Shown one piece after another: positions 1 to 60,260 of a stretch of DNA of 60,260 nucleotides (within the stretch, counting starts at the first letter, position 1; the number at the start of each line of letters is the position of its first letter). Under the pieces are notes generated by a model. It did no database searches and was not told the DNA's origin. It worked only from the letters and a program-made list of their open reading frames with translations. A program made the position numbers and the translations under genes. Origin of the DNA: Roseofilum acuticapitatum BLCC-M154 (GTDB lineage Bacteria > Cyanobacteriota > Cyanobacteriia > Cyanobacteriales > Desertifilaceae); NCBI RefSeq assembly GCF_030068475.1, contig NZ_JAQOSP010000150.1:1-60260 (forward strand). Reading direction: 5' to 3'.

Positions 1-40
1 AAAAGTCCCCCTTTTTAAGGGGGATTTAGGGGGATCTGTC
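1..40. repeat. Dispersed palindromic repeat (C5T5AAG5 type)
   Basis: A short inverted repeat with core CCCCCTTTTTAAGGGGG, followed by GATTTAGGGGGATCT. A near-identical stretch lies at 37806-37839, so this is an interspersed repeat and not a gene-specific terminator. No coding function is seen. Confidence 0.7.
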
Positions 41-71
41 TGGCTATACCTCACAAGATCGCGAAGTGCTG

Positions 72-152
72 TATCAAAGAATTCGAGGAGTGCGGGCATC
101 TTGCCCGCTTCTTAACAAATTTTCATGTCCGCTTGCGGAAAGCGGACTTGAT
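72..152. repeat. Partial copy of the ATCAAGTCCG MITE-like element
   Basis: This carries the inner hairpin GCGGGCATCTTGCCCGC, the small palindrome TCCGCTTGCGGA, and the right terminal repeat CGGACTTGAT ending at 152. It matches the right two-fifths of the complete element at 33428-33570. The left part with the GGGAGCA hairpin is missing. It sits 8 bp beyond the stop codon of the adjacent permease gene. Confidence 0.75.
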
Positions 153-160
153 ATTAATCC

Positions 161-1942
161 CTATAAACCATAGATAAAAGTAATCAACAAGGGAACCGTA
201 AACATCATTAATATACTCAAGGGTGCGCCCACTTTAGTAAAATCAAAAAACTTATAGCCTCCCGGACTATATACCATAGCATTCGTTTGATATCCAATCG
301 GAGTCATAAAGCTATTAGAAGCAGCGAAAGTGACCGCATACATAAAGGCATAGGGGTTTAAGCCTAGGGTTTTAGACACTTCGACCGCAATAGGTAACAT
401 CAGAATCACTGAGGCATTATTGGAAAGAATTTCAGTAAGGAGTGAAGTAATGATAAAGAAGAATAAAAGTATCCAATAACCCGATAAATGCCCTCCTAAA
501 CTAATTAAATTTTCTGCTAACCATTGAGTTGCACCTGATTTAGTCATAGCTATACCGAGGGGAATCAAACCGGCTAAAAGGAAAATGACATCCCAGCGCA
601 CCGCACCATAAATTTCCCCTGGTTTTAAGCATCCCGTTACAATCATTAAGACTACACCAGTTAAAGCACTCACCAAGATCGGCACAATATTAAAAGCAGC
701 TAACAAGATGACTCCCACGGTAATTGCCAGAGCTATTTTAGCTTTTTTGCGTCTGACAATACTGACTTTTTTTTCTTCTAAAACCAGCAATTCGCGGGTA
801 GTTTGTAGCCCGACAAAGCTCTGTTTTGGCCCTTGAACTAAGAGCAAGTCACCAAACTTAAGAGGAATTTTTCCCAGCCGTCCTTGGACTAATTCGGAAC
901 CTCTTCTAATGGCTAAAACTGTAGCATTGTAGCGTTGTCTAAATCTCAGGTCTTTTAAGGTGGTTCCAATTAATCTAGAATTGGATAAAATCAAAACTTC
1001 AGCAATTTTTTCTTCTCCAGAAGCGAGGACTTCTTCTAGGGGTTTTTCTTGAAATTTGACATCAGCTAAAATTTCGAGTCCATTGGATTCTCTAATTTTG
1101 AGTAATTCTTCGCGGCTGCTGCGAATCACGAGAATATCTCCAGCATTTAAGACTTTATCAGCTAGAGGTTGGGAAAAGCGTTGTTTATCACGAATAATTT
1201 CCAGAACATCTAAGTCAAATTTACGCTGAATTTTGGTTTGTTGTAATGTTTTACCAATCAAGCTTGAACGAGGACTAATGACCACTTCACTTACATAGTC
1301 TTTGAGGTTATAGTCTTGTCCTATAAGGTCATTTTCATGATTGGGGAGTAATTTTGGAGCGACTAAGGAGAGATAGGTTAAACCAATAATAAAGACCATT
1401 AAGCCCAATTTAGTAAATTGAAATACTGAAAATTCACCATAGCCGAGTTGGGCAGATACCCCACTGGCGAGGATATTGGTTGATGTGCCAATTAGGGTGA
1501 TTAATCCGCCTAAGATGGTCGAATAGGATAGGGGGATGAGGAGTTTACTGGGGGAGATTTTTTTGCGTTTACTCCACTCTTCGATAATGGGGAGAAAGAT
1601 GGCGACAATGGCAGTATTATTAATGAATCCGGAGATGGGGCCAACAATGGAACCCATGACAAAGATTTGCTGTGAGGGATGATTGCCTGCCCAACGAAGT
1701 ATCCAGTTGCGAACGACTTGAATCACTCCGGTTTTAGTAATTCCTGCACTGAGGATAAACATGGCCATGACGGTGATGGTGGCAGAGTTACTAAAGCCAG
1801 AAACTCCTTCTTCAGGAGTCACTAAACCCAGTAACATTAAGGCAATGGCAATGGAGAGGGCAGTAATATCCGCAGGAAGCCATTCAGTAATGAAAGAAAT
1901 TAAACCAAGAACAACAACGGTCAGGGTGAGAATGATGGGCAT
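161..1942 (-). CDS. SLC13-type anion permease with two TrkA-C domains
   Basis: A 593-aa inner-membrane permease of the SLC13/DASS (ArsB-NhaD) type, expected to move dicarboxylate, sulfate or a similar anion with sodium or protons. Hydrophobic segments occupy about residues 1-200 and 405-593. The hydrophilic middle, about 210-390, holds two RCK/TrkA-C-like modules, each with an 'IGKTLQ' or 'IGTTLKDL' start and a 'G D I L V/ G D L L L V' end. The 'NNTAIVAIFLPI' and 'SNNASVILMLPIA' helices are the paired signature loops of the family. The substrate cannot be read from the sequence; sulfate is common for cyanobacterial relatives. The gene stands alone on the minus strand. Confidence 0.85.
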   Translation of the reverse strand: MPIILTLTVVVLGLISFITEWLPADITALSIAIALMLLGLVTPEEGVSGFSNSATITVMAMFILSAGITKTGVIQVVRNWILRWAGNHPSQQIFVMGSIVGPISGFINNTAIVAIFLPIIEEWSKRKKISPSKLLIPLSYSTILGGLITLIGTSTNILASGVSAQLGYGEFSVFQFTKLGLMVFIIGLTYLSLVAPKLLPNHENDLIGQDYNLKDYVSEVVISPRSSLIGKTLQQTKIQRKFDLDVLEIIRDKQRFSQPLADKVLNAGDILVIRSSREELLKIRESNGLEILADVKFQEKPLEEVLASGEEKIAEVLILSNSRLIGTTLKDLRFRQRYNATVLAIRRGSELVQGRLGKIPLKFGDLLLVQGPKQSFVGLQTTRELLVLEEKKVSIVRRKKAKIALAITVGVILLAAFNIVPILVSALTGVVLMIVTGCLKPGEIYGAVRWDVIFLLAGLIPLGIAMTKSGATQWLAENLISLGGHLSGYWILLFFFIITSLLTEILSNNASVILMLPIAVEVSKTLGLNPYAFMYAVTFAASNSFMTPIGYQTNAMVYSPGGYKFFDFTKVGAPLSILMMFTVPLLITFIYGL

Positions 1943-2009
1943 AGTTGGGAATAGCTAGTTTAGAACAGAATACAGAATAATGTAGATGCTTTTCCCTGAC
2001 GATTGTTGA

Positions 2010-2405
2010 TTATGGGGTGGGGAGTTCTAGTTCTTGTAATTGGGTGATATGTTGGGGGCAAAGGGTGACGACGGCGGCGGCAATTACTTTACCACTGAAT
2101 AATCCGATCGCCTGTGCTTGTTCTGTGGTGATGCCATCTGCAACGAGTTGTTGAGCAACAGTATTAATCTGCTCTTCTAGGGTTTGTCCGGAGTTGAGGG
2201 CGCTGCATGTTTGTTGGGCTAGGGCGATCGCCTTTTTTTCGCCGATCGCCTGATAAGTTTGAGCTTCTAGGGGAGTTAACAGGGTGGGAAGGAAGTCTTC
2301 AAAACCGGGAGATTGGGGAATGGGAAGTTGGGCACTGACTGGGGAGATGAGGTTGAGGAGCAGAGGGGTTAGTCCGATCCAGGAAAGCTTAGAGATTAAG
2401 GACAT
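2010..2405 (-). CDS. Small secreted protein, DUF732-like
   Basis: A 131-aa product when started at the ATG ending at 2405. This start gives a clean signal peptide (hydrophobic 'LTPLLLNLIS' then 'PVSAQ'). A longer start at 2489 would overlap the upstream gene and bury the signal. The mature part has two cysteines, in 'QQTCSALNSG' and 'VTLCPQH', spaced as in DUF732-type small exported proteins. It was probably exported to the periplasm or cell surface. Function is unknown. It lies just downstream of the 658-aa gene on the same strand and may be co-transcribed. Confidence 0.6.
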   Translation of the reverse strand: MSLISKLSWIGLTPLLLNLISPVSAQLPIPQSPGFEDFLPTLLTPLEAQTYQAIGEKKAIALAQQTCSALNSGQTLEEQINTVAQQLVADGITTEQAQAIGLFSGKVIAAAVVTLCPQHITQLQELELPTP

Positions 2406-2469
2406 GGGAAGATAGACCCGATAAGAGTTTAGCGTTTTTTCTAGTTTAGCAAGAGCCTCTGGAATTGCC

Positions 2470-4446
2470 CTAGGATTCGAGTTCCTCAAATGTCACTTCC
2501 CGGAAGTTGGGGGGAATAATCAGGCGGCGGAAACTGGTTTTATGGCTTTCCCGTTGGGTGAGCAGTTCAACGGCGATCGCCTCAAATTGGATTTCCATGG
2601 CTCCTTTGGGGACAGTAAAGTTAAACATGATACTGCGAGAGTTATGGCCATCAGGAACCAGATCGACGATCCAATGGGGTTCATCTAAGAGGGTACGGGT
2701 TTGGGCATCGACTAACCAGTATTTAATGTGGATATGGGGCGATCGGGTGGCTAAAGAGGCTTTGATGGGAATGATTTCTTCGGCGATCCAATCTCGCTCT
2801 GGTGCTTCCACCATGGGAATGGGCACGGGAGGGAGAAATGAGGGGGGTTCTGACTCAGATGGTGCTTCTGGAGTCTGAGGGAGATCCAACTGGTGATCGC
2901 CTCGATCTAAGACAATTTCTTGGGATTCGGCTGCTGGTGCGAGGAGTAAGGGAAAACGGGGGGTTTCTTCTAAGCGATCGGTGGAGTCATCTTCCTCTTC
3001 TACGAGTTCCCCCTCAATCACATCATCGTCCTCTTCCTCATCTGCGTCTGTATTATCTTCAACCCAATCTTCTGCATCTTTGGCTAGATCGTTGAGTCGC
3101 TCGCTAAATTTATCTTGCAGGTGGAGGGAATGGAAGGCTTCATCCACGGGGGAAAGGGGGGATGACTCCGGGGATTCCGGTTGCTCCTCCTGGGGTTGGC
3201 GGTTGAGCTTCAGGGGCGGTAAAGTCAGATTGAGCTTGGGTTTGGGGGGTTCAGAAGAGGGGGGAAGCTGGGGTAAATTGGGATCGGGTGGGGGTTGGAT
3301 TCCGTTCAGGGAGGGTAATTGTAGATATTTGACTTTGGGAGAGTCGGAGGGGGGAAAGAGTTGGGGAGGAAGGGAGGGGGATACGGAGGGTTCCCAGGGG
3401 CGATCGGTTTCTGCTGGGGAGGTTTTGGCGATGTTAAACAGATCGAGGTTGACGGAGGGGGGTTTGACTGGGGGAGGTGGGGGGATGGGATCGCCGGTGA
3501 GGGGGAAGGGTAGGATGGTGGGTTTAGGGGTTTCTTCGGTTTCTCGGCGATCGGTGATGGCAGCCATCAGTTGTTGCAAGCCCATGGTAATACTAAATTG
3601 GGTTTCTGTCAGGGGAGTTGGGGGGGTAGGTGTTCCTTGAGCGGGAAGAGCGGGAGTTGCCCAGGAGTCAAAGAGTTGAGCTTGTCCGAGGATAAAGCAT
3701 AGGGAGGTTAAGGGGGGTAGTTTAAAGCTGTATTCAAAGGGAACGGGAAGGCTGTGTAGAATAAGCTGGTGTTTGAGTTCTTGTAGGGTTTCTAGGTTTT
3801 GGGGGTTTTTGAGGGCGATCGCCAGTTGCAAACCAATGGGTTGGGGGAAGGTTTGGGGGCGATCGCCGCGCAACTGTCCGGTGAGGGTAATGGGGGCATT
3901 ATTTTCAGCAACAACCATGGTGCGATCGAGGATCAGTTCCAGGGAGGATAGATCGACGCTTTCCCAGGATGAGGAGGTTTCTAATACTGGGCTAGGTTTG
4001 GGTTTAGGTCGTTCTGGGGGGGGAGGAACGTCAAAGAAGCTACTATCATAGTCTTCTGGTTTTTGTAGCCCATCCTCCTCTATTTCTGGTTCTGTTTCAT
4101 CGGGTTCTGGAGCTAAACATAAGGATTCTAGGGATACCTGATAGGTTTGGTTGGGCTGGTTTTCGGGATGGGCAATACAAGCAATTTCCCACAATCCCGG
4201 TTTTAGGTAAGTATAGGGAAAGACAACCATCAGCCCTTCTTTGTTGGTTTGGTGCTGACGGGTTTGAACTTGGGGAGGGGATGAGGGTTGGAGTTGGTAG
4301 CTGAGGTGAATGGCGATCGCCGTTTGCGGATAGGGAGAGCGAAGCACCAAACGATATTGCCCCTCTAAGACTTCTACCCTAGGGGGTTCTAGGGGTAACC
4401 AGGCGCGATCGCCTTCTTTTTGAATCAGAAATTCCCAGGCTTTCAT
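2470..4446 (-). CDS. Acidic proline-rich hypothetical protein
   Basis: A 658-aa protein I do not recognise by function. It has three zones. The N-terminal 110 residues look like a beta-rich domain ('YRLVLRSPYPQTAIAIHLSYQL'). A long low-complexity middle, about 120-560, is rich in proline, glutamate and aspartate, with runs such as 'PPPPPVKPP' and 'DADEEEDDDVIEGELVEEEDD'. A C-terminal domain, about 575-655, is compact ('IHIKYWLVDAQTRTLLDEP'). No signal peptide or membrane helix is evident, so it is probably cytoplasmic. The layout of two folded ends and a disordered acidic tether suggests a scaffold or adaptor, but that is inference only. Confidence 0.65.
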   Translation of the reverse strand: MKAWEFLIQKEGDRAWLPLEPPRVEVLEGQYRLVLRSPYPQTAIAIHLSYQLQPSSPPQVQTRQHQTNKEGLMVVFPYTYLKPGLWEIACIAHPENQPNQTYQVSLESLCLAPEPDETEPEIEEDGLQKPEDYDSSFFDVPPPPERPKPKPSPVLETSSSWESVDLSSLELILDRTMVVAENNAPITLTGQLRGDRPQTFPQPIGLQLAIALKNPQNLETLQELKHQLILHSLPVPFEYSFKLPPLTSLCFILGQAQLFDSWATPALPAQGTPTPPTPLTETQFSITMGLQQLMAAITDRRETEETPKPTILPFPLTGDPIPPPPPVKPPSVNLDLFNIAKTSPAETDRPWEPSVSPSLPPQLFPPSDSPKVKYLQLPSLNGIQPPPDPNLPQLPPSSEPPKPKLNLTLPPLKLNRQPQEEQPESPESSPLSPVDEAFHSLHLQDKFSERLNDLAKDAEDWVEDNTDADEEEDDDVIEGELVEEEDDSTDRLEETPRFPLLLAPAAESQEIVLDRGDHQLDLPQTPEAPSESEPPSFLPPVPIPMVEAPERDWIAEEIIPIKASLATRSPHIHIKYWLVDAQTRTLLDEPHWIVDLVPDGHNSRSIMFNFTVPKGAMEIQFEAIAVELLTQRESHKTSFRRLIIPPNFREVTFEELES

Positions 4447-4565
4447 GGTTGCTGGCTTGGAGGAGTACCCATGACGGTTTGCAAATTACGTCCGATCCTA
4501 ACTTAATTAGGGGCTTCTTGGGCTAGGGAGTTGGCAGATCGGGCTTCTGGATGGGCAAGAGTTCT

Positions 4566-5204
4566 TTAAGTCTTGACAAATTTCACATGATTAATCGTAC
4601 CATCTTCCTTGAGCGATTTAATTTCTACAGTTACTTTGCCACTGTCAGAAATGTCATTAAAGTTTTTCGGTTCTTTTTCTTCATAAAAAATTCCGGCAAT
4701 TTCGTACTTGACTTTGTTGCCCTTTTTCTTTTCAACAACACTAGCCTTTATTTGCTTACCTACCTCTAGTGTAATCTGATCTCGGAACTGTTCTAACTTT
4801 TCTTGACGTACCTGTTGTTTATCAGAAGGAATATCATTGGAAATGGGAGCTTTTTCGCCAATGGGAGTCTTTTTGTAATACTGCATCAATCGAGCCGCCC
4901 AGCCTAAAATGTTCAGCATGACGGCTATATCATCCTGATAATCTTTAAGATGCTTTTGGCAAGTTTGAGCAATACTTTTAAAATATTGTTGGGTTTTTCC
5001 ACTACGGGCAATCGTATTGCCATGACGATCCAATGTCTTCAAATAGTCAAAGAATTTTTTGCCAGCATCTGCGCGATCGCTGTAGACGCGAAGATAGGAG
5101 AGGGTTTTGCGAAATTCATTATGATCAGTATCATCACGTACCAGTTGATCGGCGATCGCCTCAGCTACTTGCCATTGAGTCGGGGTTAAATCTGCTGTTT
5201 TCAT
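4566..5204 (-). CDS. Unrecognised last gene of the type III-D CRISPR operon
   Basis: A 212-aa protein started at the ATG 5204-5202. This overlaps the upstream Cas7 stop as TGATG, which strongly supports translational coupling and this start over one 39 bp upstream. The N-terminal 125 residues look helical and basic ('KKFFDYLKTLDRHGNTIA'); the last 60 look beta-rich ('GKVTVEIKSLKEDGTINHVK'). I see no RAMP glycine-rich loop, HD, nuclease or CARF motif. Operon position argues for a complex subunit or regulator. Subtype III-D loci are known to carry an uncharacterised all1473-like gene; this could be its counterpart, but I cannot test that here. Confidence 0.75.
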   Translation of the reverse strand: MKTADLTPTQWQVAEAIADQLVRDDTDHNEFRKTLSYLRVYSDRADAGKKFFDYLKTLDRHGNTIARSGKTQQYFKSIAQTCQKHLKDYQDDIAVMLNILGWAARLMQYYKKTPIGEKAPISNDIPSDKQQVRQEKLEQFRDQITLEVGKQIKASVVEKKKGNKVKYEIAGIFYEEKEPKNFNDISDSGKVTVEIKSLKEDGTINHVKFVKT

Positions 5205-6223
5205 CAGTAACTCTCCTCTGGTGCATGGTAATTTGTTGGCCATTTCAGGATCTGAGCCAGTTTTTCAAGTTGTTGTTTTTCAATCAAGCTATCATGAGCT
5301 GCTGTTAATGCCTGATTCACTAAATCCTGTCGCGCTTGATCGGTGAGGCGATCGCTGTCCGAAATAGTATACTGATGGTATCGCTGTTTCCAATTTTCAG
5401 GCTGTTCTAGGGCTTCAATTTCAACCTTCATTGTACCCATGCCAACGGGTTTACCACCACCGACTTTAAGGGCGATCGCATAGTTGGGATCTTGACCAAG
5501 AGAAACTAATAGCGTCCCAAACTGAGCGAAGGATAAATTCTTAAATTGGAGAGTTGTTTTAAACTGATACTCAGTTCCTGCCTGCTGGACTGAAACACCA
5601 CCCTTACTCACAGCCTCCACTGCATTATAGTAAAATTTTCGTCCAATAGCTTTCCCATTTTTAAAGTAAGCTTTTCGCTTATCAGAAGGAGCATAAAGTG
5701 ACCGCATAGAACCAGTAACTGGCTTCACTTGTTCGCAAATAGCATCAGTAAAGTGAATTAAGCCTTGCCAATTCAATGCACCAAAAACAAGACTAGCTGG
5801 ACAAAGTTGATCTTTTTTTCGGCAAGGTAGCCGATCTGGAGGCATCTTATCTTTATCGCTAACTACTGCAAGGGTACTGTTAGTAATTGCCTCATAAATA
5901 GAGCGCACAACCCCTTTAAAAGAACTGCCAGGAATAATCAGTTTTTGTTGCTGTCCTTGAGTCATGGTTTGAATGAGTGGCGCACGCTCACCAATATCTG
6001 TTCCCATCACTAAAATTCCAGTGGATATATGCACAGGAGTTTTCACCGTTAGCCTTAAAGTGAGCTTACCATGCAGAAGATCTTTGCAGTAGCGATCGTG
6101 TCCCACCGGAGGCTTAAGATCCGGTTTTTTTGCGGGAAATGGCACTAGATCGTAGGGTTTTGATCCAGAATTCTGAGGATCGGGTTTTTTAGGTAGGATG
6201 GGTCGATTAGGTGGGTTAGGCAT
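5204..6223 (-). CDS. cas7: Cas7-family RAMP, predicted non-cleaving backbone subunit
   Basis: A 339-aa RAMP protein of the type III effector backbone, expected to bind crRNA in the cytoplasm. After a proline-rich N-terminus of about 50 residues comes the RAMP fold: 'IIPGSSFKGVVRSIYE', a Cys-containing 'CRKKDQLCPASLVFG' segment, and the glycine-rich loop 'VGGGKPVGMGTMKV'. Where the other Cas7 proteins have Asp before the P-(V/I/L)-(I/V) strand, this one reads 'GERAPLIQT', with Arg in place of the presumed target-cleaving Asp. It is therefore probably structural. It lies 6 bp after the Csx19-like gene and overlaps the next gene by one base. Confidence 0.85.
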   Translation of the reverse strand: MPNPPNRPILPKKPDPQNSGSKPYDLVPFPAKKPDLKPPVGHDRYCKDLLHGKLTLRLTVKTPVHISTGILVMGTDIGERAPLIQTMTQGQQQKLIIPGSSFKGVVRSIYEAITNSTLAVVSDKDKMPPDRLPCRKKDQLCPASLVFGALNWQGLIHFTDAICEQVKPVTGSMRSLYAPSDKRKAYFKNGKAIGRKFYYNAVEAVSKGGVSVQQAGTEYQFKTTLQFKNLSFAQFGTLLVSLGQDPNYAIALKVGGGKPVGMGTMKVEIEALEQPENWKQRYHQYTISDSDRLTDQARQDLVNQALTAAHDSLIEKQQLEKLAQILKWPTNYHAPEESY

Positions 6224-6229
6224 AACTTT

Positions 6230-6658
6230 TTAAAGAATAGTAAGGGCGACAAAGTGAACCGTAGAAGTTTCTACATCAATAAAGTAACGCTGACCCAGAT
6301 TAATCGGTTGATGGTGAATTTTCTTGGGAAAGCGAGTCTCATTTTTGCGGTAGAGATGGGCAGGTTGAATCTTGGTTAACCAAGTTTTACCGAGAGGCTG
6401 AAAATTTTCATGTATCCCGTCTTCATTCAATAATAATAGGCTAAAACTTTCTCCTTGTTTTTGCCAGCGAAGTTCTTTGTGGTCATCAAATATTTGACCC
6501 TCTGGACTGGGAAAATCTACAGGTAAACTCTGGCAAAAGCCACTGACTTGGTGAGGCCACCTGAGAAAGAAATAAGACTTTTCTGTTTTGAGCGATTCTA
6601 GGAGCGATCGCAATTCCTCTGCTGAATCAACAGTATAAGTTCCTACAAATGCGCTCAT
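6230..6658 (-). CDS. Csx19-like type III-D subunit (tentative)
   Basis: A 142-aa protein whose ATG overlaps the upstream Cas7 stop (ATGA). Size, acidic-aromatic composition and the 'DDHKELRWQKQGESFSLLLLNEDG' block (an ELRW-type beta hairpin) fit Csx19, a small subunit typical of type III-D complexes, here slightly shorter than usual. I see no glycine-rich RAMP loop and no catalytic motif. The assignment rests on operon position plus weak resemblance; it could be another small effector-associated protein. It probably acts as part of the ribonucleoprotein complex. Confidence 0.55.
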   Translation of the reverse strand: MSAFVGTYTVDSAEELRSLLESLKTEKSYFFLRWPHQVSGFCQSLPVDFPSPEGQIFDDHKELRWQKQGESFSLLLLNEDGIHENFQPLGKTWLTKIQPAHLYRKNETRFPKKIHHQPINLGQRYFIDVETSTVHFVALTIL

Positions 6659-7602
6659 GCTTCCCCCCCCAAAAGCTTACTCCATGCCTTCACTGACCGT
6701 ATAAATAAATCTTTAACCTGTTCTGCTCCTGACCAGGTAAGTTTCACCCCAAATCCAAATTCCATCAGCGATCCAGCTACAGGTGTTGGTTGGCGATCGG
6801 GTTGATAAAATCCGTATTTATTAGCTTCATCAGTATCTAAAAATTCTCCAGCTCCCAATAACATCGTTTTATCCCATTGCCGATTTGCACCGATTGCCTT
6901 AATTTGTTCATTGTCTAAAATACAACCAGAATACTGAACAACTGCCTGATTAAAAGCCACTTTAACTAATCCCATCCCGCGAGACTTAGCATAACCCAAA
7001 CCAAACCATCCATCATCCAGATCTCGCAATACCAAAGCGATCAATCCTAATTGTGCCAAAGTGAAGTTTTTGAGGTGAATTTTCGTGCGAAATTCACCAG
7101 CAGTACAGACTTCATAATTAAATGGCCCAACAGCAACAGAGCCAAATACTCGGTCAATTGCTACCCCATTGCGTTCTTCTATTTTGAGTTGCTGGAAATT
7201 GATAGGATAAGCATCTTCAATCCGAACTCGACTGGCAATTTCCGTGCTGCCAAACATTTGATCGGTAAAACAGGATAATTTGTAAATTTCTGGTGCTGAT
7301 TTTTTACTGGGATATTCGTGGTTATCTTTAATCGGATCGTTCGCCCAAATTCCCTGGCCATTAGTGGGTCTTTTATCACTTCCCACTGTCCGCACAATCC
7401 GCTCCGCGTGGGCGCGAATGGCCCCTTTCAGCGAACTACCCGGCAGATAAATGGATCGTCTTCCCTGATAATAAGTATCCACAAATTCCATATCTGGTTT
7501 TGTGGGATCGGCTCCCTGTTTTCCTGACTTAATCAGGAGCGGGGCAGAGGGAGAAATATTCAGGTCAAGAATGCAGTGGTTGACATAGCGTTGGTGCATC
7601 AT
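6655..7602 (-). CDS. cas7: Cas7-family RAMP (Csm3-like)
   Basis: A 315-aa backbone RAMP. Motifs in order are 'YLPGSSLKGAIRAHAERIVR', 'QMFGSTEIASRVRIED', 'RNGVAIDRVFGSV' and the glycine-rich loop 'GLGYAKSRGMGLVKV'. An Asp lies ahead of the PGSS motif in 'KPDMEFVDT', in roughly the place of the Csm3 cleavage Asp, though the intervening loop is about three residues longer than in the neighbouring Cas7, so the assignment is less certain. The start at 7602 (Met-Met) follows a TTCTCC-complement ribosome binding site (GGAGAAA). There is a 7-bp gap from the upstream Cas7 and a 4-bp overlap with the downstream gene. Confidence 0.9.
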   Translation of the reverse strand: MMHQRYVNHCILDLNISPSAPLLIKSGKQGADPTKPDMEFVDTYYQGRRSIYLPGSSLKGAIRAHAERIVRTVGSDKRPTNGQGIWANDPIKDNHEYPSKKSAPEIYKLSCFTDQMFGSTEIASRVRIEDAYPINFQQLKIEERNGVAIDRVFGSVAVGPFNYEVCTAGEFRTKIHLKNFTLAQLGLIALVLRDLDDGWFGLGYAKSRGMGLVKVAFNQAVVQYSGCILDNEQIKAIGANRQWDKTMLLGAGEFLDTDEANKYGFYQPDRQPTPVAGSLMEFGFGVKLTWSGAEQVKDLFIRSVKAWSKLLGGEA

Positions 7603-7609
7603 TTTCTCC

Positions 7610-8467
7610 TTATGAATTAACTGGAGTGGAGGAAGATATTTTAGTTCTTAAGTGATTGATAAGCGCTTCAGTCCAAGTGGTTTTATACTCTTCAAAGCGT
7701 TCAGGTATTAGCTTGTAGTGATTATCTTTTTCATCATTGATTAATCGCTGGAGATAGGTGAGCAATTCCTGTGGATTATCTTGAGGATCGATCCAGCAAA
7801 CCTCTGAAATTTCTAATCGCACAACGCCTAACCCTCGCGATCGCCCGCCCCCCAGGGGAATTTGCTCGGTTTCTAACTGATGTAAGCCAATGATGAGTAA
7901 GCCTAATTCTAACTCTTCAGCATTTTCAACCACGGCTTTAAATTCAAAAGGCGTTCCCGCAGGAACAACTTGAAAATCATAGAGTTTGCCCTCAGCCGCA
8001 GTTCCTGTATCCCGATCTAGGCAAACACCATCCCGTTCTTGATATTGCCCGAACCAGGCATCAGAAATGACTGTTAAATCGCGAATTTGTAGTTTTCCTG
8101 CTATCCAAGGCGCACCAAATAGACAAGATACTAGATCGGTTTGATCGATCAATGCTACTGTTAAATCGGCATCATTAGTCGCCGTTTGCTTTTGATCTTT
8201 TAGCCAGCGTATCCAAGTCGATCCGGTAAGTTCGCTAGGCTCGATAGCTAGTTGAGGATCAATGGCACGTAAAAAGCTTTCTAGGCGCGATCGCAATGCT
8301 CCTTTAAAGCTTGAACCCGGAATAAAAGGTCTCCCTAGGGCATCTTTAATCACGGGCAAATCCGAACCGATAGGTTCACTCGATCGCCCTTTAGAAATTC
8401 GCAAAGCGGTGACAGTGGTCAGAGTTCCGGTAAGTTCTAGCCGGTTTTTGAAGACATCAAACATCAT
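7610..8467 (-). CDS. cas7: Cas7-family RAMP, Csm3-like with intact cleavage Asp
   Basis: A 285-aa RAMP with the clearest Csm3 signature in the operon. 'IGSDLPVIKD' aligns with the Csm3 segment that carries the known target-RNA-cleaving Asp (Asp33 in S. thermophilus Csm3). It is followed by 'FIPGSSFKGALRSRLE', 'CLFGAPWIAGKLQIRD', 'VCLDRDTGTAAEGKLYDF' and the glycine-rich loop 'LGGGRSRGLGVVRLEI'. It is predicted to cut target RNA between crRNA-paired segments. It starts 8 bp after the Cas11-like gene stop, as one of four Cas7-like subunits in the operon. Confidence 0.92.
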   Translation of the reverse strand: MMFDVFKNRLELTGTLTTVTALRISKGRSSEPIGSDLPVIKDALGRPFIPGSSFKGALRSRLESFLRAIDPQLAIEPSELTGSTWIRWLKDQKQTATNDADLTVALIDQTDLVSCLFGAPWIAGKLQIRDLTVISDAWFGQYQERDGVCLDRDTGTAAEGKLYDFQVVPAGTPFEFKAVVENAEELELGLLIIGLHQLETEQIPLGGGRSRGLGVVRLEISEVCWIDPQDNPQELLTYLQRLINDEKDNHYKLIPERFEEYKTTWTEALINHLRTKISSSTPVNS

Positions 8468-8475
8468 GGGTTACC

Positions 8476-8919
8476 TCAGTTATTTTTTAGTTTATTTTCT
8501 TTCTTATTAAGGTATACTAAGCGGCGAGAACCATAGCCAAGATAGCGCCGAATGAGTTCAATATGGATCGCTTTTTCATCGCTACTTCCTGCTTTTTGCT
8601 CAATTTCTCTTGCTTTAGATTTCAACCGATCATCAATATCAGTAATAATGCGTTCAGCCAATGAACCTTCTCCACACCCCCATTTGTCATCTCTACCTAC
8701 TTGATAGCGGAGAAAATTCTTAATCACTTCTGAACTGGTCGTTGTTTCTGATACTCGAAGCAAGTTGCGAAATTGAGCCTCTTCTAGTTTCTTCTGTCCT
8801 GTTTTAGGATAGTTTGTGCTTCTTAAAGCCTCTTCAATCCAACAAACCAATTCATCCTCAGCTTCACGGATACCTTTTTGTACTTGTAGTTCAATCCGTT
8901 GTTTTGGGTCAACACTCAT
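8476..8919 (-). CDS. cas11: Cas11-like small subunit (Csm2-like)
   Basis: A 147-aa, apparently all-helical, charged protein with no RAMP motif. It lies between csx10 and a Cas7, where type III-D operons carry the small subunit. The segment 'EEAQFRNLLRVSE' then 'VIKNFLRYQVGRDDKWG' resembles the central helices of Csm2/Cas11 proteins. The role would be to line the inner face of the complex along the target RNA. The ATG at 8919 overlaps the csx10 stop by 4 bp (ATGA), fixing the start. The identity is from size, position and a short motif only. Confidence 0.7.
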   Translation of the reverse strand: MSVDPKQRIELQVQKGIREAEDELVCWIEEALRSTNYPKTGQKKLEEAQFRNLLRVSETTTSSEVIKNFLRYQVGRDDKWGCGEGSLAERIITDIDDRLKSKAREIEQKAGSSDEKAIHIELIRRYLGYGSRRLVYLNKKENKLKNN

Positions 8920-10115
8920 ACTGCATTCTCCCGAAAGATATGATGAAATGTGTTACAAACTTGTACTTGACCAAAGCCTTCCAGAGTGCGATCTCCTACA
9001 CCCTGATATTCTAGTTCCTTTAAAGCATCGATCCATACCTCTATTTTAGACGTACTGAACAAAAAAACCGCTCCTTTCTGAGTAATAAGCTCAACATCTT
9101 TCATCAGTCCCCATGCAGAATTCCAGCCTGACCAATAATCATAACTGCTATAGGTTCCATGAAGCCGTAAATCAGGATCTTCCACCTTCGTCATAGCACA
9201 GAGCATCGCTGGTGAAATTACCATTGTCCGCCGCCATTGCTCCGTGAGAATGGCATCAGACTGTAAATCCAGAGTAAAAAACCGATGGTCTTGAATCAAT
9301 GAATCTTGAGATTTTCCAAAAACGTCATTCCAAACTTTCCAGCGTTCTTTCAAAACCGTATTAAATTCATTGACTCTCGCTTCAGTTTCAGACTTATAAT
9401 CTTTAACTTCTGCTTGAATTTCAACTTTCCCCAATCCCCGCGATGTCGATCCCCCCAATCGCAAGTGACTCGAAGTAAGATAATTCCCTAAATCTTCGGA
9501 AAGTTCTCTATCTTTCAAATAAACATAACTCTCGAAACATTTATCTTTTTGATGTTCGCTAATCACTTGAATGCTGTAGAGTACCTCCTCTTCTGCGGTA
9601 GCTCTCCGACGATTAATCCCCACTTTAGTTAATAATCGCTTTTCAGCAGTATGGGATGTATACTGACCATTTTTAACACTATAAAAACCACTAAACGGTT
9701 CTACTCTTCTTCCATCTTTTGGACAATTTGGATCGTACAATTGACCATGAAAGTCTGCACAAAATCGGTCAATTAGTGTATCAAAAACACCGGCATTTCT
9801 CGATTTTTCTGATTGGAAACCAGGGTCAGATTTAGAACTGACTGCCGTTGCTGATAAAACATAAACTTCTTCTCCTTCCACGGTTGGGTAGGCATTAGTA
9901 AAAATCGCTGCTTCTCGATCGACAAAAAGCGTCTGAAAATCGCCACCAGGACGATCTGGATCAACACCAGGCTGGTGGAGGATATGAGCAGCAACTGCAC
10001 CGCGAATCACCGATCCAGGGATATAGTCTTGAGCTTCACTGATTGAACCTCCCGGTTTTTGGCGGCTAATTGCCAATGGTGAAAGAGCTTTAATTTTAAG
10101 TTTAATTTCTTTCAT
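8916..10115 (-). CDS. csx10: Csx10, Cas5-group RAMP of type III-D
   Basis: A 399-aa RAMP protein that would hold the 5' handle of the crRNA. The N-terminus 'LSPLAISRQKPGGS' followed by 'DYIPGSVIRGAVAAHIL' is typical of Csx10. Two glycine-rich loops, 'LGGSTSRGLGKVEI' and, near the C-terminus, 'GVGDRTLEGFGQVQV', show two RAMP-like folds in one chain. The start at 10115 is chosen because it overlaps the upstream Cas7 stop as ATGA; the next upstream Met would add ten residues inside that gene. Csx10 is a marker gene of subtype III-D. Confidence 0.9.
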   Translation of the reverse strand: MKEIKLKIKALSPLAISRQKPGGSISEAQDYIPGSVIRGAVAAHILHQPGVDPDRPGGDFQTLFVDREAAIFTNAYPTVEGEEVYVLSATAVSSKSDPGFQSEKSRNAGVFDTLIDRFCADFHGQLYDPNCPKDGRRVEPFSGFYSVKNGQYTSHTAEKRLLTKVGINRRRATAEEEVLYSIQVISEHQKDKCFESYVYLKDRELSEDLGNYLTSSHLRLGGSTSRGLGKVEIQAEVKDYKSETEARVNEFNTVLKERWKVWNDVFGKSQDSLIQDHRFFTLDLQSDAILTEQWRRTMVISPAMLCAMTKVEDPDLRLHGTYSSYDYWSGWNSAWGLMKDVELITQKGAVFLFSTSKIEVWIDALKELEYQGVGDRTLEGFGQVQVCNTFHHIFRENAV

Positions 10116-10837
10116 GAGAGACTCTCTTGTGCTAAAAAATTCCAAACTTTTTGATCGATATTTTCTTTTTCACCGGTTACTTCCCAAGTCAGCCAACCCA
10201 ATCCGGCTGACTTACTGCCCCCCAATGCATGAATATGTTTAATAGCTGATAAGAGGAGAATGTTGGCATAAGTGGGACAATTTGGCTCTAGATAAATAGA
10301 GCCTTTGAAGGGTAGTTTTACATTCATTGCTGAAGTTTCCAGGAAAAATAGCTTTTTCTCTTCTGCGGTTTGGCGGCGACGATTAATGGTCACACCAGGA
10401 CGCAGGACTTCAGGTAAATTTTGGGGATCTTCTGGACAAATTAAATCATCTACAAGAATCCGCGATCGCAGAGTGGGATTACCAAAAATTTGGCAGACCA
10501 AACAGTGGTAAGATTCATCATCGTTAACTTTATATTCTTCTCGATAAAAACCCTCTTCATCATCAGAATTCGCTCTTTGTGGACACATCATTTGTGGATT
10601 AGGAGATTCACAAATGGGCCATTTTAGTCCACGTAGTAATTTTTCACATTCGTGGCGCAAGCGACCTTTTAACTGAGATCCAGGAATCAACAATTTACCC
10701 TCAGCAGTGCGAACAATGGGCTTATCTGCTAAAGAACCCGATGAACCGCCTGCGCCAACACATAAAGCGGTATCAATTAAGGCAGTTAGCTCAATGGTAC
10801 GGTAAGAATTTGGCATTAATGTACTTAATTGAACCAT
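10112..10837 (-). CDS. cas7: Cas7-family RAMP with Cys cluster
   Basis: A 241-aa RAMP directly downstream of cas10. Motifs are 'LADKPIVRT' (Asp at the same distance from the IPGS motif as in the 285-aa Cas7), 'LIPGSQLKGRLRHECE', four cysteines in 'PICESP', 'MMCPQR' and 'YHCLVCQIFG' that could bind zinc, 'GVTINRRRQTAEEKKLF', and the glycine-rich loop 'LGGSKSAGLGWLTWEV'. It is predicted to be a backbone subunit able to cut target RNA. Its ATG overlaps the cas10 stop as TAATG, so the two are translationally coupled and probably adjacent in the complex. Confidence 0.88.
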   Translation of the reverse strand: MVQLSTLMPNSYRTIELTALIDTALCVGAGGSSGSLADKPIVRTAEGKLLIPGSQLKGRLRHECEKLLRGLKWPICESPNPQMMCPQRANSDDEEGFYREEYKVNDDESYHCLVCQIFGNPTLRSRILVDDLICPEDPQNLPEVLRPGVTINRRRQTAEEKKLFFLETSAMNVKLPFKGSIYLEPNCPTYANILLLSAIKHIHALGGSKSAGLGWLTWEVTGEKENIDQKVWNFLAQESLS

Positions 10838-13113
10838 TAGGAAACCTCCGCTTCACTTTCGATAGATTGTTCAGATGTTTTGTCTGGCTCTTCTACAAAT
10901 GGATACAGATCAACCAGTTCATGCCAAATTGTTTCATAGGTGGTGCTAGAATCTTCTTTTAATGACATCCAAGGTGCTAAATTACCCCTATTATTCCGAT
11001 CTTTAGGTGGACACCAAGCTTCTTCAAATTTTTTGAGTAGAGGTTGTTGTTTTTCTTCTTTTAACCGCACTCGAAAATAGCGGTAGTTCAACATAGCAGT
11101 ATTCTTACCTTGCTCTAGTAAGCTCCGAACCTGGTAAAGTTGCGATCGCGGAAATTCAGAATCTTTCAGTGCCTTCACCGTTTCCAGTAATCCACCGATT
11201 TCATGCAAAGTATAGGGTGCAGCATAAAGCTTGAGCTTAGGCTTACCTTCAATCTCTAATCCCTTTTTACGAAATGTTGCAATACTAGAAGATAGCATCG
11301 TGACAGATTTCATTACCAAAAAGTCAATAGTACCCCCATAATAACTGGCATTTTTCTTCGCTTCTTTTGCTTTTTTCTTAGCAGATTTTAGAAGTTGCTT
11401 TGTTAGGTCTTCCGCATAGTAAATGGGAGTATCCAGTGCTGTAATTAATACGCCAACAGACATACTTAGTTGACAGTGAGAACTAGGAGCTTCGCCCAGT
11501 TTCCAGCGATGAATTGTGCTTTCTGGTTTCTGTATCTTTTCAGAAGATACTGCCAAAGAAGGATCGAGCATCAGTAAAATATTTTCAAACTCTTCACCAA
11601 TAGTTTTAGCGATTTCCAAGGCTTTTTCTGCCGGTACAATTAGCATCACATCATCGCCACCAATCGTCAAAATTTCAAAAGGATGAATCCATTTTCCATT
11701 CCGGTTTTCATTGTCCGAATCATTCAAACCTTCCAGCTTGCGTGGCTTGAGATGGCGTTCTAATGCTTTGTAAACGGATTTTTCTGTAGCTTCAGATACA
11801 TTTTCACTAAATCTCTGATATTCTTGTGGTGTTTTGATTTTCTGAATATAACCTCCCATGTTATTACCATCAGCATAAACATAAGCAACAAAACCTTTAG
11901 GCTCACTTACATTACCCAATTCACGGAGCGATCGCGCTTCTTTGTGAGAGTCTTCTAAATGTTGATATTCAGGACAATTACGGTATAGTGCATCAGAGGT
12001 TAGATAACCTTCAAATTTGCTCACCCAACTTTTAAATTCACCTGGCTCCCAATCAAGCCATTCTGATGACTTATACCAGCCTACATTTTGACTATCACGC
12101 TTGGATTTTTGACCCGCAATTCGTTTCCGTGCCAGAGAATCAGATAACCAAGGCTCACTGGGTAAACGTTGAGCTTGACGCACAGTAGAACGGTGTTCAG
12201 TTTCGTCTCGTCGCACATAGGGATGGGTTTCAAACATAGGTGGATAACGACGACTTGGACGGTTTTCTTTAGGCTGTTCATAGCCACTGCGACGCTGATT
12301 AAAGCGAGTCGCTAATTGACCAACCAGTTCATTAAAACTCTTACGATCTTTGAAGTTTTCAGAAGGATCGGATTCTGATTGACCATAATAGGCTTGAACT
12401 AAAGGATGTGAGCTATTGCGTTGATACCACTCCAGCCAATTAGTCTCTTGAATAGGCTCTTTGAGTAAACCGAAACGGAGTTCTAGAAATCGAAAGGTAT
12501 CACCTACAGCACAAGAATTAGCCGTTAAACTTTCTTCGGTGTATCGCTTTTCAATGGCATTAGCCAGTTGATCAATATATGCGGCTGGACAAAATGCGAG
12601 AATATTACCCCCTGTGGAATAAATAATTAACTCAGGAATGAGAGCCTGATGCAATCCTGGGAAATTTTCTGGTTTATCTAACCACTGCTTAATTAAAGTG
12701 GATTCACCTTGACCAAAGAAAGCAGGAATATCTACAAGATTAATGCGATCTAGGAGCGCAGAAGCACCCCGGATATCTTGTAGATTGGATGCTTCAAAAA
12801 CATACTGTTTGATTTTTGTTGCTCCTCCATAAACCAACCCAATCTTGGCATTCCATAAATTGGGATTTTCCTCACTCAGTTGTTGCAATTGCTCCACAGT
12901 CTCAGGATAAGGTAATTCTGCCAACTTTTGAGCCTGCTCAACAAAAGGCTTGACTTCTGCTGGTAAATCTCCTTGAGCTAGAAGAATATTTCTCATCTGC
13001 TGTAGATCTTCAATACTGATCTGGGGCTGCTGCTCTTCACCCCAAGCTAGACACCAAGCGATGCCTATAGAAATGGGATCTGTTTCTGTTAATAAACTAC
13101 TATTTTTTGGCAT
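10837..13113 (-). CDS. cas10: Cas10, HD-less cyclic oligoadenylate synthase
   Basis: The 758-aa large subunit of the type III effector. 'IKQYVFEASNLQDIRGASALL' near residues 101-121 is the characteristic Cas10/Cmr2 N-terminal segment. The first Palm domain has 'YADGNNMGG' (about 413-421). The cyclase Palm has the intact GGDD at about 485-488, within 'LTIGGDDVMLIV'. A helical stretch 'LLKSAKKKAKEAKKN' follows. There is no HD nuclease motif in the first 110 residues, as known for subtype III-D Cas10, so ssDNA cleavage is probably absent while messenger synthesis from ATP is retained. Low homology at about 240-400 may be an insert. It starts 37 bp after the CARF-RelE gene. Confidence 0.95.
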   Translation of the reverse strand: MPKNSSLLTETDPISIGIAWCLAWGEEQQPQISIEDLQQMRNILLAQGDLPAEVKPFVEQAQKLAELPYPETVEQLQQLSEENPNLWNAKIGLVYGGATKIKQYVFEASNLQDIRGASALLDRINLVDIPAFFGQGESTLIKQWLDKPENFPGLHQALIPELIIYSTGGNILAFCPAAYIDQLANAIEKRYTEESLTANSCAVGDTFRFLELRFGLLKEPIQETNWLEWYQRNSSHPLVQAYYGQSESDPSENFKDRKSFNELVGQLATRFNQRRSGYEQPKENRPSRRYPPMFETHPYVRRDETEHRSTVRQAQRLPSEPWLSDSLARKRIAGQKSKRDSQNVGWYKSSEWLDWEPGEFKSWVSKFEGYLTSDALYRNCPEYQHLEDSHKEARSLRELGNVSEPKGFVAYVYADGNNMGGYIQKIKTPQEYQRFSENVSEATEKSVYKALERHLKPRKLEGLNDSDNENRNGKWIHPFEILTIGGDDVMLIVPAEKALEIAKTIGEEFENILLMLDPSLAVSSEKIQKPESTIHRWKLGEAPSSHCQLSMSVGVLITALDTPIYYAEDLTKQLLKSAKKKAKEAKKNASYYGGTIDFLVMKSVTMLSSSIATFRKKGLEIEGKPKLKLYAAPYTLHEIGGLLETVKALKDSEFPRSQLYQVRSLLEQGKNTAMLNYRYFRVRLKEEKQQPLLKKFEEAWCPPKDRNNRGNLAPWMSLKEDSSTTYETIWHELVDLYPFVEEPDKTSEQSIESEAEVS

Positions 13114-13150
13114 GATTTTTAATTCCTAGCAATAAAAGAAATCAATGGCA

Positions 13151-14269
13151 TCAAGGATTATTATTCACTTCCGGTTCTTTCCCATATCGTCGCAAGTGTA
13201 GAACGCCATTTTCTGTAGTACAACTGACTCGCAAGCCTTGAGTGACACGAAAATGCTCAATATCTCCTTTATTGGTATACTTGTCGTATTGAATTCCACC
13301 ATCTTGCTTTAAAAGACTGGTACTGCCATTGGACTTCTCAAGGAGTACCGACACTTTCACTAAAACTTCTTGGAGCTTCGTGCGTTCTCGATCGTTTTTA
13401 ATTTTGTTATAGTCTTCTCTAAATCTATCGCTATACTGGATTCTTTTAAGATCTAATAGATCTTTGGAAAGAAAAGACTCTTTTGATGCATCCCAAATCA
13501 GTTTACCCCAGGTTGACAATACTTTTTCACCGTCAATATCTCCAATCATAGCTTCTGGAATTCCCTGAACTTCTGAGGGTGATAAGCCTAGTCCAGTGTC
13601 CATAAATGCTAAAGGAACAACATATTCTTTTAGCTTGTCTTCATCAACTTTAATTGGTAAACGAGGAATCTTAATTAGTTCTGAGTTTTCTCCTTCAAAA
13701 ATGTAAATAATTTCATCAGCATAGAGCATCCCAATGGTATTCAAATACCCTTGTAGGCTCTTGAAGCTGCCCACAAGATTGAAGATCACTTTATCGTATC
13801 CTTCCAAAACCGATCGAAGATGATCGAGTAAATCATCAATTCCTTCAGTAAAGGCTTGAGTTGTCAAAGTGGATAGTCCTTTGGGTTGATAGACTTGAGC
13901 CGGTATATTTTGACTGATTAAAAATTGATTAACTACTTGAGCAGTAGCTTCTCCTTGAGCTGTATCAGTAGCAATGAGCCAGTGAACATCTTGTTTTGCT
14001 TTGTCTATCTGTTCTTCATAGAGTCCGTAAATTCCATTCAATTCAGCACTGGATGCTCTGATATTTTTTATGGATTTATTTTTCAGTGTTTGTTTGGCTC
14101 TTGTTTTTAAGATTTCAATAATTTCTTTAACTTTTTCTGGTGTTTGCTCTGCCGTCAAGTTGGCATAATCTCGAAGGATTTTGTTCCAATCTCGTTCTTC
14201 TTGGTTTTTGTTATCGATTTGCTTGGTTAATAAGCTTGTGCCAACGGTAGAAATGATAACTTTAGACAT
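13151..14269 (-). CDS. CARF-RelE CRISPR ancillary effector (Cami1-like)
   Basis: A 372-aa protein. Residues 1-215 match the APE2256/TIGR02619-type CARF domain, which binds cyclic oligoadenylate: 'VIISTVGTSLL' at the N-terminus, 'LIATDTAQGEA' near 98, 'FNLVGSFKSLQGYL' near 163, and 'YIFEGENSELIKIPRLP'. A linker leads to a C-terminal domain of about 100 residues whose end ('HFRVTQGLRVSCTTENG', 'LHLRRYGKEPEV') looks RelE/ParE-like. This is the architecture of Cami1, a cA4-activated mRNA interferase. The start at 14269 has an AGAGG ribosome site; an ATG at 14314 would overlap the upstream gene. The CARF call is firm, the RelE call moderate. Confidence 0.82.
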   Translation of the reverse strand: MSKVIISTVGTSLLTKQIDNKNQEERDWNKILRDYANLTAEQTPEKVKEIIEILKTRAKQTLKNKSIKNIRASSAELNGIYGLYEEQIDKAKQDVHWLIATDTAQGEATAQVVNQFLISQNIPAQVYQPKGLSTLTTQAFTEGIDDLLDHLRSVLEGYDKVIFNLVGSFKSLQGYLNTIGMLYADEIIYIFEGENSELIKIPRLPIKVDEDKLKEYVVPLAFMDTGLGLSPSEVQGIPEAMIGDIDGEKVLSTWGKLIWDASKESFLSKDLLDLKRIQYSDRFREDYNKIKNDRERTKLQEVLVKVSVLLEKSNGSTSLLKQDGGIQYDKYTNKGDIEHFRVTQGLRVSCTTENGVLHLRRYGKEPEVNNNP

Positions 14270-14310
14270 AATTAAACCTCTTGAAAATTGACTGTGTGAC
14301 TGTGTAAAAT

Positions 14311-15237
14311 TCAATCTCTGGAGTTTATGATTTTTTTGATAATCACCTCCAAGAGGACATCTGGTGCAGTTGGTCTTTGGTCACGCTCCCACTTTCCAGC
14401 AATGAGTTCTAGATAGGGTTGGGTATGTAATACTTCGACTTTCTCCTCTAAAACACTGTGAATGACGGCGACTGGGGTTAAAGCTTGACAGAGCTTGTGC
14501 CAAATGGGGATTTGATCCGGTTGACTGCTGATGATGATGTAGTGGGTGCATTCCTCTACTATGGGTAACTTTACAGGATCGGGTTTACCTCCTACATCTA
14601 CAAGGGCTAAATCAACTACGTTGCGAATCTTGCGAGTATTCTTGGCTTGATCTTCAAAATACTGTATTAAAAGTTTTTCTGAATCAGGGTGTTTACAAAT
14701 TGGAACTTTGTTTTTTTGCTTCAAACGCTTGGATAGCTCTCTGTCTGGGGTTTCGTAGGTGTGGTTGCCTTCACCGTCCCAGTTGGCTCGATGTAAGTAA
14801 CTGCTCAGATAAGGTAAAGTTTGGGACAAGTGTACCCGAAGTGTATTAGATAGGACACTTTTGCCGCTATTGGGCGGGCCGACAATTAGGAGCGCGGGGG
14901 ACAAATTATTACTAAACTCAAGGGGAATGGTATCTCCTATGGTGATGTCAGAAGAGTGACTGATGACGACGATCGCCGCTTGTGCTTGAATGTTAAAAAA
15001 GGCTACCCATGGAAAGGAGGAAAATTTTTCTCCCAGATAGGTATATAACCAGACGGGAGCGCGACCAAATAAAAGTAAGGGTTGATCGGGGTCTAAATCT
15101 GGAGGAAATTCTAGGTTGAGTAAGGCTTCAGTGGAGATGAGTTCTGAGGGTTTGAGTAGGTTGATGGCTAAAGTTTGAATTAAGTCATTAACGGGTGCTT
15201 TTGCCTTCAGAAAAATGCGCTGTAATTCGACTTCCAT
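14311..15237 (-). CDS. Csx3-like domain fused to P-loop ATPase
   Basis: A 308-aa fusion. Residues 40-105 follow the Csx3 pattern ('GRAPVWLYTYL', 'WVAFFNIQAQ', 'VVISHSSDITIGDTIPL'). Residues 112-305 are a P-loop NTPase: Walker A GPPNSGKS at 120-127 and a Walker-B-like 'LALVDVGG' at 210-217. Csx3 is a ring nuclease that breaks cyclic tetra-adenylate, and Csx3-AAA fusions are known in cyanobacteria. Compared with the stand-alone Csx3 next door, the counterparts of His68, His71, Asp80 and Arg82 are Glu, Ser, Asn and Gln. Only the late His is kept. The Csx3 part is therefore probably a ligand sensor or scaffold, not an enzyme. Confidence 0.85.
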   Translation of the reverse strand: MEVELQRIFLKAKAPVNDLIQTLAINLLKPSELISTEALLNLEFPPDLDPDQPLLLFGRAPVWLYTYLGEKFSSFPWVAFFNIQAQAAIVVISHSSDITIGDTIPLEFSNNLSPALLIVGPPNSGKSVLSNTLRVHLSQTLPYLSSYLHRANWDGEGNHTYETPDRELSKRLKQKNKVPICKHPDSEKLLIQYFEDQAKNTRKIRNVVDLALVDVGGKPDPVKLPIVEECTHYIIISSQPDQIPIWHKLCQALTPVAVIHSVLEEKVEVLHTQPYLELIAGKWERDQRPTAPDVLLEVIIKKIINSRD

Positions 15238-15256
15238 GATGATAAAATAAGGCTGA

Positions 15257-15586
15257 TTAGGAGAAGGTGGGTAAGTCTAAAGGCAATACTTGACTGACGT
15301 TAAGGGTTGGGGAATGGGTGGCAATGACAACACCGCCTAAACGGGTGTCATAGCAAGCAACCCAGGCTGCTGGATGACATTCATGGACGAGATAGCCATA
15401 GAGCCAAATGGGGGCTTTTCCTTCAAGAATTACACCTTGGGAATAGTCGAGTTTGGGTAGTTTTAATCCTTTGAGATCTTCGGGGACAATGACACCATTT
15501 TCGGTGAGAATTTCGATGTGAAGATGTTGATAGTTAAGTCCCGATCGCGTTTGATGGGGAATTACGGTTAGCTGTACTGAACTCAT
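15257..15586 (-). CDS. csx3: Csx3 (Crn3) ring nuclease
   Basis: A 109-aa stand-alone Csx3. The core 'GVILEGKAPIWLYGYLVHEC' continues with 'HPAAWVACYDTRLGG' and 'VVIATHS', giving His68, His71, Asp80, Arg82 and His91, the set expected for metal-dependent cleavage of cyclic tetra-adenylate. Its role would be to switch off the Cas10 signal after an infection is cleared. It is the first gene of the operon, 19 bp before the fusion protein that carries a degenerate copy of the same domain. A TATAAT box lies about 30 bp upstream of the ATG. Confidence 0.92.
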   Translation of the reverse strand: MSSVQLTVIPHQTRSGLNYQHLHIEILTENGVIVPEDLKGLKLPKLDYSQGVILEGKAPIWLYGYLVHECHPAAWVACYDTRLGGVVIATHSPTLNVSQVLPLDLPTFS

Positions 15587-15615
15587 ACGTGGTTCTTGCT
15601 GATTGATATAACGGT

Positions 15616-15621
15616 ATTATA
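15616..15621 (-). promoter_or_regulatory. Candidate -10 box of the type III-D operon
   Basis: On the minus strand this reads TATAAT, 29 bp before the csx3 ATG, in the 77-bp gap between csx3 and the divergent WYL regulator gene. No good -35 hexamer is seen at the usual spacing, which fits a regulated promoter. The short gap means any operator for the regulator probably overlaps this promoter. Confidence 0.5.
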
Positions 15622-15663
15622 GTCCTAGCTGGAAACAGATGCTTCCAATTCTCCGGTAACCTT

Positions 15664-16995
15664 ATGGATATTGACATTGACTTGACTTCTCCTCCTACCG
15701 TAATCTTGCTCAAATATTTAGCCAGGGCTGCTTTGCGGCAAAAATCAGCATTCCTACAGGCGATTCGTCTCTGGGTAATCTTGCGGGTTTTATATGAAGA
15801 GCCTTCTATTAAAGATCCGTTTACCTTTCCCGAATGGCGAGAGTTTTGGTTTACTGCTTCTCACCCGAAAAGCGATCGCCTCCCAGATAACCACGATCGC
15901 ACCTGTCCTTGTAGCAAAACCACCCAAGACTGGTTATTACAAGCCTTGAGTCCATCGGAAATTACCCTATGGTGCGAGCAATTCGTCCAACAAGAACAAT
16001 GCTCTTTAAGCCAGATCCAAGACTATTTACAACAGCGTCCTTTTCAGGTCACCCGCCGATCCTTGCAAAGTGATTTTTATCGCCTCCGGGATCTGGGGTG
16101 GCTCACTGGTCGAGATCGCCTCTACTCCCGCGTTAGCCAACCCCCCCTCGGCTATCCCATCAGCAAAAACGCCTCCCCCCTTTGCACCCTACCCTTAATC
16201 AATCCCGATTTAGAACTCACCGTGCAAACCCTCTTACAACCCTTGGGAGGTCATCCACGATTTTTCCTCTATCTCGATTATGTCGTCCATCAGAGTCAGC
16301 AAGACCGGGTAGAAGACTGGCAAAATTTACTCAAACAAATCTGGACACAAACCCCCATTCCTCCCCTAGAATTGAGCTATAACAGCGCCAAATTGGGAAA
16401 AATTTGCACGGTCATCATTTACCCCGTCAGTATCTATTATGTGCGTCGCGCTCTCTACCTGTGCGGTTTTGGAGCAACCCCCCAGGGGACTGGAGAATGG
16501 TACAATTATCGCCTAGAACGGATAGAAAAGATGACCGTGCGATCTTGGGAAGATGCAGATATTCCGACTCTATTGGGCGATCGCCATCAACAGCAAACTT
16601 TACCCACACCAGAATATATTGAAACCGAACTCGATCGTGTTTGGGGTTTTGACTTCTGGGAACCTAAGCAATTCCTTTTATACCGATTTGACCGCCAGTT
16701 TCATGACCGCTACATTCAAGGAACCCATCGCCATGCCACCTTTAAACCCATCAGCTATGAAACCGTGCGATCGCATCTTCAAAAACACCATTGCTTATCC
16801 ATCCTCAAGTCAAAATCCCCCCAAGATGCCTATTATCAAGCCGACTATCGAGACAACGATATCAACGTTATTCAAAGACTCAGAGCTTGGCGACCCTTTG
16901 GCGAAGTCCTCTGGCCTTTATCCTTGCGAGAGCGCATGAGAGCAGAAGTCAATCAAGAACAATACCTGTATCAATCCCTGGAAGAGTCAGTATAA
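15664..16995 (+). CDS. WYL-domain regulator, TIGR03985-type CRISPR-associated protein
   Basis: A 443-aa protein transcribed away from the CRISPR operon. The N-terminal half includes a winged-helix-like segment ('LSQIQDYLQQRPFQVTRRSL', then 'DFYRLRDLGWLTGRD'). The C-terminal half has a WYL-like beta domain ('IYPVSIYYVRRALYLCGFG', 'EWYNYRLERIEKM'). This matches the cyanobacterial TIGR03985 family, found beside CRISPR loci. WYL proteins usually bind ligands, sometimes nucleic acids, and control promoters, so a repressor or activator role on the 15587-15663 gap is likely. ATG at 15664 directly follows a GGTAAC stretch. Function is inferred from fold and position. Confidence 0.8.
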   Translation: MDIDIDLTSPPTVILLKYLARAALRQKSAFLQAIRLWVILRVLYEEPSIKDPFTFPEWREFWFTASHPKSDRLPDNHDRTCPCSKTTQDWLLQALSPSEITLWCEQFVQQEQCSLSQIQDYLQQRPFQVTRRSLQSDFYRLRDLGWLTGRDRLYSRVSQPPLGYPISKNASPLCTLPLINPDLELTVQTLLQPLGGHPRFFLYLDYVVHQSQQDRVEDWQNLLKQIWTQTPIPPLELSYNSAKLGKICTVIIYPVSIYYVRRALYLCGFGATPQGTGEWYNYRLERIEKMTVRSWEDADIPTLLGDRHQQQTLPTPEYIETELDRVWGFDFWEPKQFLLYRFDRQFHDRYIQGTHRHATFKPISYETVRSHLQKHHCLSILKSKSPQDAYYQADYRDNDINVIQRLRAWRPFGEVLWPLSLRERMRAEVNQEQYLYQSLEESV

Positions 16996-17016
16996 TAGCA
17001 AAAAAAATCATTAATA

Positions 17017-17814
17017 ATGACTGCCGAAACCGATTCTAAAACCCCATTCGTACCCTTTACCGCACGAGTCATGGCCGCCATTCGTGCCGCAGAAAGCGAT
17101 CGCCCCGATCGCCTCTTTTATGACCCCTGGGCGCAACAATTCGTCACTCCAGAGGCAATTGCCTTTAAAGACGAAAAACTACACGCCAGAGATCATGAAT
17201 ATGTAGCCATCCGCGCTCGCTTTCTCGACGATCTGATCGCCTCCTCTGTCCCTCCCCTCAAGCAAATCGTCATTTTAGGTGCAGGAATGGATGCGCGGGC
17301 TTTTCGTCTGACTTGGCCCAAAGAGGCTACTCTTTATGAACTGGATCAACCTGAAGTCATTGAAGCTAAACAGACTTATTTTCAGGATATCGAACCTCAG
17401 ATTAACCGTAAGGCGATCGCCGCAGACCTCACCCAACCCTGGAAAAGTCTATTATTAGAACAAGGGTATCAACCCGAAATGCCTACCCTATGGATACTCG
17501 AAGGACTGCTGATGTACCTGACAGAACCAGAAGTTCATAACCTCCTCCAGACCTTATCTGACTTGAGCGCCCCTGAGAGTGTGTTAGGTTGCGATCTGCT
17601 CGGAAAAGCTGGCATTGACTATGCACCCTATCGGGGATACTTTAAATCTGGCTTTGATGACCCCATTGCTCTCTTTGCATCCTATGGTTGGCAAGCAATG
17701 GTGACAGAACCCAATGAGTTCAGCGTCACCCTAGGTCGTCCCCCCCTCGATACTCCCGTGGATATACCTTTTGAAGGTCGAGCCAGATATCTTAGTGCCA
17801 CCAAACTCCCTTAA
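17017..17814 (+). CDS. SAM-dependent methyltransferase, LCMT/PPM family
   Basis: A 265-aa class I methyltransferase of the leucine carboxyl methyltransferase-like (TIGR00027/PPM) family. Signs are 'FTARVMAAIRAAE' and 'DRLFYDPWAQQFV' at the N-terminus, the SAM loop 'QIVILGAGMDARAFRL', an acidic end of strand 2 ('LYELDQPEVIEAKQ'), and 'WILEGLLMYLTEPEVHNLL'. In this family the substrate is usually a small carboxylate or polyketide; here it is unknown. It is followed 4 bp later by a second methyltransferase, so the two are probably co-transcribed. I see no link to the CRISPR operon apart from proximity. Confidence 0.85.
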   Translation: MTAETDSKTPFVPFTARVMAAIRAAESDRPDRLFYDPWAQQFVTPEAIAFKDEKLHARDHEYVAIRARFLDDLIASSVPPLKQIVILGAGMDARAFRLTWPKEATLYELDQPEVIEAKQTYFQDIEPQINRKAIAADLTQPWKSLLLEQGYQPEMPTLWILEGLLMYLTEPEVHNLLQTLSDLSAPESVLGCDLLGKAGIDYAPYRGYFKSGFDDPIALFASYGWQAMVTEPNEFSVTLGRPPLDTPVDIPFEGRARYLSATKLP

Positions 17815-17818
17815 ACCC

Positions 17819-18475
17819 ATGGACAATCGTCAGCGAATTCAAGAAATGGCCTATCGTGCGATCGATAATCATGCCCCCTATGCCTGGTTTGAACCCCTCT
17901 ATCAACAAGCCAATCAGCAAGAAAACCAGATCCCCTGGGCGAAATTAAAACCCCATCCCCTACTGGCAAGTTGGTTACAAAATAATTCCACAGTTGGAAC
18001 GGGTAAAACGGCTCTAGTTGTCGGTTGTGGCTTAGGGGATGATGCTGAAGCCTTAGCTAATCAGGGGTTTAAGGTCACAGCTTTTGATGTTGCACAAACG
18101 GCGATCGCCTGGTGCAAGCAGCGATTTCCCCAGTCTCAGGTTACCTATCAGGTGGCCGATGTATTCGCACCCCCGGAAAATTGGCATCAGGGTTTTGATA
18201 TGGTCTTTGAATGCTATACCATTCAAGCTCTACCCTTAAAGGTGCGATCGCAAACTATGGAGGCGATCGCCAAATTAGTCACTCCAGGTGGTACACTTCT
18301 GGTCGTCACCCGACTTCGAGCCACCGAAACCGAACCCGATGGCCCCCCTTGGCCCCTCTCCCTGTCAGAATTAGACCACTTTCAGGCGATCGGCCTGCAA
18401 GAAATACAACGAGAATCCCTAGAACAGGAACCCAACACTCTGCTGGCGATCGAATATCAACCCTTGCCACAGTAG
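17819..18475 (+). CDS. Class I SAM methyltransferase, thiopurine-type
   Basis: A 218-aa cytoplasmic methyltransferase. The ATG at 17819 lies just after the preceding stop; an in-frame start 48 bp earlier would overlap that gene. Motif I is 'ALVVGCGLGDDAEALA'; motif II ends in Asp ('KVTAFDVAQTAIAWC'); the post-I region is 'YQVADVFAPPENWHQG'. It resembles the TPMT/Mcc-like methyltransferases that act on thiol, halide or metalloid compounds. The acceptor cannot be told from sequence. It is convergent with the flavoprotein gene downstream. Confidence 0.82.
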   Translation: MDNRQRIQEMAYRAIDNHAPYAWFEPLYQQANQQENQIPWAKLKPHPLLASWLQNNSTVGTGKTALVVGCGLGDDAEALANQGFKVTAFDVAQTAIAWCKQRFPQSQVTYQVADVFAPPENWHQGFDMVFECYTIQALPLKVRSQTMEAIAKLVTPGGTLLVVTRLRATETEPDGPPWPLSLSELDHFQAIGLQEIQRESLEQEPNTLLAIEYQPLPQ

Positions 18476-18489
18476 CGTCAAGTGCTGTA

Positions 18490-19722
18490 TCAAATCCCCT
18501 CAAATACGCCTTTTCCGGCTAACCAGCCAGTTGTCCAAGCATTTTGGAAGTTAAAGCCGCCGGTAATGCCATCGATGTCTAAAATTTCACCAGCAAAATG
18601 TAAACCTGGACAACACCGACTTTCTAAGGTCTTAAAGTTGACTTCTTTGAGGGGAATGCCGCCACAGGTGACAAATTCTTCTTTGAATACCCCTTTGCCG
18701 CTAATTTGATAGGTGTCTTGAGTGAGCGCTTGTACGAGTTGATTGAGTTGTGTTTTGGAAAATTGTGCCCACTGGAGGCGATCGCCAACCCCACATTTCT
18801 CTAGTAAGTATTGCCACAAACGACGAGGAATCGGTACAGGACAATTCGCCCATAGGGTTTTCGCACCTAACTGAGATTTCACCTTAATCAGCAACTGTCT
18901 CAGGTCATCGGGCTTAGATTGGGGTAACCAGTTAATCCGCAATGGCGTTTGATACTCGGTTTTTTTTAATGCTCTTGCTCCCCAAGCAGAGAGCTTCAAA
19001 ATCGCCGGGCCGCTCAATCCCCAATGGGTAACTAAAACGGGCCCGGTTTGGCTTAATTTCAGGTCGGGTAATTCGACTCGCGCTTCGGTGACTGAAATTC
19101 CGCTTAACTCGCGCAGAGCAGCATCATTAATTTTGAACGTAAAGAGGGAAGGAACCGGAGGAACCAGGGTATGGCCGAGACGTTGAGCAAGTTGGTATCC
19201 GCTTGGATGGCTTCCGGTTGCCAGTAAAAGGCGATCGCCGCTCATTTCCACTAACTCTTGACCTGACTTCACCTGTATCCGAAACAGGCGATCGCTGGTA
19301 TTGACTCCCAAAACAGGCGATCGCGTGTGGATCTCTACCCCTAAATTTAGGGCTGCTTGAATTAAACAATCGGCGATCGTCCTAGCATCATCGGTTACCG
19401 GGAACATGCGCCCATCAGATTCTGTTTTCAGAGAAACCCCATGGGACTCAAACCAGGCGATCGTATCTCTGGGTTGAAACCGGGTAAATGCTCCCCGCAA
19501 CGCCTTAGCTCCCCTAGGATAAGACTGCACCAGGGTGGCCGGATCGAAGCAAGCATGGGTCACATTGCACCGGCCTCCCCCAGAAATCAGCACCTTAGAC
19601 AACAGGGTTTTTCCCGCTTCCAGGAGTATCACCTCCCTCTGGGGGTTCGTCGTTTTGCAGGAAATCGCAGCAAAAAAACCCGCCGCTCCTCCTCCAATAA
19701 TCAAGATGCGATCGCTAGTCAT
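18490..19722 (-). CDS. HI0933/YhiN-family FAD-dependent oxidoreductase
   Basis: A 410-aa flavoprotein. 'RILIIGGGAAGFFAAISC' at the N-terminus is the FAD/NAD-binding Rossmann motif; 'ISGGGRCNVTHA' is the HI0933/BaiN family signature; 'LHFAGEILDIDGITGGFNFQ' closes the FAD site at the C-terminus. The reaction is unknown for most members. Its ATG overlaps the rubredoxin stop as TAATG, so the pair is translationally coupled. That suggests rubredoxin may pass electrons to or from this flavoprotein, which is inference. Length is typical of the family. Confidence 0.88.
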   Translation of the reverse strand: MTSDRILIIGGGAAGFFAAISCKTTNPQREVILLEAGKTLLSKVLISGGGRCNVTHACFDPATLVQSYPRGAKALRGAFTRFQPRDTIAWFESHGVSLKTESDGRMFPVTDDARTIADCLIQAALNLGVEIHTRSPVLGVNTSDRLFRIQVKSGQELVEMSGDRLLLATGSHPSGYQLAQRLGHTLVPPVPSLFTFKINDAALRELSGISVTEARVELPDLKLSQTGPVLVTHWGLSGPAILKLSAWGARALKKTEYQTPLRINWLPQSKPDDLRQLLIKVKSQLGAKTLWANCPVPIPRRLWQYLLEKCGVGDRLQWAQFSKTQLNQLVQALTQDTYQISGKGVFKEEFVTCGGIPLKEVNFKTLESRCCPGLHFAGEILDIDGITGGFNFQNAWTTGWLAGKGVFEGI

Positions 19723-19883
19723 TAATCTTCCGGTTCAAAATCCTCTTTACCCACCCCACAAACTGGACAAACCCAATCATCGGGAATTTTTTCAAAGGCT
19801 GTCCCTGGTGCTATCCCACTGTCAGGATCTCCCTCGTCGGGATCGTAGACATAGGCGCAAACAGTGCAAACATATTTTTTCAT
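19722..19883 (-). CDS. Rubredoxin
   Basis: A 53-aa one-iron electron carrier. Two Cys pairs, '[12 protein letters not shown]' and '[16 protein letters not shown]', give the Fe(Cys)4 site; the spacing and [11 protein letters not shown] loop are textbook rubredoxin. The start at 19883 (MKKYVC) is preferred over one 27 bp upstream because it gives the standard family length. Unlike the membrane-anchored cyanobacterial RubA, it lacks a C-terminal helix, so it is a soluble cytoplasmic form. It sits between an ArsA-like ATPase gene and the flavoprotein gene, overlapping the latter by one base. Confidence 0.95.
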
Positions 19884-19918
19884 AAAATCCCCCTTGAGGA
19901 TCTGTAGCAATCTCGATT

Positions 19919-21106
19919 CTAAGCCTTAGCTATCTCAGTAAACCGAATCTTAAGATAATCTTCCTCCATTTTCGCCCCAGAAGGCTTCAGAGCTGCCAAA
20001 GACTGGGGTAAAACCAAATTCCGTCGATGGTTACCAATGCGTACATTTAACTCATCCCCCGTTTTATTGAGCTGAATTTGATCTTTGGGAATACCCGGTA
20101 AATATAGCTCTAAGCTATAGTGATCCTTATTTTGTACCACCCGAATCGTATTTTCCTCATAATAAACTTGGGTGGGGTCTTCATCTTTATAAAGGGTTTC
20201 TTTCAAGCGCTCCAAAGACTCCAAGCCACACATCTCATCGGAAAATAAAGGAACTTCTTTGACGGGAAGCGGACTAAAGTTATCATGAATTTCTTGGCGA
20301 TATTCCTGTTGATGAGCCTTCCAACGTTGGAAAAAGGGATCGTTCACTTCATCAGGAATAATCCGATTCGCTACCACCATATCAGTCGAAACATTATACA
20401 AACTCAAATAGGCATGGGCGCGTAAAGATTCCTTAATCACCATTTTCTCTGGATTAGTCACCAAGCGTACCGAAGTTTGTTTATTGTCGGTTAAAACCCG
20501 CTCTAACTCTTCAATTTGCTCATAAAATTCATAGGGCGCATCCATCACTTCTTTATTAGGTAAGGAGAATCCGGCGATGGGCTTGAAGAGTGGCTCGACA
20601 AGGGGTCTGAGCGCCACTGACATGCCCTGCAAAGGCTTGTAGAAGCGTCTCATGTACCATCCCCCGACTTCCGGAATACTCAGCAGTCTGAGGGCGGTTC
20701 CGGTGGGGGCAGAGTCGATGATCAGCACATCATATTTGCCTTCGTCATAATGGCGCTTCATGCGGACGAGGCCAAAAATTTCATCCATTCCTGGCAAAAT
20801 AGCGAGTTCTTCCGCTTGCACCCCGTCTAAACCCCGTGCTTGTAGGACTTCGGTAATGTAGCGTTTGACGGCTCCCCAGTTGCCCTCTAGCTCCATGAGC
20901 GCATCGAGTTCTGCCCCCCAAAGGTTGGGTTTGACTAATCGGGCTTCATGACCTAATTCGAGATCGAAACTGTCTGCTAGGGAGTGGGCGGGATCGGTAC
21001 TCAGGACTAGGGTTTTATAGCCGAGTTCGGCACAGCGTAAGCCAGTGGCTGCTGCGACGGAGGTTTTGCCGACTCCGCCTTTACCGGTCATTAAGATTAC
21101 ACGCAT
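19919..21106 (-). CDS. ArsA/Get3-family ATPase with C-terminal HSP20-like domain
   Basis: A 395-aa P-loop ATPase. The deviant Walker A '[16 protein letters not shown]', the '[14 protein letters not shown]' switch and the '[17 protein letters not shown]' motif place it in the ArsA/TRC40/Get3 family. The last 75 residues ('[18 protein letters not shown]', '[15 protein letters not shown]') form an alpha-crystallin-like ArsA_HSP20 domain. There are no arsenic-binding Cys triads and no ars genes nearby, so a role in client-protein handling is more likely than arsenite export. It lies 35 bp upstream of the rubredoxin gene on the same strand. Confidence 0.88.
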
Positions 21107-21206
21107 GGAGGGTTTGGCCTTTTCTGAAAATGAGTTTACACTTCTTTACTTTACCGGGTTTTACCGGCGATCGCATCCACTAACCTATTCTCAGTTGAGA
21201 ACACCC

Positions 21207-21824
21207 CTACATAACTTGCTCATCGACTATCCTCTCACATTGCTGAAAAATATAATTGATGGCAGCAAAGAGTCGATCTAACTCTTGAATCGTATAAAAA
21301 ATTTTACTTTCCGTAAAACCATTCCTTTTCAGCTTGCCAAACTTCCAGACTTCACCATTAGAGGTAATACCAAACACTTCTTGTTCCGGATTTTCATTCA
21401 TTTTCTGTGCAGCAATCATTTCAGCCAGACATTGCGCCCATCCTTGGTTAAAGTCATCTTTTTTAGCTTCAACAATCACAAAATAGGGGCGGTCAAACAC
21501 TCTTTTTCCTAAAGGTGATTTTTGGGCAACAATATATTCTGGAATACCAGATAACGAATCTTCATAGCTGAGGGTTTGATGACTCCACAGAATAAACTTA
21601 CTGCGGTACTGCTTCCAGACTTCTTGCAAAATCGGAGCGATCATGGCTTCACAGATCGCATATTCTGAATTATCAACTACACCATCTTCTAGAAGAATCT
21701 GTAAATGTTCCCGGAAGTAGGGAGAAATTTCAAAGGGTGTTTCCAGAATGAAATTGGATTGAGTTTGGACGATCTCAAATTCTTTGAGAACTGCACTCAA
21801 ATCTTTATAAGCACTAAAAGGCAT
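21207..21824 (-). CDS. Hypothetical protein, possible PD-(D/E)XK nuclease fold
   Basis: A 205-aa protein of a type common in cyanobacteria but without known function. The central 'SGIPEYIVAQKS' then 'PYFVIVEAKKDDFNQGWAQ' and 'CLAEMIAAQKMN' resembles the PD-(D/E)XK core: an acidic residue, a strand ending in ExK, then a helix with a conserved Gln. I see no DNA-binding or signal sequence. It lies 2 bp before the stop of the DUF2358 gene on the same strand, so the two could be co-transcribed. Could equally be a non-catalytic member of the fold. Confidence 0.6.
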   Translation of the reverse strand: MPFSAYKDLSAVLKEFEIVQTQSNFILETPFEISPYFREHLQILLEDGVVDNSEYAICEAMIAPILQEVWKQYRSKFILWSHQTLSYEDSLSGIPEYIVAQKSPLGKRVFDRPYFVIVEAKKDDFNQGWAQCLAEMIAAQKMNENPEQEVFGITSNGEVWKFGKLKRNGFTESKIFYTIQELDRLFAAINYIFQQCERIVDEQVM

Positions 21825-21826
21825 GT

Positions 21827-22225
21827 TTACTTCCCAAAAGGCATATGTTGTTTTAAGACATCTAAGCGGGAAATATCCCAGGTATCAATATGGGAGCAAA
21901 TTAACCCCTCCTCATTAATTTTTAGTTCGCTCGATCCAGGGATCGAAATGCGAGGTTTCCAGGGTAGGGGGGTATTCCAATGCAATGTCCATCGAGTGTT
22001 GATGGTGTTTCCGTCTTGCTCGATGTGGTGTAAGTCCATTTTGATGTTCAGAAACCACCGTTCCATGAAGGATATCATCTGTTGATAGCGATCGCCTCCC
22101 CGAAATTGCGTCATTGGATCTTTAAAATACACATTTTCTGCGTAAATACTATAAGTGGGATTCACCGGAAAGCGTTCATAGTCTGCTTTGAGAATATCGA
22201 TAATGTCCATAGTTTTTTGACTCAT
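21827..22225 (-). CDS. DUF2358/SnoaL-like small protein
   Basis: A 132-aa NTF2-like protein of the DUF2358 family, common in cyanobacteria and plastids. 'DYERFPVNPTYSIYAENVYF' and 'KDPMTQFRGGDRYQQMI' are typical. A pattern of alternating strands continues through 'NTRWTLHWNTPLPWKP' to the end. The fold forms a cone-shaped cavity used for ligand binding; no catalytic function is established. The start at 22225 could also be five codons downstream. It lies in a short-spaced minus-strand group with the CPBP protease gene 6 bp upstream. Confidence 0.75.
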   Translation of the reverse strand: MSQKTMDIIDILKADYERFPVNPTYSIYAENVYFKDPMTQFRGGDRYQQMISFMERWFLNIKMDLHHIEQDGNTINTRWTLHWNTPLPWKPRISIPGSSELKINEEGLICSHIDTWDISRLDVLKQHMPFGK

Positions 22226-22231
22226 TACTCA

Positions 22232-23779
22232 TTAAGAGAGGCTACTACCTAGGAGAAATAAACTTAAGAGCGTGTTTGCATTCCATAAGCTATGGAGGAG
22301 AATGGGGGCGAGTAAATTACCGGAACGGGTATAAACAAATCCCATAATGATACCCAATGTGGTGAGGGGAATGACTTCGGATAAACTCAGGTGAGCGATC
22401 GCAAAAACCAACCCACTTAAGATAATCCCTAACCCCACGGGAACATAGCGAGTGAGGGAGGGGAGCAGGAAACCCCGAAACATAATTTCTTCAAAGACGG
22501 GTGCAGCAACAGATGCGGTAAAGGAGAAACAGGCGATCGCCACCCAATCATTGCCTTGCAGAGCTAAAGGTAAAATAGGATTGCTCCCCCCTTGACCTTG
22601 CCATAGGGTTTGATTGATTAAAGAGACGAATAACACCACGGGAATGGCAACCAGAAACCCACCTATTCCCCAAGCAATAGCCGATAGTTGAAAGTCAAAC
22701 TTAAACCAGTTTGCGGGTAGGGGACGAAAGGGATTAACGGCTACATATAAAACCCCTAATGCTCCAGCACTGCTAATTACATAGGACATCAAAATAATCA
22801 GAGCATCGGCGCGAACTCCACTGCCACGGGTGAAGGAAAAAAGACTGAGAAATTCCCTAAAAATGACCGGGGAAATCAATTGACCAATGAAGAAAAAGCC
22901 CGCAACGATGACTAATAGAATAGTATCCCAATGCCAAGGCACTTCGGACACTCCCTGATTTTGGGCTAACCAAGAGTTTTTGCGTTGAATGAGCCATTGC
23001 ACTGCCATGAAGGCTAATAAGGCGGTTCCTAGGAATATGCCCACTGACTGCACCCCAGCTACAATCAACAGTTTCCGAATCCCTTGAAAGGCGATCGCCT
23101 GTTGCCGCTCTTCTAACTGCTGTAATGCGACTTCTTCTCCCTGGATTTGATACAGTCGAGTCAATCCCTGATAGCGGAACCATCCTGATAGCTCCAGATC
23201 CAGCATTAACTCGGCATCCGAGAGAACTTGGGGGGGATCTTGCCATAATCCGATTAAAATCTCTGCCGTATCTCCGGTTAAAGATTGGGGATTATCGGCA
23301 AGTTTTTCCCAGAGTTGCAGGGCTTCTGGCACATCATTGACCTGGGTTTTTAAGAGACCCAAATTCAAATTAATCTTCTCTAAAGACTCCTCAGTAGAGG
23401 CGATCGCCAGTTGTAGGGTTTGCTCTTGAGTTGGATTCGCTACCGGTTGCTGCTTTAACGCGATCAATTCCTGTTGAGTTTTCTCCAGATGAGTTTGGCT
23501 ATCGGTGCGAGCATTCTCATATTGGGCGATCGCCGTTGACACCGGTTCAACCCCAATCAGCGCTTGGCGCAAAGCTCCTTGAGTTCGGGGGTCTAGATTT
23601 TCCCCCTGCCATGTAGACGAATTCAGCATCAGATTGGTCTGATAGAGTTCTAACTGACCTTGAAACTGGGGTTGACTCCAACTATTGTACAAAAAGAGAG
23701 TCACCAGACTCAGGGCGATCGCCGTTAAGAACAATAGCCCAATTTGCTTAATCGTCAGAGGTTGCTTTTCAGAGGTCAT
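22232..23779 (-). CDS. CPBP-family intramembrane glutamic endopeptidase
   Basis: A 515-aa membrane protein started at the ATG 23779, which has a GAGAAG ribosome site; an ATG 33 bp upstream is less likely. One N-terminal helix is followed by an extended helical/coiled region of about 200 residues ('SQTHLEKTQQELIALKQQ'), probably periplasmic. Then come eight or so membrane segments. The CPBP (Abi/Rce1) motifs are intact: 'EEIMFRGFLLPSL' (EExxxR), 'FAIAHLSLSE' (FxxxH) and 'LLHSLWNANT' (HxxxN). It probably cleaves membrane proteins or acts in protein targeting; the substrate is unknown. Confidence 0.88.
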   Translation of the reverse strand: MTSEKQPLTIKQIGLLFLTAIALSLVTLFLYNSWSQPQFQGQLELYQTNLMLNSSTWQGENLDPRTQGALRQALIGVEPVSTAIAQYENARTDSQTHLEKTQQELIALKQQPVANPTQEQTLQLAIASTEESLEKINLNLGLLKTQVNDVPEALQLWEKLADNPQSLTGDTAEILIGLWQDPPQVLSDAELMLDLELSGWFRYQGLTRLYQIQGEEVALQQLEERQQAIAFQGIRKLLIVAGVQSVGIFLGTALLAFMAVQWLIQRKNSWLAQNQGVSEVPWHWDTILLVIVAGFFFIGQLISPVIFREFLSLFSFTRGSGVRADALIILMSYVISSAGALGVLYVAVNPFRPLPANWFKFDFQLSAIAWGIGGFLVAIPVVLFVSLINQTLWQGQGGSNPILPLALQGNDWVAIACFSFTASVAAPVFEEIMFRGFLLPSLTRYVPVGLGIILSGLVFAIAHLSLSEVIPLTTLGIIMGFVYTRSGNLLAPILLHSLWNANTLLSLFLLGSSLS

Positions 23780-23890
23780 AGAACACTTCTCGGTAGCATG
23801 GCAAGATCCCATTGTACCGGAGTATTCTAGACTATCCTGAATGGAAAGCCAGCTATCCTAAAAGAATCAACTTGGGGAGTAACAAAGCGG

Positions 23891-24802
23891 ATGAGAGAGC
23901 GTATCCAGCAATTAATCGATAACCTAAATCAAGCGATCGTCGGTAAAAGCGATCCAATTCGTCTGGTGCTTGTAGCCCTTTTATCTGGGGGTCATGCCCT
24001 TTTAGAAGATGTTCCCGGAGTCGGGAAAACCTTATTAGCTAAATCCTTAGCCCGTTCCATTGATGGTAAATTTCAACGGATTCAATGTACCCCCGATCTG
24101 CTGCCTAGCGATATTACCGGAACCAATATTTGGAATCCCAATACCGGAGAATTTAAGTTTATGCCAGGGCCCATTTTTGCCCATGTGTTGCTCACCGACG
24201 AGATTAACCGCGCTACTCCCCGCACCCAATCCGCCCTCTTAGAAGTGATGGAAGAGCAGCAAGTAACAGTAGATGGGTTTTCCCATACCCTAGAATCTCC
24301 CTTTTTTGTGATTGCCACCCAAAACCCAGTGGAATATCAAGGGACTTTTCCCTTACCCGAAGCGCAAATGGATCGGTTTGCCTTGTCTTTTTCCTTGGGT
24401 TATCCCACGGAGTCAGAAGAATTAAAGATGCTGCAACAACATGCAGGCGAAAAAAATGGCGATCGCCTAAAACCCTGTATTTCCCTTTCGGAAGTGCAGA
24501 CCCTACAAAAAGAGTGCTTGCAAGTAAAAGTCGAGACTTCTTTACAGCAATATATCGTCGATATAGTCAGAGCAACCCGTGAAGATGAAGAGATTACCTT
24601 GGGGGTGAGTCCCAGGGGTGCGATCGCCCTACAACGAGCCAGCCAAGCCCTCGCCTTCTTAGAAAACCGCGATTATGCCGACCCCAATGATGTCAAATTT
24701 TTGGCTCCCCATGTGCTGTGCCATCGCATGATTCCGGCTGGAGGACGACAAGCAAGGGTCATTATCGAGCGGTTGTTGCGCTCAGTACCCACAGGGACTT
24801 AA
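23891..24802 (+). CDS. MoxR-family AAA+ ATPase
   Basis: A 303-aa AAA+ protein. Walker A is 'EDVPGVGKTLLAKSLA', Walker B 'HVLLTDEINRATPRTQSALL', sensor 1 'FFVIATQNPVEYQGTFPLPE', and the arginine-finger region 'AQMDRFALS'. MoxR ATPases assist assembly or activation of VWA-domain proteins and enzymes. The usual DUF58 and VWA partners are not next to it here: the gene is followed by 700 bp of repeat-rich, non-coding DNA. The partner may have been lost or lie elsewhere. Confidence 0.9.
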   Translation: MRERIQQLIDNLNQAIVGKSDPIRLVLVALLSGGHALLEDVPGVGKTLLAKSLARSIDGKFQRIQCTPDLLPSDITGTNIWNPNTGEFKFMPGPIFAHVLLTDEINRATPRTQSALLEVMEEQQVTVDGFSHTLESPFFVIATQNPVEYQGTFPLPEAQMDRFALSFSLGYPTESEELKMLQQHAGEKNGDRLKPCISLSEVQTLQKECLQVKVETSLQQYIVDIVRATREDEEITLGVSPRGAIALQRASQALAFLENRDYADPNDVKFLAPHVLCHRMIPAGGRQARVIIERLLRSVPTGT

Positions 24803-24894
24803 AGCCTTGATCCTGGCAGGGGATGGGGCGAGTTCACCTCATTGATACCCCTCTTCTGTTAAACTGGGAGATTATGACGTTTCATGTCCGCGAA

Positions 24895-24971
24895 GCCGAA
24901 ATTTCCGCCATTACAGCCCGCCATCGCTTCGCGATGCGGAGCATTATCGCGAACAAAAGAATCAGGGTTTC
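24895..24971. repeat. Dispersed repeat related to 59885-59965
   Basis: The stretch holds AATTTCCGCCATTACAGCC, then an inverted pair around CATCGCTTCGCGATG, then GAATCAGGGTTTCA. The same elements appear inverted at 59885-59965 (GAAACCCTGATTC, GGCTGTAATGACGGAAATT). At both places an ATCAAGTCCG element follows directly, so the two repeats may travel or nest together. The flanking 24803-24894 holds nothing I recognise. Confidence 0.55.
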
Positions 24972-24973
24972 AT

Positions 24974-25085
24974 ATCAAGTCCGCTTGCGGAAACCGGACA
25001 TGAAAATCGGAAAAGACAAGCGGGCAAGATGCCCGCACTCCTGGAATCCCTTAATATTACTGGAGTGGGAGCGTCTCGCTCCCTA
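24974..25085 (+). repeat. Copy of the ATCAAGTCCG MITE-like element
   Basis: Left terminal repeat ATCAAGTCCG begins at 24974, followed by the TCCGCTTGCGGA palindrome, the GCGGGCAAGATGCCCGC hairpin and the degenerate second hairpin GGGAGCGTCTCGCTCCC. The second hairpin has compensated changes in both arms compared with other copies (GGGAGCA/TGCTCCC), so its pairing is kept. No right terminal repeat is found. Confidence 0.75.
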
Positions 25086-25119
25086 GAGTTTTGATTATTG
25101 ATTAAAAATAATCATTAGA

Positions 25120-25437
25120 AGAAAACTTCTGTTTTAGATACTGTAACCCCTTCCATAAACTTAAAAGAATGGTGGCAAGCCAAACCCGATGAAATGCTGT
25201 GGCAAAGGGGCCGATTTCTCCTTCGAGGAATCGAAAAAAAATCGCGATCCAGAAGCGCTGACACTCTATTCTATTGCCCAAGCGCAGCCCCAACAAGGGG
25301 ATCTCGAACTCGCTCGAACTCTGGAATAGTGAAGAATACCGACTGCCCTACCTCTGGACAGCCTTTACCCTTCAGGGAGAAAGGAGGAATCAGAATTTGC
25401 AGCAAAAGTTATCCCACAAGCTTAACAATGCGTAATA
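25120..25437 (+). pseudogene. Probable decayed coding remnant
   Basis: No full-length reading frame is present, but plausible protein segments appear in different frames: 'LKEWWQAKPDEMLWQRGRFL', then 'DPEALTLYSIAQAQPQQGDL' ending at a stop, then in the next frame 'EEYRLPYLWTAFTLQGE' to a stop at 25437. The frame change near 25325 suggests a frameshifted gene. The last segment weakly recalls the end of a CHAT-type peptidase domain, but I do not assign a family. The remainder of the gap to 25516 holds no recognised feature. Confidence 0.35.
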
Positions 25438-25516
25438 ATATAAAGAAGAGATAAAGACTACCCATTCATAGGCAAGGCCAACGCCTAGACCCAAAGCATC
25501 CAAATCGGAGGGATAC

Positions 25517-27022
25517 ATGAGTGAAAAGCCAGTCAGCGAGATTGACAATTCATCGAAACCAACGGAAGCACAAGAAACTCCAATGACTGAAGAGATAACT
25601 CCTGAAAAGAACGAGGAGAAAAAACCGGGATTACTATTGGGTGTAGGCATTGGCCTAGCAGTTGGCGCATTGGCAACCTATGCCTTCAATACCCTAAATC
25701 GTTCTGAACCCACTCCCGTGCAACCGGTGGCGGCTTCTCAATCGGCCGAACCAGTGCAAACGGTTACCCTGGCAACGGTAGACCTGGCGAGAATTCCCCG
25801 CACATTTACGGCGACGGGGACGGTAGATGCTTATGACTTGTTACCGGTTCTTCCCCAGGTGATGGACTTGCAAATTCGCCAAGTCTTGGTGGATGAGGGG
25901 GATTGGGTGGAAAAAGGACAATTAATGGTGGTTTTAGATGATTCAGTTCTGCAAACCCAAATTAGTCAAGCCCTGGCAGATGTAGAAGCGAGTCGGGCGG
26001 TGGTGCAAGAGCGTCAAGCGGCGGTGGAGCAGGCGAAATCGGCTCTGCAAGGGGCTTTGGCGGCGAAAACGGAGGCGGAAGCGGGCAAGCAACAGGCGAT
26101 CGCCTCTTTAGCCCAAGCGCAAGCGGAACTCGAACAAGCGGAACGGGACTTGGAGCGCTCGGAAACTTTAGCCACAGAAGGCGCTATTAGTACCCAAGAA
26201 GTAGATTTAAGCCGCACGAAAACTAAAAATGCTAGGGAAGCGGTGCAAGTGGCTAAAGCCAATGTGAATAGCGCAAACGCCAGAATTAGCAGTGCGACAG
26301 CCAATGTGAACAGCGCCCAAGCTACCATCAGCAGCATGACGGCGAATGTGAATACCGCTTTAGCCCAACTGCAAAGCCAACAAGCTAGGGTGGAACAACA
26401 GAAAACCTATCTGGCTCAAACCCAAGTAACTGCGCCATCGAGTGGTAGGGTCAGCGAACGAACAGCACGGGTGGGAGATTTGGCCAGTCCGCAAACGCCC
26501 CTATTTCGGATTATTAATCAGGGCGCTCTGGAATTGGAACTGAAAATCCCCGAAACTCAACTGAGTCAGGTGACTATTGGGGCCCCGGTGACCTTAACCT
26601 CGGATGCTGATAGTCGGATTAATATTGAGGGCACAATTCGAGAAATTTCGCCCCTGGTGGATGCCAATACTCGCCAAGCGACGGTGAAGGTTGATTTGCC
26701 TTCGTCTACTGTGTTGCGACCGGGGATGTTTTTACAAGGGAGTATTACGGCGCAAATGGTGCAAGGGTTGGTGATTCCGGCTGAAGCAATACAACCCCAA
26801 GCTGATGGCAACGCTATTGTGTATCAAGTGGATGAAAATAATCAGGCGATCGCCCGCACAGTCGAAGTCGGCTCTACCCTGGGGGGAGACTCCACCCAAG
26901 TAGAAATTAAACAAGGCCTGAATTTAGGCGATCGCATCGTCGTTCTCGGTGCAGGATTTATCAACGAAGGCGATATCGTCCGCGTCGTAGACAGCACCGC
27001 CCTTAATCCCACCGTCAACTAG
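25517..27022 (+). CDS. RND efflux periplasmic adaptor (membrane fusion protein)
   Basis: A 501-aa HlyD/AcrA-type adaptor that links an inner-membrane RND pump to an outer-membrane channel. A charged N-terminus precedes one membrane helix ('LLGVGIGLAVGALATYAF'). A lipoyl-like half domain follows ('VLVDEGDWVEKGQLMVVLDD'), then a long alpha-hairpin at about 150-300, the second lipoyl half ('VTAPSSGRVSERTARVGDLA') and beta-barrel ('LRPGMFLQGSI'). The hairpin contains three 14-residue repeats. GGAGG precedes the ATG by 5 bp. It is followed by the RND permease gene 82 bp downstream. Confidence 0.92.
   Translation: MSEKPVSEIDNSSKPTEAQETPMTEEITPEKNEEKKPGLLLGVGIGLAVGALATYAFNTLNRSEPTPVQPVAASQSAEPVQTVTLATVDLARIPRTFTATGTVDAYDLLPVLPQVMDLQIRQVLVDEGDWVEKGQLMVVLDDSVLQTQISQALADVEASRAVVQERQAAVEQAKSALQGALAAKTEAEAGKQQAIASLAQAQAELEQAERDLERSETLATEGAISTQEVDLSRTKTKNAREAVQVAKANVNSANARISSATANVNSAQATISSMTANVNTALAQLQSQQARVEQQKTYLAQTQVTAPSSGRVSERTARVGDLASPQTPLFRIINQGALELELKIPETQLSQVTIGAPVTLTSDADSRINIEGTIREISPLVDANTRQATVKVDLPSSTVLRPGMFLQGSITAQMVQGLVIPAEAIQPQADGNAIVYQVDENNQAIARTVEVGSTLGGDSTQVEIKQGLNLGDRIVVLGAGFINEGDIVRVVDSTALNPTVN
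26258..26383 (+). repeat. Three 42-bp in-frame repeats in the adaptor hairpin
   Basis: Units start at 26258, 26300 and 26342 and encode ANVNSANARISSAT, ANVNSAQATISSMT and ANVNTALAQLQSQQ. Fourteen residues equal two heptads, so each duplication lengthens the coiled-coil hairpin without changing its register. Confidence 0.75.
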
Positions 27023-27061
27023 CCCTTTATAGACTGTCTAAGGAAAGGGAAAAACCTGGTT

Positions 27062-27096
27062 TTCCCTATTCCCTATTCCCTATTCCCTATTCCCTC
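27062..27096. repeat. Heptameric short tandem repeat (TATTCCC)n
   Basis: Four to five perfect copies of TATTCCC lie in the gap between the adaptor and RND pump genes. This is the heptamer class of short tandem repeat common in filamentous cyanobacteria. It ends about 8 bp before the downstream start codon and so replaces the normal ribosome-binding region. Confidence 0.8.
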
Positions 27097-27104
27097 CAAC
27101 GGAA

Positions 27105-30100
27105 ATGTCTTTCAAAATCTCCTCCTGGTCAATTCACAAACCCGTCCCCACCCTGGTTCTATTCCTGATTTTAGGAATCGTCGGTTTCTTTTCCTTTACC
27201 CAATTGGGCATTGATGAAAATCCCAATATAGATGTGCCCTTTGTTTCCGTTACCATTGTGCAACCGGGAGCCGGGCCCACGGAACTAGAAACCGAAGTGA
27301 CCAAAAAAGTCGAAGATGCCGTTGCCTCCCTAGAAGGAGTCGATGATATTCGCTCGACGGTAACCGATGGTCAGTCCAGCACCAGTATTGCCTTTGAACT
27401 GAATGTAAACAGCGACACAGCTACTAACGACGTTCGCAATGCGATCGCCCAAATTCGGCAAACCCTGCCCCAAGACATCGAAGACCCCATCGTTCAAAAA
27501 GTGGACTTTATCGGTCAAGCGGTGATCAGCTATGCGGTGACTTCTCCCAAGCGCTCCGTGGAAGAACTGAGTGACCTGGTAGACCGGGACATTACCCGCG
27601 CCCTGCTCTCCATTCAGGGTGTAGCTAGAGTAGACCGCATTGGAGGGGTGGATGAAGAAATCCGTATCGACCTGAATCCGGCACGGTTGCAAGCCTTGGG
27701 AATTACGGCTAGTGAAGTCAACCAACAAATCCGCGCCTTTAACATTAACCTCCCTGGGGGGCGATCGCAAACCGGCGGCACAGAAAAAAGCATCCGTACC
27801 CTAGGCAGCGCCCAAACCCTAGACACCCTGAAAAGCTATCGCATCGTTCTCCCCAGTGGCGAAGCTGTCCCCCTCACCAGTCTAGGAGAAGTTCACAATG
27901 GATTTGCCGAACCCCGCCAGCTCTCCCGGTTAACCATTAAAGGAAATCCAGAGGTACAACAAGCTCCGGTTGTGGGCTTCTCCGTCTGGCGCAGTAGCGG
28001 GTCTACTCTAGTCAGTGTAGAAGAAGGAGTTCAGGCAAAAGTCGCTCAACTGCGGGAAACCCTACCCGCAGACATCCAACTCGAACTGATTTTCACTAAC
28101 GCTGACTATACTCGCCTCTCCTATCAAGCCTCCATTGATGCTCTTGTCTTAGGGTCACTGCTAACGGTGGTTACCGTCGGCATCTTTCTAAAAGATTGGC
28201 GAGCGACTCTAATTACAGCCGTAGCCTTACCCCTCTCCATTATTCCCACGTTCATCGTCATGAGAGCCTTGGACTATACCCTCAATGACATGACCCTGCT
28301 CGGTCTAGCCCTCTCCATGGGGAACTTGGTAGATGATGCCATCTGTATGATTGAAAATATTACCCAGCATATTCAGATGGGTAAACGTCCTTTTCAAGCA
28401 GCCCTCGATGCAGCCAATGAAATTGGGTTAGCCGTCTTAGCTACCACAGCTACTATTGTGGCGGTGTTTCTCCCCGTTGCTTTTATGGGCGGCATTCCCG
28501 GTAAATTCTTCCAACCCTTTGCCCTCACGGTAGCCGTCTCTACCATGTTCTCGACCTTGGTGGCTACAACCATGACCCCCATGTTGGCTGCCTACTTGTT
28601 GAAAGGAAAGAAAGTAAGGGGCGATGTAGGGGCGAACGGCCGTTCGCCCAGCCAAGATGGGCCATCCTTGGATAACTCCGATCCCAATCACCATTCCTTA
28701 GATGACCATTTGGCCCATCGGGGCTTTCGTTGGGGTCAACACACCTTTCATCCCTATCGCCGAATTCTCAGTTGGGCCCTGTCCCATCGCATCATTACCC
28801 TAATCGTTGCTGTAGCTTTGTTTATGGGATCGTTGCAATTGGTTCCCCTGATTCCGACAGGATTATTTGCGGGGTATGACCGGGGATTAAGTCGGGTAAC
28901 GGTGGAGTTGCCTCCAGGCTCTCCCCTGGCGTTGACTGACCAGGTAATGCAGAAAACGACCGCAATTTTGCAAGAGCATCCCGCCTTTAAGAGTGCTTTG
29001 GCTAGTGCGGGTGAGGGAGATTCGGGGATTAATGAAGGGTTAATTACGGTTAATCTGTTGCCCCAAGAAGAGCGGGAGGTGTCCCAAAAAGAATTTGAAC
29101 AGGAGATGCGCGAGAAGTTTGTGCAAATTCCGGGAGCTAGGGTGAGTTTCCAGTCCCAAGGTGCGGCGGGGAATACTAAGGATGTATCGGTGGTTCTCAA
29201 TAGTGAAAATCCAGCATCTCTGAAGAGGACGGCCGATCAGTTGGAGAGTTTTATGCGGGGTCTTCCAGGCTTAGTAGAGGTATCCTCTAGTGCCAGTTTG
29301 GTGAAACCGGAGTTGTTGATTACTCCAGACCCGAAACGGGCGACAGATTTGGGGGTCTCGGTGGAGGCGATCGCCCGCACAGCCTCTTTAGCGACGATTG
29401 GCGATAATGATGCTAACCTGGCGAAGTTTAATCTGCCCGATCGCCAAATTCCCATCCGTGTCCAAATTGCTACCGAATCTCGTAATGATATGGAAACCCT
29501 GCGGAATTTGCGCGTTCCCAGCCAAAATGGGGGAGTCGTTCCCCTGATGGCCGTGGCGGATATCCACATCGGTAGCGGCCCCTCCCAAATTGACCGCTTT
29601 GACCGCCTGCGTCAAGTGTCCATAGAAGGGAATTTACAAGGGCTATCCCTGGGACAAGCCATGGAGCCGATTAATGAGTGGTTAGAGGCCAATCTGCCTC
29701 CAGATGTGCAACAGCAACCCTCTGGAGATGCGGAGATTATGCGCGATATTTTCTCCCGCTTTGCCAGCTCTCTGGGGCTGGCTGTTCTGGGAATCTACGC
29801 GATTTTGGTTCTGTTGTATAACAATTTTATCTATCCGACCGCGATTATGGCGGCTCTGCCCCTATCTGTCGGTGGCGCTCTTGTGGCGCTGATGATTACC
29901 CAAAAGGAGTTGGGATTATTTGCTCTGATTGGGATTGTCCTGCTGATGGGATTGGTGACTAAAAATGCGATTTTGTTGGTGGATTGTTCCTTGGCGAACA
30001 TGCGCGAGGAAGGCATGAGCCTGAAACCGGCGGTTATTTCTGCCGGAGTCTCCCGTCTGCGACCGATTTTTATGACTACGTTCTCGACGATTGCGGGGAT

Positions 30101-30332
30101 GACCCCGATTGCTTTAGAGTTAGGGGCAGGCTCTCAGGTGCGATCGCCCCTAGCTATTTCTGTAATTGGCGGGATGACGACGGCAACGTTATTAACGCTG
30201 GTGGTTGTCCCTACTTTGTTTACCTATATCCATGGTTTCGGTCGTTTTCTGTTGCGTTTAATCCAAGGCCAACCCCTGAAACGGCCTCGCCTAGCCCTCT
30301 CTTCTGAAGGAAAAAAGAGCCAGTTTAATTAG
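27105..30332 (+). CDS. RND-family efflux permease (AcrB/MdtB-like)
   Basis: A 1075-aa proton-driven inner-membrane pump. The N-terminal helix 'KPVPTLVLFLILGIVGF', the porter 'VSVTIVQPGAGPTELETEV', the TM4 region 'LALSMGNLVDDAICMIENI' with the paired Asp residues for proton relay, and the C-terminal 'IGIVLLMGLVTKNAILLVD' are all present. Length is usual. The cytoplasmic linker after TM6 (about residues 500-550) is longer and hydrophilic, and contains a 20-bp palindromic DNA repeat read in frame. The gene forms a pair with the adaptor upstream. No outer-membrane channel gene is in the window. The substrate is unknown. Confidence 0.93.
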   Translation: MSFKISSWSIHKPVPTLVLFLILGIVGFFSFTQLGIDENPNIDVPFVSVTIVQPGAGPTELETEVTKKVEDAVASLEGVDDIRSTVTDGQSSTSIAFELNVNSDTATNDVRNAIAQIRQTLPQDIEDPIVQKVDFIGQAVISYAVTSPKRSVEELSDLVDRDITRALLSIQGVARVDRIGGVDEEIRIDLNPARLQALGITASEVNQQIRAFNINLPGGRSQTGGTEKSIRTLGSAQTLDTLKSYRIVLPSGEAVPLTSLGEVHNGFAEPRQLSRLTIKGNPEVQQAPVVGFSVWRSSGSTLVSVEEGVQAKVAQLRETLPADIQLELIFTNADYTRLSYQASIDALVLGSLLTVVTVGIFLKDWRATLITAVALPLSIIPTFIVMRALDYTLNDMTLLGLALSMGNLVDDAICMIENITQHIQMGKRPFQAALDAANEIGLAVLATTATIVAVFLPVAFMGGIPGKFFQPFALTVAVSTMFSTLVATTMTPMLAAYLLKGKKVRGDVGANGRSPSQDGPSLDNSDPNHHSLDDHLAHRGFRWGQHTFHPYRRILSWALSHRIITLIVAVALFMGSLQLVPLIPTGLFAGYDRGLSRVTVELPPGSPLALTDQVMQKTTAILQEHPAFKSALASAGEGDSGINEGLITVNLLPQEEREVSQKEFEQEMREKFVQIPGARVSFQSQGAAGNTKDVSVVLNSENPASLKRTADQLESFMRGLPGLVEVSSSASLVKPELLITPDPKRATDLGVSVEAIARTASLATIGDNDANLAKFNLPDRQIPIRVQIATESRNDMETLRNLRVPSQNGGVVPLMAVADIHIGSGPSQIDRFDRLRQVSIEGNLQGLSLGQAMEPINEWLEANLPPDVQQQPSGDAEIMRDIFSRFASSLGLAVLGIYAILVLLYNNFIYPTAIMAALPLSVGGALVALMITQKELGLFALIGIVLLMGLVTKNAILLVDCSLANMREEGMSLKPAVISAGVSRLRPIFMTTFSTIAGMTPIALELGAGSQVRSPLAISVIGGMTTATLLTLVVVPTLFTYIHGFGRFLLRLIQGQPLKRPRLALSSEGKKSQFN
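28630..28649. repeat. Perfect 20-bp palindrome inside the RND gene
   Basis: GGGCGAACGGCCGTTCGCCC is a perfect palindrome preceded by GTAG. It is translated in frame as part of the hydrophilic central loop ('GANGRSPSQ'). It looks like an interspersed palindrome that inserted where the protein tolerates extra residues. Confidence 0.75.
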
Positions 30333-30522
30333 GGTTAATGGGTTGAACTAGCGGGCAAGATGCCCGCACTCCCTCAATCTGAGTGATATTACTGGAGTGG
30401 GAGCATCTTGCTCCCTGGATTTTTAATTAGGGTTAATGGGTTGAACTAGCGGGCAAGATGCCCGCACTCCCTCAATCTGAGTGGTATTACTGGAGTGGGA
30501 GCATCTTGCTCCCTGGATTTTT
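30327..30522. repeat. 98-bp tandem duplication containing MITE hairpins
   Basis: Two direct copies begin at 30327 and 30425 and differ at one or two bases. Each has both hairpins of the dispersed element, GCGGGCAAGATGCCCGC and GGGAGCATCTTGCTCCC, joined by ACTCC...GGAGT. The first copy begins in the last codons of the RND gene (AATTAG). The terminal ATCAAGTCCG repeats are absent. The hairpins could also end transcription of the RND gene, though no T-run follows. Confidence 0.8.
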
Positions 30523-30559
30523 ATAGATCGCTAGAATACCTCACTCGCTAGATTGAGTC

Positions 30560-30610
30560 TCCCCATTCCCCCATTCCCCCATTCCCCCATTCCCCCATTC
30601 CCCCATTCCC
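30560..30610. repeat. Short tandem repeat (ATTCCCCC)n
   Basis: Six copies of an 8-bp unit, ATTCCCCC, run up to the 3' end of the convergent gene at 30614. A degenerate relative lies at 48762-48824. Confidence 0.8.
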
Positions 30611-30613
30611 ACA

Positions 30614-33193
30614 CTACAGTGCTTTGCGCTGTATCAATCGCTCTACCCTTCCCGTACTGCCATCCATTTTGACCCAATCTCCATCTTTTAAGAAACGGGT
30701 GACTCCGGGAAGGGAAACAATGGCGGGAATACCCATTTCTCTGGCAACAATGGCAGAATGGGAGAGCAGACTTCCACGCTCGACTAATACGCCAGATGCA
30801 GCCGGAAAGAGCATGATCCAGCCGGGATCGGTGCGTTCGGCGACGAGAATGCTACCGGGTTCTAGAATGGCGTTTTCTGGGTTGGTAATGACTCTGACTT
30901 GGGCTTCGACGATGCCGGGACAACAGCCTAACCCTTGTAAGGTGTCCGGGTTATCTGAGTCTACTATAGAAGCCTGGTTTTCCTGGAAACGGTTGCCTTG
31001 ATAGACGATGCCACGGGTTTCAAAGCGATCGCCAATCTCCCCATTTTGCTCATATTCGGCAAATTTAGCTTTTCTTAATTGTACCAAACCTTTCAAGTTT
31101 GTGCAAGTATTCGTTCCTTCCACAAAGCCTAAAATTTCGGTCACTTCCAGATAAAAGATATCGCGATAATCATCGAGCAGATCGAGCGCTACGAACCGCT
31201 TACCGAGTTCCACAAAAATGCGGCGCACATGGCCAAATAAGCGGGTTCGTTCAAAGCGGAGATTTTCGCGATCGCGCACCCGTTCCCTGGCATTATACAG
31301 CACCCAATCAAACAGCCAGCGTTTTAAGCCAAAATTCCCCAATTTTTCCCTAACTTTCGCCTCTGCTGCTTGGCGCAAGTCCCCCGAAACCGATGCAGAA
31401 TCTAGGTTTTGACCGGATTTTGCTAGTTGACCTACCGATCGCAGCAGCAATAGAGGATTATCGAATAGGGTGGGACTTTCGAGCTTCAGCTCTCCCAAAC
31501 AGCGATCGCCAAATTTGTCTAAATACGCTTCATACTTTTGCCTCACCTCTGGGCGCTTTTCCAACTCAGACAAAATCAGCCCTAATTCCCCCTCACAAAA
31601 AACTTGAGTGAGTGCCTCATCTTGCGCTACCAATCGAGCTAATTCTTTCACCCGCATCGCCGGTTCTGCGCTAATCATTCCCCCTTCACCGCTAATCAAA
31701 TCATTTTGTAAACTCCCAGAGGTTTCCTTACCCCAAGATTGGCACAACTTTTTCAAAATTCCATAGAAAATCATGGCAAAAAAGTCATTAATTAAGGGTG
31801 CATCCCAACTGCGTAATAACTGACGCTCTAAATCCCGGTAATGGGCTACTAATTCATCGGCGCGTAACTCCTGTAACTCTAATCCCTTAAACTTCTGACC
31901 CAAAACTTGCATTAATCGCCCATAAAACTCCTTAATCTTAGAAGGTAATAGGATAAAGTTTAGTCCTAAACCTACAACTGTCCGCAACAACCGCAAGCTA
32001 TCCAGAATTTTCACCGAGAGAGTCGGTTTTTGACTCGGTTGAATGCCAATAGACTCTAAAATTTCATCAGAAATGGGTTCTTTCACTCCCATCATCTGTT
32101 CCATAAATCGACGATTGACTTGGAAGCCAGGCAACAGAGACAAAACCTTGTACCAACTGAGGAGATTATAGTAAACGCGCCCTTGAATCAAGCCAATCAT
32201 ACGATTAAAGGTTGAGTCATTATTTTCTACTACTGTTTTATCTACTGCCATTAACAGGCAAAATTGCCGGTAAACTTCCTCATAAGCACGACGAGCAAAG
32301 GAAAAGGTTAAAGGGGTGGTAACTCCGCTATAGCTTTCGGAGATGTTGCTATTATCCCAAAGATTCAATTGAGCATCGGGATCGGGGAGTTTGGCTAATC
32401 CGGTAATTGGTCTGGCTTGCAGTAAATAAACTTGGTTGTTTTCTATTGCCCATTCGATGTCTTGGGGGCGACCAAAATACGCTCCTACTTGACGAACTAG
32501 ATGGGTAATTTGCTTTAAGGTTTCTGGGTTTAATAAGGGGTTATCTTCCGGTGCAGAAATTATCGTTCCTTGGCGATGAATTCGGTAAGTTTGTCCATCC
32601 ACTTCCCCGGAAACCAAGGCATCCCCAACTCCTGATACGGCGCTAATCACGGTAACTCCCCGTTGACCGGTGACGGGATCGGCTGAAAAGGCGACTCCGG
32701 CAATTTCGGCATTGACCATGCGCTGAATCAGGACGGCTGGGGGTTTGGGGTTGCCGAGATGATGCTGCTGACGGTAGGCTAGGAGGCGATCGCCGAATCC
32801 AGAGCGCCAAACCTCTACTACGCGATCGTCTACCTCCTCCAGAGGCACAAATAGGAAGCTCTGCAATTGTCCCGCAAAGGAATAGTCGGCTCCATCTTCA
32901 TCTACGGCCGAAGAGCGCACCGCAACCAGTTCCCCATTTGGAGAGAGATGTTTGAGGGCTTGTGCTAATTCTGCTTTTACTTTATGATTTAGGTGCAATG
33001 CTGCAATAACTTGGGGAATAGTGTCTGTTGTTAAACTCTCTCCCTCAGTTAAGCTATGGTAAAACGCACTGGGTGACACCACAAACCACTCAGGAATGGG
33101 TAAGTTGAGAGCTTGGAGTTGAGCGAGAGCCGCACCTTTACCTCCTAGTTGTTGAGGATTTTTGCTGTTTTGAGCCGTGAGAATGTAAGTCAT
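30614..33193 (-). CDS. PEP/pyruvate-binding phosphotransferase-like enzyme
   Basis: An 859-aa protein with the PEP-synthase layout. The N-terminal ATP-grasp domain (about 1-265) has 'LGGKGAALAQLQALNLPIP', 'VAVRSSAVDEDGADYSFAGQ' and 'DIEWAIENNQVYLLQARPI'. A helical middle of about 480 residues follows. The C-terminal swivelling domain has the phosphohistidine motif 'RGSLLSHSAIVAREMGIPAI'. True PEP synthase has a TIM-barrel at the end, which is missing here. This makes it closer to rifampin phosphotransferase-type enzymes, where ATP phosphorylates His and the phosphate moves to an acceptor. The acceptor is unknown; the helical middle would be the acceptor-recognition part. Confidence 0.85.
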   Translation of the reverse strand: MTYILTAQNSKNPQQLGGKGAALAQLQALNLPIPEWFVVSPSAFYHSLTEGESLTTDTIPQVIAALHLNHKVKAELAQALKHLSPNGELVAVRSSAVDEDGADYSFAGQLQSFLFVPLEEVDDRVVEVWRSGFGDRLLAYRQQHHLGNPKPPAVLIQRMVNAEIAGVAFSADPVTGQRGVTVISAVSGVGDALVSGEVDGQTYRIHRQGTIISAPEDNPLLNPETLKQITHLVRQVGAYFGRPQDIEWAIENNQVYLLQARPITGLAKLPDPDAQLNLWDNSNISESYSGVTTPLTFSFARRAYEEVYRQFCLLMAVDKTVVENNDSTFNRMIGLIQGRVYYNLLSWYKVLSLLPGFQVNRRFMEQMMGVKEPISDEILESIGIQPSQKPTLSVKILDSLRLLRTVVGLGLNFILLPSKIKEFYGRLMQVLGQKFKGLELQELRADELVAHYRDLERQLLRSWDAPLINDFFAMIFYGILKKLCQSWGKETSGSLQNDLISGEGGMISAEPAMRVKELARLVAQDEALTQVFCEGELGLILSELEKRPEVRQKYEAYLDKFGDRCLGELKLESPTLFDNPLLLLRSVGQLAKSGQNLDSASVSGDLRQAAEAKVREKLGNFGLKRWLFDWVLYNARERVRDRENLRFERTRLFGHVRRIFVELGKRFVALDLLDDYRDIFYLEVTEILGFVEGTNTCTNLKGLVQLRKAKFAEYEQNGEIGDRFETRGIVYQGNRFQENQASIVDSDNPDTLQGLGCCPGIVEAQVRVITNPENAILEPGSILVAERTDPGWIMLFPAASGVLVERGSLLSHSAIVAREMGIPAIVSLPGVTRFLKDGDWVKMDGSTGRVERLIQRKAL

Positions 33194-33266
33194 AGGATTT
33201 GAGAAAATAGGGAATCGGAAAATAGGGATTAATGACAGATAGAGAGTTTATAAGGAGGGAACAATA

Positions 33267-33633
33267 ATGGACGATCGCCAACTCAAACTCGTAGAAAAAA
33301 CAGTCACTTATGGACTAGAGATCGAGGGTAAATTGATCTTAGTGGAAAATGTGCCTGCTCGTGTGGATGAAGAAACTGGAGAACAATTCTTTTCTCCATC
33401 CACGGTGGAACGCTTACAGAAAATTATATCAAGTCCGCTTAAGTACCCTAATTAAAAATCCAGGGAGCAAGATGCTCCCACTCCAGTCATATCAAAGAAT
33501 TCGAGGAGTGCGGGCATCTTGCCCGCTTCTTAACCAATTTTCATGTCCGCTTGCGGAAACCGGACTTGATATTATCCGAGAACAGCAGCAACCCAATCGC
33601 ATGATTCAAACTCCTATATATAGCTGGAAATAA
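33267..33633 (+). pseudogene. MqsA/YgiT-like antitoxin split by a MITE
   Basis: The first 54 codons encode 'VTYGLEIEGKLILVENVPAR', 'VDEETGEQFFSPSTVERLQK', typical of the YgiT/MqsA-type antitoxin N-terminal module in its cyanobacterial, cysteine-less form. The reading frame then enters a repeat and stops at 33455. Beyond the repeat, 33576-33633 encodes 'REQQQPNRMIQTPIYSWK' and a stop, the expected C-terminus. Removing 33428-33575 restores one 72-codon frame (...LQKII|REQQQ...). No partner toxin gene is adjacent. ATG at 33267 follows GGAGGG. Confidence 0.85.
33428..33570. mobile_element. Complete 143-bp MITE-like element with TIRs and 5-bp TSD
   Basis: The ends are ATCAAGTCCG (33428-33437) and CGGACTTGAT (33561-33570), perfect 10-bp inverted repeats. 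ATTAT is present on both sides (33423-33427 and 33571-33575) as a target duplication. Inside are two hairpins, GGGAGCAAGATGCTCCC and GCGGGCATCTTGCCCGC, and the palindrome TCCGCTTGCGGA. There is no open reading frame, so movement would need a transposase in trans. The empty site can be rebuilt from the host gene's frame. Confidence 0.88.
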
Positions 33634-33650
33634 ATTGCACTGGTGATGGG

Positions 33651-34553
33651 TTAAAGGGAACTCAACAGGGGAATAATGCCTAAACCGAGATAAACTAAGA
33701 GTGTCCAAATGGCGGAGAGAAGTTCAAAGCGCTTACCGGATTTGGGGACTGGAGAGCGTAAAAATTGAGCGGAGAGTGTTCCGGAAATGCCCAGCATTGC
33801 CCAAGTTGCTAGAGCTAGGGGTAAGCCAAAGCCAATTAAGTTCGCGGCGATCGCACTAATCACCGCCATAATGGTACAAACGGCTAACCAGACGAAAACG
33901 GCTGGTTTGCGTCCCCACAAGTAACTGTAGGTTTCTACACCGACTTCCTCATCTTGGGGCGATCGAATTTTGCGCCCAATTTCAATGATGACACCGTTGA
34001 AAAAACTGACGGCTAAAAACCAGCCTAAACCCCTCGGTATCACCCCGGTGGTGACTTGCCAATCACAAGCGGTTGCCAAGCCATAAATGAGGGGCATAAT
34101 CATCATATGGCTGATTAAATAAATGACGGGATGATCCTTAAGCCAATGGCGGATAAAAAATTCTTGACTCATTAAGCCTAAATAGAGCCACACTGCGATC
34201 AGAGATAGTCCTAGGGTGAACCCCCCCAAATAGAGCGCCAAAAGCCCTTGAATAATCGCTGTGAAAGCGCCCAAACTGCCCAATTCCCGCAAACTAACCA
34301 AACCCCTAGGAACAGGGCGATAGGAGCGAAATTGGCAGTCCTCTTCATAGTCCTTGAATTCATCAGCAATTCTTAATTGCAAGAAGAACAAAAAGGCGAT
34401 CGCAAATGCCACGATACTAGAACCCCAACTGGGAAAGCTTCCTCGCAGCAGTGCCGAATAGCTGACTGCGGAAAAACTAAACACCCCAATGAGTACCCCA
34501 TTGGCTACAATGGGGAATCTTTCTTTTTGATATGTCCACCATCGATTAAGCAT
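33651..34553 (-). CDS. UbiA-family prenyltransferase
   Basis: A 300-aa integral membrane protein with about eight or nine helices, started at 34553 ('MLNRWWTYQKERFP'). An upstream ATG at 34610 adds a polar 19-residue tail that lacks support. The two Asp-rich regions that bind prenyl diphosphate and magnesium are 'RIADEFKDYEEDCQFRSYRP' (a DxxxD-type variant of NDxxDxxxD) and 'RKIRSPQDEEVGVETYS'. The 'RPVPRGLVS' segment is typical of the family. The acceptor, such as a quinone precursor or chlorophyllide, cannot be told; the gene is beside chlD, but known ChlG differs in sequence. Confidence 0.82.
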   Translation of the reverse strand: MLNRWWTYQKERFPIVANGVLIGVFSFSAVSYSALLRGSFPSWGSSIVAFAIAFLFFLQLRIADEFKDYEEDCQFRSYRPVPRGLVSLRELGSLGAFTAIIQGLLALYLGGFTLGLSLIAVWLYLGLMSQEFFIRHWLKDHPVIYLISHMMIMPLIYGLATACDWQVTTGVIPRGLGWFLAVSFFNGVIIEIGRKIRSPQDEEVGVETYSYLWGRKPAVFVWLAVCTIMAVISAIAANLIGFGLPLALATWAMLGISGTLSAQFLRSPVPKSGKRFELLSAIWTLLVYLGLGIIPLLSSL

Positions 34554-34617
34554 AAGGTTCAATTCAAGATTAAATAGCTCATTCCCCAGGCTATCTTTTC
34601 TGGGGAACAAGCAATCA

Positions 34618-34647
34618 TTTTTAATTTTTAATTTTTAATTTTTAATT
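34618..34647. repeat. Heptameric short tandem repeat (TTTTTAA)n
   Basis: Four copies of a 7-bp unit, reading AATTAAA on the minus strand, begin inside the chlD stop codon (Asn-TAA). The same unit follows the TVP38 gene stop at 48694. Confidence 0.8.
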
Positions 34648-36645
34648 GAATTTGATGTCGGCGATCGCACTTTTGGCAACTCCGGCGATCGCCTGATCCG
34701 TTGCTTTGGGTAAGTGATAATAACTACCTCCAGCCGTTTTTGCCAACTCTTTACCAAATCCCGTGGAAATAAACTTGCGTTCAGTGTCAATCACCAATAG
34801 TTTAATCCCCAAAGCGCGAATACGGGCGGCAATTTCTAATAGCTCCTTCTTAATATCCGGTTTTTCTTCCCCTTCCATCGGTTCACCCAAAGAGCGCGAC
34901 AGGGGAATATTACCGCGACCATCCGTAATCGCAACTACAACCACTTGACCAATATCCCCCGATTGTTGGGCGTTCATTCCCACGCGCACGGCTGTACTCA
35001 AGCCATGGGCGAGGGGAGAACCGCCCCCACAGGGCATCACTTCCAGTCTACGGCGGGCAGAGGCGATCGAACGGGTGGGGGGTAACAAGACCTCCGCTTG
35101 CTCCCCTCTGAAGGGAATCAGCGCCACCTGGTCGCGATTTTGATAGGCTTCCGTGAGCAGTTGCATCACCGCACCTTTGGCCGACTGCATCCGGTTGAGG
35201 GCCATAGAACCCGATGCATCCACCACAAAAATCACCAACGCCCCTGACTTGCGGGCTAACCGTTTGGAGCGCACATCCCCCGATTCCACAATCACCCGGC
35301 GGTGGGGGTTACGAGCGCGTCGAGCTTGCTGGTAGGGGGCGGCTGCCCGCAGGGTGGCATCGACGGCAATACGGCGCACTCTACCTTTGGGTAACATGGG
35401 TTTAACATACCGGCCGCGATCGTCCGTAAAGATCAGGGCACGACTGCCGGATTTTCCTTGCCGTTTGGCCATTTGGGCAAAATAAAGCACGCTGGAATCG
35501 AGAACCACCCCTTCCGGATCGAAGATAAACTCTTCCGGGATACTGGGTTCATCCGGTTCATTTTCTTGTGGTGGATCTTCCTCCTCGTCCTCTTGATCTT
35601 GATCCTCCTGATCCCGATCCTCTTGGTCTTGAGGCTGTTCTGGGGGAGGGGGAGGCGGTGGCGGTTCGTTGGGTGGGGGGGCTTGAATCACTGTCGCTCT
35701 GGGCACAATCACCAATTGGACGGCGGTGCGTAAATCTTCTGCACTGACTTCCGTGCGACCTTCTAAAGCAGCAGCAGCTTTAGCGACTTTCACGGCAAAC
35801 AGTTCGGCACGATGGCCTTGCACTGCTCCCCGGATGGCTTCCTCAACCAGATAGCTGACTTGCTCTGGGCTAATGGTGACATCTTTGAGCCATTCCCGCG
35901 CCAGTAAAATTTGGGTTTTGATGTTGTCAATTTCTTCCGTGTAGCTTTCGAGGAAGGCTTGGGGAGATTGGGTATAGGACAGGGCTTGGTTTACCGCGTC
36001 TACCCGTTGGTCGAGACCGAGGACTCCATCAGCAGAGAGACTAATGGCAATTCGGTCGAGAAGATGTTCTCTGAGCGAGCCTTCTTCCGGGTTGTAGGTG
36101 GCGATGAGGATGGCTTGACAGGGGTGTTCGATACTAATGCCTTCCCGTTCGATGCGGTTGCGTCCTTCACTGAGAACGGTGAGCAGTTGGTTGCTGATTT
36201 GGTCGTCGAGGAGGTTGATTTCATCGACGTAGAGAACGCCTCGATTGGCTTTGGCTAGGAGTCCCGGCTGGAAGATGGTGGCTCCTTGTTTGACGGATTC
36301 TTCCACATCTACCGAGCCTAAGAGTCGGTCTTCCGTGATTCCCAGGGGGATTTGCACAAAAGGCGCGGGGATAATTTCAGTCTCTGGTGCGTCTGCTTCT
36401 GGATGTTGGGGGGGTTGGTTCCAGAAGGACTCTTTGACGATTTCGATGGGGGGAAGTAGGTCATGGATGGCTCTAGCCATAACTGATTTTGCTGTACCGC
36501 GACGGCCGGCGATCGCCACTCCTCCTAAAGCTGGATCGACAGAAGCCAACAGCAGCGCCAGTTTGATGGCTTCTTGGCCAATGACGGCAGTGAGGGGGAA
36601 ATTGCGGGAGGAGGCGATCGCGGATGGAGGCTCGGTAACAGGCAT
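34642..36645 (-). CDS. chlD: Magnesium chelatase subunit ChlD
   Basis: A 667-aa subunit of the ChlHID complex that inserts Mg into protoporphyrin IX, the first step of chlorophyll synthesis. The N-terminal AAA+ part resembles ChlI ('[20 protein letters not shown]', '[14 protein letters not shown]', '[12 protein letters not shown]'). An acidic/proline linker at about 345-390 ('[13 protein letters not shown]', '[15 protein letters not shown]') follows. A C-terminal VWA integrin-I domain has the MIDAS '[14 protein letters not shown]'. The start at 36645 ('MPVTEPP') fits homologues; an ATG 24 bp earlier is possible. It is a strong sign of a phototroph. Confidence 0.96.
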
Positions 36646-36684
36646 GGTATATCGATAAAAGGTAACCATCCTCTAGGATACCGA

Positions 36685-36766
36685 AAAAGGGGATAGAATG
36701 GAGATTGCTTCATTCCACTGCGTTCCATTCGCAATGACACACCATAACTGATCTAACGGACTTGAT
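36685..36766. repeat. Interspersed repeat and solo CGGACTTGAT end
   Basis: GAGATTGCTTC...CGCAATGACAC is an inverted-repeat motif common between genes in this group of bacteria. Just beyond, CGGACTTGAT at 36757-36766 equals one terminal repeat of the MITE family, without other parts of it. Either may be chance; both lie upstream of the Uma2 gene. Confidence 0.4.
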
Positions 36767-36843
36767 ATCATTGCCCAGTTGCACCAAGGGCTTGCTACAG
36801 CTAACAGATGCCCTACCGTCTAAAGAAACCTCCCAAACTTATT

Positions 36844-37482
36844 ATGCAGATCGCTCAACATCGGCATCAAGTCCCATCTCACAACATCGTCTTAAATAAT
36901 ATCAGTTGGCAAAACTTTGAAAAGTTACTTTTGGAATTAGGAGAAAATCAGGGGGCCAAACTTGCTTACGATCGCGGTCGTTTAGAAATTATGACTCCAT
37001 TACCCGAACATGAGTATTATAAAGAAATTTTGAGTTTAACGATTCAAGATATTGCAGAAGAACTCGATCTCGATTACGAAAGTTATGGATCGACCACTTG
37101 GAAGAGAGAAAAAGAATTAGCGGGTTTAGAAGCGGATAATTGTTTTTATTTCCAAAATGAAGATCGAGTGCGCGGCAAGTTAACGTTGGATTTAGATCAA
37201 GACCCTCCACCAGATCTCGCATTAGAAATCGATCTAACCCATAAATCTTTAAATCGCTTTCCCATTTATGCTCGGTTAGGTGTACCAGAAATTTGGTGTT
37301 ATGATTCAGGAGAGTTAAAAATTTATCAACTTCAGGGTTCTGATTATCAAGAAGTTGACAAGAGCGATATCTTTCCCAACTTACCCATTCAAGAATTACC
37401 CCGTGTGATTGAGCGCGATCGCCTCCAGGGAAGGCGTGCCATTCGTAGAGCAGTACGCGCTTGGGTAAAAGAGAAGAGCTAG
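36844..37482 (+). CDS. Uma2-family putative nuclease
   Basis: A 212-aa Uma2 (DUF820) protein, a family greatly expanded in cyanobacteria with a PD-(D/E)XK fold. The core is 'LAYDRGRLEIMTPLPEHEYY', 'WKREKELAGLEADNCFYFQN' and 'PPPDLALEIDLTHKSL', with the D...ExD arrangement of the nuclease site, then 'RLGVPEIWCYDSGEL'. The start at 36844 fits the family; an upstream ATG at 36808 adds a basic 12-residue tail. The function of the family is unresolved, and it is often linked to mobile DNA. Confidence 0.88.
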   Translation: MQIAQHRHQVPSHNIVLNNISWQNFEKLLLELGENQGAKLAYDRGRLEIMTPLPEHEYYKEILSLTIQDIAEELDLDYESYGSTTWKREKELAGLEADNCFYFQNEDRVRGKLTLDLDQDPPPDLALEIDLTHKSLNRFPIYARLGVPEIWCYDSGELKIYQLQGSDYQEVDKSDIFPNLPIQELPRVIERDRLQGRRAIRRAVRAWVKEKS

Positions 37483-37523
37483 AGCATTTACGCAGTCGAA
37501 AGCTTTTCGCCCCGACATCATGG

Positions 37524-37529
37524 TATAAT
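37524..37529 (+). promoter_or_regulatory. -10 box of riboswitch cassette 1
   Basis: TATAAT within GACATCATGGTATAATC, just before the riboswitch. The same surroundings, (C)CTACATTTATGGTATAATCA, occur before the other two riboswitches with TATAAT at 43076-43081 and 44038-44043. Confidence 0.65.
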
Positions 37530-37535
37530 CAAATC

Positions 37536-37702
37536 TGCTTTGGTTCTGATGGGGAGCAGCCATCAGAGGTAACGGGGAAAGTTTGGTGCAAATCCAACGC
37601 TGTCCCGCAACTGTAAGGAGATTAAAGATATCTAAATCATCTCTAAGTCAGGATGCCCGCCGAAGTGATTCTTTTAACTATTATTCTGCGAGGTACAGAA
37701 TC
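37536..37702 (+). promoter_or_regulatory. Cobalamin riboswitch 1 (cbiMNQO)
   Basis: Characteristic blocks in order: GGGGAGCAGCCATCAGAGG, GGGAAAGTTTGGTGCAAATCC, CTGTCCCGCAACTGTAAGGAG, and the B12 box AAGTCAGGATGCCCGCC at 37645-37661. The 3' part TATTCTGCGAGGTACAGAATC pairs around the GAGG that would be the ribosome site, so control looks translational. The ATG directly after it (37703) opens only a 20-codon frame; cbiM begins 218 bp farther. It should lower cobalt uptake when cobalamin is plentiful. Confidence 0.92.
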
Positions 37703-37765
37703 ATGTCGCAAGTTTATTCATTTCCGTTTCTTTTCTCCTCTATCCCCCTTCTCTCCAGGTATTGA
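37703..37765 (+). other. 20-codon leader reading frame after riboswitch 1
   Basis: The frame starts at exactly the ATG that serves the CobW-like gene behind riboswitch 3 (CTGCGAGGTACAGAATCATG) and ends at a TGA at 37763-37765, where a dispersed repeat begins. It may be the remains of a gene cut off by that repeat, or a leader peptide. The product (MSQVYSFPF...) has no recognised function. Confidence 0.45.
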
Positions 37766-37840
37766 TCCCCCCAACCCCCTGCTTAAAAAGGGGGGCAGTA
37801 GGGAAAGTCCCCCTTTTTAAGGGGGATTTAGGGGGATCTT
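37764..37840. repeat. Dispersed palindromic repeat between riboswitch 1 and cbiM
   Basis: CCCCCCAACCCCCTGCTTAAAAAGGGGGG followed by the CCCCCTTTTTAAGGGGG unit also seen at the window start. It can form strong hairpins, sits between the riboswitch and cbiM, and could block or attenuate read-through. Confidence 0.75.
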
Positions 37841-37920
37841 CATACAAGCGAAAAGTCCCATCTTACGCGAACTAAAAACTAAAGTTCCCCTTCAAAAATC
37901 ATTGTTTTTTGTCTGAATCT

Positions 37921-38688
37921 ATGAACTACCGCAAACTCTTCTTTCGGCTGATGGCCGGTTTTCTCGCCTTCAGTTTTACCCTAGTTTTATCACTCCTACC
38001 TGCACCCGCCCAAGCGATGCATATTATGGAAGGATTTCTGCCCTTACCTTGGGTTATTTTTTGGTGGGTTGTGTTTCTGCCCTTCTTTGGTTTGGGACTC
38101 TTTCGTATTAACCAAACGGTGCAAAAATATCCCGAACTTAAACTCCTACTCGCCTTATCTGGAGCCTTTGCCTTTGTCCTTTCAGCCCTGAAAATTCCCT
38201 CCGTTACCGGTAGTTCTTCCCATCCCACCGGAACCGGTTTAGGAGCCGTATTATTTGGCCCCTCCACCATGACGGTTTTAGGATCTCTGGTTCTCTTATT
38301 TCAAGCCTTACTCTTAGCCCATGGTGGTCTTACTACATTGGGGGCAAATGCCGTTTCTATGGCGGTGGTTGGCCCCTTTGTGGCCTTTGGTATTTATCGC
38401 TTGGTGATGGGGATGAGTCAACGGCAAACTCTGGCTGTTTTTCTGGCTGCGGCTTTAGGAAACTTAGCCACTTATGTAGTCACCTCTTTACAACTTGCCT
38501 TAGCTTTTCCGGTGGAAAATGGAGGCATTTTGGTCGCTTTTCTCAAGTTTGCCGGTATTTTTGCCGTGACTCAAATTCCCCTGGCAATCATTGAGGGACT
38601 GTTAACGGTAATGGTCTGGAATGGCTTAATGTCCTACTCTCAACCGGAATTAAAACTTTTGAAATTAATGGAATCAGAAACGGTATGA
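37921..38688 (+). CDS. cbiM: CbiM, cobalt ECF transporter substrate-specific component
   Basis: A 255-aa membrane protein that binds Co2+ for the CbiMNQO energy-coupling factor transporter. A signal-like helix ending 'PAPAQA' precedes '[18 protein letters not shown]': the mature Met-His-Ile-Met-Glu N-terminus is the metal site of CbiM, so processing after AQA would be needed. '[19 protein letters not shown]' supplies the conserved His. ATG at 37921 is chosen over a TTG 12 bp upstream. It is followed by cbiN with a 4-bp overlap. Confidence 0.95.
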
Positions 38689-39002
38689 AAACACAGCAAA
38701 ATCAATGGCCAAATGGTCTATTATTGTTAGCCATCATTGGGTTAACGGTCTTTCCTTTAATGACCGTTAAGGATAGTGAATTTGGTGGAGCTGATGGCCA
38801 AGCAGAGGAAGCCATTACCGAAGTTAATCCTCAGTATGAACCCTGGTTTGAACCGATTTTAGAACCGCCAGGGGGTGAAACTGAGAGTTTATTATTCGCT
38901 CTGCAAGCGGCTTTTGGCGCGGGAATTATTGGATACGGAATCGGATGGTATCGGGGACGTTCTGAGTCAAATCCTTCTTCAGAAAATGACGTTACCGACT
39001 GA
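38685..39002 (+). CDS. cbiN: CbiN, cobalt transporter auxiliary component
   Basis: A 105-aa protein with two membrane helices ('[16 protein letters not shown]' and '[18 protein letters not shown]') on either side of an extracytoplasmic loop containing '[20 protein letters not shown]'. This is the CbiN signature; CbiN helps load Co2+ onto CbiM. The ATG overlaps the cbiM stop (ATGA), and the 3' end overlaps cbiQ by 17 bp. Confidence 0.93.
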
Positions 39003-39786
39003 TACTTGGGCCTATCAAAATGGTTTAAATCGGTTGCCTCCAAGTCAAAAACTGGGGTTTTCTTTGCTGATGTTGGGGTTGGCTTTGGTGAGTCAACCCC
39101 TCACGCAAATTGCCCTTAGTTTGTGGATGGCGGTTTGGACAATTGGGTACGCTAAAATTCCGATGAAGTTCTATCTAAAGTTGCTTTTGGGGAGCTATAC
39201 GTTTGTGTTGATGAGTTCCTTGGCGTTTCTGATTGATGTGCGGCTAGTAGAAGGGGGAAATTTAGACAGTTCTGGAGTCTTGATTGGTGGGTCAACCGGG
39301 CCGCTCTATTGGTCGATTTCCTACAGTGTGTTGGATTTGTTTATCCGGCTGATTGTACGGGCAGTTGCTTGTTTGTCTTGCTTCTTTTTCTTGATGTTGA
39401 CGGTTCCGATGGTGGAGATGGTTCAAGTGTTGCGTCAGTGGCGTTTTCCGGAACTGTTGTTGGAGTTAATTTTGTTAATGTATCGGTTGATTTGGGTGCT
39501 GCAAAAGACGGTTTCTGATTTGCGTCTGGGACAAAGAGCGCGGGGAGGATATGGTGATTTTGCCCAAAGTTTGCGGAGCGTGAGTTTGTTGATTCGGCAA
39601 TTGTTGCATCGAACGTTAACAGATTATCATCGCTTTTCTTTGGGGGCGACTGCACGGGGATTTGATCATAAATTTGTGGTTTTGTCAATGCGAAACTATG
39701 AGCGATCGCCCCGTTATGAATGGGAAGCCCTCCTGGGCTTGTTCTTCTTGCTGTCCCTAGAATTGTCAGGAATCGCACATGGATAA
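38986..39786 (+). CDS. cbiQ: CbiQ, ECF transporter transmembrane component
   Basis: A 266-aa EcfT-type membrane protein that couples CbiO ATP hydrolysis to CbiM. About five helices and two cytoplasmic coupling helices are seen, with the Ala-Arg-Gly-type motifs 'RLGQRARGGYGD' and 'FSLGATARGFDHKF'. The start at 38986 ('MTLPTDTW') is chosen because upstream Met codons give residues read out of a region coding for CbiN. It overlaps cbiN by 17 bp and cbiO by 8 bp. Confidence 0.92.
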   Translation: MTLPTDTWAYQNGLNRLPPSQKLGFSLLMLGLALVSQPLTQIALSLWMAVWTIGYAKIPMKFYLKLLLGSYTFVLMSSLAFLIDVRLVEGGNLDSSGVLIGGSTGPLYWSISYSVLDLFIRLIVRAVACLSCFFFLMLTVPMVEMVQVLRQWRFPELLLELILLMYRLIWVLQKTVSDLRLGQRARGGYGDFAQSLRSVSLLIRQLLHRTLTDYHRFSLGATARGFDHKFVVLSMRNYERSPRYEWEALLGLFFLLSLELSGIAHG

Positions 39787-40618
39787 TCGGAGTTTGCTGG
39801 AACTTAGGGACGTGACTTATCACTACTCAGGACAGTCCCAGGCTATTTTTGAGCAACTGAGTCTGAAGATTTTTCTCCATCAAAAGACAGCGATTTTAGG
39901 GCACAATGGTTCGGGAAAATCAACCTTATTTTTACTGATGACGGGATTATACCCTGTAGATCGCGGAGCCATTATTTGGCAGGGTAACCCCCTAGATTAC
40001 GAGCGCCAAACCCTCAAACAATGGCGGCAAAATGTGGGATTAGCCTTTCAAAACCCAGAACATCAGCTCGTTGCGGGAACCGTAGCCGAAGATCTATCCT
40101 ATGGACTGTGCAACCTCAAATTATCCAAATCGGAAATTCGCTACCGAGTCGAACAGGCGATCGCCGATTTTCAACTTACCGACATTGCCCACACTCCCCT
40201 CCACCACCTGAGTTTAGGACAAAAGCGCCGGGTTGCCCTAGCCGGGGTGATGGTGTTAAATCCCCAACTGCTCTTACTCGACGAACCCACCGCCTACTTA
40301 GACCCGCAACAAATCCGCACCTTAGTCCAAGAGTTACACAAAATCGAGCAAAAAGGAACGACGATCGCGATCGCCACCCATAACCTCGATTTTGCCTATC
40401 AATGGGCAGATTGGTTTATCATTCTCAACCAAGGAAAACTCATCCTCCAAGGAGAAGCAAAAACCGTTTTTTCTCAACAAAAACTCCTCTCAGAAATCAG
40501 TTTAGGTATCCCCACCCTCTGGGAAGCTTGGCACTCTTTACCCCCTTCTTTCCGTCCTGAAGTTCAGGAAATTCCCCGCACATTGCAGGATTGGAAAACA
40601 ATTTTCAATGAATTCTAA
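39779..40618 (+). CDS. cbiO: CbiO, ECF transporter ATPase
   Basis: A 279-aa ABC ATPase that powers cobalt import. Walker A 'GHNGSGKSTLFLLMTG', Q-loop 'FQNPEHQLV', signature 'LSLGQKRRVALAG', Walker B 'LLLLDEPTAYLDPQ', and H-switch 'IATHNLDFAY' are all intact. It is the last gene of cbiMNQO and overlaps cbiQ by 8 bp. A dispersed hairpin repeat starts right after its stop. Confidence 0.95.
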   Translation: MDNRSLLELRDVTYHYSGQSQAIFEQLSLKIFLHQKTAILGHNGSGKSTLFLLMTGLYPVDRGAIIWQGNPLDYERQTLKQWRQNVGLAFQNPEHQLVAGTVAEDLSYGLCNLKLSKSEIRYRVEQAIADFQLTDIAHTPLHHLSLGQKRRVALAGVMVLNPQLLLLDEPTAYLDPQQIRTLVQELHKIEQKGTTIAIATHNLDFAYQWADWFIILNQGKLILQGEAKTVFSQQKLLSEISLGIPTLWEAWHSLPPSFRPEVQEIPRTLQDWKTIFNEF

Positions 40619-40619
40619 A

Positions 40620-40718
40620 CCCTCATCCCCCTGCCCCCTTCTCCCGTGGGAGAAGGGGGTAAAAAGTCCCTCTCCCGTGGGAGAGGGATTTTCCTGCGGA
40701 CATGAAAGGGAGAGGGCA
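40620..40718. repeat. Dispersed CCCTTCTCCC/GGGAGAAGGG repeat
   Basis: Two successive hairpins, CCCCCTTCTCCCGTGGGAG with its complement and CCCTCTCCCGTGGGAGAGGG, then CCTGCGGACATGAAAGGGAG. The same modules occur inverted at 53684-53784. It can act as terminator-like structure for cbiMNQO. Confidence 0.75.
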
Positions 40719-40753
40719 TTCCAAGTTTACGTCTCAAGTGAAATTGAATTAAA

Positions 40754-41395
40754 ATGACTGATTACGACTCCCCCTGGAAAGAAGCCATCTCTGTCTACTT
40801 TCGCGATTTTCTAGAATTCTTCTTCCCCAACATTGCTTATGAACAAAAGCTATGGGGATGTTGCGCCCTGTTAAAATTTCCTAGGGTTAAACTCTTAGAT
40901 TACGATCTGAGCCAATTAGAGCAGGATTCTAATCCTTTTGCCGCTATAGTCGCTGCTCACCGAACTGCCCAACAAATGGGCGAGGATGTACAACAAAACT
41001 ATCAACGCAAATTACAATTAGTTAAAAGTCTTTATCAACGGGGACTGAGCCGAAATGATATCGTAGAACTATTTCGCCTAATCGACTGGTTTATTGCCCT
41101 ACCAGCAAAAGAAGAACAGCGTTTGTGGACAGAAATTGAGAGTTTAGAAAAGGAGGATCAAATGCCTTATATTACCAGTGTGGAGCGCTTTGGAATCAAG
41201 AAAGCCCGACAAGAAGATATTGTTCGTATCCTAGAAGTGAGGTTTGGCGAGATTCTCTCATCTTTGAGGGAGCAAGTGAGTCAGATGACAGACTTGGAAG
41301 CACTAGAGAGACTTGTGGTGCAAGCACTTAGCAGTCAGTCTCTAGAGGCTTTTCAATCCGAGTTGAACTCCTTGATGGCTGACGAGACAGAATAA
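40754..41395 (+). CDS. Rpn/DUF4351-type protein lacking its nuclease core
   Basis: A 213-aa protein that joins the two ends of a familiar cyanobacterial Rpn-like (PD-(D/E)XK transposase/nuclease) protein. The N-terminus 'SPWKEAISVYFRDFLEFFFP' should be followed by about 90 residues holding the nuclease core. Here 'NIAYEQ' runs straight into 'KLWGCCALLKFPRVKLLDY', normally found beyond it. The C-terminal part ('LVKSLYQRGLSRNDIVELFR', 'MPYITSVERFGIKKA') is normal. It looks like an in-frame internal deletion leaving a catalytically dead product. It may still be expressed. Confidence 0.75.
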   Translation: MTDYDSPWKEAISVYFRDFLEFFFPNIAYEQKLWGCCALLKFPRVKLLDYDLSQLEQDSNPFAAIVAAHRTAQQMGEDVQQNYQRKLQLVKSLYQRGLSRNDIVELFRLIDWFIALPAKEEQRLWTEIESLEKEDQMPYITSVERFGIKKARQEDIVRILEVRFGEILSSLREQVSQMTDLEALERLVVQALSSQSLEAFQSELNSLMADETE

Positions 41396-41640
41396 AAGAG
41401 GTATTGGCTGCTCCATTCTCTACTGGACTGGCAAGGTTGATTTTGTGGCAATGCGATCGCTATAATCGAAATCAGTTGTATTTGTAGCACATGGCTTACC
41501 CCCATTTTTAACCTGGTTAGCCCACTACTCCATGTCACGACTTTTTCCCTAGAAAATGTTCTCAAACGTAACTTATATCAAGTAATGTTAAGCTACAATA
41601 AGCTACGGATAATTTAAAAAGGAAGGGTTGGTGATTTTTT

Positions 41641-42261
41641 ATGAAACACAAAAAAAATACGTGGTTTACTCTTGTTGAGCGATTAGTAGTCATCATAATA
41701 ATTGGTGTACTAAGCTCACTAATGCTGAGTGGTTTTAATTGGTCACCGTCTTCCCAGAAGACATGTTCTGATATAAGGTGTATCACAAGAAAAATTAAAC
41801 AAGGGGAAAATGTTGTTAAGACTCTTAAAAAACGCAGAAATAGTGACTTACAACCCTTGTACGACAATTATTCAGAAGAGTATGACACATATTACGAGTT
41901 ATTGAAGTATGATATCAGAGATATTAACGTTGACAGTCATGAAGAACTGCTGAGAAATTGCACAGAACATTATCAGATTTGTAATGAACTCGAACGTGCC
42001 GCAATACTACGTCATTCAATGCAATGGCTGGATGGAAAAATAAAGAAAGTTGATTTCCAAGTGAGTGAGCTAGAACAAAATATTTGGAAAATGGAGAAAA
42101 AAGTGGAGCTGAGTCTAGTAGCATCCTCTGAAGAGCAGGCAGAAGTTAGTAACTTGATTGCTTCTACTGAAACATTGATTGAAGAAAATATTACTCCTCC
42201 TGAAGCGCAAGATGTGGCCAACATTGAGCAAGAAATATTCAAGAGTTTGATTGATCTATAA
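41641..42261 (+). CDS. Membrane-anchored coiled-coil protein with pilin-like N-terminus
   Basis: A 206-aa protein of unknown function. The N-terminus 'TWFTLVERLVVIIIIGVLSS' copies the type IV pilin helix, including Glu at +5, but the Gly needed before the prepilin peptidase cleavage site is Trp. It is therefore probably an uncleaved membrane anchor. The rest is charged, helical and likely coiled coil ('KVDFQVSELEQNIWKMEKKV'), with a few cysteines. AGGAAGGG precedes the ATG. The base composition is richer in AT than the neighbouring core genes, and a similar-style gene follows 15 bp later, suggesting an acquired two-gene module. Confidence 0.6.
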   Translation: MKHKKNTWFTLVERLVVIIIIGVLSSLMLSGFNWSPSSQKTCSDIRCITRKIKQGENVVKTLKKRRNSDLQPLYDNYSEEYDTYYELLKYDIRDINVDSHEELLRNCTEHYQICNELERAAILRHSMQWLDGKIKKVDFQVSELEQNIWKMEKKVELSLVASSEEQAEVSNLIASTETLIEENITPPEAQDVANIEQEIFKSLIDL

Positions 42262-42276
42262 TTTGGAAAAACCGAT

Positions 42277-42975
42277 ATGCTGAGAAACTTATTTCCCTAC
42301 CGCAAACATCCCTATCAGGAAGCATTACATACTTTACTCTATGATTTCCCTGAAGGACTTTCCGAAGAAGAGATAGTTCAAAAACTAAAGATATCTAAGC
42401 GAAGCGGTCAGCAGCTTTTACGCAAAGAACAAATTGAAGATAGAATTCATGCCGATCCATATAGTGGTATTTTGATTTACCAATCCAAGCAAAATAAGCA
42501 ACCCATCCGCTCTTTATCTGAAGAAATTAAAATGGCAAAATCCAATCATATTATAAACATCCTTAAGGTCTTTGTTATTTCAGTGTCTGCTGCATTTGGT
42601 ATAATTTTTGTATCCATAAAAGTATTTGTATTTGTAAATGTAAATATTGTAAGTATTGTAAATATTAATCCAAAACTACCTGAGACACAGATCTTACAAA
42701 CACAATCTCCTCCGAATCTAATTAGGTCTCGTGTCGATGCAAAGCTTGCAACAGAGAAAAGATTGGAATTGGTAGCCACAAAAGAAGATCTCGATCGCCG
42801 GATAAAGCAAATGCTATTTTGGGCAGAAGATGAAAATTGTGAGAGTTTCTGGAAAAAAGCTGATACTTGCTACATTGAAGGACGATTATTGAGTCAAGTG
42901 AAGTTTGAGGATGAGATTGAAGAGATGAAATTACAGGTCACTCAAATTGAAGAGGATCTTAAAGAACTAGATTGA
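42277..42975 (+). CDS. Hypothetical protein: winged-helix-like, one membrane helix, coiled coil
   Basis: A 232-aa protein I do not recognise. The N-terminal 65 residues look like a small winged helix ('LLYDFPEGLSEEEIVQKLKI', 'SKRSGQQLLRKEQIED'). One membrane segment is at about 88-120, including the odd low-complexity 'KVFVFVNVNIVSIVNIN'. The C-terminal 80 residues are charged and helical ('EDEIEEMKLQVTQIEEDLKE'). It follows the pilin-like protein gene by 15 bp and shares its AT-rich composition, so the two are probably co-expressed partners in the membrane. Confidence 0.6.
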   Translation: MLRNLFPYRKHPYQEALHTLLYDFPEGLSEEEIVQKLKISKRSGQQLLRKEQIEDRIHADPYSGILIYQSKQNKQPIRSLSEEIKMAKSNHIINILKVFVISVSAAFGIIFVSIKVFVFVNVNIVSIVNINPKLPETQILQTQSPPNLIRSRVDAKLATEKRLELVATKEDLDRRIKQMLFWAEDENCESFWKKADTCYIEGRLLSQVKFEDEIEEMKLQVTQIEEDLKELD

Positions 42976-42984
42976 TCTCATCCT

Positions 42985-43032
42985 TCAAAATTAAAAAGCA
43001 TCTATCAACGGGGATTGGGCCACAATTGATGT
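42985..43032 (+). pseudogene. Fragment of a second Rpn-type gene
   Basis: 'KLKSIYQRGLGHN' followed by a stop matches the conserved 'LVKSLYQRGLSRND' segment of the gene at 40754-41395. It is only about 15 codons long and lies directly upstream of riboswitch cassette 2. It is probably the remnant of a second copy. Confidence 0.5.
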
Positions 43033-43075
43033 AGCCCCGGTAGTGGCGGAGAATTTTTCGCCCCTACATTTATGG

Positions 43076-43243
43076 TATAATCAGCAATACTTCGGTTCTG
43101 ATTGGGAGCAGCCATCAGAGGTAACGGGGAAAGTTTGGTGCAAATCCAACACTGTCCCGCAACTGTAAGGAGATGAAGAGCAGCGAAATCATCTCTAAGT
43201 CAGGATGCCCGCCGAAGTGAGTCTGTTTAATTACTATTCTGCG
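43076..43243 (+). promoter_or_regulatory. Promoter plus cobalamin riboswitch 2, without a downstream gene
   Basis: TATAAT at 43076-43081 is followed by the same blocks as the other two riboswitches: GGGAGCAGCCATCAGAGG, CTGTCCCGCAACTGTAAGGAG and the box AAGTCAGGATGCCCGCC at 43196-43212. It is closest to riboswitch 3 (shared GATGAAGAGCAGCGAAATC). Homology stops at TATTCTGCGA; the GGTACAGAATCATG that carries the ribosome site and start codon is gone. The next genes (43268-43916) are on the other strand. Confidence 0.9.
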
Positions 43244-43267
43244 ATGATCTGACTGTAAGTTTCTATT

Positions 43268-43621
43268 CTATCCGCTTTTTTCTATATCACTAATAATGTT
43301 TTTCAAGCTTGCTACTAAGGGGCTAAGATCGTTAATCACTGTATTCCAAACAACATCTTCATCCACATTAAGATAGTCGTGAACAACTTTACTTCGCATT
43401 CCTACAATAGCTTTCCAAGGAATTTGAGGATAAGCTTCCCTAAAATCAGGGGAAACTCGTCTCGCTGCTTCCCCAATAACTTGTAGCAGATGAGTTATAG
43501 CTAAACGCAACTGCTCATTATTATCAAACTCTTCTCGACTCACACCTGAGACAAAACCAAGAGCCTTATTTGCTGTGTCTATCATATGGCCAATATAAAC
43601 AGAGTTATCCTTCTGCGACAT
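43268..43621 (-). CDS. hepT: HepT-like HEPN ribonuclease toxin
   Basis: A 117-aa HEPN-domain (DUF86) protein. The catalytic Rx4-6H motif with its trailing Tyr is present in 'MRSKVVHDYLNVDEDVVW', and 'HLLQVIGEAARRVSPDF' is the typical first helix pair. HepT proteins cut RNA or tRNA ends and are held in check by the MntA partner, which modifies the Tyr. The ATG lies within the end of the mntA gene (17-bp overlap), the standard arrangement. It is convergent with riboswitch 2, whose transcript would run antisense into this gene. Confidence 0.93.
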   Translation of the reverse strand: MSQKDNSVYIGHMIDTANKALGFVSGVSREEFDNNEQLRLAITHLLQVIGEAARRVSPDFREAYPQIPWKAIVGMRSKVVHDYLNVDEDVVWNTVINDLSPLVASLKNIISDIEKSG

Positions 43622-43916
43622 AACAAACCTCTGCTTCTGCTAGAATGCGATCGCGGATTCGATGGTTCAGAAACTTAGAAGTCACTAGATCAATTCGACG
43701 ATGATCGAATAAATTTGAAAGTTCTTCTTCAATTTGGTAGAGTTTAAAAAATCCAGGAGTAAAACCCGGTTCAAATTCCACTAAGATATCAATATCGCTC
43801 TCTGGGGTAAAGTCATCCCGCAAAAATGATCCAAATAGGGAGAGTTTATGAATATGCCAGTTCTGGCACAGGTTAGCAATCTTTTCAATAGGAACGTCAA
43901 TATTTTTGACTTTCAT
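43605..43916 (-). CDS. mntA: MntA-like nucleotidyltransferase antitoxin
   Basis: A 103-aa minimal nucleotidyltransferase. 'SLFGSFLRDDFTPESDIDIL' followed by 'VEFEPG' is the GSxxR...SDxD active site that transfers AMP to the HepT toxin and silences it. It is the first gene of the HepT-MntA operon and overlaps the toxin gene by 17 bp. The 60-bp AT-rich leader (43920-43990) probably holds the promoter. Family members are widespread in cyanobacteria on both chromosomes and plasmids. Confidence 0.93.
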   Translation of the reverse strand: MKVKNIDVPIEKIANLCQNWHIHKLSLFGSFLRDDFTPESDIDILVEFEPGFTPGFFKLYQIEEELSNLFDHRRIDLVTSKFLNHRIRDRILAEAEVCYVAEG

Positions 43917-44037
43917 GATATAACTAAATTTGACTAATAAGCATAGTCTTGATACTCATAAATAAACTATATGTTATAATCATACATAAAGTCAACACAG
44001 TGATATGAACTGAGTATGGGTTGCCCTACATTTATGG

Positions 44038-44205
44038 TATAATCAACAGTGCTTCGGTTCTGGTGGGGAGCAGCCATCAGAGGTAAGGGGGAAAGTTTGG
44101 TGCAAATCCAACACTGTCCCGCAACTGTGAGGAGATGAAGAGCAGCGAAATCATCTCTAAGTCAGGATGCCCGCCAAAGTAAATTAATCAGTATTCTGCG
44201 AGGTA
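44038..44205 (+). promoter_or_regulatory. Promoter plus cobalamin riboswitch 3 (CobW-like gene)
   Basis: TATAAT at 44038-44043, then the full riboswitch: GGGGAGCAGCCATCAGAGG, GAAAGTTTGGTGCAAATCC, CTGTCCCGCAACTGTGAGGAG and the box AAGTCAGGATGCCCGCC at 44159-44175. The platform ATTCTGCGAGGTACAGAAT is a hairpin that encloses the GAGG ribosome site 10 bp before the ATG at 44213. This suggests translational control of the CobW-like gene. Confidence 0.93.
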
Positions 44206-44212
44206 CAGAATC

Positions 44213-45250
44213 ATGCACAAAATTCCCGTAACCATTATTACCGGATTCCTGGGCGCAGGAAAAACGACCCTAATTCGTAACTTACTCCAAAATAATGAAG
44301 GGCGCAAAATTGCGGTTTTAGTCAATGAATTTGGCGAAGTTGGCATTGATGGAGACTTGTTACGCTCCTGTCAAGTTTGCGATGAAGAAGAAGACCCCAA
44401 TGATAATATTGTGGAACTGACGAATGGCTGTTTATGTTGCACGGTGCAAGAGGAATTTTATCCCACCATGCAAAAGCTCTTAGAGCGCAGAGATCGACTG
44501 GATGCTATTGTAATTGAAACCTCTGGACTGGCACTACCCAAACCTCTAATTCAGGCGTTTCGCTGGCCAGAAATTCGCAATGGGGCAACGGTGGATGGGG
44601 TGGTGACAGTAGTAGATACTCACGCTTTAGCTACAGGAACTTTAGTGGGCGATTTGGAGGCATTGGAAGAACAGAGAAAAGCCGATCCGAATCTGGATCA
44701 TGAAACGCCGATTGAGGAATTATTTGAGGATCAATTGGCTTGTGCAGATTTGATTTTGTTGACAAAAACGGATTTAGTAGATGATTCGGGTTTAGAGCAA
44801 GTGCAAAACTGGTTAAAACAGGAAGTTTCGCCTGCTGTAAAACAAGTTTCTTGTCATCAAGGGCAAATTGAGAGTGAAGTTTTGTTAGGCTTTAATGCGG
44901 CAGTTGAAGATAATTTGGACTCTCGTCCGAGTCATCATGACCATGAAGAAGAGCATGACCATGATGATCATATTAATTCAGTAGAGATTGTGTGCGATCG
45001 CCCCTTCGACCCCCAACAACTCACCCAAACCCTACAGCAGATTGTCCAAAACCACGAAATTTACCGCATTAAAGGCTTCGTCCAAGTGCCCAACAAACCC
45101 ATGCGCTTAGTCCTGCAAGGAGTCGGTAACCGCTTTGATACCTTCTATGACCGTCCCTGGAAACTGAACGAACCGCGCCAAACCCGGCTCGTGTTCATCG
45201 GTCGAGATTTGGAGCATCAAGCGATCGAAAACCGACTCTATAGCTTATAA
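44213..45250 (+). CDS. CobW-like COG0523 GTPase, putative cobalt chaperone
   Basis: A 345-aa G3E-family GTPase. The P-loop is 'ITGFLGAGKTTLIRNLLQ'. The metal-binding motif is 'NGCLCCTVQEEF' (CxCC). The G4 motif is 'ILLTKTDLVDD'. A His-rich stretch, 'SHHDHEEEHDHDDH', joins the GTPase to the C-terminal CobW_C domain ('IYRIKGFVQVPNKPMRLVL'). COG0523 proteins deliver metals to client enzymes. The cobalamin riboswitch directly upstream points to cobalt and to cobaltochelatase. Length is normal. It is transcribed alone and ends at a strong hairpin shared with the convergent gene. Confidence 0.92.
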   Translation: MHKIPVTIITGFLGAGKTTLIRNLLQNNEGRKIAVLVNEFGEVGIDGDLLRSCQVCDEEEDPNDNIVELTNGCLCCTVQEEFYPTMQKLLERRDRLDAIVIETSGLALPKPLIQAFRWPEIRNGATVDGVVTVVDTHALATGTLVGDLEALEEQRKADPNLDHETPIEELFEDQLACADLILLTKTDLVDDSGLEQVQNWLKQEVSPAVKQVSCHQGQIESEVLLGFNAAVEDNLDSRPSHHDHEEEHDHDDHINSVEIVCDRPFDPQQLTQTLQQIVQNHEIYRIKGFVQVPNKPMRLVLQGVGNRFDTFYDRPWKLNEPRQTRLVFIGRDLEHQAIENRLYSL

Positions 45251-45257
45251 TTAACGC

Positions 45258-45299
45258 GATCGGGGGGGTATATCGATCCAGATCTATACCCCCCCGATC
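45258..45299. terminator. Bidirectional hairpin between convergent genes
   Basis: A perfect 15-bp stem GATCGGGGGGGTATA (45258-45272) pairs with TATACCCCCCCGATC (45285-45299) over a 12-base loop. It lies just after the CobW-like gene and touches the stop codon of the convergent gene. There is no T-run, but the symmetry and position suggest it serves both genes. Confidence 0.75.
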
Positions 45300-45981
45300 A
45301 GGACTCCTCGGATTCCTTAGATTCTTTTTGATCGGACTCTCGATCATCACTCTTATACTTAGGTGTATTAAACTTACCAACCGGTTTACCCTTGCCTTTC
45401 GGTTTTCTCTCTTTCAATCGATCCTTAACCTTTCTCGCTTCAAGTACGACAAGCATCTTACCCTCACGACCCAAAATAAAATCCCAAAATTCCCCTAAAG
45501 TGGTTTTCGGCTCACCGGGTAATATCCCCTGAAAGGTTAACTTAAATGGCTTCTCTAACTTAGAGCTAGGATCTTTACGATTGGGGTTAATACGGACAGC
45601 AATTCTACCACTGTAATTAAAAATAATTTGTCCCCGCACCGAAAATACATCACCACTGAGATTATCCGGAATCGGATTCAGAGCATTCCGAAGAATAAAA
45701 TGATAGCCCGCTTCACGATCGGGTTTAGTCCAACACCGAAACCAATGGAACTGTTCCAAGTTATCATCTTTTTCCAACCACTTAAAAAAATAGCCCCAAC
45801 GGATCGAAGCCGGGAAGAACTGATTATCCTCAGTCACAATTAATCCTCTGAGTTGGAATCCATTTTCATTAGGTTGAGGGATATAGCGTCCCCAAATTAA
45901 ACCGGTACTCCGATATTGAATATCGGATTCAGGAGGGCAAATTAGGTGACTAATATTACTCTTATCTTGACTATTGGACAA
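45298..45981 (-). CDS. Hypothetical cyanobacterial protein
   Basis: A 227-aa protein of unknown function. Residues 20-185 look like a compact beta-rich domain with several conserved-looking aromatic motifs ('TGLIWGRYIPQPNENGFQLR', 'SIRWGYFFKWLEKDD', 'GEFWDFILGREGKMLVVLE'). The last 45 residues are a charged, disordered tail rich in Lys, Asp, Glu and Ser. No membrane helix or signal peptide is seen. A basic patch in the tail ('KERKPKGKGKPVGK') might bind nucleic acid, which is inference only. It is convergent with the CobW-like gene. Confidence 0.65.
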   Translation of the reverse strand: MSNSQDKSNISHLICPPESDIQYRSTGLIWGRYIPQPNENGFQLRGLIVTEDNQFFPASIRWGYFFKWLEKDDNLEQFHWFRCWTKPDREAGYHFILRNALNPIPDNLSGDVFSVRGQIIFNYSGRIAVRINPNRKDPSSKLEKPFKLTFQGILPGEPKTTLGEFWDFILGREGKMLVVLEARKVKDRLKERKPKGKGKPVGKFNTPKYKSDDRESDQKESKESEES

Positions 45982-45984
45982 GGT

Positions 45985-46195
45985 TCTTTTCAGGAAGTAA
46001 GGTGGACGACTCCCTTCATCTTCAAGGAGGGAGATAGGGATAGAGCCTTAATAAGGGCCCACGGGAAAGCTGAGGACAGGCTTTCCAAAACGCGAACTTG
46101 TTCCATTGTACCCTGTGAAGGCTATCACAAGGGCCATGCTTTGACCCCTTTTAAGATCGAATCAGCTCAAAGGGGTTGGCTATTGCCTTAATTCT
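45985..46195. other. Hairpin-rich intergenic region, possible structured RNA
   Basis: A 297-bp gap with three successive stems: GGAAAGC (46064-46070) with GCTTTCC (46080-46086); CCCTGTGA (46111-46118) with TCACAAGGG (46125-46133, one mismatch); and ACCCCTTT (46144-46151) with AAAGGGGT (46169-46176). The density of stems is unlike other gaps and is not shared with the repeats elsewhere in the window. It does not match tmRNA, SRP RNA or RNase P RNA as far as I can see. The strand is undecided. Confidence 0.35.
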
Positions 46196-46278
46196 CGTTT
46201 ACGTTGTAGGGTGAGAATTAGAGAGTACATTTAATTAAACTTATATATCTTAGCTCCGATCGGGGAACTCTTTCTCAC

Positions 46279-46662
46279 ATGGCAAGCAAACATATATTGA
46301 TCATTGATGATGAAATGGATATCCGAGAAATTGCTCGGATCAGCCTAGAAAAGTTAAAAGGGTGGCAGGTTACGGGTACAGCCTCTGGATATGAAGGAGT
46401 AGAGCTGGCAGAGAAATACCAACCTGATGCAATTCTCTTGGATGTAATGATGCCTGATATTGATGGGAAAGAGACCTTAAAGCTTTTAAAAGCGAATCCT
46501 AAAACTCGACATATTCCCGTAATTTGGTTAACAGCTCAGGTTCAAACTACTCATCGTCAATCTGCCGCATTAGGTGTGACTGCCGTACTAATAAAGCCCT
46601 TTGACCCCTTGGAATTACCAAGTCAAATTGAGGAGACTCTAGAATTGGGCAACAATTCATAA
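46279..46662 (+). CDS. Single-domain response regulator
   Basis: A 127-aa stand-alone receiver. 'ILIIDDEMDIREIA' carries the acidic pocket, 'AILLDVMMPDIDGKE' the phospho-acceptor Asp, 'PVIWLTAQ' the Thr, and 'VLIKPFDPLEL' the Lys. There is no output domain, so it must act by protein contact. The HisKA-EAL protein gene follows 205 bp downstream and could be the partner, which is inference. Many cyanobacterial stand-alone receivers act in phosphorelays. Confidence 0.9.
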   Translation: MASKHILIIDDEMDIREIARISLEKLKGWQVTGTASGYEGVELAEKYQPDAILLDVMMPDIDGKETLKLLKANPKTRHIPVIWLTAQVQTTHRQSAALGVTAVLIKPFDPLELPSQIEETLELGNNS

Positions 46663-46867
46663 AATTCTCTGATGGACAAGACGATCGCGATCCGTCCTAG
46701 ATCTCAGAGCCGATCGCCACTCGATTTGACTCCATTAGTATTATGATAATAATAAGTTTTTAAGGAGAAAAGTTAGATACAGTCATGTTCACAAGAATTT
46801 CACATTCCTTATTTAAGGTAAAGGCAATCGATGACTAAACAACTCATTTCTTGGGGAGATCGCGATC

Positions 46868-47923
46868 GTGGATAAGGAAAACTTCAGCTCCGATCCCCTG
46901 GAATTCAACCCCGAACTCTCCCTAGACGAAGCCATTATGCTATTAAGTCATGAACTCCGTACTCCCCTAACCTCCATTCGAGGGGTAGTTCGGTTGATGC
47001 AAAGTGGCCATGTCAACCCGGAATCGGCCGAAGGTAAGTATATGTTGGCCATGGCGATTAAGAACATTGGTCGCTTAGAGCGTTTAGCCCAAACCATTGA
47101 GCATCAACCCACCCTCCCTCTAACTTTATTTAAGAAAGAAGACTTAGAAAAAATTCAATTAGAACTCGATCTCAAGCAAGCGATTGAGAAACAACAGTTA
47201 CATTTAGTTTATCAGCCAATTGTCTCTTTATCTCCGAGAAAAATCATCGCCTTTGAAGCCCTAATCCGTTGGAATCATGGGAGTAAAGGATTAATTTCAC
47301 CGACCGTATTTATTCCCGTAGCTGAAGAAAGTGGCTTGATTCACGATATTGGCCAGTGGGTGATTCGTCAATCCTGTTACCAGCTTAAGAAATGGAAAAA
47401 CAACCTGCCCTCAGATTATTCCTTACTGATGAATCTGAATTTATCCCCTCTTCAGTTACTCCATCCGCAATTTGTAGATCAATTGAAATCCTTGATCAAA
47501 GAGTTACAGATTAATCCCCATGAAATCCGTTTAGAAATAACGGAAACGATGTTAATGGAAAATCTAGAAGTGGCTACCCAGACGATTCAAGAATTGAGGG
47601 ATTTAGGCTTCCAATTTGATATTGATGATTTTGGTACGGGGTATTCCTCTTTAAGTCGCCTCAAAAATTTAGCGGTGAATGGGTTGAAAATAGACCGCTT
47701 TTTCCTGAAGGAGCAACAGTGGAATTTAATTAAAGCGATCTTGCTGATTGCTTCGGATGTGGGCTTAGATGTGATTGCTGAAGGGGTGGAAACAGAAGAA
47801 GATTTTGAAAAACTTAAAGAGTTAGGCTGTCAGTATTTCCAAGGCTATTTCTTTTCTAAACCCATTGATGAAGATTTGGCGATCGCCTGGATGGAAAATC
47901 AACTCTCTTGTCCCATTCGTTAG
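46868..47923 (+). CDS. HisKA-EAL fusion, c-di-GMP phosphodiesterase
   Basis: A 351-aa protein from a GTG start with GGGGAG 9 bp upstream. Residues about 17-78 are a histidine-kinase dimerisation domain with H-box 'LLSHELRTPLTSIRG' (His28), but there is no HATPase_c domain to phosphorylate it. Residues 98-345 form an EAL domain with the catalytic set intact: 'FEALIRWNH', 'RLEITETMLM', 'FDIDDFGTGYSSL', 'GLKIDRF', 'IAEGVETEED' and 'QGYFFSKP'. It should hydrolyse c-di-GMP. The His may receive phosphate from another kinase or from the nearby receiver. A 14-codon frame (46831) overlaps the start region. Confidence 0.88.
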   Translation: MDKENFSSDPLEFNPELSLDEAIMLLSHELRTPLTSIRGVVRLMQSGHVNPESAEGKYMLAMAIKNIGRLERLAQTIEHQPTLPLTLFKKEDLEKIQLELDLKQAIEKQQLHLVYQPIVSLSPRKIIAFEALIRWNHGSKGLISPTVFIPVAEESGLIHDIGQWVIRQSCYQLKKWKNNLPSDYSLLMNLNLSPLQLLHPQFVDQLKSLIKELQINPHEIRLEITETMLMENLEVATQTIQELRDLGFQFDIDDFGTGYSSLSRLKNLAVNGLKIDRFFLKEQQWNLIKAILLIASDVGLDVIAEGVETEEDFEKLKELGCQYFQGYFFSKPIDEDLAIAWMENQLSCPIR

Positions 47924-47958
47924 GATAAAAAGTTAAGTGCTACTCAACCTCTGAATTG

Positions 47959-48699
47959 ATGATCGATCGCCATCTAAACCCCCACAAAGTCTTATTCCTG
48001 TTGGCAATCGGGGCGATCGCGCTCTTGGTTACCACCACCCCTGCATTTGCCCAAGATCTCAACAACAGCACGGGATTTAACCCCCAAGAACTCCTCCGCT
48101 CTGCCCTAGAGAATATTGAAAATCTCGGCCCAATTGGGGCGATCGCCTTCATCCTCCTCTACATCATCGCCACCGTCGCCTTCCTCCCCGGCTCCATCGT
48201 CACCCTAGGCGCAGGAGTCGTCTTTGGAGTCGGTTTTGGTTCAGTCTATGTCTTCATCGGCGCAACCCTAGGCGCAACTGCCGCCTTTCTCATCGGACGC
48301 TACTTAGCACGGGATTGGATCGCCCAAAAAATCGCCGGGAACACCAAATTTAGTGCGATCGATCGCGCCGTTGGTGAAAAAGGCTTAAAAATCGTCCTCC
48401 TCACCCGACTCTCACCCGTCTTCCCCTTCAACCTGCTCAACTACGCCTACGGTTTAACCCAAGTCACCCTCACAGACTACTTCATCGGTTCCATTGGCAT
48501 GATTCCCGGCACAATCATGTATGTTTATATTGGCTCCCTCGCTGGAGATTTAGCCACAATTGGCACAGGCGATCAACCCTCGAACCCAACCATTACCTGG
48601 ACACTGCGGATTATTGGATTTATCGCCACCGTCGCCGTTACCCTTTATGTCACCAAAATCGCCCGAAAAGCATTAGATGGAGCAATTGAAAACAATTAA
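47959..48699 (+). CDS. TVP38/TMEM64-family membrane protein (DedA-like)
   Basis: A 246-aa membrane protein. A signal-like first helix ends 'TTPAFAQ'. The SNARE-associated/DedA core follows: 'FLPGSIVTLGAGVVFGVGFG', 'GATLGATAAFLIGRYLARD' with the Gly-Arg-Tyr turn, and 'LTRLSPVFPFNLLNYAYGLT'. Such proteins act as lipid scramblases or undecaprenyl-phosphate flippases. The ATG at 47959 is preferred to the overlapping TTG at 47956. In cyanobacteria it is often beside a mercuric-reductase-like gene, as here. The stop codon lies in a heptamer repeat. Confidence 0.88.
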   Translation: MIDRHLNPHKVLFLLAIGAIALLVTTTPAFAQDLNNSTGFNPQELLRSALENIENLGPIGAIAFILLYIIATVAFLPGSIVTLGAGVVFGVGFGSVYVFIGATLGATAAFLIGRYLARDWIAQKIAGNTKFSAIDRAVGEKGLKIVLLTRLSPVFPFNLLNYAYGLTQVTLTDYFIGSIGMIPGTIMYVYIGSLAGDLATIGTGDQPSNPTITWTLRIIGFIATVAVTLYVTKIARKALDGAIENN

Positions 48700-48732
48700 A
48701 AATTAAAAATTAAAAATTAAAAATTAAAAATT
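48694..48732. repeat. Heptameric short tandem repeat (AATTAAA)n
   Basis: Five and a half copies of AATTAAA. The first copy includes the final Asn codon and the TAA stop of the TVP38 gene. The same unit occurs after chlD (34618-34647). Confidence 0.85.
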
Positions 48733-48761
48733 ATGTCTGATATCAATTAAACTCTACTTTA

Positions 48762-48824
48762 CTCCCCATCCCCCCATTCCCCCATCTCCCTATCTCCCCA
48801 TCCCCCCATTCCCCCATTCCCCTA
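48762..48824. repeat. Degenerate C-rich short tandem repeat
   Basis: Imperfect units of CCCCCATT and CTCCCTAT types, a relative of the array at 30560-30610. It fills most of the gap before the mercuric-reductase-like gene. Confidence 0.7.
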
Positions 48825-48833
48825 CTCAAAACC

Positions 48834-50369
48834 ATGTCATCCCTAAATTTACATCCCATGGATCAATTTAACCAACAGTTAATTGATCGGGTTCATCCCC
48901 CAGATTGGGTTAATCCCACCCCCGCCGATCGCTATGATTTAGTCGTCATTGGTGCGGGAACCGCCGGGTTAGTCGTCGCTGCGGGAGCTGCCGGATTAGA
49001 TTTAGGCTTAAAAGTCGCTTTAGTCGAAAAGAATTTAATGGGAGGAGATTGCTTAAACCTTGGTTGTGTGCCCTCAAAATGCCTGATTCGCTCCTCTCGC
49101 GTCGTGCAAGATATCCGTAATGCCCCTAATTTTGGCATTCATCCTTCCGAAGAGATTAACATTAACTTCGCCCAAGTGATGGAACGGATGCGGAAAATTC
49201 GCGCCGAAATTAGTCACCATGATTCTGTGCAACGATTCCAGAGTTTAGGCATTGATGTCTTTTTAGGAGAAGCACAATTTACCGGAAACTCGCGGGTGGA
49301 AGTCGAGGGCAAAACCTTACCCTTTAAAAAAGCAGTCATTGCCACCGGAGCAAGGGCGGTGCGTCCCCAAATTCAGGGTTTAGAAGAAGTGGGATTCTTA
49401 ACCAACGAAACCGTGTTTAACCTCACCGAATGCCCTAAACGATTAGCCGTGATTGGGGGCGGCCCCATTGGTTGTGAATTAGCCCAATCCTTCCATCGTT
49501 TAGGCGCTCAAGTGACGTTATTTCATAATAAAGAACATTTGTTAGACCGGGAAGACCCCGATGCAGCCGAAATTGTTCAAAACCAGTTTCAGCAAGAAGG
49601 AATTCAACTGGTTTTAAATAGCCAAATTGGGCGAGTAGAAGCCACTCCAGAGGGCAAAATAATGAATTTTTCCACTCAAGGGAGCAGTCAATCTTATAGC
49701 TTAGAAGTCGATCAAATTTTAGCCGGTGCAGGTCGTGCGCCTAATGTGGAAGGACTGAATTTACAAGGGGTTGGGGTGGACTATGACCGCAAAGGGGTGA
49801 AAGTGAATGATTATTTGCAAACGACTAACCCCAAAATTTATGCGGCTGGCGATATTTGTATGAATTGGAAGTTTACCCATGCAGCAGATGCGGCAGCAAG
49901 AATTGTGCTTAAGAATGCTTTATTTTCTCCCTTTGGGTTAGGAAAATCGAAGTTAAGCGATCTGATTATGCCATGGGCAACTTATACCGATCCAGAGATT
50001 GCCCATGTAGGGCTATATGAAAGGGAAGCGCAAGAGAAGGGCATAGAGATTGAGACGATTAAGGTCTTAATGAGTAGTGTAGACCGGGCGATCGCCGATG
50101 GGGAAACCGAAGGCTTTGTCAAAATCCATTATCGCCAAGGTTCGGATAAGATGGTCGGTGCGACTATCGTGGCTCGTCATGCCGGGGATATGATTAGTGA
50201 AGTGACGACGGCGATCGCCGCTAAAATCGGTTTAAGTCAACTCTCCAGCACCATTCATCCCTATCCCACCCAAGCCGAAGCCATCAAAAAAGCCGCCGAT
50301 GCCTACAAACGAACCCTTCTAACTCCTAAAACCAAAAGCCTCCTCAGTTTCCTCACCAAACTCTCCTAG
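48834..50369 (+). CDS. Mercuric reductase-like pyridine nucleotide-disulfide oxidoreductase
   Basis: A 511-aa flavoprotein. FAD motif 'LVVIGAGTAGLVVAAGAAGL', redox-active disulfide 'GGDCLNLGCVPSKCLIRSSR' (CxxxxC), NAD(P)H motif 'AVIGGGPIGCELAQSF', and C-terminal dimer domain with 'STIHPYPTQAEA' are all present. The C-terminal vicinal cysteines of true MerA and the NmerA metal domain are missing, and no mer genes are nearby. So the substrate is probably not mercury; it could be another disulfide. It is paired with the TVP38 gene upstream. The start could also be 21 bp later. Confidence 0.87.
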   Translation: MSSLNLHPMDQFNQQLIDRVHPPDWVNPTPADRYDLVVIGAGTAGLVVAAGAAGLDLGLKVALVEKNLMGGDCLNLGCVPSKCLIRSSRVVQDIRNAPNFGIHPSEEININFAQVMERMRKIRAEISHHDSVQRFQSLGIDVFLGEAQFTGNSRVEVEGKTLPFKKAVIATGARAVRPQIQGLEEVGFLTNETVFNLTECPKRLAVIGGGPIGCELAQSFHRLGAQVTLFHNKEHLLDREDPDAAEIVQNQFQQEGIQLVLNSQIGRVEATPEGKIMNFSTQGSSQSYSLEVDQILAGAGRAPNVEGLNLQGVGVDYDRKGVKVNDYLQTTNPKIYAAGDICMNWKFTHAADAAARIVLKNALFSPFGLGKSKLSDLIMPWATYTDPEIAHVGLYEREAQEKGIEIETIKVLMSSVDRAIADGETEGFVKIHYRQGSDKMVGATIVARHAGDMISEVTTAIAAKIGLSQLSSTIHPYPTQAEAIKKAADAYKRTLLTPKTKSLLSFLTKLS

Positions 50370-50462
50370 AGAAAACAGGATCGGATGTAGTGACAGCAGT
50401 CCATCCTCTTGCCAAGATAGAAACGACATCTTCGAGAAATGATCACTTATATTAAGGCAACT

Positions 50463-51422
50463 ATGTCCTACGATCGCGAAAAACAGGTAGCCATGGAAGC
50501 GGCCATCTTAGCCGCAAAACTCTGTCAGCAGGTACGCCAAGACATTCCAGAGGCGATCGAAAAACAAGATAAAAGCCCCGTAACCGTCGCCGACTACGGC
50601 TCCCAAGCCATCATTTGCAAAGCCCTCAAAGAAACCTTCCCCAACGATCCCATCGTCGGAGAAGAAGACGCAACCGAGCTACGCAAACCCGAAATGGCCG
50701 ACACCCTCAACAAAATCCTCGGTTATGTGCAAAACCTCATCCCCGATGCCACCGCCGACCAAGTAACCGACTGGATCGATCGCGGAAATGGCTCCGTATC
50801 CCCCCGATATTGGACGCTAGACCCCATTGACGGCACAAAAGGCTTTTTGCGTCAAGATCAGTACGCCGTCGCTCTAGCACTCATTGAAGACGGGGATATC
50901 AAAGTCGGCGTGTTAGCCTGTCCCGCCATGCCCGTTGAAGGCTCAGAACCCGGTATGCTCTACATTGCCGTGCGCGGAGAAGGAGCGCAAATGATGCCCT
51001 TAGCAGGAGGAGAACTACAACCCATCCATGTCGTCAGTCCCGACGATACAGAAAACCTGCGCTTTGTCGAAAGCGTAGAAGCCGCTCACGGCGACCAATC
51101 TCGCCAAAACGCCATGGCTCAAGCCGTCGGTATCACCGCTCCCTCCGTGCGCGTAGACTCCCAAGCCAAATATGGCATCGTTGCCTCCGGCAAAGCCGCC
51201 CTCTATTTGCGCTTACCCTCACCCAAATATCCCGATTATCGCGAAAATATTTGGGATCATGCTGCCGGTGCAATCGTAGTTGAAGAAGCCGGAGGAAAAG
51301 TCACCGATATGTATGGAAAACCCCTCAACTTCGCCGATGGCCAAAAAATGATGAATAACCGGGGAGTTGTCGTCAGTAATGGCATATTACACGAGAAAAT
51401 TATCGCCGTTTTAAACAGTTAA
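50463..51422 (+). CDS. 3'(2'),5'-bisphosphate nucleotidase (CysQ/HAL2-like)
   Basis: A 319-aa lithium-sensitive phosphatase of the inositol monophosphatase superfamily. It removes 3' phosphate from PAP, a by-product of sulfate assimilation. Metal-binding motifs are 'DKSPVTVADYGSQAI', 'PIVGEEDATEL', 'YWTLDPIDGTKGFLR' (DPIDGT) and 'NIWDHAAGAIVVEEAGG'. The start at 50463 (MSYDRE) is favoured over one 24 bp upstream, since the first 8 residues would be odd ('MITYIKAT'). It is convergent with nagA. Confidence 0.92.
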   Translation: MSYDREKQVAMEAAILAAKLCQQVRQDIPEAIEKQDKSPVTVADYGSQAIICKALKETFPNDPIVGEEDATELRKPEMADTLNKILGYVQNLIPDATADQVTDWIDRGNGSVSPRYWTLDPIDGTKGFLRQDQYAVALALIEDGDIKVGVLACPAMPVEGSEPGMLYIAVRGEGAQMMPLAGGELQPIHVVSPDDTENLRFVESVEAAHGDQSRQNAMAQAVGITAPSVRVDSQAKYGIVASGKAALYLRLPSPKYPDYRENIWDHAAGAIVVEEAGGKVTDMYGKPLNFADGQKMMNNRGVVVSNGILHEKIIAVLNS

Positions 51423-51485
51423 ATTCCCTAGGGGCGGGTTCACAGAGATGGAGCAATAAAAACCCAAAGCTTAATCAATCCGCCC

Positions 51486-52622
51486 CTAACTTGCTAACCG
51501 CTCCCAACTTAATCCCCCTTCTTGCCCCTGCCAAGACCAACGCAATAAATCGGCTGATTCACCCACAGCAAGACCAGGCAAACCCAAAGCTTTCCTCGGA
51601 TTTTCTGTCGCTAAACCAATCCCTTCTCCTAACTCGCAAATACCCCAACGCACTAAATTTTCTACCCCAGAAAACAAAGGTAAAGTCGTACCCGATAACG
51701 TTCCATTGAGTAGTCGCGCTGTTCCCTCCCTCACTTCAATTTCACGATTATCCCAGGGATAAACTCCATCCGGCAAACCCAAAGGAGCAAGGGCATCACT
51801 CACCAGAAAAATGTTCTTAGAATTCGCCCGCAATAAAATATCAACCATCGTCGGACAAACATGAATCCCATCAGCAATTAACCCACAATACACCTGAAAA
51901 TTCACGAGGGCAGCACCCAACAAACCAGGGTCTCGATGGTGTAAACCCGGCATCGCATTAAACGCATGAGTTACCATCGTTGCACCCTGTTCAAAAGCCA
52001 ATTGAGCTTGCTCTAAAGTCGCTTGAGAATGCCCCAGACTCACCGTAATTCCCAAGGAAGTTAAATAAGGGATAACTTCATCCGTAGCATCGAGTTCTGG
52101 TGCAAGAGTAATCACCTTAACAATTTCCCCATACTCTCCCAAGATCTGTTTCATATTTTCTACAGTTAAAGGCAGTAGATACTCCGCAGGATGAGCGCCC
52201 CTTTTTTCAAAATTTAAGCACGGCCCTTCTAAATGAACTCCTAGAGGTTTAGCGCCATTTTTTGGAGGAGTAAAATCAGCAAAAATCTTGAGAGAACGGT
52301 GAATATTTTCAATCGATGTAGTGACTAGAGTCGGGAGGAAATAGCTAATCCCTTGTTGCCAAAGAAATTGACAAATCTGATTGAGCTTTTCCTCGTCTGC
52401 TTGAGTAATTTCAGGAAAAGCTAATCCCAATGCACCATTAATTTGTAAGTCCATACCCCCTAAAGAGATCCAATCCCCTTGAACATCTAAGATGGGTGGC
52501 TCGGAACTCGGATGATTGTGGGAGGGTAAGATGGCTTCAATCTTACCCTCTCGAATCACTAAAGTCTGTTTATCTGCATATCCAGGCAGTTTGGCGTTAA
52601 TAATATTCAGGTTAGGATTCAT
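51486..52622 (-). CDS. nagA: N-acetylglucosamine-6-phosphate deacetylase
   Basis: A 378-aa amidohydrolase that removes acetate from GlcNAc-6-phosphate in amino-sugar or cell-wall recycling. Metal and substrate residues lie in 'LGVHLEGPCLNFEKRGAHPA', 'TVSLGHSQATLEQA', 'MVTHAFNAMPGLHHRDPG' and 'FLVSDALAPLGLPDG'. The fold is the TIM barrel with a small beta domain from both ends. It lies 30 bp downstream of a ROK sugar kinase gene on the same strand; the pair could convert GlcNAc to glucosamine-6-phosphate. No nagB is in the window. Confidence 0.92.
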   Translation of the reverse strand: MNPNLNIINAKLPGYADKQTLVIREGKIEAILPSHNHPSSEPPILDVQGDWISLGGMDLQINGALGLAFPEITQADEEKLNQICQFLWQQGISYFLPTLVTTSIENIHRSLKIFADFTPPKNGAKPLGVHLEGPCLNFEKRGAHPAEYLLPLTVENMKQILGEYGEIVKVITLAPELDATDEVIPYLTSLGITVSLGHSQATLEQAQLAFEQGATMVTHAFNAMPGLHHRDPGLLGAALVNFQVYCGLIADGIHVCPTMVDILLRANSKNIFLVSDALAPLGLPDGVYPWDNREIEVREGTARLLNGTLSGTTLPLFSGVENLVRWGICELGEGIGLATENPRKALGLPGLAVGESADLLRWSWQGQEGGLSWERLAS

Positions 52623-52652
52623 AACTGGAAATGGAGGATAGGGAGAATCTAA

Positions 52653-53654
52653 TTATGGCAAAATGATGCTGGCATATTGGGCTGCACCATAGGCGGCACT
52701 GTCAGAAAGGGTATCAATAGACCATTCCACTCTGGTGTTTTTCAGATGGGGGAAAGAATGGTCAATTTCATGGCGAATCCAACCAATGGCATCGGTTTTA
52801 AATCTTTGATAGGAAGCCTCCGATGCATTGGGCTGTTTTTCCTGCGCTCCACCGGAGATCACAATTAGGTCGCAGCCCACAATATTAAGGACAGTGCGGG
52901 CAGCTCTTCCTAAGTTAGTAAAATATTCATGCCAGATATCCGTAACATCTTGTAGGGGATTTTCGGACTGACCCAGTTGGCGCAGGGTTTTGGCTACTTC
53001 CATGGGGTCGCCTTGTAGTGCTTCGGGTACATTGCCTTGGGCTTGTCGATGTTTGACCATGTTTCTGAGTCCGAGTAAGGAGGCTCTGGTTTCGGCACAT
53101 CCTTTGGCTCCACATCCGCAAACGTCGGCTGTGTCGCTGCTATCGGTCAGGATATGGCCTAATTCGGCGGCGACTCCAGGAGCGCAGAAGATTTTGCCGT
53201 TGATGATTAAGGCTCCTCCTAGTCCGGTTCCGGTAATAAACTGAGCCATGGAGGAGGAGGATTGATGTTGGGTTTCTCTGACTGCATATTCTCGGTAGGC
53301 GGCAGCATCACCATCGTTGAGCAGGAGTGCGGGTAAGTTGAAGCTATCAGAAAGTTTTTGTTTGACGTTGACTCCTTGCCAGGAGTGGTCAATGTTGGTG
53401 GGATAAACGCACAAGCCTGAAGGATCGATGGGGGTGGGGCAACATGCACCAATGGCTTTGAGATCCTGGGGGTTGATGTTATGGGTTTTGCAGATTTCTG
53501 TGGCAGCGCTTTTAATGACGTTGATGGTGGCATCGGGGCCTTCGGAGGCGCGACTGGGGTTATCTAAGCGATCGCCAATCACCCCTTTTTCAGCATCCCA
53601 TAATCCCAGTTTGACGGTGCTGGCTCCGATGTCGATGCCCAAATAAATGCTCAT
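52653..53654 (-). CDS. ROK-family sugar kinase
   Basis: A 333-aa kinase. ATP-binding 'YLGIDIGASTVKLGLWD', catalytic 'ALLLNDGDAAAYREYAV' (ND), and the ROK zinc site 'AAELGHILTDSS' with 'CGCGAKGCAETRAS' are intact. It phosphorylates glucose or GlcNAc; adjacency to nagA favours GlcNAc. The start at 53654 has GGAGGT 5 bp upstream. A reading frame open for 49 more codons upstream is the translation of a dispersed repeat (53684-53784) and not part of the protein. Confidence 0.9.
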   Translation of the reverse strand: MSIYLGIDIGASTVKLGLWDAEKGVIGDRLDNPSRASEGPDATINVIKSAATEICKTHNINPQDLKAIGACCPTPIDPSGLCVYPTNIDHSWQGVNVKQKLSDSFNLPALLLNDGDAAAYREYAVRETQHQSSSSMAQFITGTGLGGALIINGKIFCAPGVAAELGHILTDSSDTADVCGCGAKGCAETRASLLGLRNMVKHRQAQGNVPEALQGDPMEVAKTLRQLGQSENPLQDVTDIWHEYFTNLGRAARTVLNIVGCDLIVISGGAQEKQPNASEASYQRFKTDAIGWIRHEIDHSFPHLKNTRVEWSIDTLSDSAAYGAAQYASIILP

Positions 53655-53683
53655 TTTGACCTCCGTTAAGCTTCCCAGATCTT

Positions 53684-53784
53684 GCCCTCTCCCTTTCATG
53701 TCCGCAGGAATATCCCTCTCCCACTCCGAGAGGGACTTCTGCTCCCCTTCTCCTGCGGGAGAAGGGGCTGGGGGATGAGGGGCA
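53684..53784. repeat. Dispersed hairpin repeat, inverted copy of 40620-40718
   Basis: CCCTCTCCCTTTCATGTCCGC, then CCCTCTCCCACTCCGAGAGGG, then CCCCTTCTCCTGCGGGAGAAGGGG. These are the same modules as at 40620-40718 in reverse order. It lies between the divergent ROK and purE genes and must overlap or displace their promoters. Confidence 0.75.
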
Positions 53785-53854
53785 GCCATTACATAACTCA
53801 TTTGAAATTGCTATATATTATGGCATCGTATCAAATCCTGAATCTCAATCCTCT

Positions 53855-54379
53855 ATGCTTATGTCTGATCCTCTGGTGGGTATTATTATGGGTAGTGATT
53901 CTGATCTGCCCACGATGAAAGCGGCGATCGCCGTTTGCGAAGAATTTCAAATCCCCACAGAAGTCGCCATTGTCTCCGCTCACCGCACCCCCGAACGGAT
54001 GGTTACCTATGCCCAACAAGCCCATCAACGGGGTATCAAGGTCATTATTGCCGGAGCAGGAGGCGCAGCCCATCTACCGGGAATGGTGGCTTCTTTGACC
54101 CCTTTACCGGTCATTGGTGTGCCAGTCGCTTCTCGCCATCTGCAAGGCCTCGACTCCCTCTACTCCATTGTCCAGATGCCTAGAGGCATTCCTGTCGCTA
54201 CCGTGGCGATCGGCAACGCTCAGAATGCCGGACTCTTGGCCATCCAAATTTTAGCCACCCACCAACCCCACCTGCTGCAACAGGTTCAAGCCTATCGTCA
54301 ACAACTCAATCAATCTGTAATTGAGAAACAAACCCAATTAGAGCGGCTCGGATATCAACATTACTTAGAAAGCATGTAA
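53855..54379 (+). CDS. purE: PurE, N5-carboxyaminoimidazole ribonucleotide mutase
   Basis: A 174-aa class I PurE that moves the carboxyl of N5-CAIR to give CAIR in purine synthesis. '[16 protein letters not shown]', '[10 protein letters not shown]', '[17 protein letters not shown]' and '[16 protein letters not shown]' form the active site. Start may be 53855 or the in-frame ATG at 53861. PurK is not nearby. Length is typical. Confidence 0.95.
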
Positions 54380-54407
54380 TATAATTTTTTAATTGAATCT
54401 ACAAAAA

Positions 54408-54421
54408 GTATTCAGTAATAC
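54408..54421. promoter_or_regulatory. NtcA-type binding site upstream of amt
   Basis: GTATTCAGTAATAC fits the palindromic consensus GTA-N8-TAC of the global nitrogen regulator NtcA. It is 220 bp before the Amt start in a 262-bp gap. The expected TAN3T -10 box at 22-23 bp downstream is not clearly seen, so the site is plausible but unproven. Confidence 0.55.
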
Positions 54422-54641
54422 AGAATAAACTCATCAGAATTGATGCAATCTATCTATCGTATTTGCGGAACCAATTCAAGGAGTAGCCAAGCTTAAGTAA
54501 ACCTTAAAACCGGCATTGAGTTTGACTTTATCTTCTATTTGGACTGGTTCTATGAAAAGCTGGAAGGCTATTTGTCGTCCCCTACTCAGCGAGTAAACTG
54601 CATCTCCAAATTTATGCGGTCATTCTCAGATCAAGAAATTC

Positions 54642-56201
54642 ATGGAAAGACAATCATTGAAAACTCAACGCCTTGATATCGGAGGGAGTCCGAAAAATCT
54701 CCCCAACCTCTGGGCTAACAAGTCCTGGAGGCAACAGCCCCCACTGAGTACCCTACGCTTGTGGTTCGGTCGCAGTGCCTTAAACTGGATAGCCTGTATT
54801 CCCCTATCCGCAATCATTGTCGTGATTTGGGAAGTGGCAGCCAAAGCCCAAGAAGCAGCCGAAATCGATACCGGATCTCCCGAATATATCCAAGGAGTCC
54901 TCAATACCATCTGGATTTTAGTCGCTGCCATCCTGGTCATCTTCATGAATGCTGGGTTTGGCATGTTAGAAACCGGATTTTGTCGCCAGAAAAATGCCGT
55001 CAATATCCTAGCCAAAAACCTGATCGTCTTTGCTCTAGCTACCCTAATCTTTTGGGCGATCGGCTTCTCCCTCATGTTTGGCTCCGGTAATGGCTTTGTA
55101 GGCGGTGGCGGTTGGTTCCTCAGTAGTGCCGATGCAGGAACCTACGGACTCGATCCCTTCCCTGCGGGTTTACCCATTCCCGTATTCTTCCTATTCCAAG
55201 CTGCATTTGCGGGAACGGCTGCCACCATCGTTTCCGGAGCAGTGGCAGAACGGATTGAGTTTATCGCCTTCATCCTCTTCTCCCTGCTGATTGTGGGCAT
55301 TGGCTATCCCATCTCCGGTCACTGGGTTTGGGGGGGCGGTATGTTAAGCGATATCGGTTTCCTCGATACAGGATTCTCTGATTTTGCGGGTTCGACTGTG
55401 GTTCACTCCGTCGGCGGTTGGGCTGCTCTCATGGGTGCAGCCATCTTAGGGCCCCGGATTGGTAAATATGAAGATGGCCAAGCTCGTGCCATTCCCGGCC
55501 ACAATATGAGTATCGCCACTCTGGGATGTCTAATCCTCTGGATTGGCTGGTTCGGATTTAACCCCGGTTCCCAACTGGCAGCAGATGAAGCAGTTCCCTA
55601 CATTGCGGTAACCACTAACTTGGCTGCGGCTGCCGGTGGAGTATCGGCTACGATCGTTTCTTGGCTCAAAGATGGCAAGCCTGACCTCTCCATGGTCATT
55701 AACGGTATTCTGGCTGGTTTAGTTGGGATCACCGCCGGTTGTGATGGTGTCTCTTACTGGGGCGCTGTGATTATTGGTTTGATTGCTGGAGTCTTAGTCG
55801 TCTATTCCGTTGGATTTTTCGATAGCGTTCTCAAAATTGATGACCCGGTAGGTGCAACTTCAGTTCACTTGGTCAATGGGATTTGGGGAACTTTAGCTGT
55901 GGGCTTGTTTAATACCGAATCGGGCCTATTTTATGGCGGTGGAGCGAATCAACTGATTGCCCAAATCCTTGGTATTTTAACCATTGGTGGTTTTACGGTA
56001 CTGCTGAGTACGATCTTTTGGTTAGCCCTGAAAGCAACTGTCGGTATCCGGGTTCATCCCGAACAAGAGTTTGAAGGATTGGATATCGCCGAACATGGTA
56101 TGGAGGCTTACAGTGGATTCCTGAAAGAATCGAGTGTAGTGATGAGTTCAGGCATGGCAGATGCCATCAAGTCCTCTGGTGCTAAAGGTCACAACTCTTA
56201 G
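54642..56201 (+). CDS. amt: Ammonium transporter Amt
   Basis: A 519-aa Amt/Rh channel that takes up ammonium. An N-terminal extension with a signal-like helix precedes the eleven-helix core. Core signs are '[20 protein letters not shown]' (AMTB signature start), '[20 protein letters not shown]', the twin-His region '[19 protein letters not shown]' and '[20 protein letters not shown]'. The C-terminal tail, about 45 residues, is the region contacted by PII in relatives ('[19 protein letters not shown]'). An NtcA-like box lies upstream and a strong terminator follows. Confidence 0.96.
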
Positions 56202-56243
56202 CTCTAGAGTGTCTTAAAGTAAACTGATTTCCTCTCACGAGAA

Positions 56244-56285
56244 CCGCTAAGGATTCACGATTTTCCTTAGCGGCTTTGTTTTGTT
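56244..56285 (+). terminator. Rho-independent terminator of amt
   Basis: Perfect 10-bp stem CCGCTAAGGA (56244-56253) and TCCTTAGCGG (56264-56273), a 10-base loop, then CTTTGTTTTGTT. It lies 43 bp after the amt stop. Confidence 0.9.
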
Positions 56286-56315
56286 AATGATCCGATCCTA
56301 TGATGGGATTGGTAA

Positions 56316-57218
56316 ATGCGTCTGTTGAATCGGTGTAGGGTTGTGTTCAGCCACAGAAAAAAAATTCCCATTTGGGTAGGATTATCCCTATCAGCCAATG
56401 TCGTCTTAGGTTTGTTAGCGATCCAGGGGCAACGCGAGATTGGCTCGGTGGAAGGGCGATCGCTCCTACCGGTGACGGATCAGCCTTCAGGTATCCCCGC
56501 TCAGGCCCAGATCCTCTCCGTCAGCGGCCCCGAAGAGAGCGTTAACCCAGACCCTTATACCCCCCAAAGTCATCATCTCACCTATCAAGAATGGGTGGAA
56601 CTGCTGGCCAAAGAAGCCCAAGTTGCTGCCGCGAAACAACCGGAAAAGTTATCCATATTAGCCGGAGATTCGATTAGTTTATGGTTTCCACCCTCCCTCC
56701 TCCCCCCCGGACGCACTTGGCTAAACCAAGGCATTTCTGGAGAAACTTCGGCGGGGTTATATCGCCGCTTACCCCTCTTGGATGGGACGAAACCGGACAC
56801 TATTTTTATTCTGATTGGGATTAACGATCTGCTCAAAGGAGTAAGCGATCGCGAAATCTTGGATAACCATAAGCAAATTATTCAAGACCTCAAATGGAAT
56901 CATCCCCAAACCCGATTGGTCATTCACTCGATCTTGCCCCATCAAGGGCCACAAGCGACTTGGGAACAAAGAGACCGTCTGCTACAAGTGCCCAATGAAC
57001 GAATTCGCCGACTCAATCAAGAACTGTGGGCCCTAGCCCATGCCCAAGGAGTATACTATCTTGATCTATATCCCCTGTTTGCAACTGCACAAGGGAGTCT
57101 ACGGTCTGAGTTGACAACCGATGGTTTACATCTAAATCATCAAGGGTATTTGATTTGGAGTACCGCCATGCAAATGTTTAGCCAACATTACCTAGACTCT
57201 CGCCAGGGCTATCCCTAA
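56316..57218 (+). CDS. SGNH/GDSL-family hydrolase
   Basis: A 300-aa hydrolase with one N-terminal membrane or signal helix ('IPIWVGLSLSANVVLGLLAI'), so it is exported or membrane-anchored. Block I 'LSILAGDSISLWFP' holds the catalytic Ser, block II 'WLNQGISGETSAGL' the Gly, block III 'FILIGINDLLKG' the Asn, and block V 'LTTDGLHLNHQGYL' the Asp-x-x-His. It is probably an esterase acting on acylated glycans or lipids of the cell envelope. The substrate is unknown. It is 21 bp upstream of ispH on the same strand. Confidence 0.88.
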   Translation: MRLLNRCRVVFSHRKKIPIWVGLSLSANVVLGLLAIQGQREIGSVEGRSLLPVTDQPSGIPAQAQILSVSGPEESVNPDPYTPQSHHLTYQEWVELLAKEAQVAAAKQPEKLSILAGDSISLWFPPSLLPPGRTWLNQGISGETSAGLYRRLPLLDGTKPDTIFILIGINDLLKGVSDREILDNHKQIIQDLKWNHPQTRLVIHSILPHQGPQATWEQRDRLLQVPNERIRRLNQELWALAHAQGVYYLDLYPLFATAQGSLRSELTTDGLHLNHQGYLIWSTAMQMFSQHYLDSRQGYP

Positions 57219-57239
57219 CTTGACAACACTAAACCATCC

Positions 57240-58436
57240 ATGGATACCAAAGCCTTTTCTAGCACGCTCAAAAAATCGGAAAATTACCATCGCAAAGGGT
57301 TCGGTCACAAAGAGGAAGTGACCCAACTCATGAATACTGCTTATCAAAGTCCCTTGGTACAAAAGTTGCGCGACAATAACTATACGCTCACTGAGGGAAA
57401 GGTAACGATCCGATTGGCCGAGTCCTTTGGATTTTGTTGGGGAGTGGAACGGGCAGTGGCCATGGCCTATGAAACCCGCGAACATTTCCCCACGGAAAAT
57501 ATCTGGATTACCAATGAGATTATCCATAATCCGGCGGTTAATGACCATTTGCGTCAGATGAATGTGCAATTTGTTCCAGTAGAAGGGAATACGAAGAATT
57601 TCTCTGGGGTTCAATCAGGAGATGTGGTGATTTTACCGGCTTTTGGCGCAAGCGTTCAGGAGATGAAGGAGCTGTACGACAAGGACTGCAAGATTGTGGA
57701 TACGACTTGCCCTTGGGTGTCTAAGGTGTGGAATACGGTGGAGAGACATAAGAAAAAAAGCTACACTTCTATTATTCATGGTAAGTATAAGCACGAGGAA
57801 ACCGTGGCAACCAGTTCCTTTGCTGGGAAGTATTTAATTGTGCTGAATTTGGCCGAAGCGGAATATGTCTGTAACTATATTCTTCATGGGGGCGATAAGA
57901 CGGAATTTTTGCAAAAGTTTAGTCGCGCTTGCTCGGAAGGGTTCGATCCCGATCGCGATTTAGCTGCTGTGGGAATTGCCAATCAAACGACGATGCTTAA
58001 AAGCGAAACGGAGCAGATTGGCAAGTTGTTTGAACATACCATGATGAAAAAGTATGGGCCGGATGTCTTGACGGAGCATTTTCATAGTTTTAATACGATT
58101 TGTGATGCCACCCAAGAGCGTCAAGACGCTATGTTAGGCTTGGTGGAAGAAAAACTGGATCTGATGGTGGTCATTGGGGGGTTTAATTCCTCGAATACGA
58201 CCCATTTACAAGAGATTGCGATCGCTAGGGGCATTCCTTCCTATCATATTGATGGGGGCGATCGCATCTGGTCTGATAATCGCATTGAGCATAAACCTTT
58301 GGATGGCGACCTCACTATTGCAGAAAATTGGTTACCTTCTGGTGCAATTACCATCGGTATTACTTCCGGTGCTTCGACTCCCGATAAGGCCGTAGAAGAA
58401 GTGTTAGAAAAGATTTTTGCCGCTAAGGACGATTAA
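57240..58436 (+). CDS. ispH: IspH, HMBPP reductase
   Basis: The 398-aa [4Fe-4S] enzyme of the last MEP-pathway step, making IPP and DMAPP from HMBPP. Three cluster cysteines lie in '[18 protein letters not shown]', '[17 protein letters not shown]' and '[17 protein letters not shown]'. The cyanobacterial/plastid type has the longer N-terminus seen here (about 65 residues before the first Cys). '[14 protein letters not shown]' and '[13 protein letters not shown]' complete the substrate site. It is probably in an operon with the solute-binding protein gene 14 bp downstream. Confidence 0.96.
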
Positions 58437-58450
58437 CTGAGAAGGGAGAT

Positions 58451-59863
58451 ATGGCCCAAAAAAATGACACCCCCATTTTAATCATTGCCCTGATTGTTGG
58501 TTTGGGCGTGGTGGGTTTTGGTTTATGGTGGTTCCTGAGTCGGGGAGAACCAGAGATCCTCCCCACTAATTCCGCAACTGAAACCCAAAATGCCCCAGCT
58601 AACTTGGGCCCAGTGGAAGAGCGGCTCAGTCTGGGAGAGCGGTTGTTAATTGAGGAGGGGGCAACCCCTGAGAAACGGAGGGCTGTAACTGAGATCGCTG
58701 AGGGAAATTGGCAAGGGGCGATCGCCGATTTAGAAGCGTCCTTAGCCCTGAACCGCAACGATCCCGAAGCTCTAATCTATCTCAATAATGCCCGTATTGC
58801 TGGACAAAGAGCCTATACTCTGGCCGTATCTGTCCCGATTACCACCCAGCTCAATGGGGCCCAAGAATTGCTGCGCGGTGTCGCCCAAGCACAACAGGAA
58901 ATTAACCAACAAGGGGGTGTCAAAGGGACTCCCATACAAATCCTGATTGCCAATGATGCTAATAGTCCAGAGTTAGCCGTTGAAATCGCCCAAAACTTAG
59001 TCGCTGACGATCGGGTTTTGGGCGTTATTGGGCACTTTAGTAGTGGGGTGAGTTTGGCCGCTGCTCCTATCTATGAAAATGGGCAGTTGGTGATGATCTC
59101 CCCCACCTCTACCTCCGTGGAGTTGTCGGGCAAAGGCAGTTATATTTTTCGCACAGTTCCTAGCGATCGCTTTACGGGTACAACTCTCTCTCGTTATTTG
59201 CTCCAAGGACTGCAAAAACAAAAAGTAGCAGTATTTTTTAACTCCAATAGCAGTTATAGCAAGTCCCTCAAAGATAGCTTTACCACTGCCCTATTTGCCG
59301 ATGGCGGAGAGGTGGTATCGGAGCTAGATTTTGCCAGCTTAATGTTTAGCTCTAGTAATGCGGTGCAACAAGCTACCAGTCAAGGGGCTGAGGCGATTTT
59401 ACTAGCCTCAGATTCTACCGTATTTAATGCTGCCCTGGATGTGATAGTGATTAATAATCGTCAATTGCCCCTCCTGGGAGGGGATAGTTTGTATAAACCG
59501 GAAGTCTTAAGTGTGGGTGGAGCAAAGGCGCAGGGAATGGTGGTGGCGATCCCTTGGCATTTTTTAGCCAATGCCCAATCTCCTTTTGCCCAACAGAGTC
59601 TCCAGTTATGGGGAGGACAGGTGAACTGGCGCACCGCTTTAGCCTATGATGGGGCGAAAGTGTTGTTAGAGGCGATCGCCCGCGAACCCAGTCGCTCCGG
59701 TATCCAGGAGACTCTAGTATCGCCCGGTTTTCAGGTCACTGGGGCATCGGGAACCCTTCGCTTCTTGCCATCAGGCGATCGCAATCAGAGCCTTCAGTTA
59801 GTCGAAGTTCAACCCGGTAATAACAGTGGTTTCGGCTATGATTTCGTGCCCCTAGGCGAATAA
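58451..59863 (+). CDS. Branched-chain amino-acid-type periplasmic binding protein
   Basis: A 470-aa solute-binding protein of the Leu/Ile/Val (Peripla_BP_6) type. One N-terminal helix ('ILIIALIVGLGVVGFGLWWF') anchors it to the membrane. Residues 60-115 hold a short TPR-like helix pair ('GNWQGAIADLEASLALNRND', 'PEALIYLNNARIAGQ'). The type I periplasmic fold follows: 'GVAQAQQEINQQGGVKGTPI', 'VIGHFSSGVSLAAAPIYENG' and 'VKVLLEAIAREPSRSGIQ'-like end. There are no permease or ATPase genes nearby, so it may be a sensor or receptor and not a transporter component. The ligand is unknown. Confidence 0.85.
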   Translation: MAQKNDTPILIIALIVGLGVVGFGLWWFLSRGEPEILPTNSATETQNAPANLGPVEERLSLGERLLIEEGATPEKRRAVTEIAEGNWQGAIADLEASLALNRNDPEALIYLNNARIAGQRAYTLAVSVPITTQLNGAQELLRGVAQAQQEINQQGGVKGTPIQILIANDANSPELAVEIAQNLVADDRVLGVIGHFSSGVSLAAAPIYENGQLVMISPTSTSVELSGKGSYIFRTVPSDRFTGTTLSRYLLQGLQKQKVAVFFNSNSSYSKSLKDSFTTALFADGGEVVSELDFASLMFSSSNAVQQATSQGAEAILLASDSTVFNAALDVIVINNRQLPLLGGDSLYKPEVLSVGGAKAQGMVVAIPWHFLANAQSPFAQQSLQLWGGQVNWRTALAYDGAKVLLEAIAREPSRSGIQETLVSPGFQVTGASGTLRFLPSGDRNQSLQLVEVQPGNNSGFGYDFVPLGE

Positions 59864-59884
59864 TTATCCCTCTTCTGTCACTTT

Positions 59885-59965
59885 GCGAAAAAGAGGGCTG
59901 AAACCCTGATTCTTTCGTTAGCGATCGCAGGCTGTAATGACGGAAATTCGTAAGAATTTCCCAGA
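59885..59965. repeat. Dispersed repeat, inverted relative of 24895-24971
   Basis: GAGGGCTGAAACCCTGATTC, then GCGATCGC, then GGCTGTAATGACGGAAATTCG with an inverted AATTCGTAAGAATT. It abuts another MITE copy, as at 24895. Confidence 0.55.
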
Positions 59966-59993
59966 GTGACAGAAGAGGAATATATCAAGTCCG

Positions 59994-60140
59994 GTTTCCG
60001 CAAGCGGACAAGTCCGGTTTCCGCAAGCGGACATGAAAATGGGAAAAAAGAAGCATGAAAATGGGAAAAAAGAAGCGGGCAAGATGCCCGCACTCCTGCA
60101 ATCCCTTGAGATTACTGGAGTGGGAGCATCTTGCTCCCTA
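59994..60140 (+). repeat. MITE copy with internal tandem duplications
   Basis: Starts with ATCAAGTCCG. The 23-bp AAGTCCGGTTTCCGCAAGCGGAC module is present twice (59997 and 60020), and ATGAAAATGGGAAAAAAGAAGC twice (60032 and 60054). Then follow both standard hairpins, GCGGGCAAGATGCCCGC and GGGAGCATCTTGCTCCC. No right terminal repeat is reached before the array begins. Confidence 0.8.
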
Positions 60141-60260
60141 CATTTTCAATTGCTCCCTACATTTTCAATTGCTCCCTACATTTTCAATTGCTCCCTACAT
60201 TTTCAATTGCTCCCTACATTTTCAATTGCTCCCTACATTTTCAATTGCTCCCTACATTTT
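60133..60260. repeat. 19-bp tandem array cut by the window edge
   Basis: Units of GCTCCCTACATTTTCAATT start at 60133, 60152, 60171, 60190, 60209, 60228 and 60247, all identical as far as visible. The first unit is the right arm of the second MITE hairpin (GCTCCC) and the bases after it. There are no variable spacers, so it is not a CRISPR. The true length is unknown. Confidence 0.9.

Follow-up and report, generated by a model that had tools for sequence, protein, structure and literature searches.

In a type III-D locus of the cyanobacterium Roseofilum acuticapitatum BLCC-M154, we found a Csx3 with its complete catalytic set encoded directly before a second Csx3 (hereafter Csx3') that has lost its catalytic histidine pair and is joined to an intact P-loop NTPase domain. 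The same pairing, originally predicted from this one locus, occurs across many genera of cyanobacteria, and its conservation shows that it is a lasting partnership of a live and a dead Csx3, not decay. We found no description of such a pair in the literature searched; it may already be in print.

The paired csx3 genes of the Roseofilum locus

The stretch of DNA that we analyzed (the window, 60,260 nucleotides) carries the two genes as intact open reading frames on the minus strand, at the positions first reported for them: csx3, which encodes a stand-alone Csx3/Crn3 of 109 aa (15257..15586), and, 19 nt after it, the csx3'-NTPase fusion gene, which encodes 308 aa (14311..15237). The stand-alone protein matches the Pfam family Cas_csx3 (PF09620; 107.6 bits, cut-off 21) and TIGR02579 (97.6 bits, cut-off 55.4), and in an alignment to A. 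fulgidus Csx3 (AfCsx3; 3wzi) its residues H68, H71, D80, R82, and H91 correspond to H57, H60, D69, R71, and H80, the full set of five key residues. The fusion matches the PADLOC model Csx3-AAA (PDLC01045; 218.3 bits over residues 4-304), a Csx3 domain followed by a P-loop domain. Its Csx3' domain (residues 21-108; 14914..15177, minus strand) scores 61.6 bits with PF09620 and 47.0 with TIGR02579, below the latter's cut-off of 55.4, and carries E70, S73, N82, and Q84 at the catalytic positions, with H94 (equivalent to H80) as the sole survivor; F57-G58-R59 stands where AfCsx3 has S44-G45-R46. Foldseek returned AfCsx3 as the first match to the AlphaFold model of the fusion (E about 1e-6; mean pLDDT 83.7, compared with 92.8 for csx3), which gives the linked domain a predicted Csx3 fold. 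Chance or misalignment as the source of the lost residues was ruled out, as G45, W50, W64, and the AfCsx3 alignment fix the register. The live and dead residues listed in the original prediction were thus confirmed, together with a complete Walker A motif (GPPNSGKS, residues 120-127; 14857..14880, minus strand).

For AfCsx3, the mutants H60A and D69A are reported to be inactive and R71A and H80A strongly impaired; H57, H60, and H80 are described on one face, D69, R71, and most cA4 contacts on the opposite face, and dimers are described as sandwiching cA4 between them. The window's stand-alone protein resembles AfCsx3 in family, in all five key residues, and in its type III locus, and is a predicted cA4 ring nuclease with catalysis deduced from these residues, whereas the linked copy shares the predicted fold and lacks H57, H60, D69, and R71. 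Judged from its residues, the window fusion would not be expected to cleave cA4 through the known mechanism.

The pair is followed on the same strand by a Cami1-like effector of 373 aa from its ATG (13151..14272), which has the CARF plus RelE architecture of Cami1 (PADLOC PDLC01934, CARF_RelE; 446.6 bits over residues 2-367), cas10 (10837..13113), whose product has GGDD as its cyclase motif (residue 485) but no HD dipeptide, and the type III-D effector genes (Csm3-like, Csx10, Csm2-like, Csx7, and neighbours; 4566..10837). An HTH-WYL regulator (TIGR03985; 15664..16995, plus strand) diverges from csx3. Because Cas10 retains GGDD and lacks the HD dipeptide, signalling rather than Cas10 DNase activity would be the expected output. 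No CRISPR array was detected within positions 1-36000 of the window at the settings used. Elsewhere in the window, a 98-nt stretch is directly repeated, its two copies being nearly identical (30324-30519), and the 8-nt unit CCCCATTC forms an array (30553-30616). In the genome-contig collection searched, the nearest named relative is Roseofilum halophilum, with 93% identity in the best-matching segment over the fusion.

The P-loop NTPase domain (residues 112-299; 14341..14904, minus strand) had been taken for an AAA ATPase, and here the original prediction was not supported. A Walker B of AAA+ proteins follows the rule hhhhDE, and the window sequence LVDVGG, which contains the Walker B/G3-like DVGG motif (residues 214-217; 14587..14598, minus strand), has no E after D214. 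Pfam AAA matches to the fusion fall below the cut-off; profile matches to Vps4, RuvB-like, NSF, Hsp104, and TRIP13 cover the P-loop region only (E 0.05 or worse), and among the 50 Foldseek matches listed one is titled NtrC-like (3fkq), with no other AAA+ name. The best-scoring match of the P-loop profile is the GTPase Der (E 6.6e-5 overall, with both motifs aligned and each stretch weak alone), followed by adenylate kinase 8 (E 0.00065) and SRP receptor beta, and after AfCsx3 the Foldseek search of the fusion lists SRP/SRP54, FtsY, and GPN-loop GTPases with low TM-scores. The domain is thus closer to the GTPase/kinase class; an AAA+ label is unsupported by motif and profile matches, and the database name AAA is doubtful. 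In a difference from Der/SRP-class GTPases, the Csx3' fusions carry a conserved W-DGEG stretch between the P-loop and DxGG motifs. Among the 25 linked copies described below, G-SGKS is invariant (25/25) and DxGG is present in 24; the exception is an interrupted gene of Baaleninema, in which the frame runs into an insert. In published accounts, the P-loop domain of Csx3 fusions is termed a kinase/transferase (PMC7371418) and its role is called unknown (PMC7371418, PMC12409355).

Residue conservation across cyanobacteria

To follow these residues through the cyanobacteria, we ran PF09620 against two partly overlapping genome sets, 386 from the phylum and 388 from the order (47 and at least 140 genomes matched, respectively), and searched one genome-contig collection with a profile built from three paired fusions, which gave 11 loci, all with csx3 upstream. 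Identical domains were dropped and residues were read off one profile alignment; the final counts omit sister-family or partial matches (L003, L037, L039, L123, and L126), and one-chain proteins were counted apart. Among the matches listed, we found 25 distinct linked copies directly after a csx3, on the same strand and separated from it by at most 75 nt or overlapping it, with a single wider gap, 224 nt (in L051, it is the ORF start that produces a large computed overlap). None of the 25 keeps H57 or H60. H80 is kept in two, the Roseofilum sequences with H94, while D69 is kept in 14/25, R71 in 12/25, both together in 9/25, and G45 in 25/25. The predicted loss of the active set in the fusion therefore stands for the two histidines, and the loss of D69 and R71 seen in the window is not general. 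The stand-alone partners have the full set (H57, H60, D69, R71, and H80) in 24 of 25 cases, the remaining one carrying H60Y, and so do 35 of the 36 lone csx3 genes. In the clade of single fusions (n=42), H60 is present in 41, H57 plus H60 in 39, and the full set in 33; the contrast in H60 loss between linked copies (25/25) and this clade (1/42) has a Fisher p of 2e-17, with relatedness ignored.

Other conserved catalytic residues in the fused family had been named beforehand as evidence that would count against a dead domain; nothing is conserved at the lost positions of the 25 linked copies, and we rejected new catalytic residues in Csx3'. We also considered complementing half-sites, in which the D69 face of Csx3' would serve the H60 face of Csx3. 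This arrangement fits 9 of the 25 copies and not the window, and cannot be a general mechanism, since only these nine retain both D69 and R71.

The original prediction further tied the loss to a neighbouring stand-alone csx3. This is true of every linked copy that directly follows csx3 (25/25), but two members of the single-fusion clade with csx3 downstream (L085 and L097) keep H60. The only H60 loss within that clade (L121) has no adjacent csx3; about 12.6 kb downstream on its contig, just past more type III-D genes, lies a pair of the sister family described below, whose first copy has the histidines, and this arrangement fits the neighbour rule. As a repeated rule, by which an adjacent csx3 makes the linked copy dead, we rejected it: the dead copies form one main group in the trees and L085 and L097 contradict it. 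Its extension to sister csx3 genes was also rejected, as G326 and G199 have a sister csx3 nearby yet intact fusions.

Both trees that we built are quick ones, based on few columns and including some long rows. In the tree of P-loop domains (71 rows), the 42 single-fusion rows form one group (99), within which H60 is lost once (L121), and the remaining rows are paired, one-chain, and sister proteins. The tree of Csx3 domains (134 rows) sets all 27 linked copies on one side of a branch (93), namely the 25 that directly follow csx3 and two that are chained to a second Csx3 module in one-chain proteins. The live/dead contrast needs about 3 changes on the P-loop tree, so it goes back for the most part to a single old split, with one further, separate loss, and not to many repeats. 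The layout of the linked proteins is identical to that of the cyanobacterial Csx3-AAA or Csx3' proteins (PDLC01045), which include the described Csx3 fusion slr7080 (PMC9676260). Unlike the single fusions, however, the linked group has its catalytic face erased, stands separate in both trees, and always has a second Csx3 adjoining or in the same chain.

Within Csx3' (25 copies, 84 columns), the former catalytic histidines are among the most variable positions (H60 7th and H57 12th), with R46 25th, R71 27th, D69 36th, and H80 40th, while P33, D36, G45, W50, and W64 are invariant. New common features have appeared: an aromatic residue at S44 (Tyr, Phe, or Trp in 24/25), Arg or Lys after H57 (20/25), and Ser before H80, which is itself replaced by Arg in 14/25. 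In six pairs of close relatives, one member being common to two of the pairs, dN/dS is 0.13-0.36 in Csx3', 0.06-0.24 in csx3, and 0.06-0.30 in the P-loop portion. Taken together with the P-loop motifs, these values indicate that the Csx3' fold was kept, the active site lost, and the P-loop domain left intact.

Two loci contain damaged fusions next to an intact csx3. In Baaleninema simplex PCC 7105 (L138 3723-6348), an insert of about 1.2 kb, bearing a 391-aa ORF on the opposite strand, splits the P-loop part, and in G424 (L137 968-1704) the fusion is a 60-aa 3' remnant ORF; the same-genus G434 has a full pair. Since csx3 persists in these two loci, and alone in 36 cases, it does not depend on the NTPase.

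One-chain proteins and a sister family

In G008 (L033 9647-11023) and G629 (L124 6841-8070), we found Csx3, Csx3', and the P-loop domain joined in one chain. The second module of G008 has the linked signature and the first has that of a stand-alone Csx3 (E at S44, then G and K); the first module of G629 has diverged too far to be assigned. In the tree of Csx3 domains both first modules are placed weakly beside the linked group (81, long branches), and the G008 residues are what suggests a descent of these modules from csx3. Such proteins support a physical partnership of the modules. Both modules lack H57 and H60 in both proteins, which shows that cleavage is dispensable in some cases. Downstream of the one-chain gene, G008 encodes a CARF protein (314 aa, TIGR02619 family).

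Weak PF09620 matches led to a distant sister family with the same P-loop family (e.g. L136 4944-6278, L139, L141, L144, L145, L157, L158, and, in the window genome's own contig C39, L038 6541-7911, G000:C39). We examined 24 loci out of a longer listing, comprising 7 split pairs, 6 one-chain proteins, 3 loci with a csx3-like gene and a bare P-loop gene, and 8 that are lone in the stretch fetched; in L139 the ORF of the second copy stops ahead of any P-loop. The split pairs have lost the second helix histidine in the downstream copy only (6/7) and the first histidine in none (0/7), where the second is equivalent to H60 according to MAFFT and to H61 according to HMMER, and their linked copies keep G45, D69, and K71 in 7/7. 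All six one-chain proteins have the second histidine in both modules; module 1 lacks H80 in 6/6 and module 2 lacks H57 in 4/6. The asymmetry is thus similar, and not identical, to that of the main family. Many sister loci adjoin type III or WYL genes, with a WYL match in 14/24 stretches, while the stretches examined for L038, L040, and L142 contain none of the reference genes. A small gene for an HD hydrolase (L033 8918-9502, SpoT/RelA-like, 67.7 bits, under the model cut-off) is found in G008 and seems recurrent: one protein cluster that by eye resembles it occurs in 7/24 sister loci (e.g. L136 2998-3633).

Possible roles of the dead Csx3 and its P-loop domain

We propose a division of labour within one complex, between an active ring nuclease and an inactive partner that bears the NTPase, a reading to which we give roughly even chances. 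In this proposal, csx3 would make the cA4 ring nuclease and csx3'-NTPase a paralogue with the metal/catalytic face erased and the Csx3 fold and P-loop site retained. As products of one operon, the two would form a single complex, Csx3' being the non-cutting Csx3 subunit that tethers the NTPase to active Csx3, either by pairing with it in a mixed dimer or by forming one layer of the stack that Csx3 builds head-to-tail on cA4. Removal of cA4 by active Csx3 would bound the time for which the complex stays engaged, and nucleotide turnover by the P-loop domain would drive or report this engaged state. The residues, the gene order and constant pairing of the genes, the predicted fold, the signs of purifying selection, and the natural fusion of the modules are observed, whereas csx3 catalysis, physical contact, dependence on cA4, and the job of the NTPase are inferred. 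Mixed assemblies are possible in the Csx3 family, as the AfCsx3 mutants H60A and D69A are reported to regain activity when mixed, and the sister asymmetry and the one-chain proteins strengthen the idea of a partnership. Against it, the pairing goes back largely to a single ancient event, csx3 persists where the fusion is damaged or absent, the one-chain proteins of the main family lack both active sites, and those of the sister family keep the second histidine in both modules (6/6). The tandem as a working partnership, as originally envisaged, thus gains from the constant pairing, the one-chain proteins, and the sister family, and is weakened by its mostly single origin and by the exceptions.

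The main rival, which is the original reading and which we regard as somewhat unlikely, is a sensor with a separate eraser: by holding cA4 uncut, Csx3' would activate the P-loop domain to give an immune output, and the stand-alone Csx3 would erase cA4 independently. The model for this is Cat1, described as a filament effector glued by cA4, on which it stacks, without ring nuclease activity. Profiles of Csx3' find Cat1 (E 0.0019 and E 0.0009) and the Foldseek search of the fusion lists it (E 5e-4); a single-sequence, non-profile search reached only E 1.3, and Cat1 is absent among the matches listed in another search. If both profile matches, whose lengths are equal on the two sides, are ungapped and the paper's numbering applies, W215 of Cat1 corresponds to the invariant W63, K225 to H60, and N234 to the D69 position. 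Both proteins would combine an enzyme with a domain, related between the two, that holds cA4 and does not cut it, although the enzyme is a TIR in Cat1 and a P-loop domain, with no TIR, in the window fusion, and Cat1 is not known to have a live partner gene. A retained capacity to hold cA4 is in line with the AfCsx3 mutant H60A, reported to bind cA4 still and to give fibre-like material, and with the G45, D69, and K71 of the sister linked copies; in the main family, however, R46, D69, and R71 are not conserved, contact side chains are changed in many members, the S44 position is aromatic in nearly all, and every linked copy has its own csx3. A different family, Csx15, is described as stacking head-to-tail on cA4 and as having some members that cut and others that mainly sponge, and the accounts of it consulted mention no P-loop fusion.

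Alternatively, Csx3' could be a brake: using one face, it would cap active Csx3, prevent the productive dimer-dimer sandwich, and delay the loss of cA4 until freed by the NTPase. The arginines that Csx3' has gained on its catalytic side (R or K beside H57 in 20/25, R at H80 in 14/25) look as though this side could still cap cA4, the opposite face being altered, but they are not invariant and we consider a brake improbable. A still less probable role is product handling, with the P-loop domain as a kinase/transferase that modifies A2-P or another nucleotide channelled by the Csx3 modules. This would agree with the published kinase/transferase label (PMC7371418), with weak kinase profile matches (adenylate kinase 8, E 0.00065; APS kinase, E 0.19; GRC3, E 0.83), and with the fusion of the domain to a Csx3 that has H57 and H60 in 39/42 proteins of the single-fusion clade; these kinase matches, however, are limited to the P-loop stretch, and the top match that also aligns the second motif is the GTPase Der. 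That the linked Csx3 is a remnant without a role, as its drifting catalytic positions, the interrupted Baaleninema gene, and the G424 remnant might suggest, we consider highly improbable, given the invariant core fold, the dN/dS of 0.13-0.36, and the retention of the domain in 25 distinct sequences.

Elements of division of labour and of cA4 holding could also combine, and although unlikely on present evidence, the two proteins may co-assemble on cA4 in a Cat1-like stack that acts as a timer, having arisen or been re-shaped in two lineages. If so, dead subunits would hold the stack and switch on the GTPase-like domain, live ones would dissolve it by cutting the ligand, and the dead-to-live ratio would set the duration of the signal. 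Together with Cat1, the pair suggests that the Csx3 fold can change from signal-eraser to signal-holder. In single fusions, ring nuclease and NTPase share one chain and are hard to separate; at paired loci, one protein has the NTPase site only and the other the ring nuclease site only, making them natural separation-of-function reagents, and the retention of the live-plus-dead pairing by relatives renders the job of the P-loop domain testable.

Apart from the window, 19 of 24 paired loci hold a match to its WYL protein, as do 10/12 single-fusion loci and 5/23 lone-csx3 loci among those examined in wider stretches. PADLOC identified 10 neighbours of paired loci: eight CARF effectors, one Cmr1, and one WYL, the CARF effectors comprising five HEPN (in 4 loci) and three PD-DExK proteins. 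As the effectors beside the pair differ (RelE, HEPN, and PD-DExK), a role on the shared signal seems likelier than one on a single effector. Between the pair and cas10, the same slot is occupied by the CARF-RelE gene in the window (13151-14272) and by a CARF-HEPN gene in R. halophilum (L106 6064-7311).
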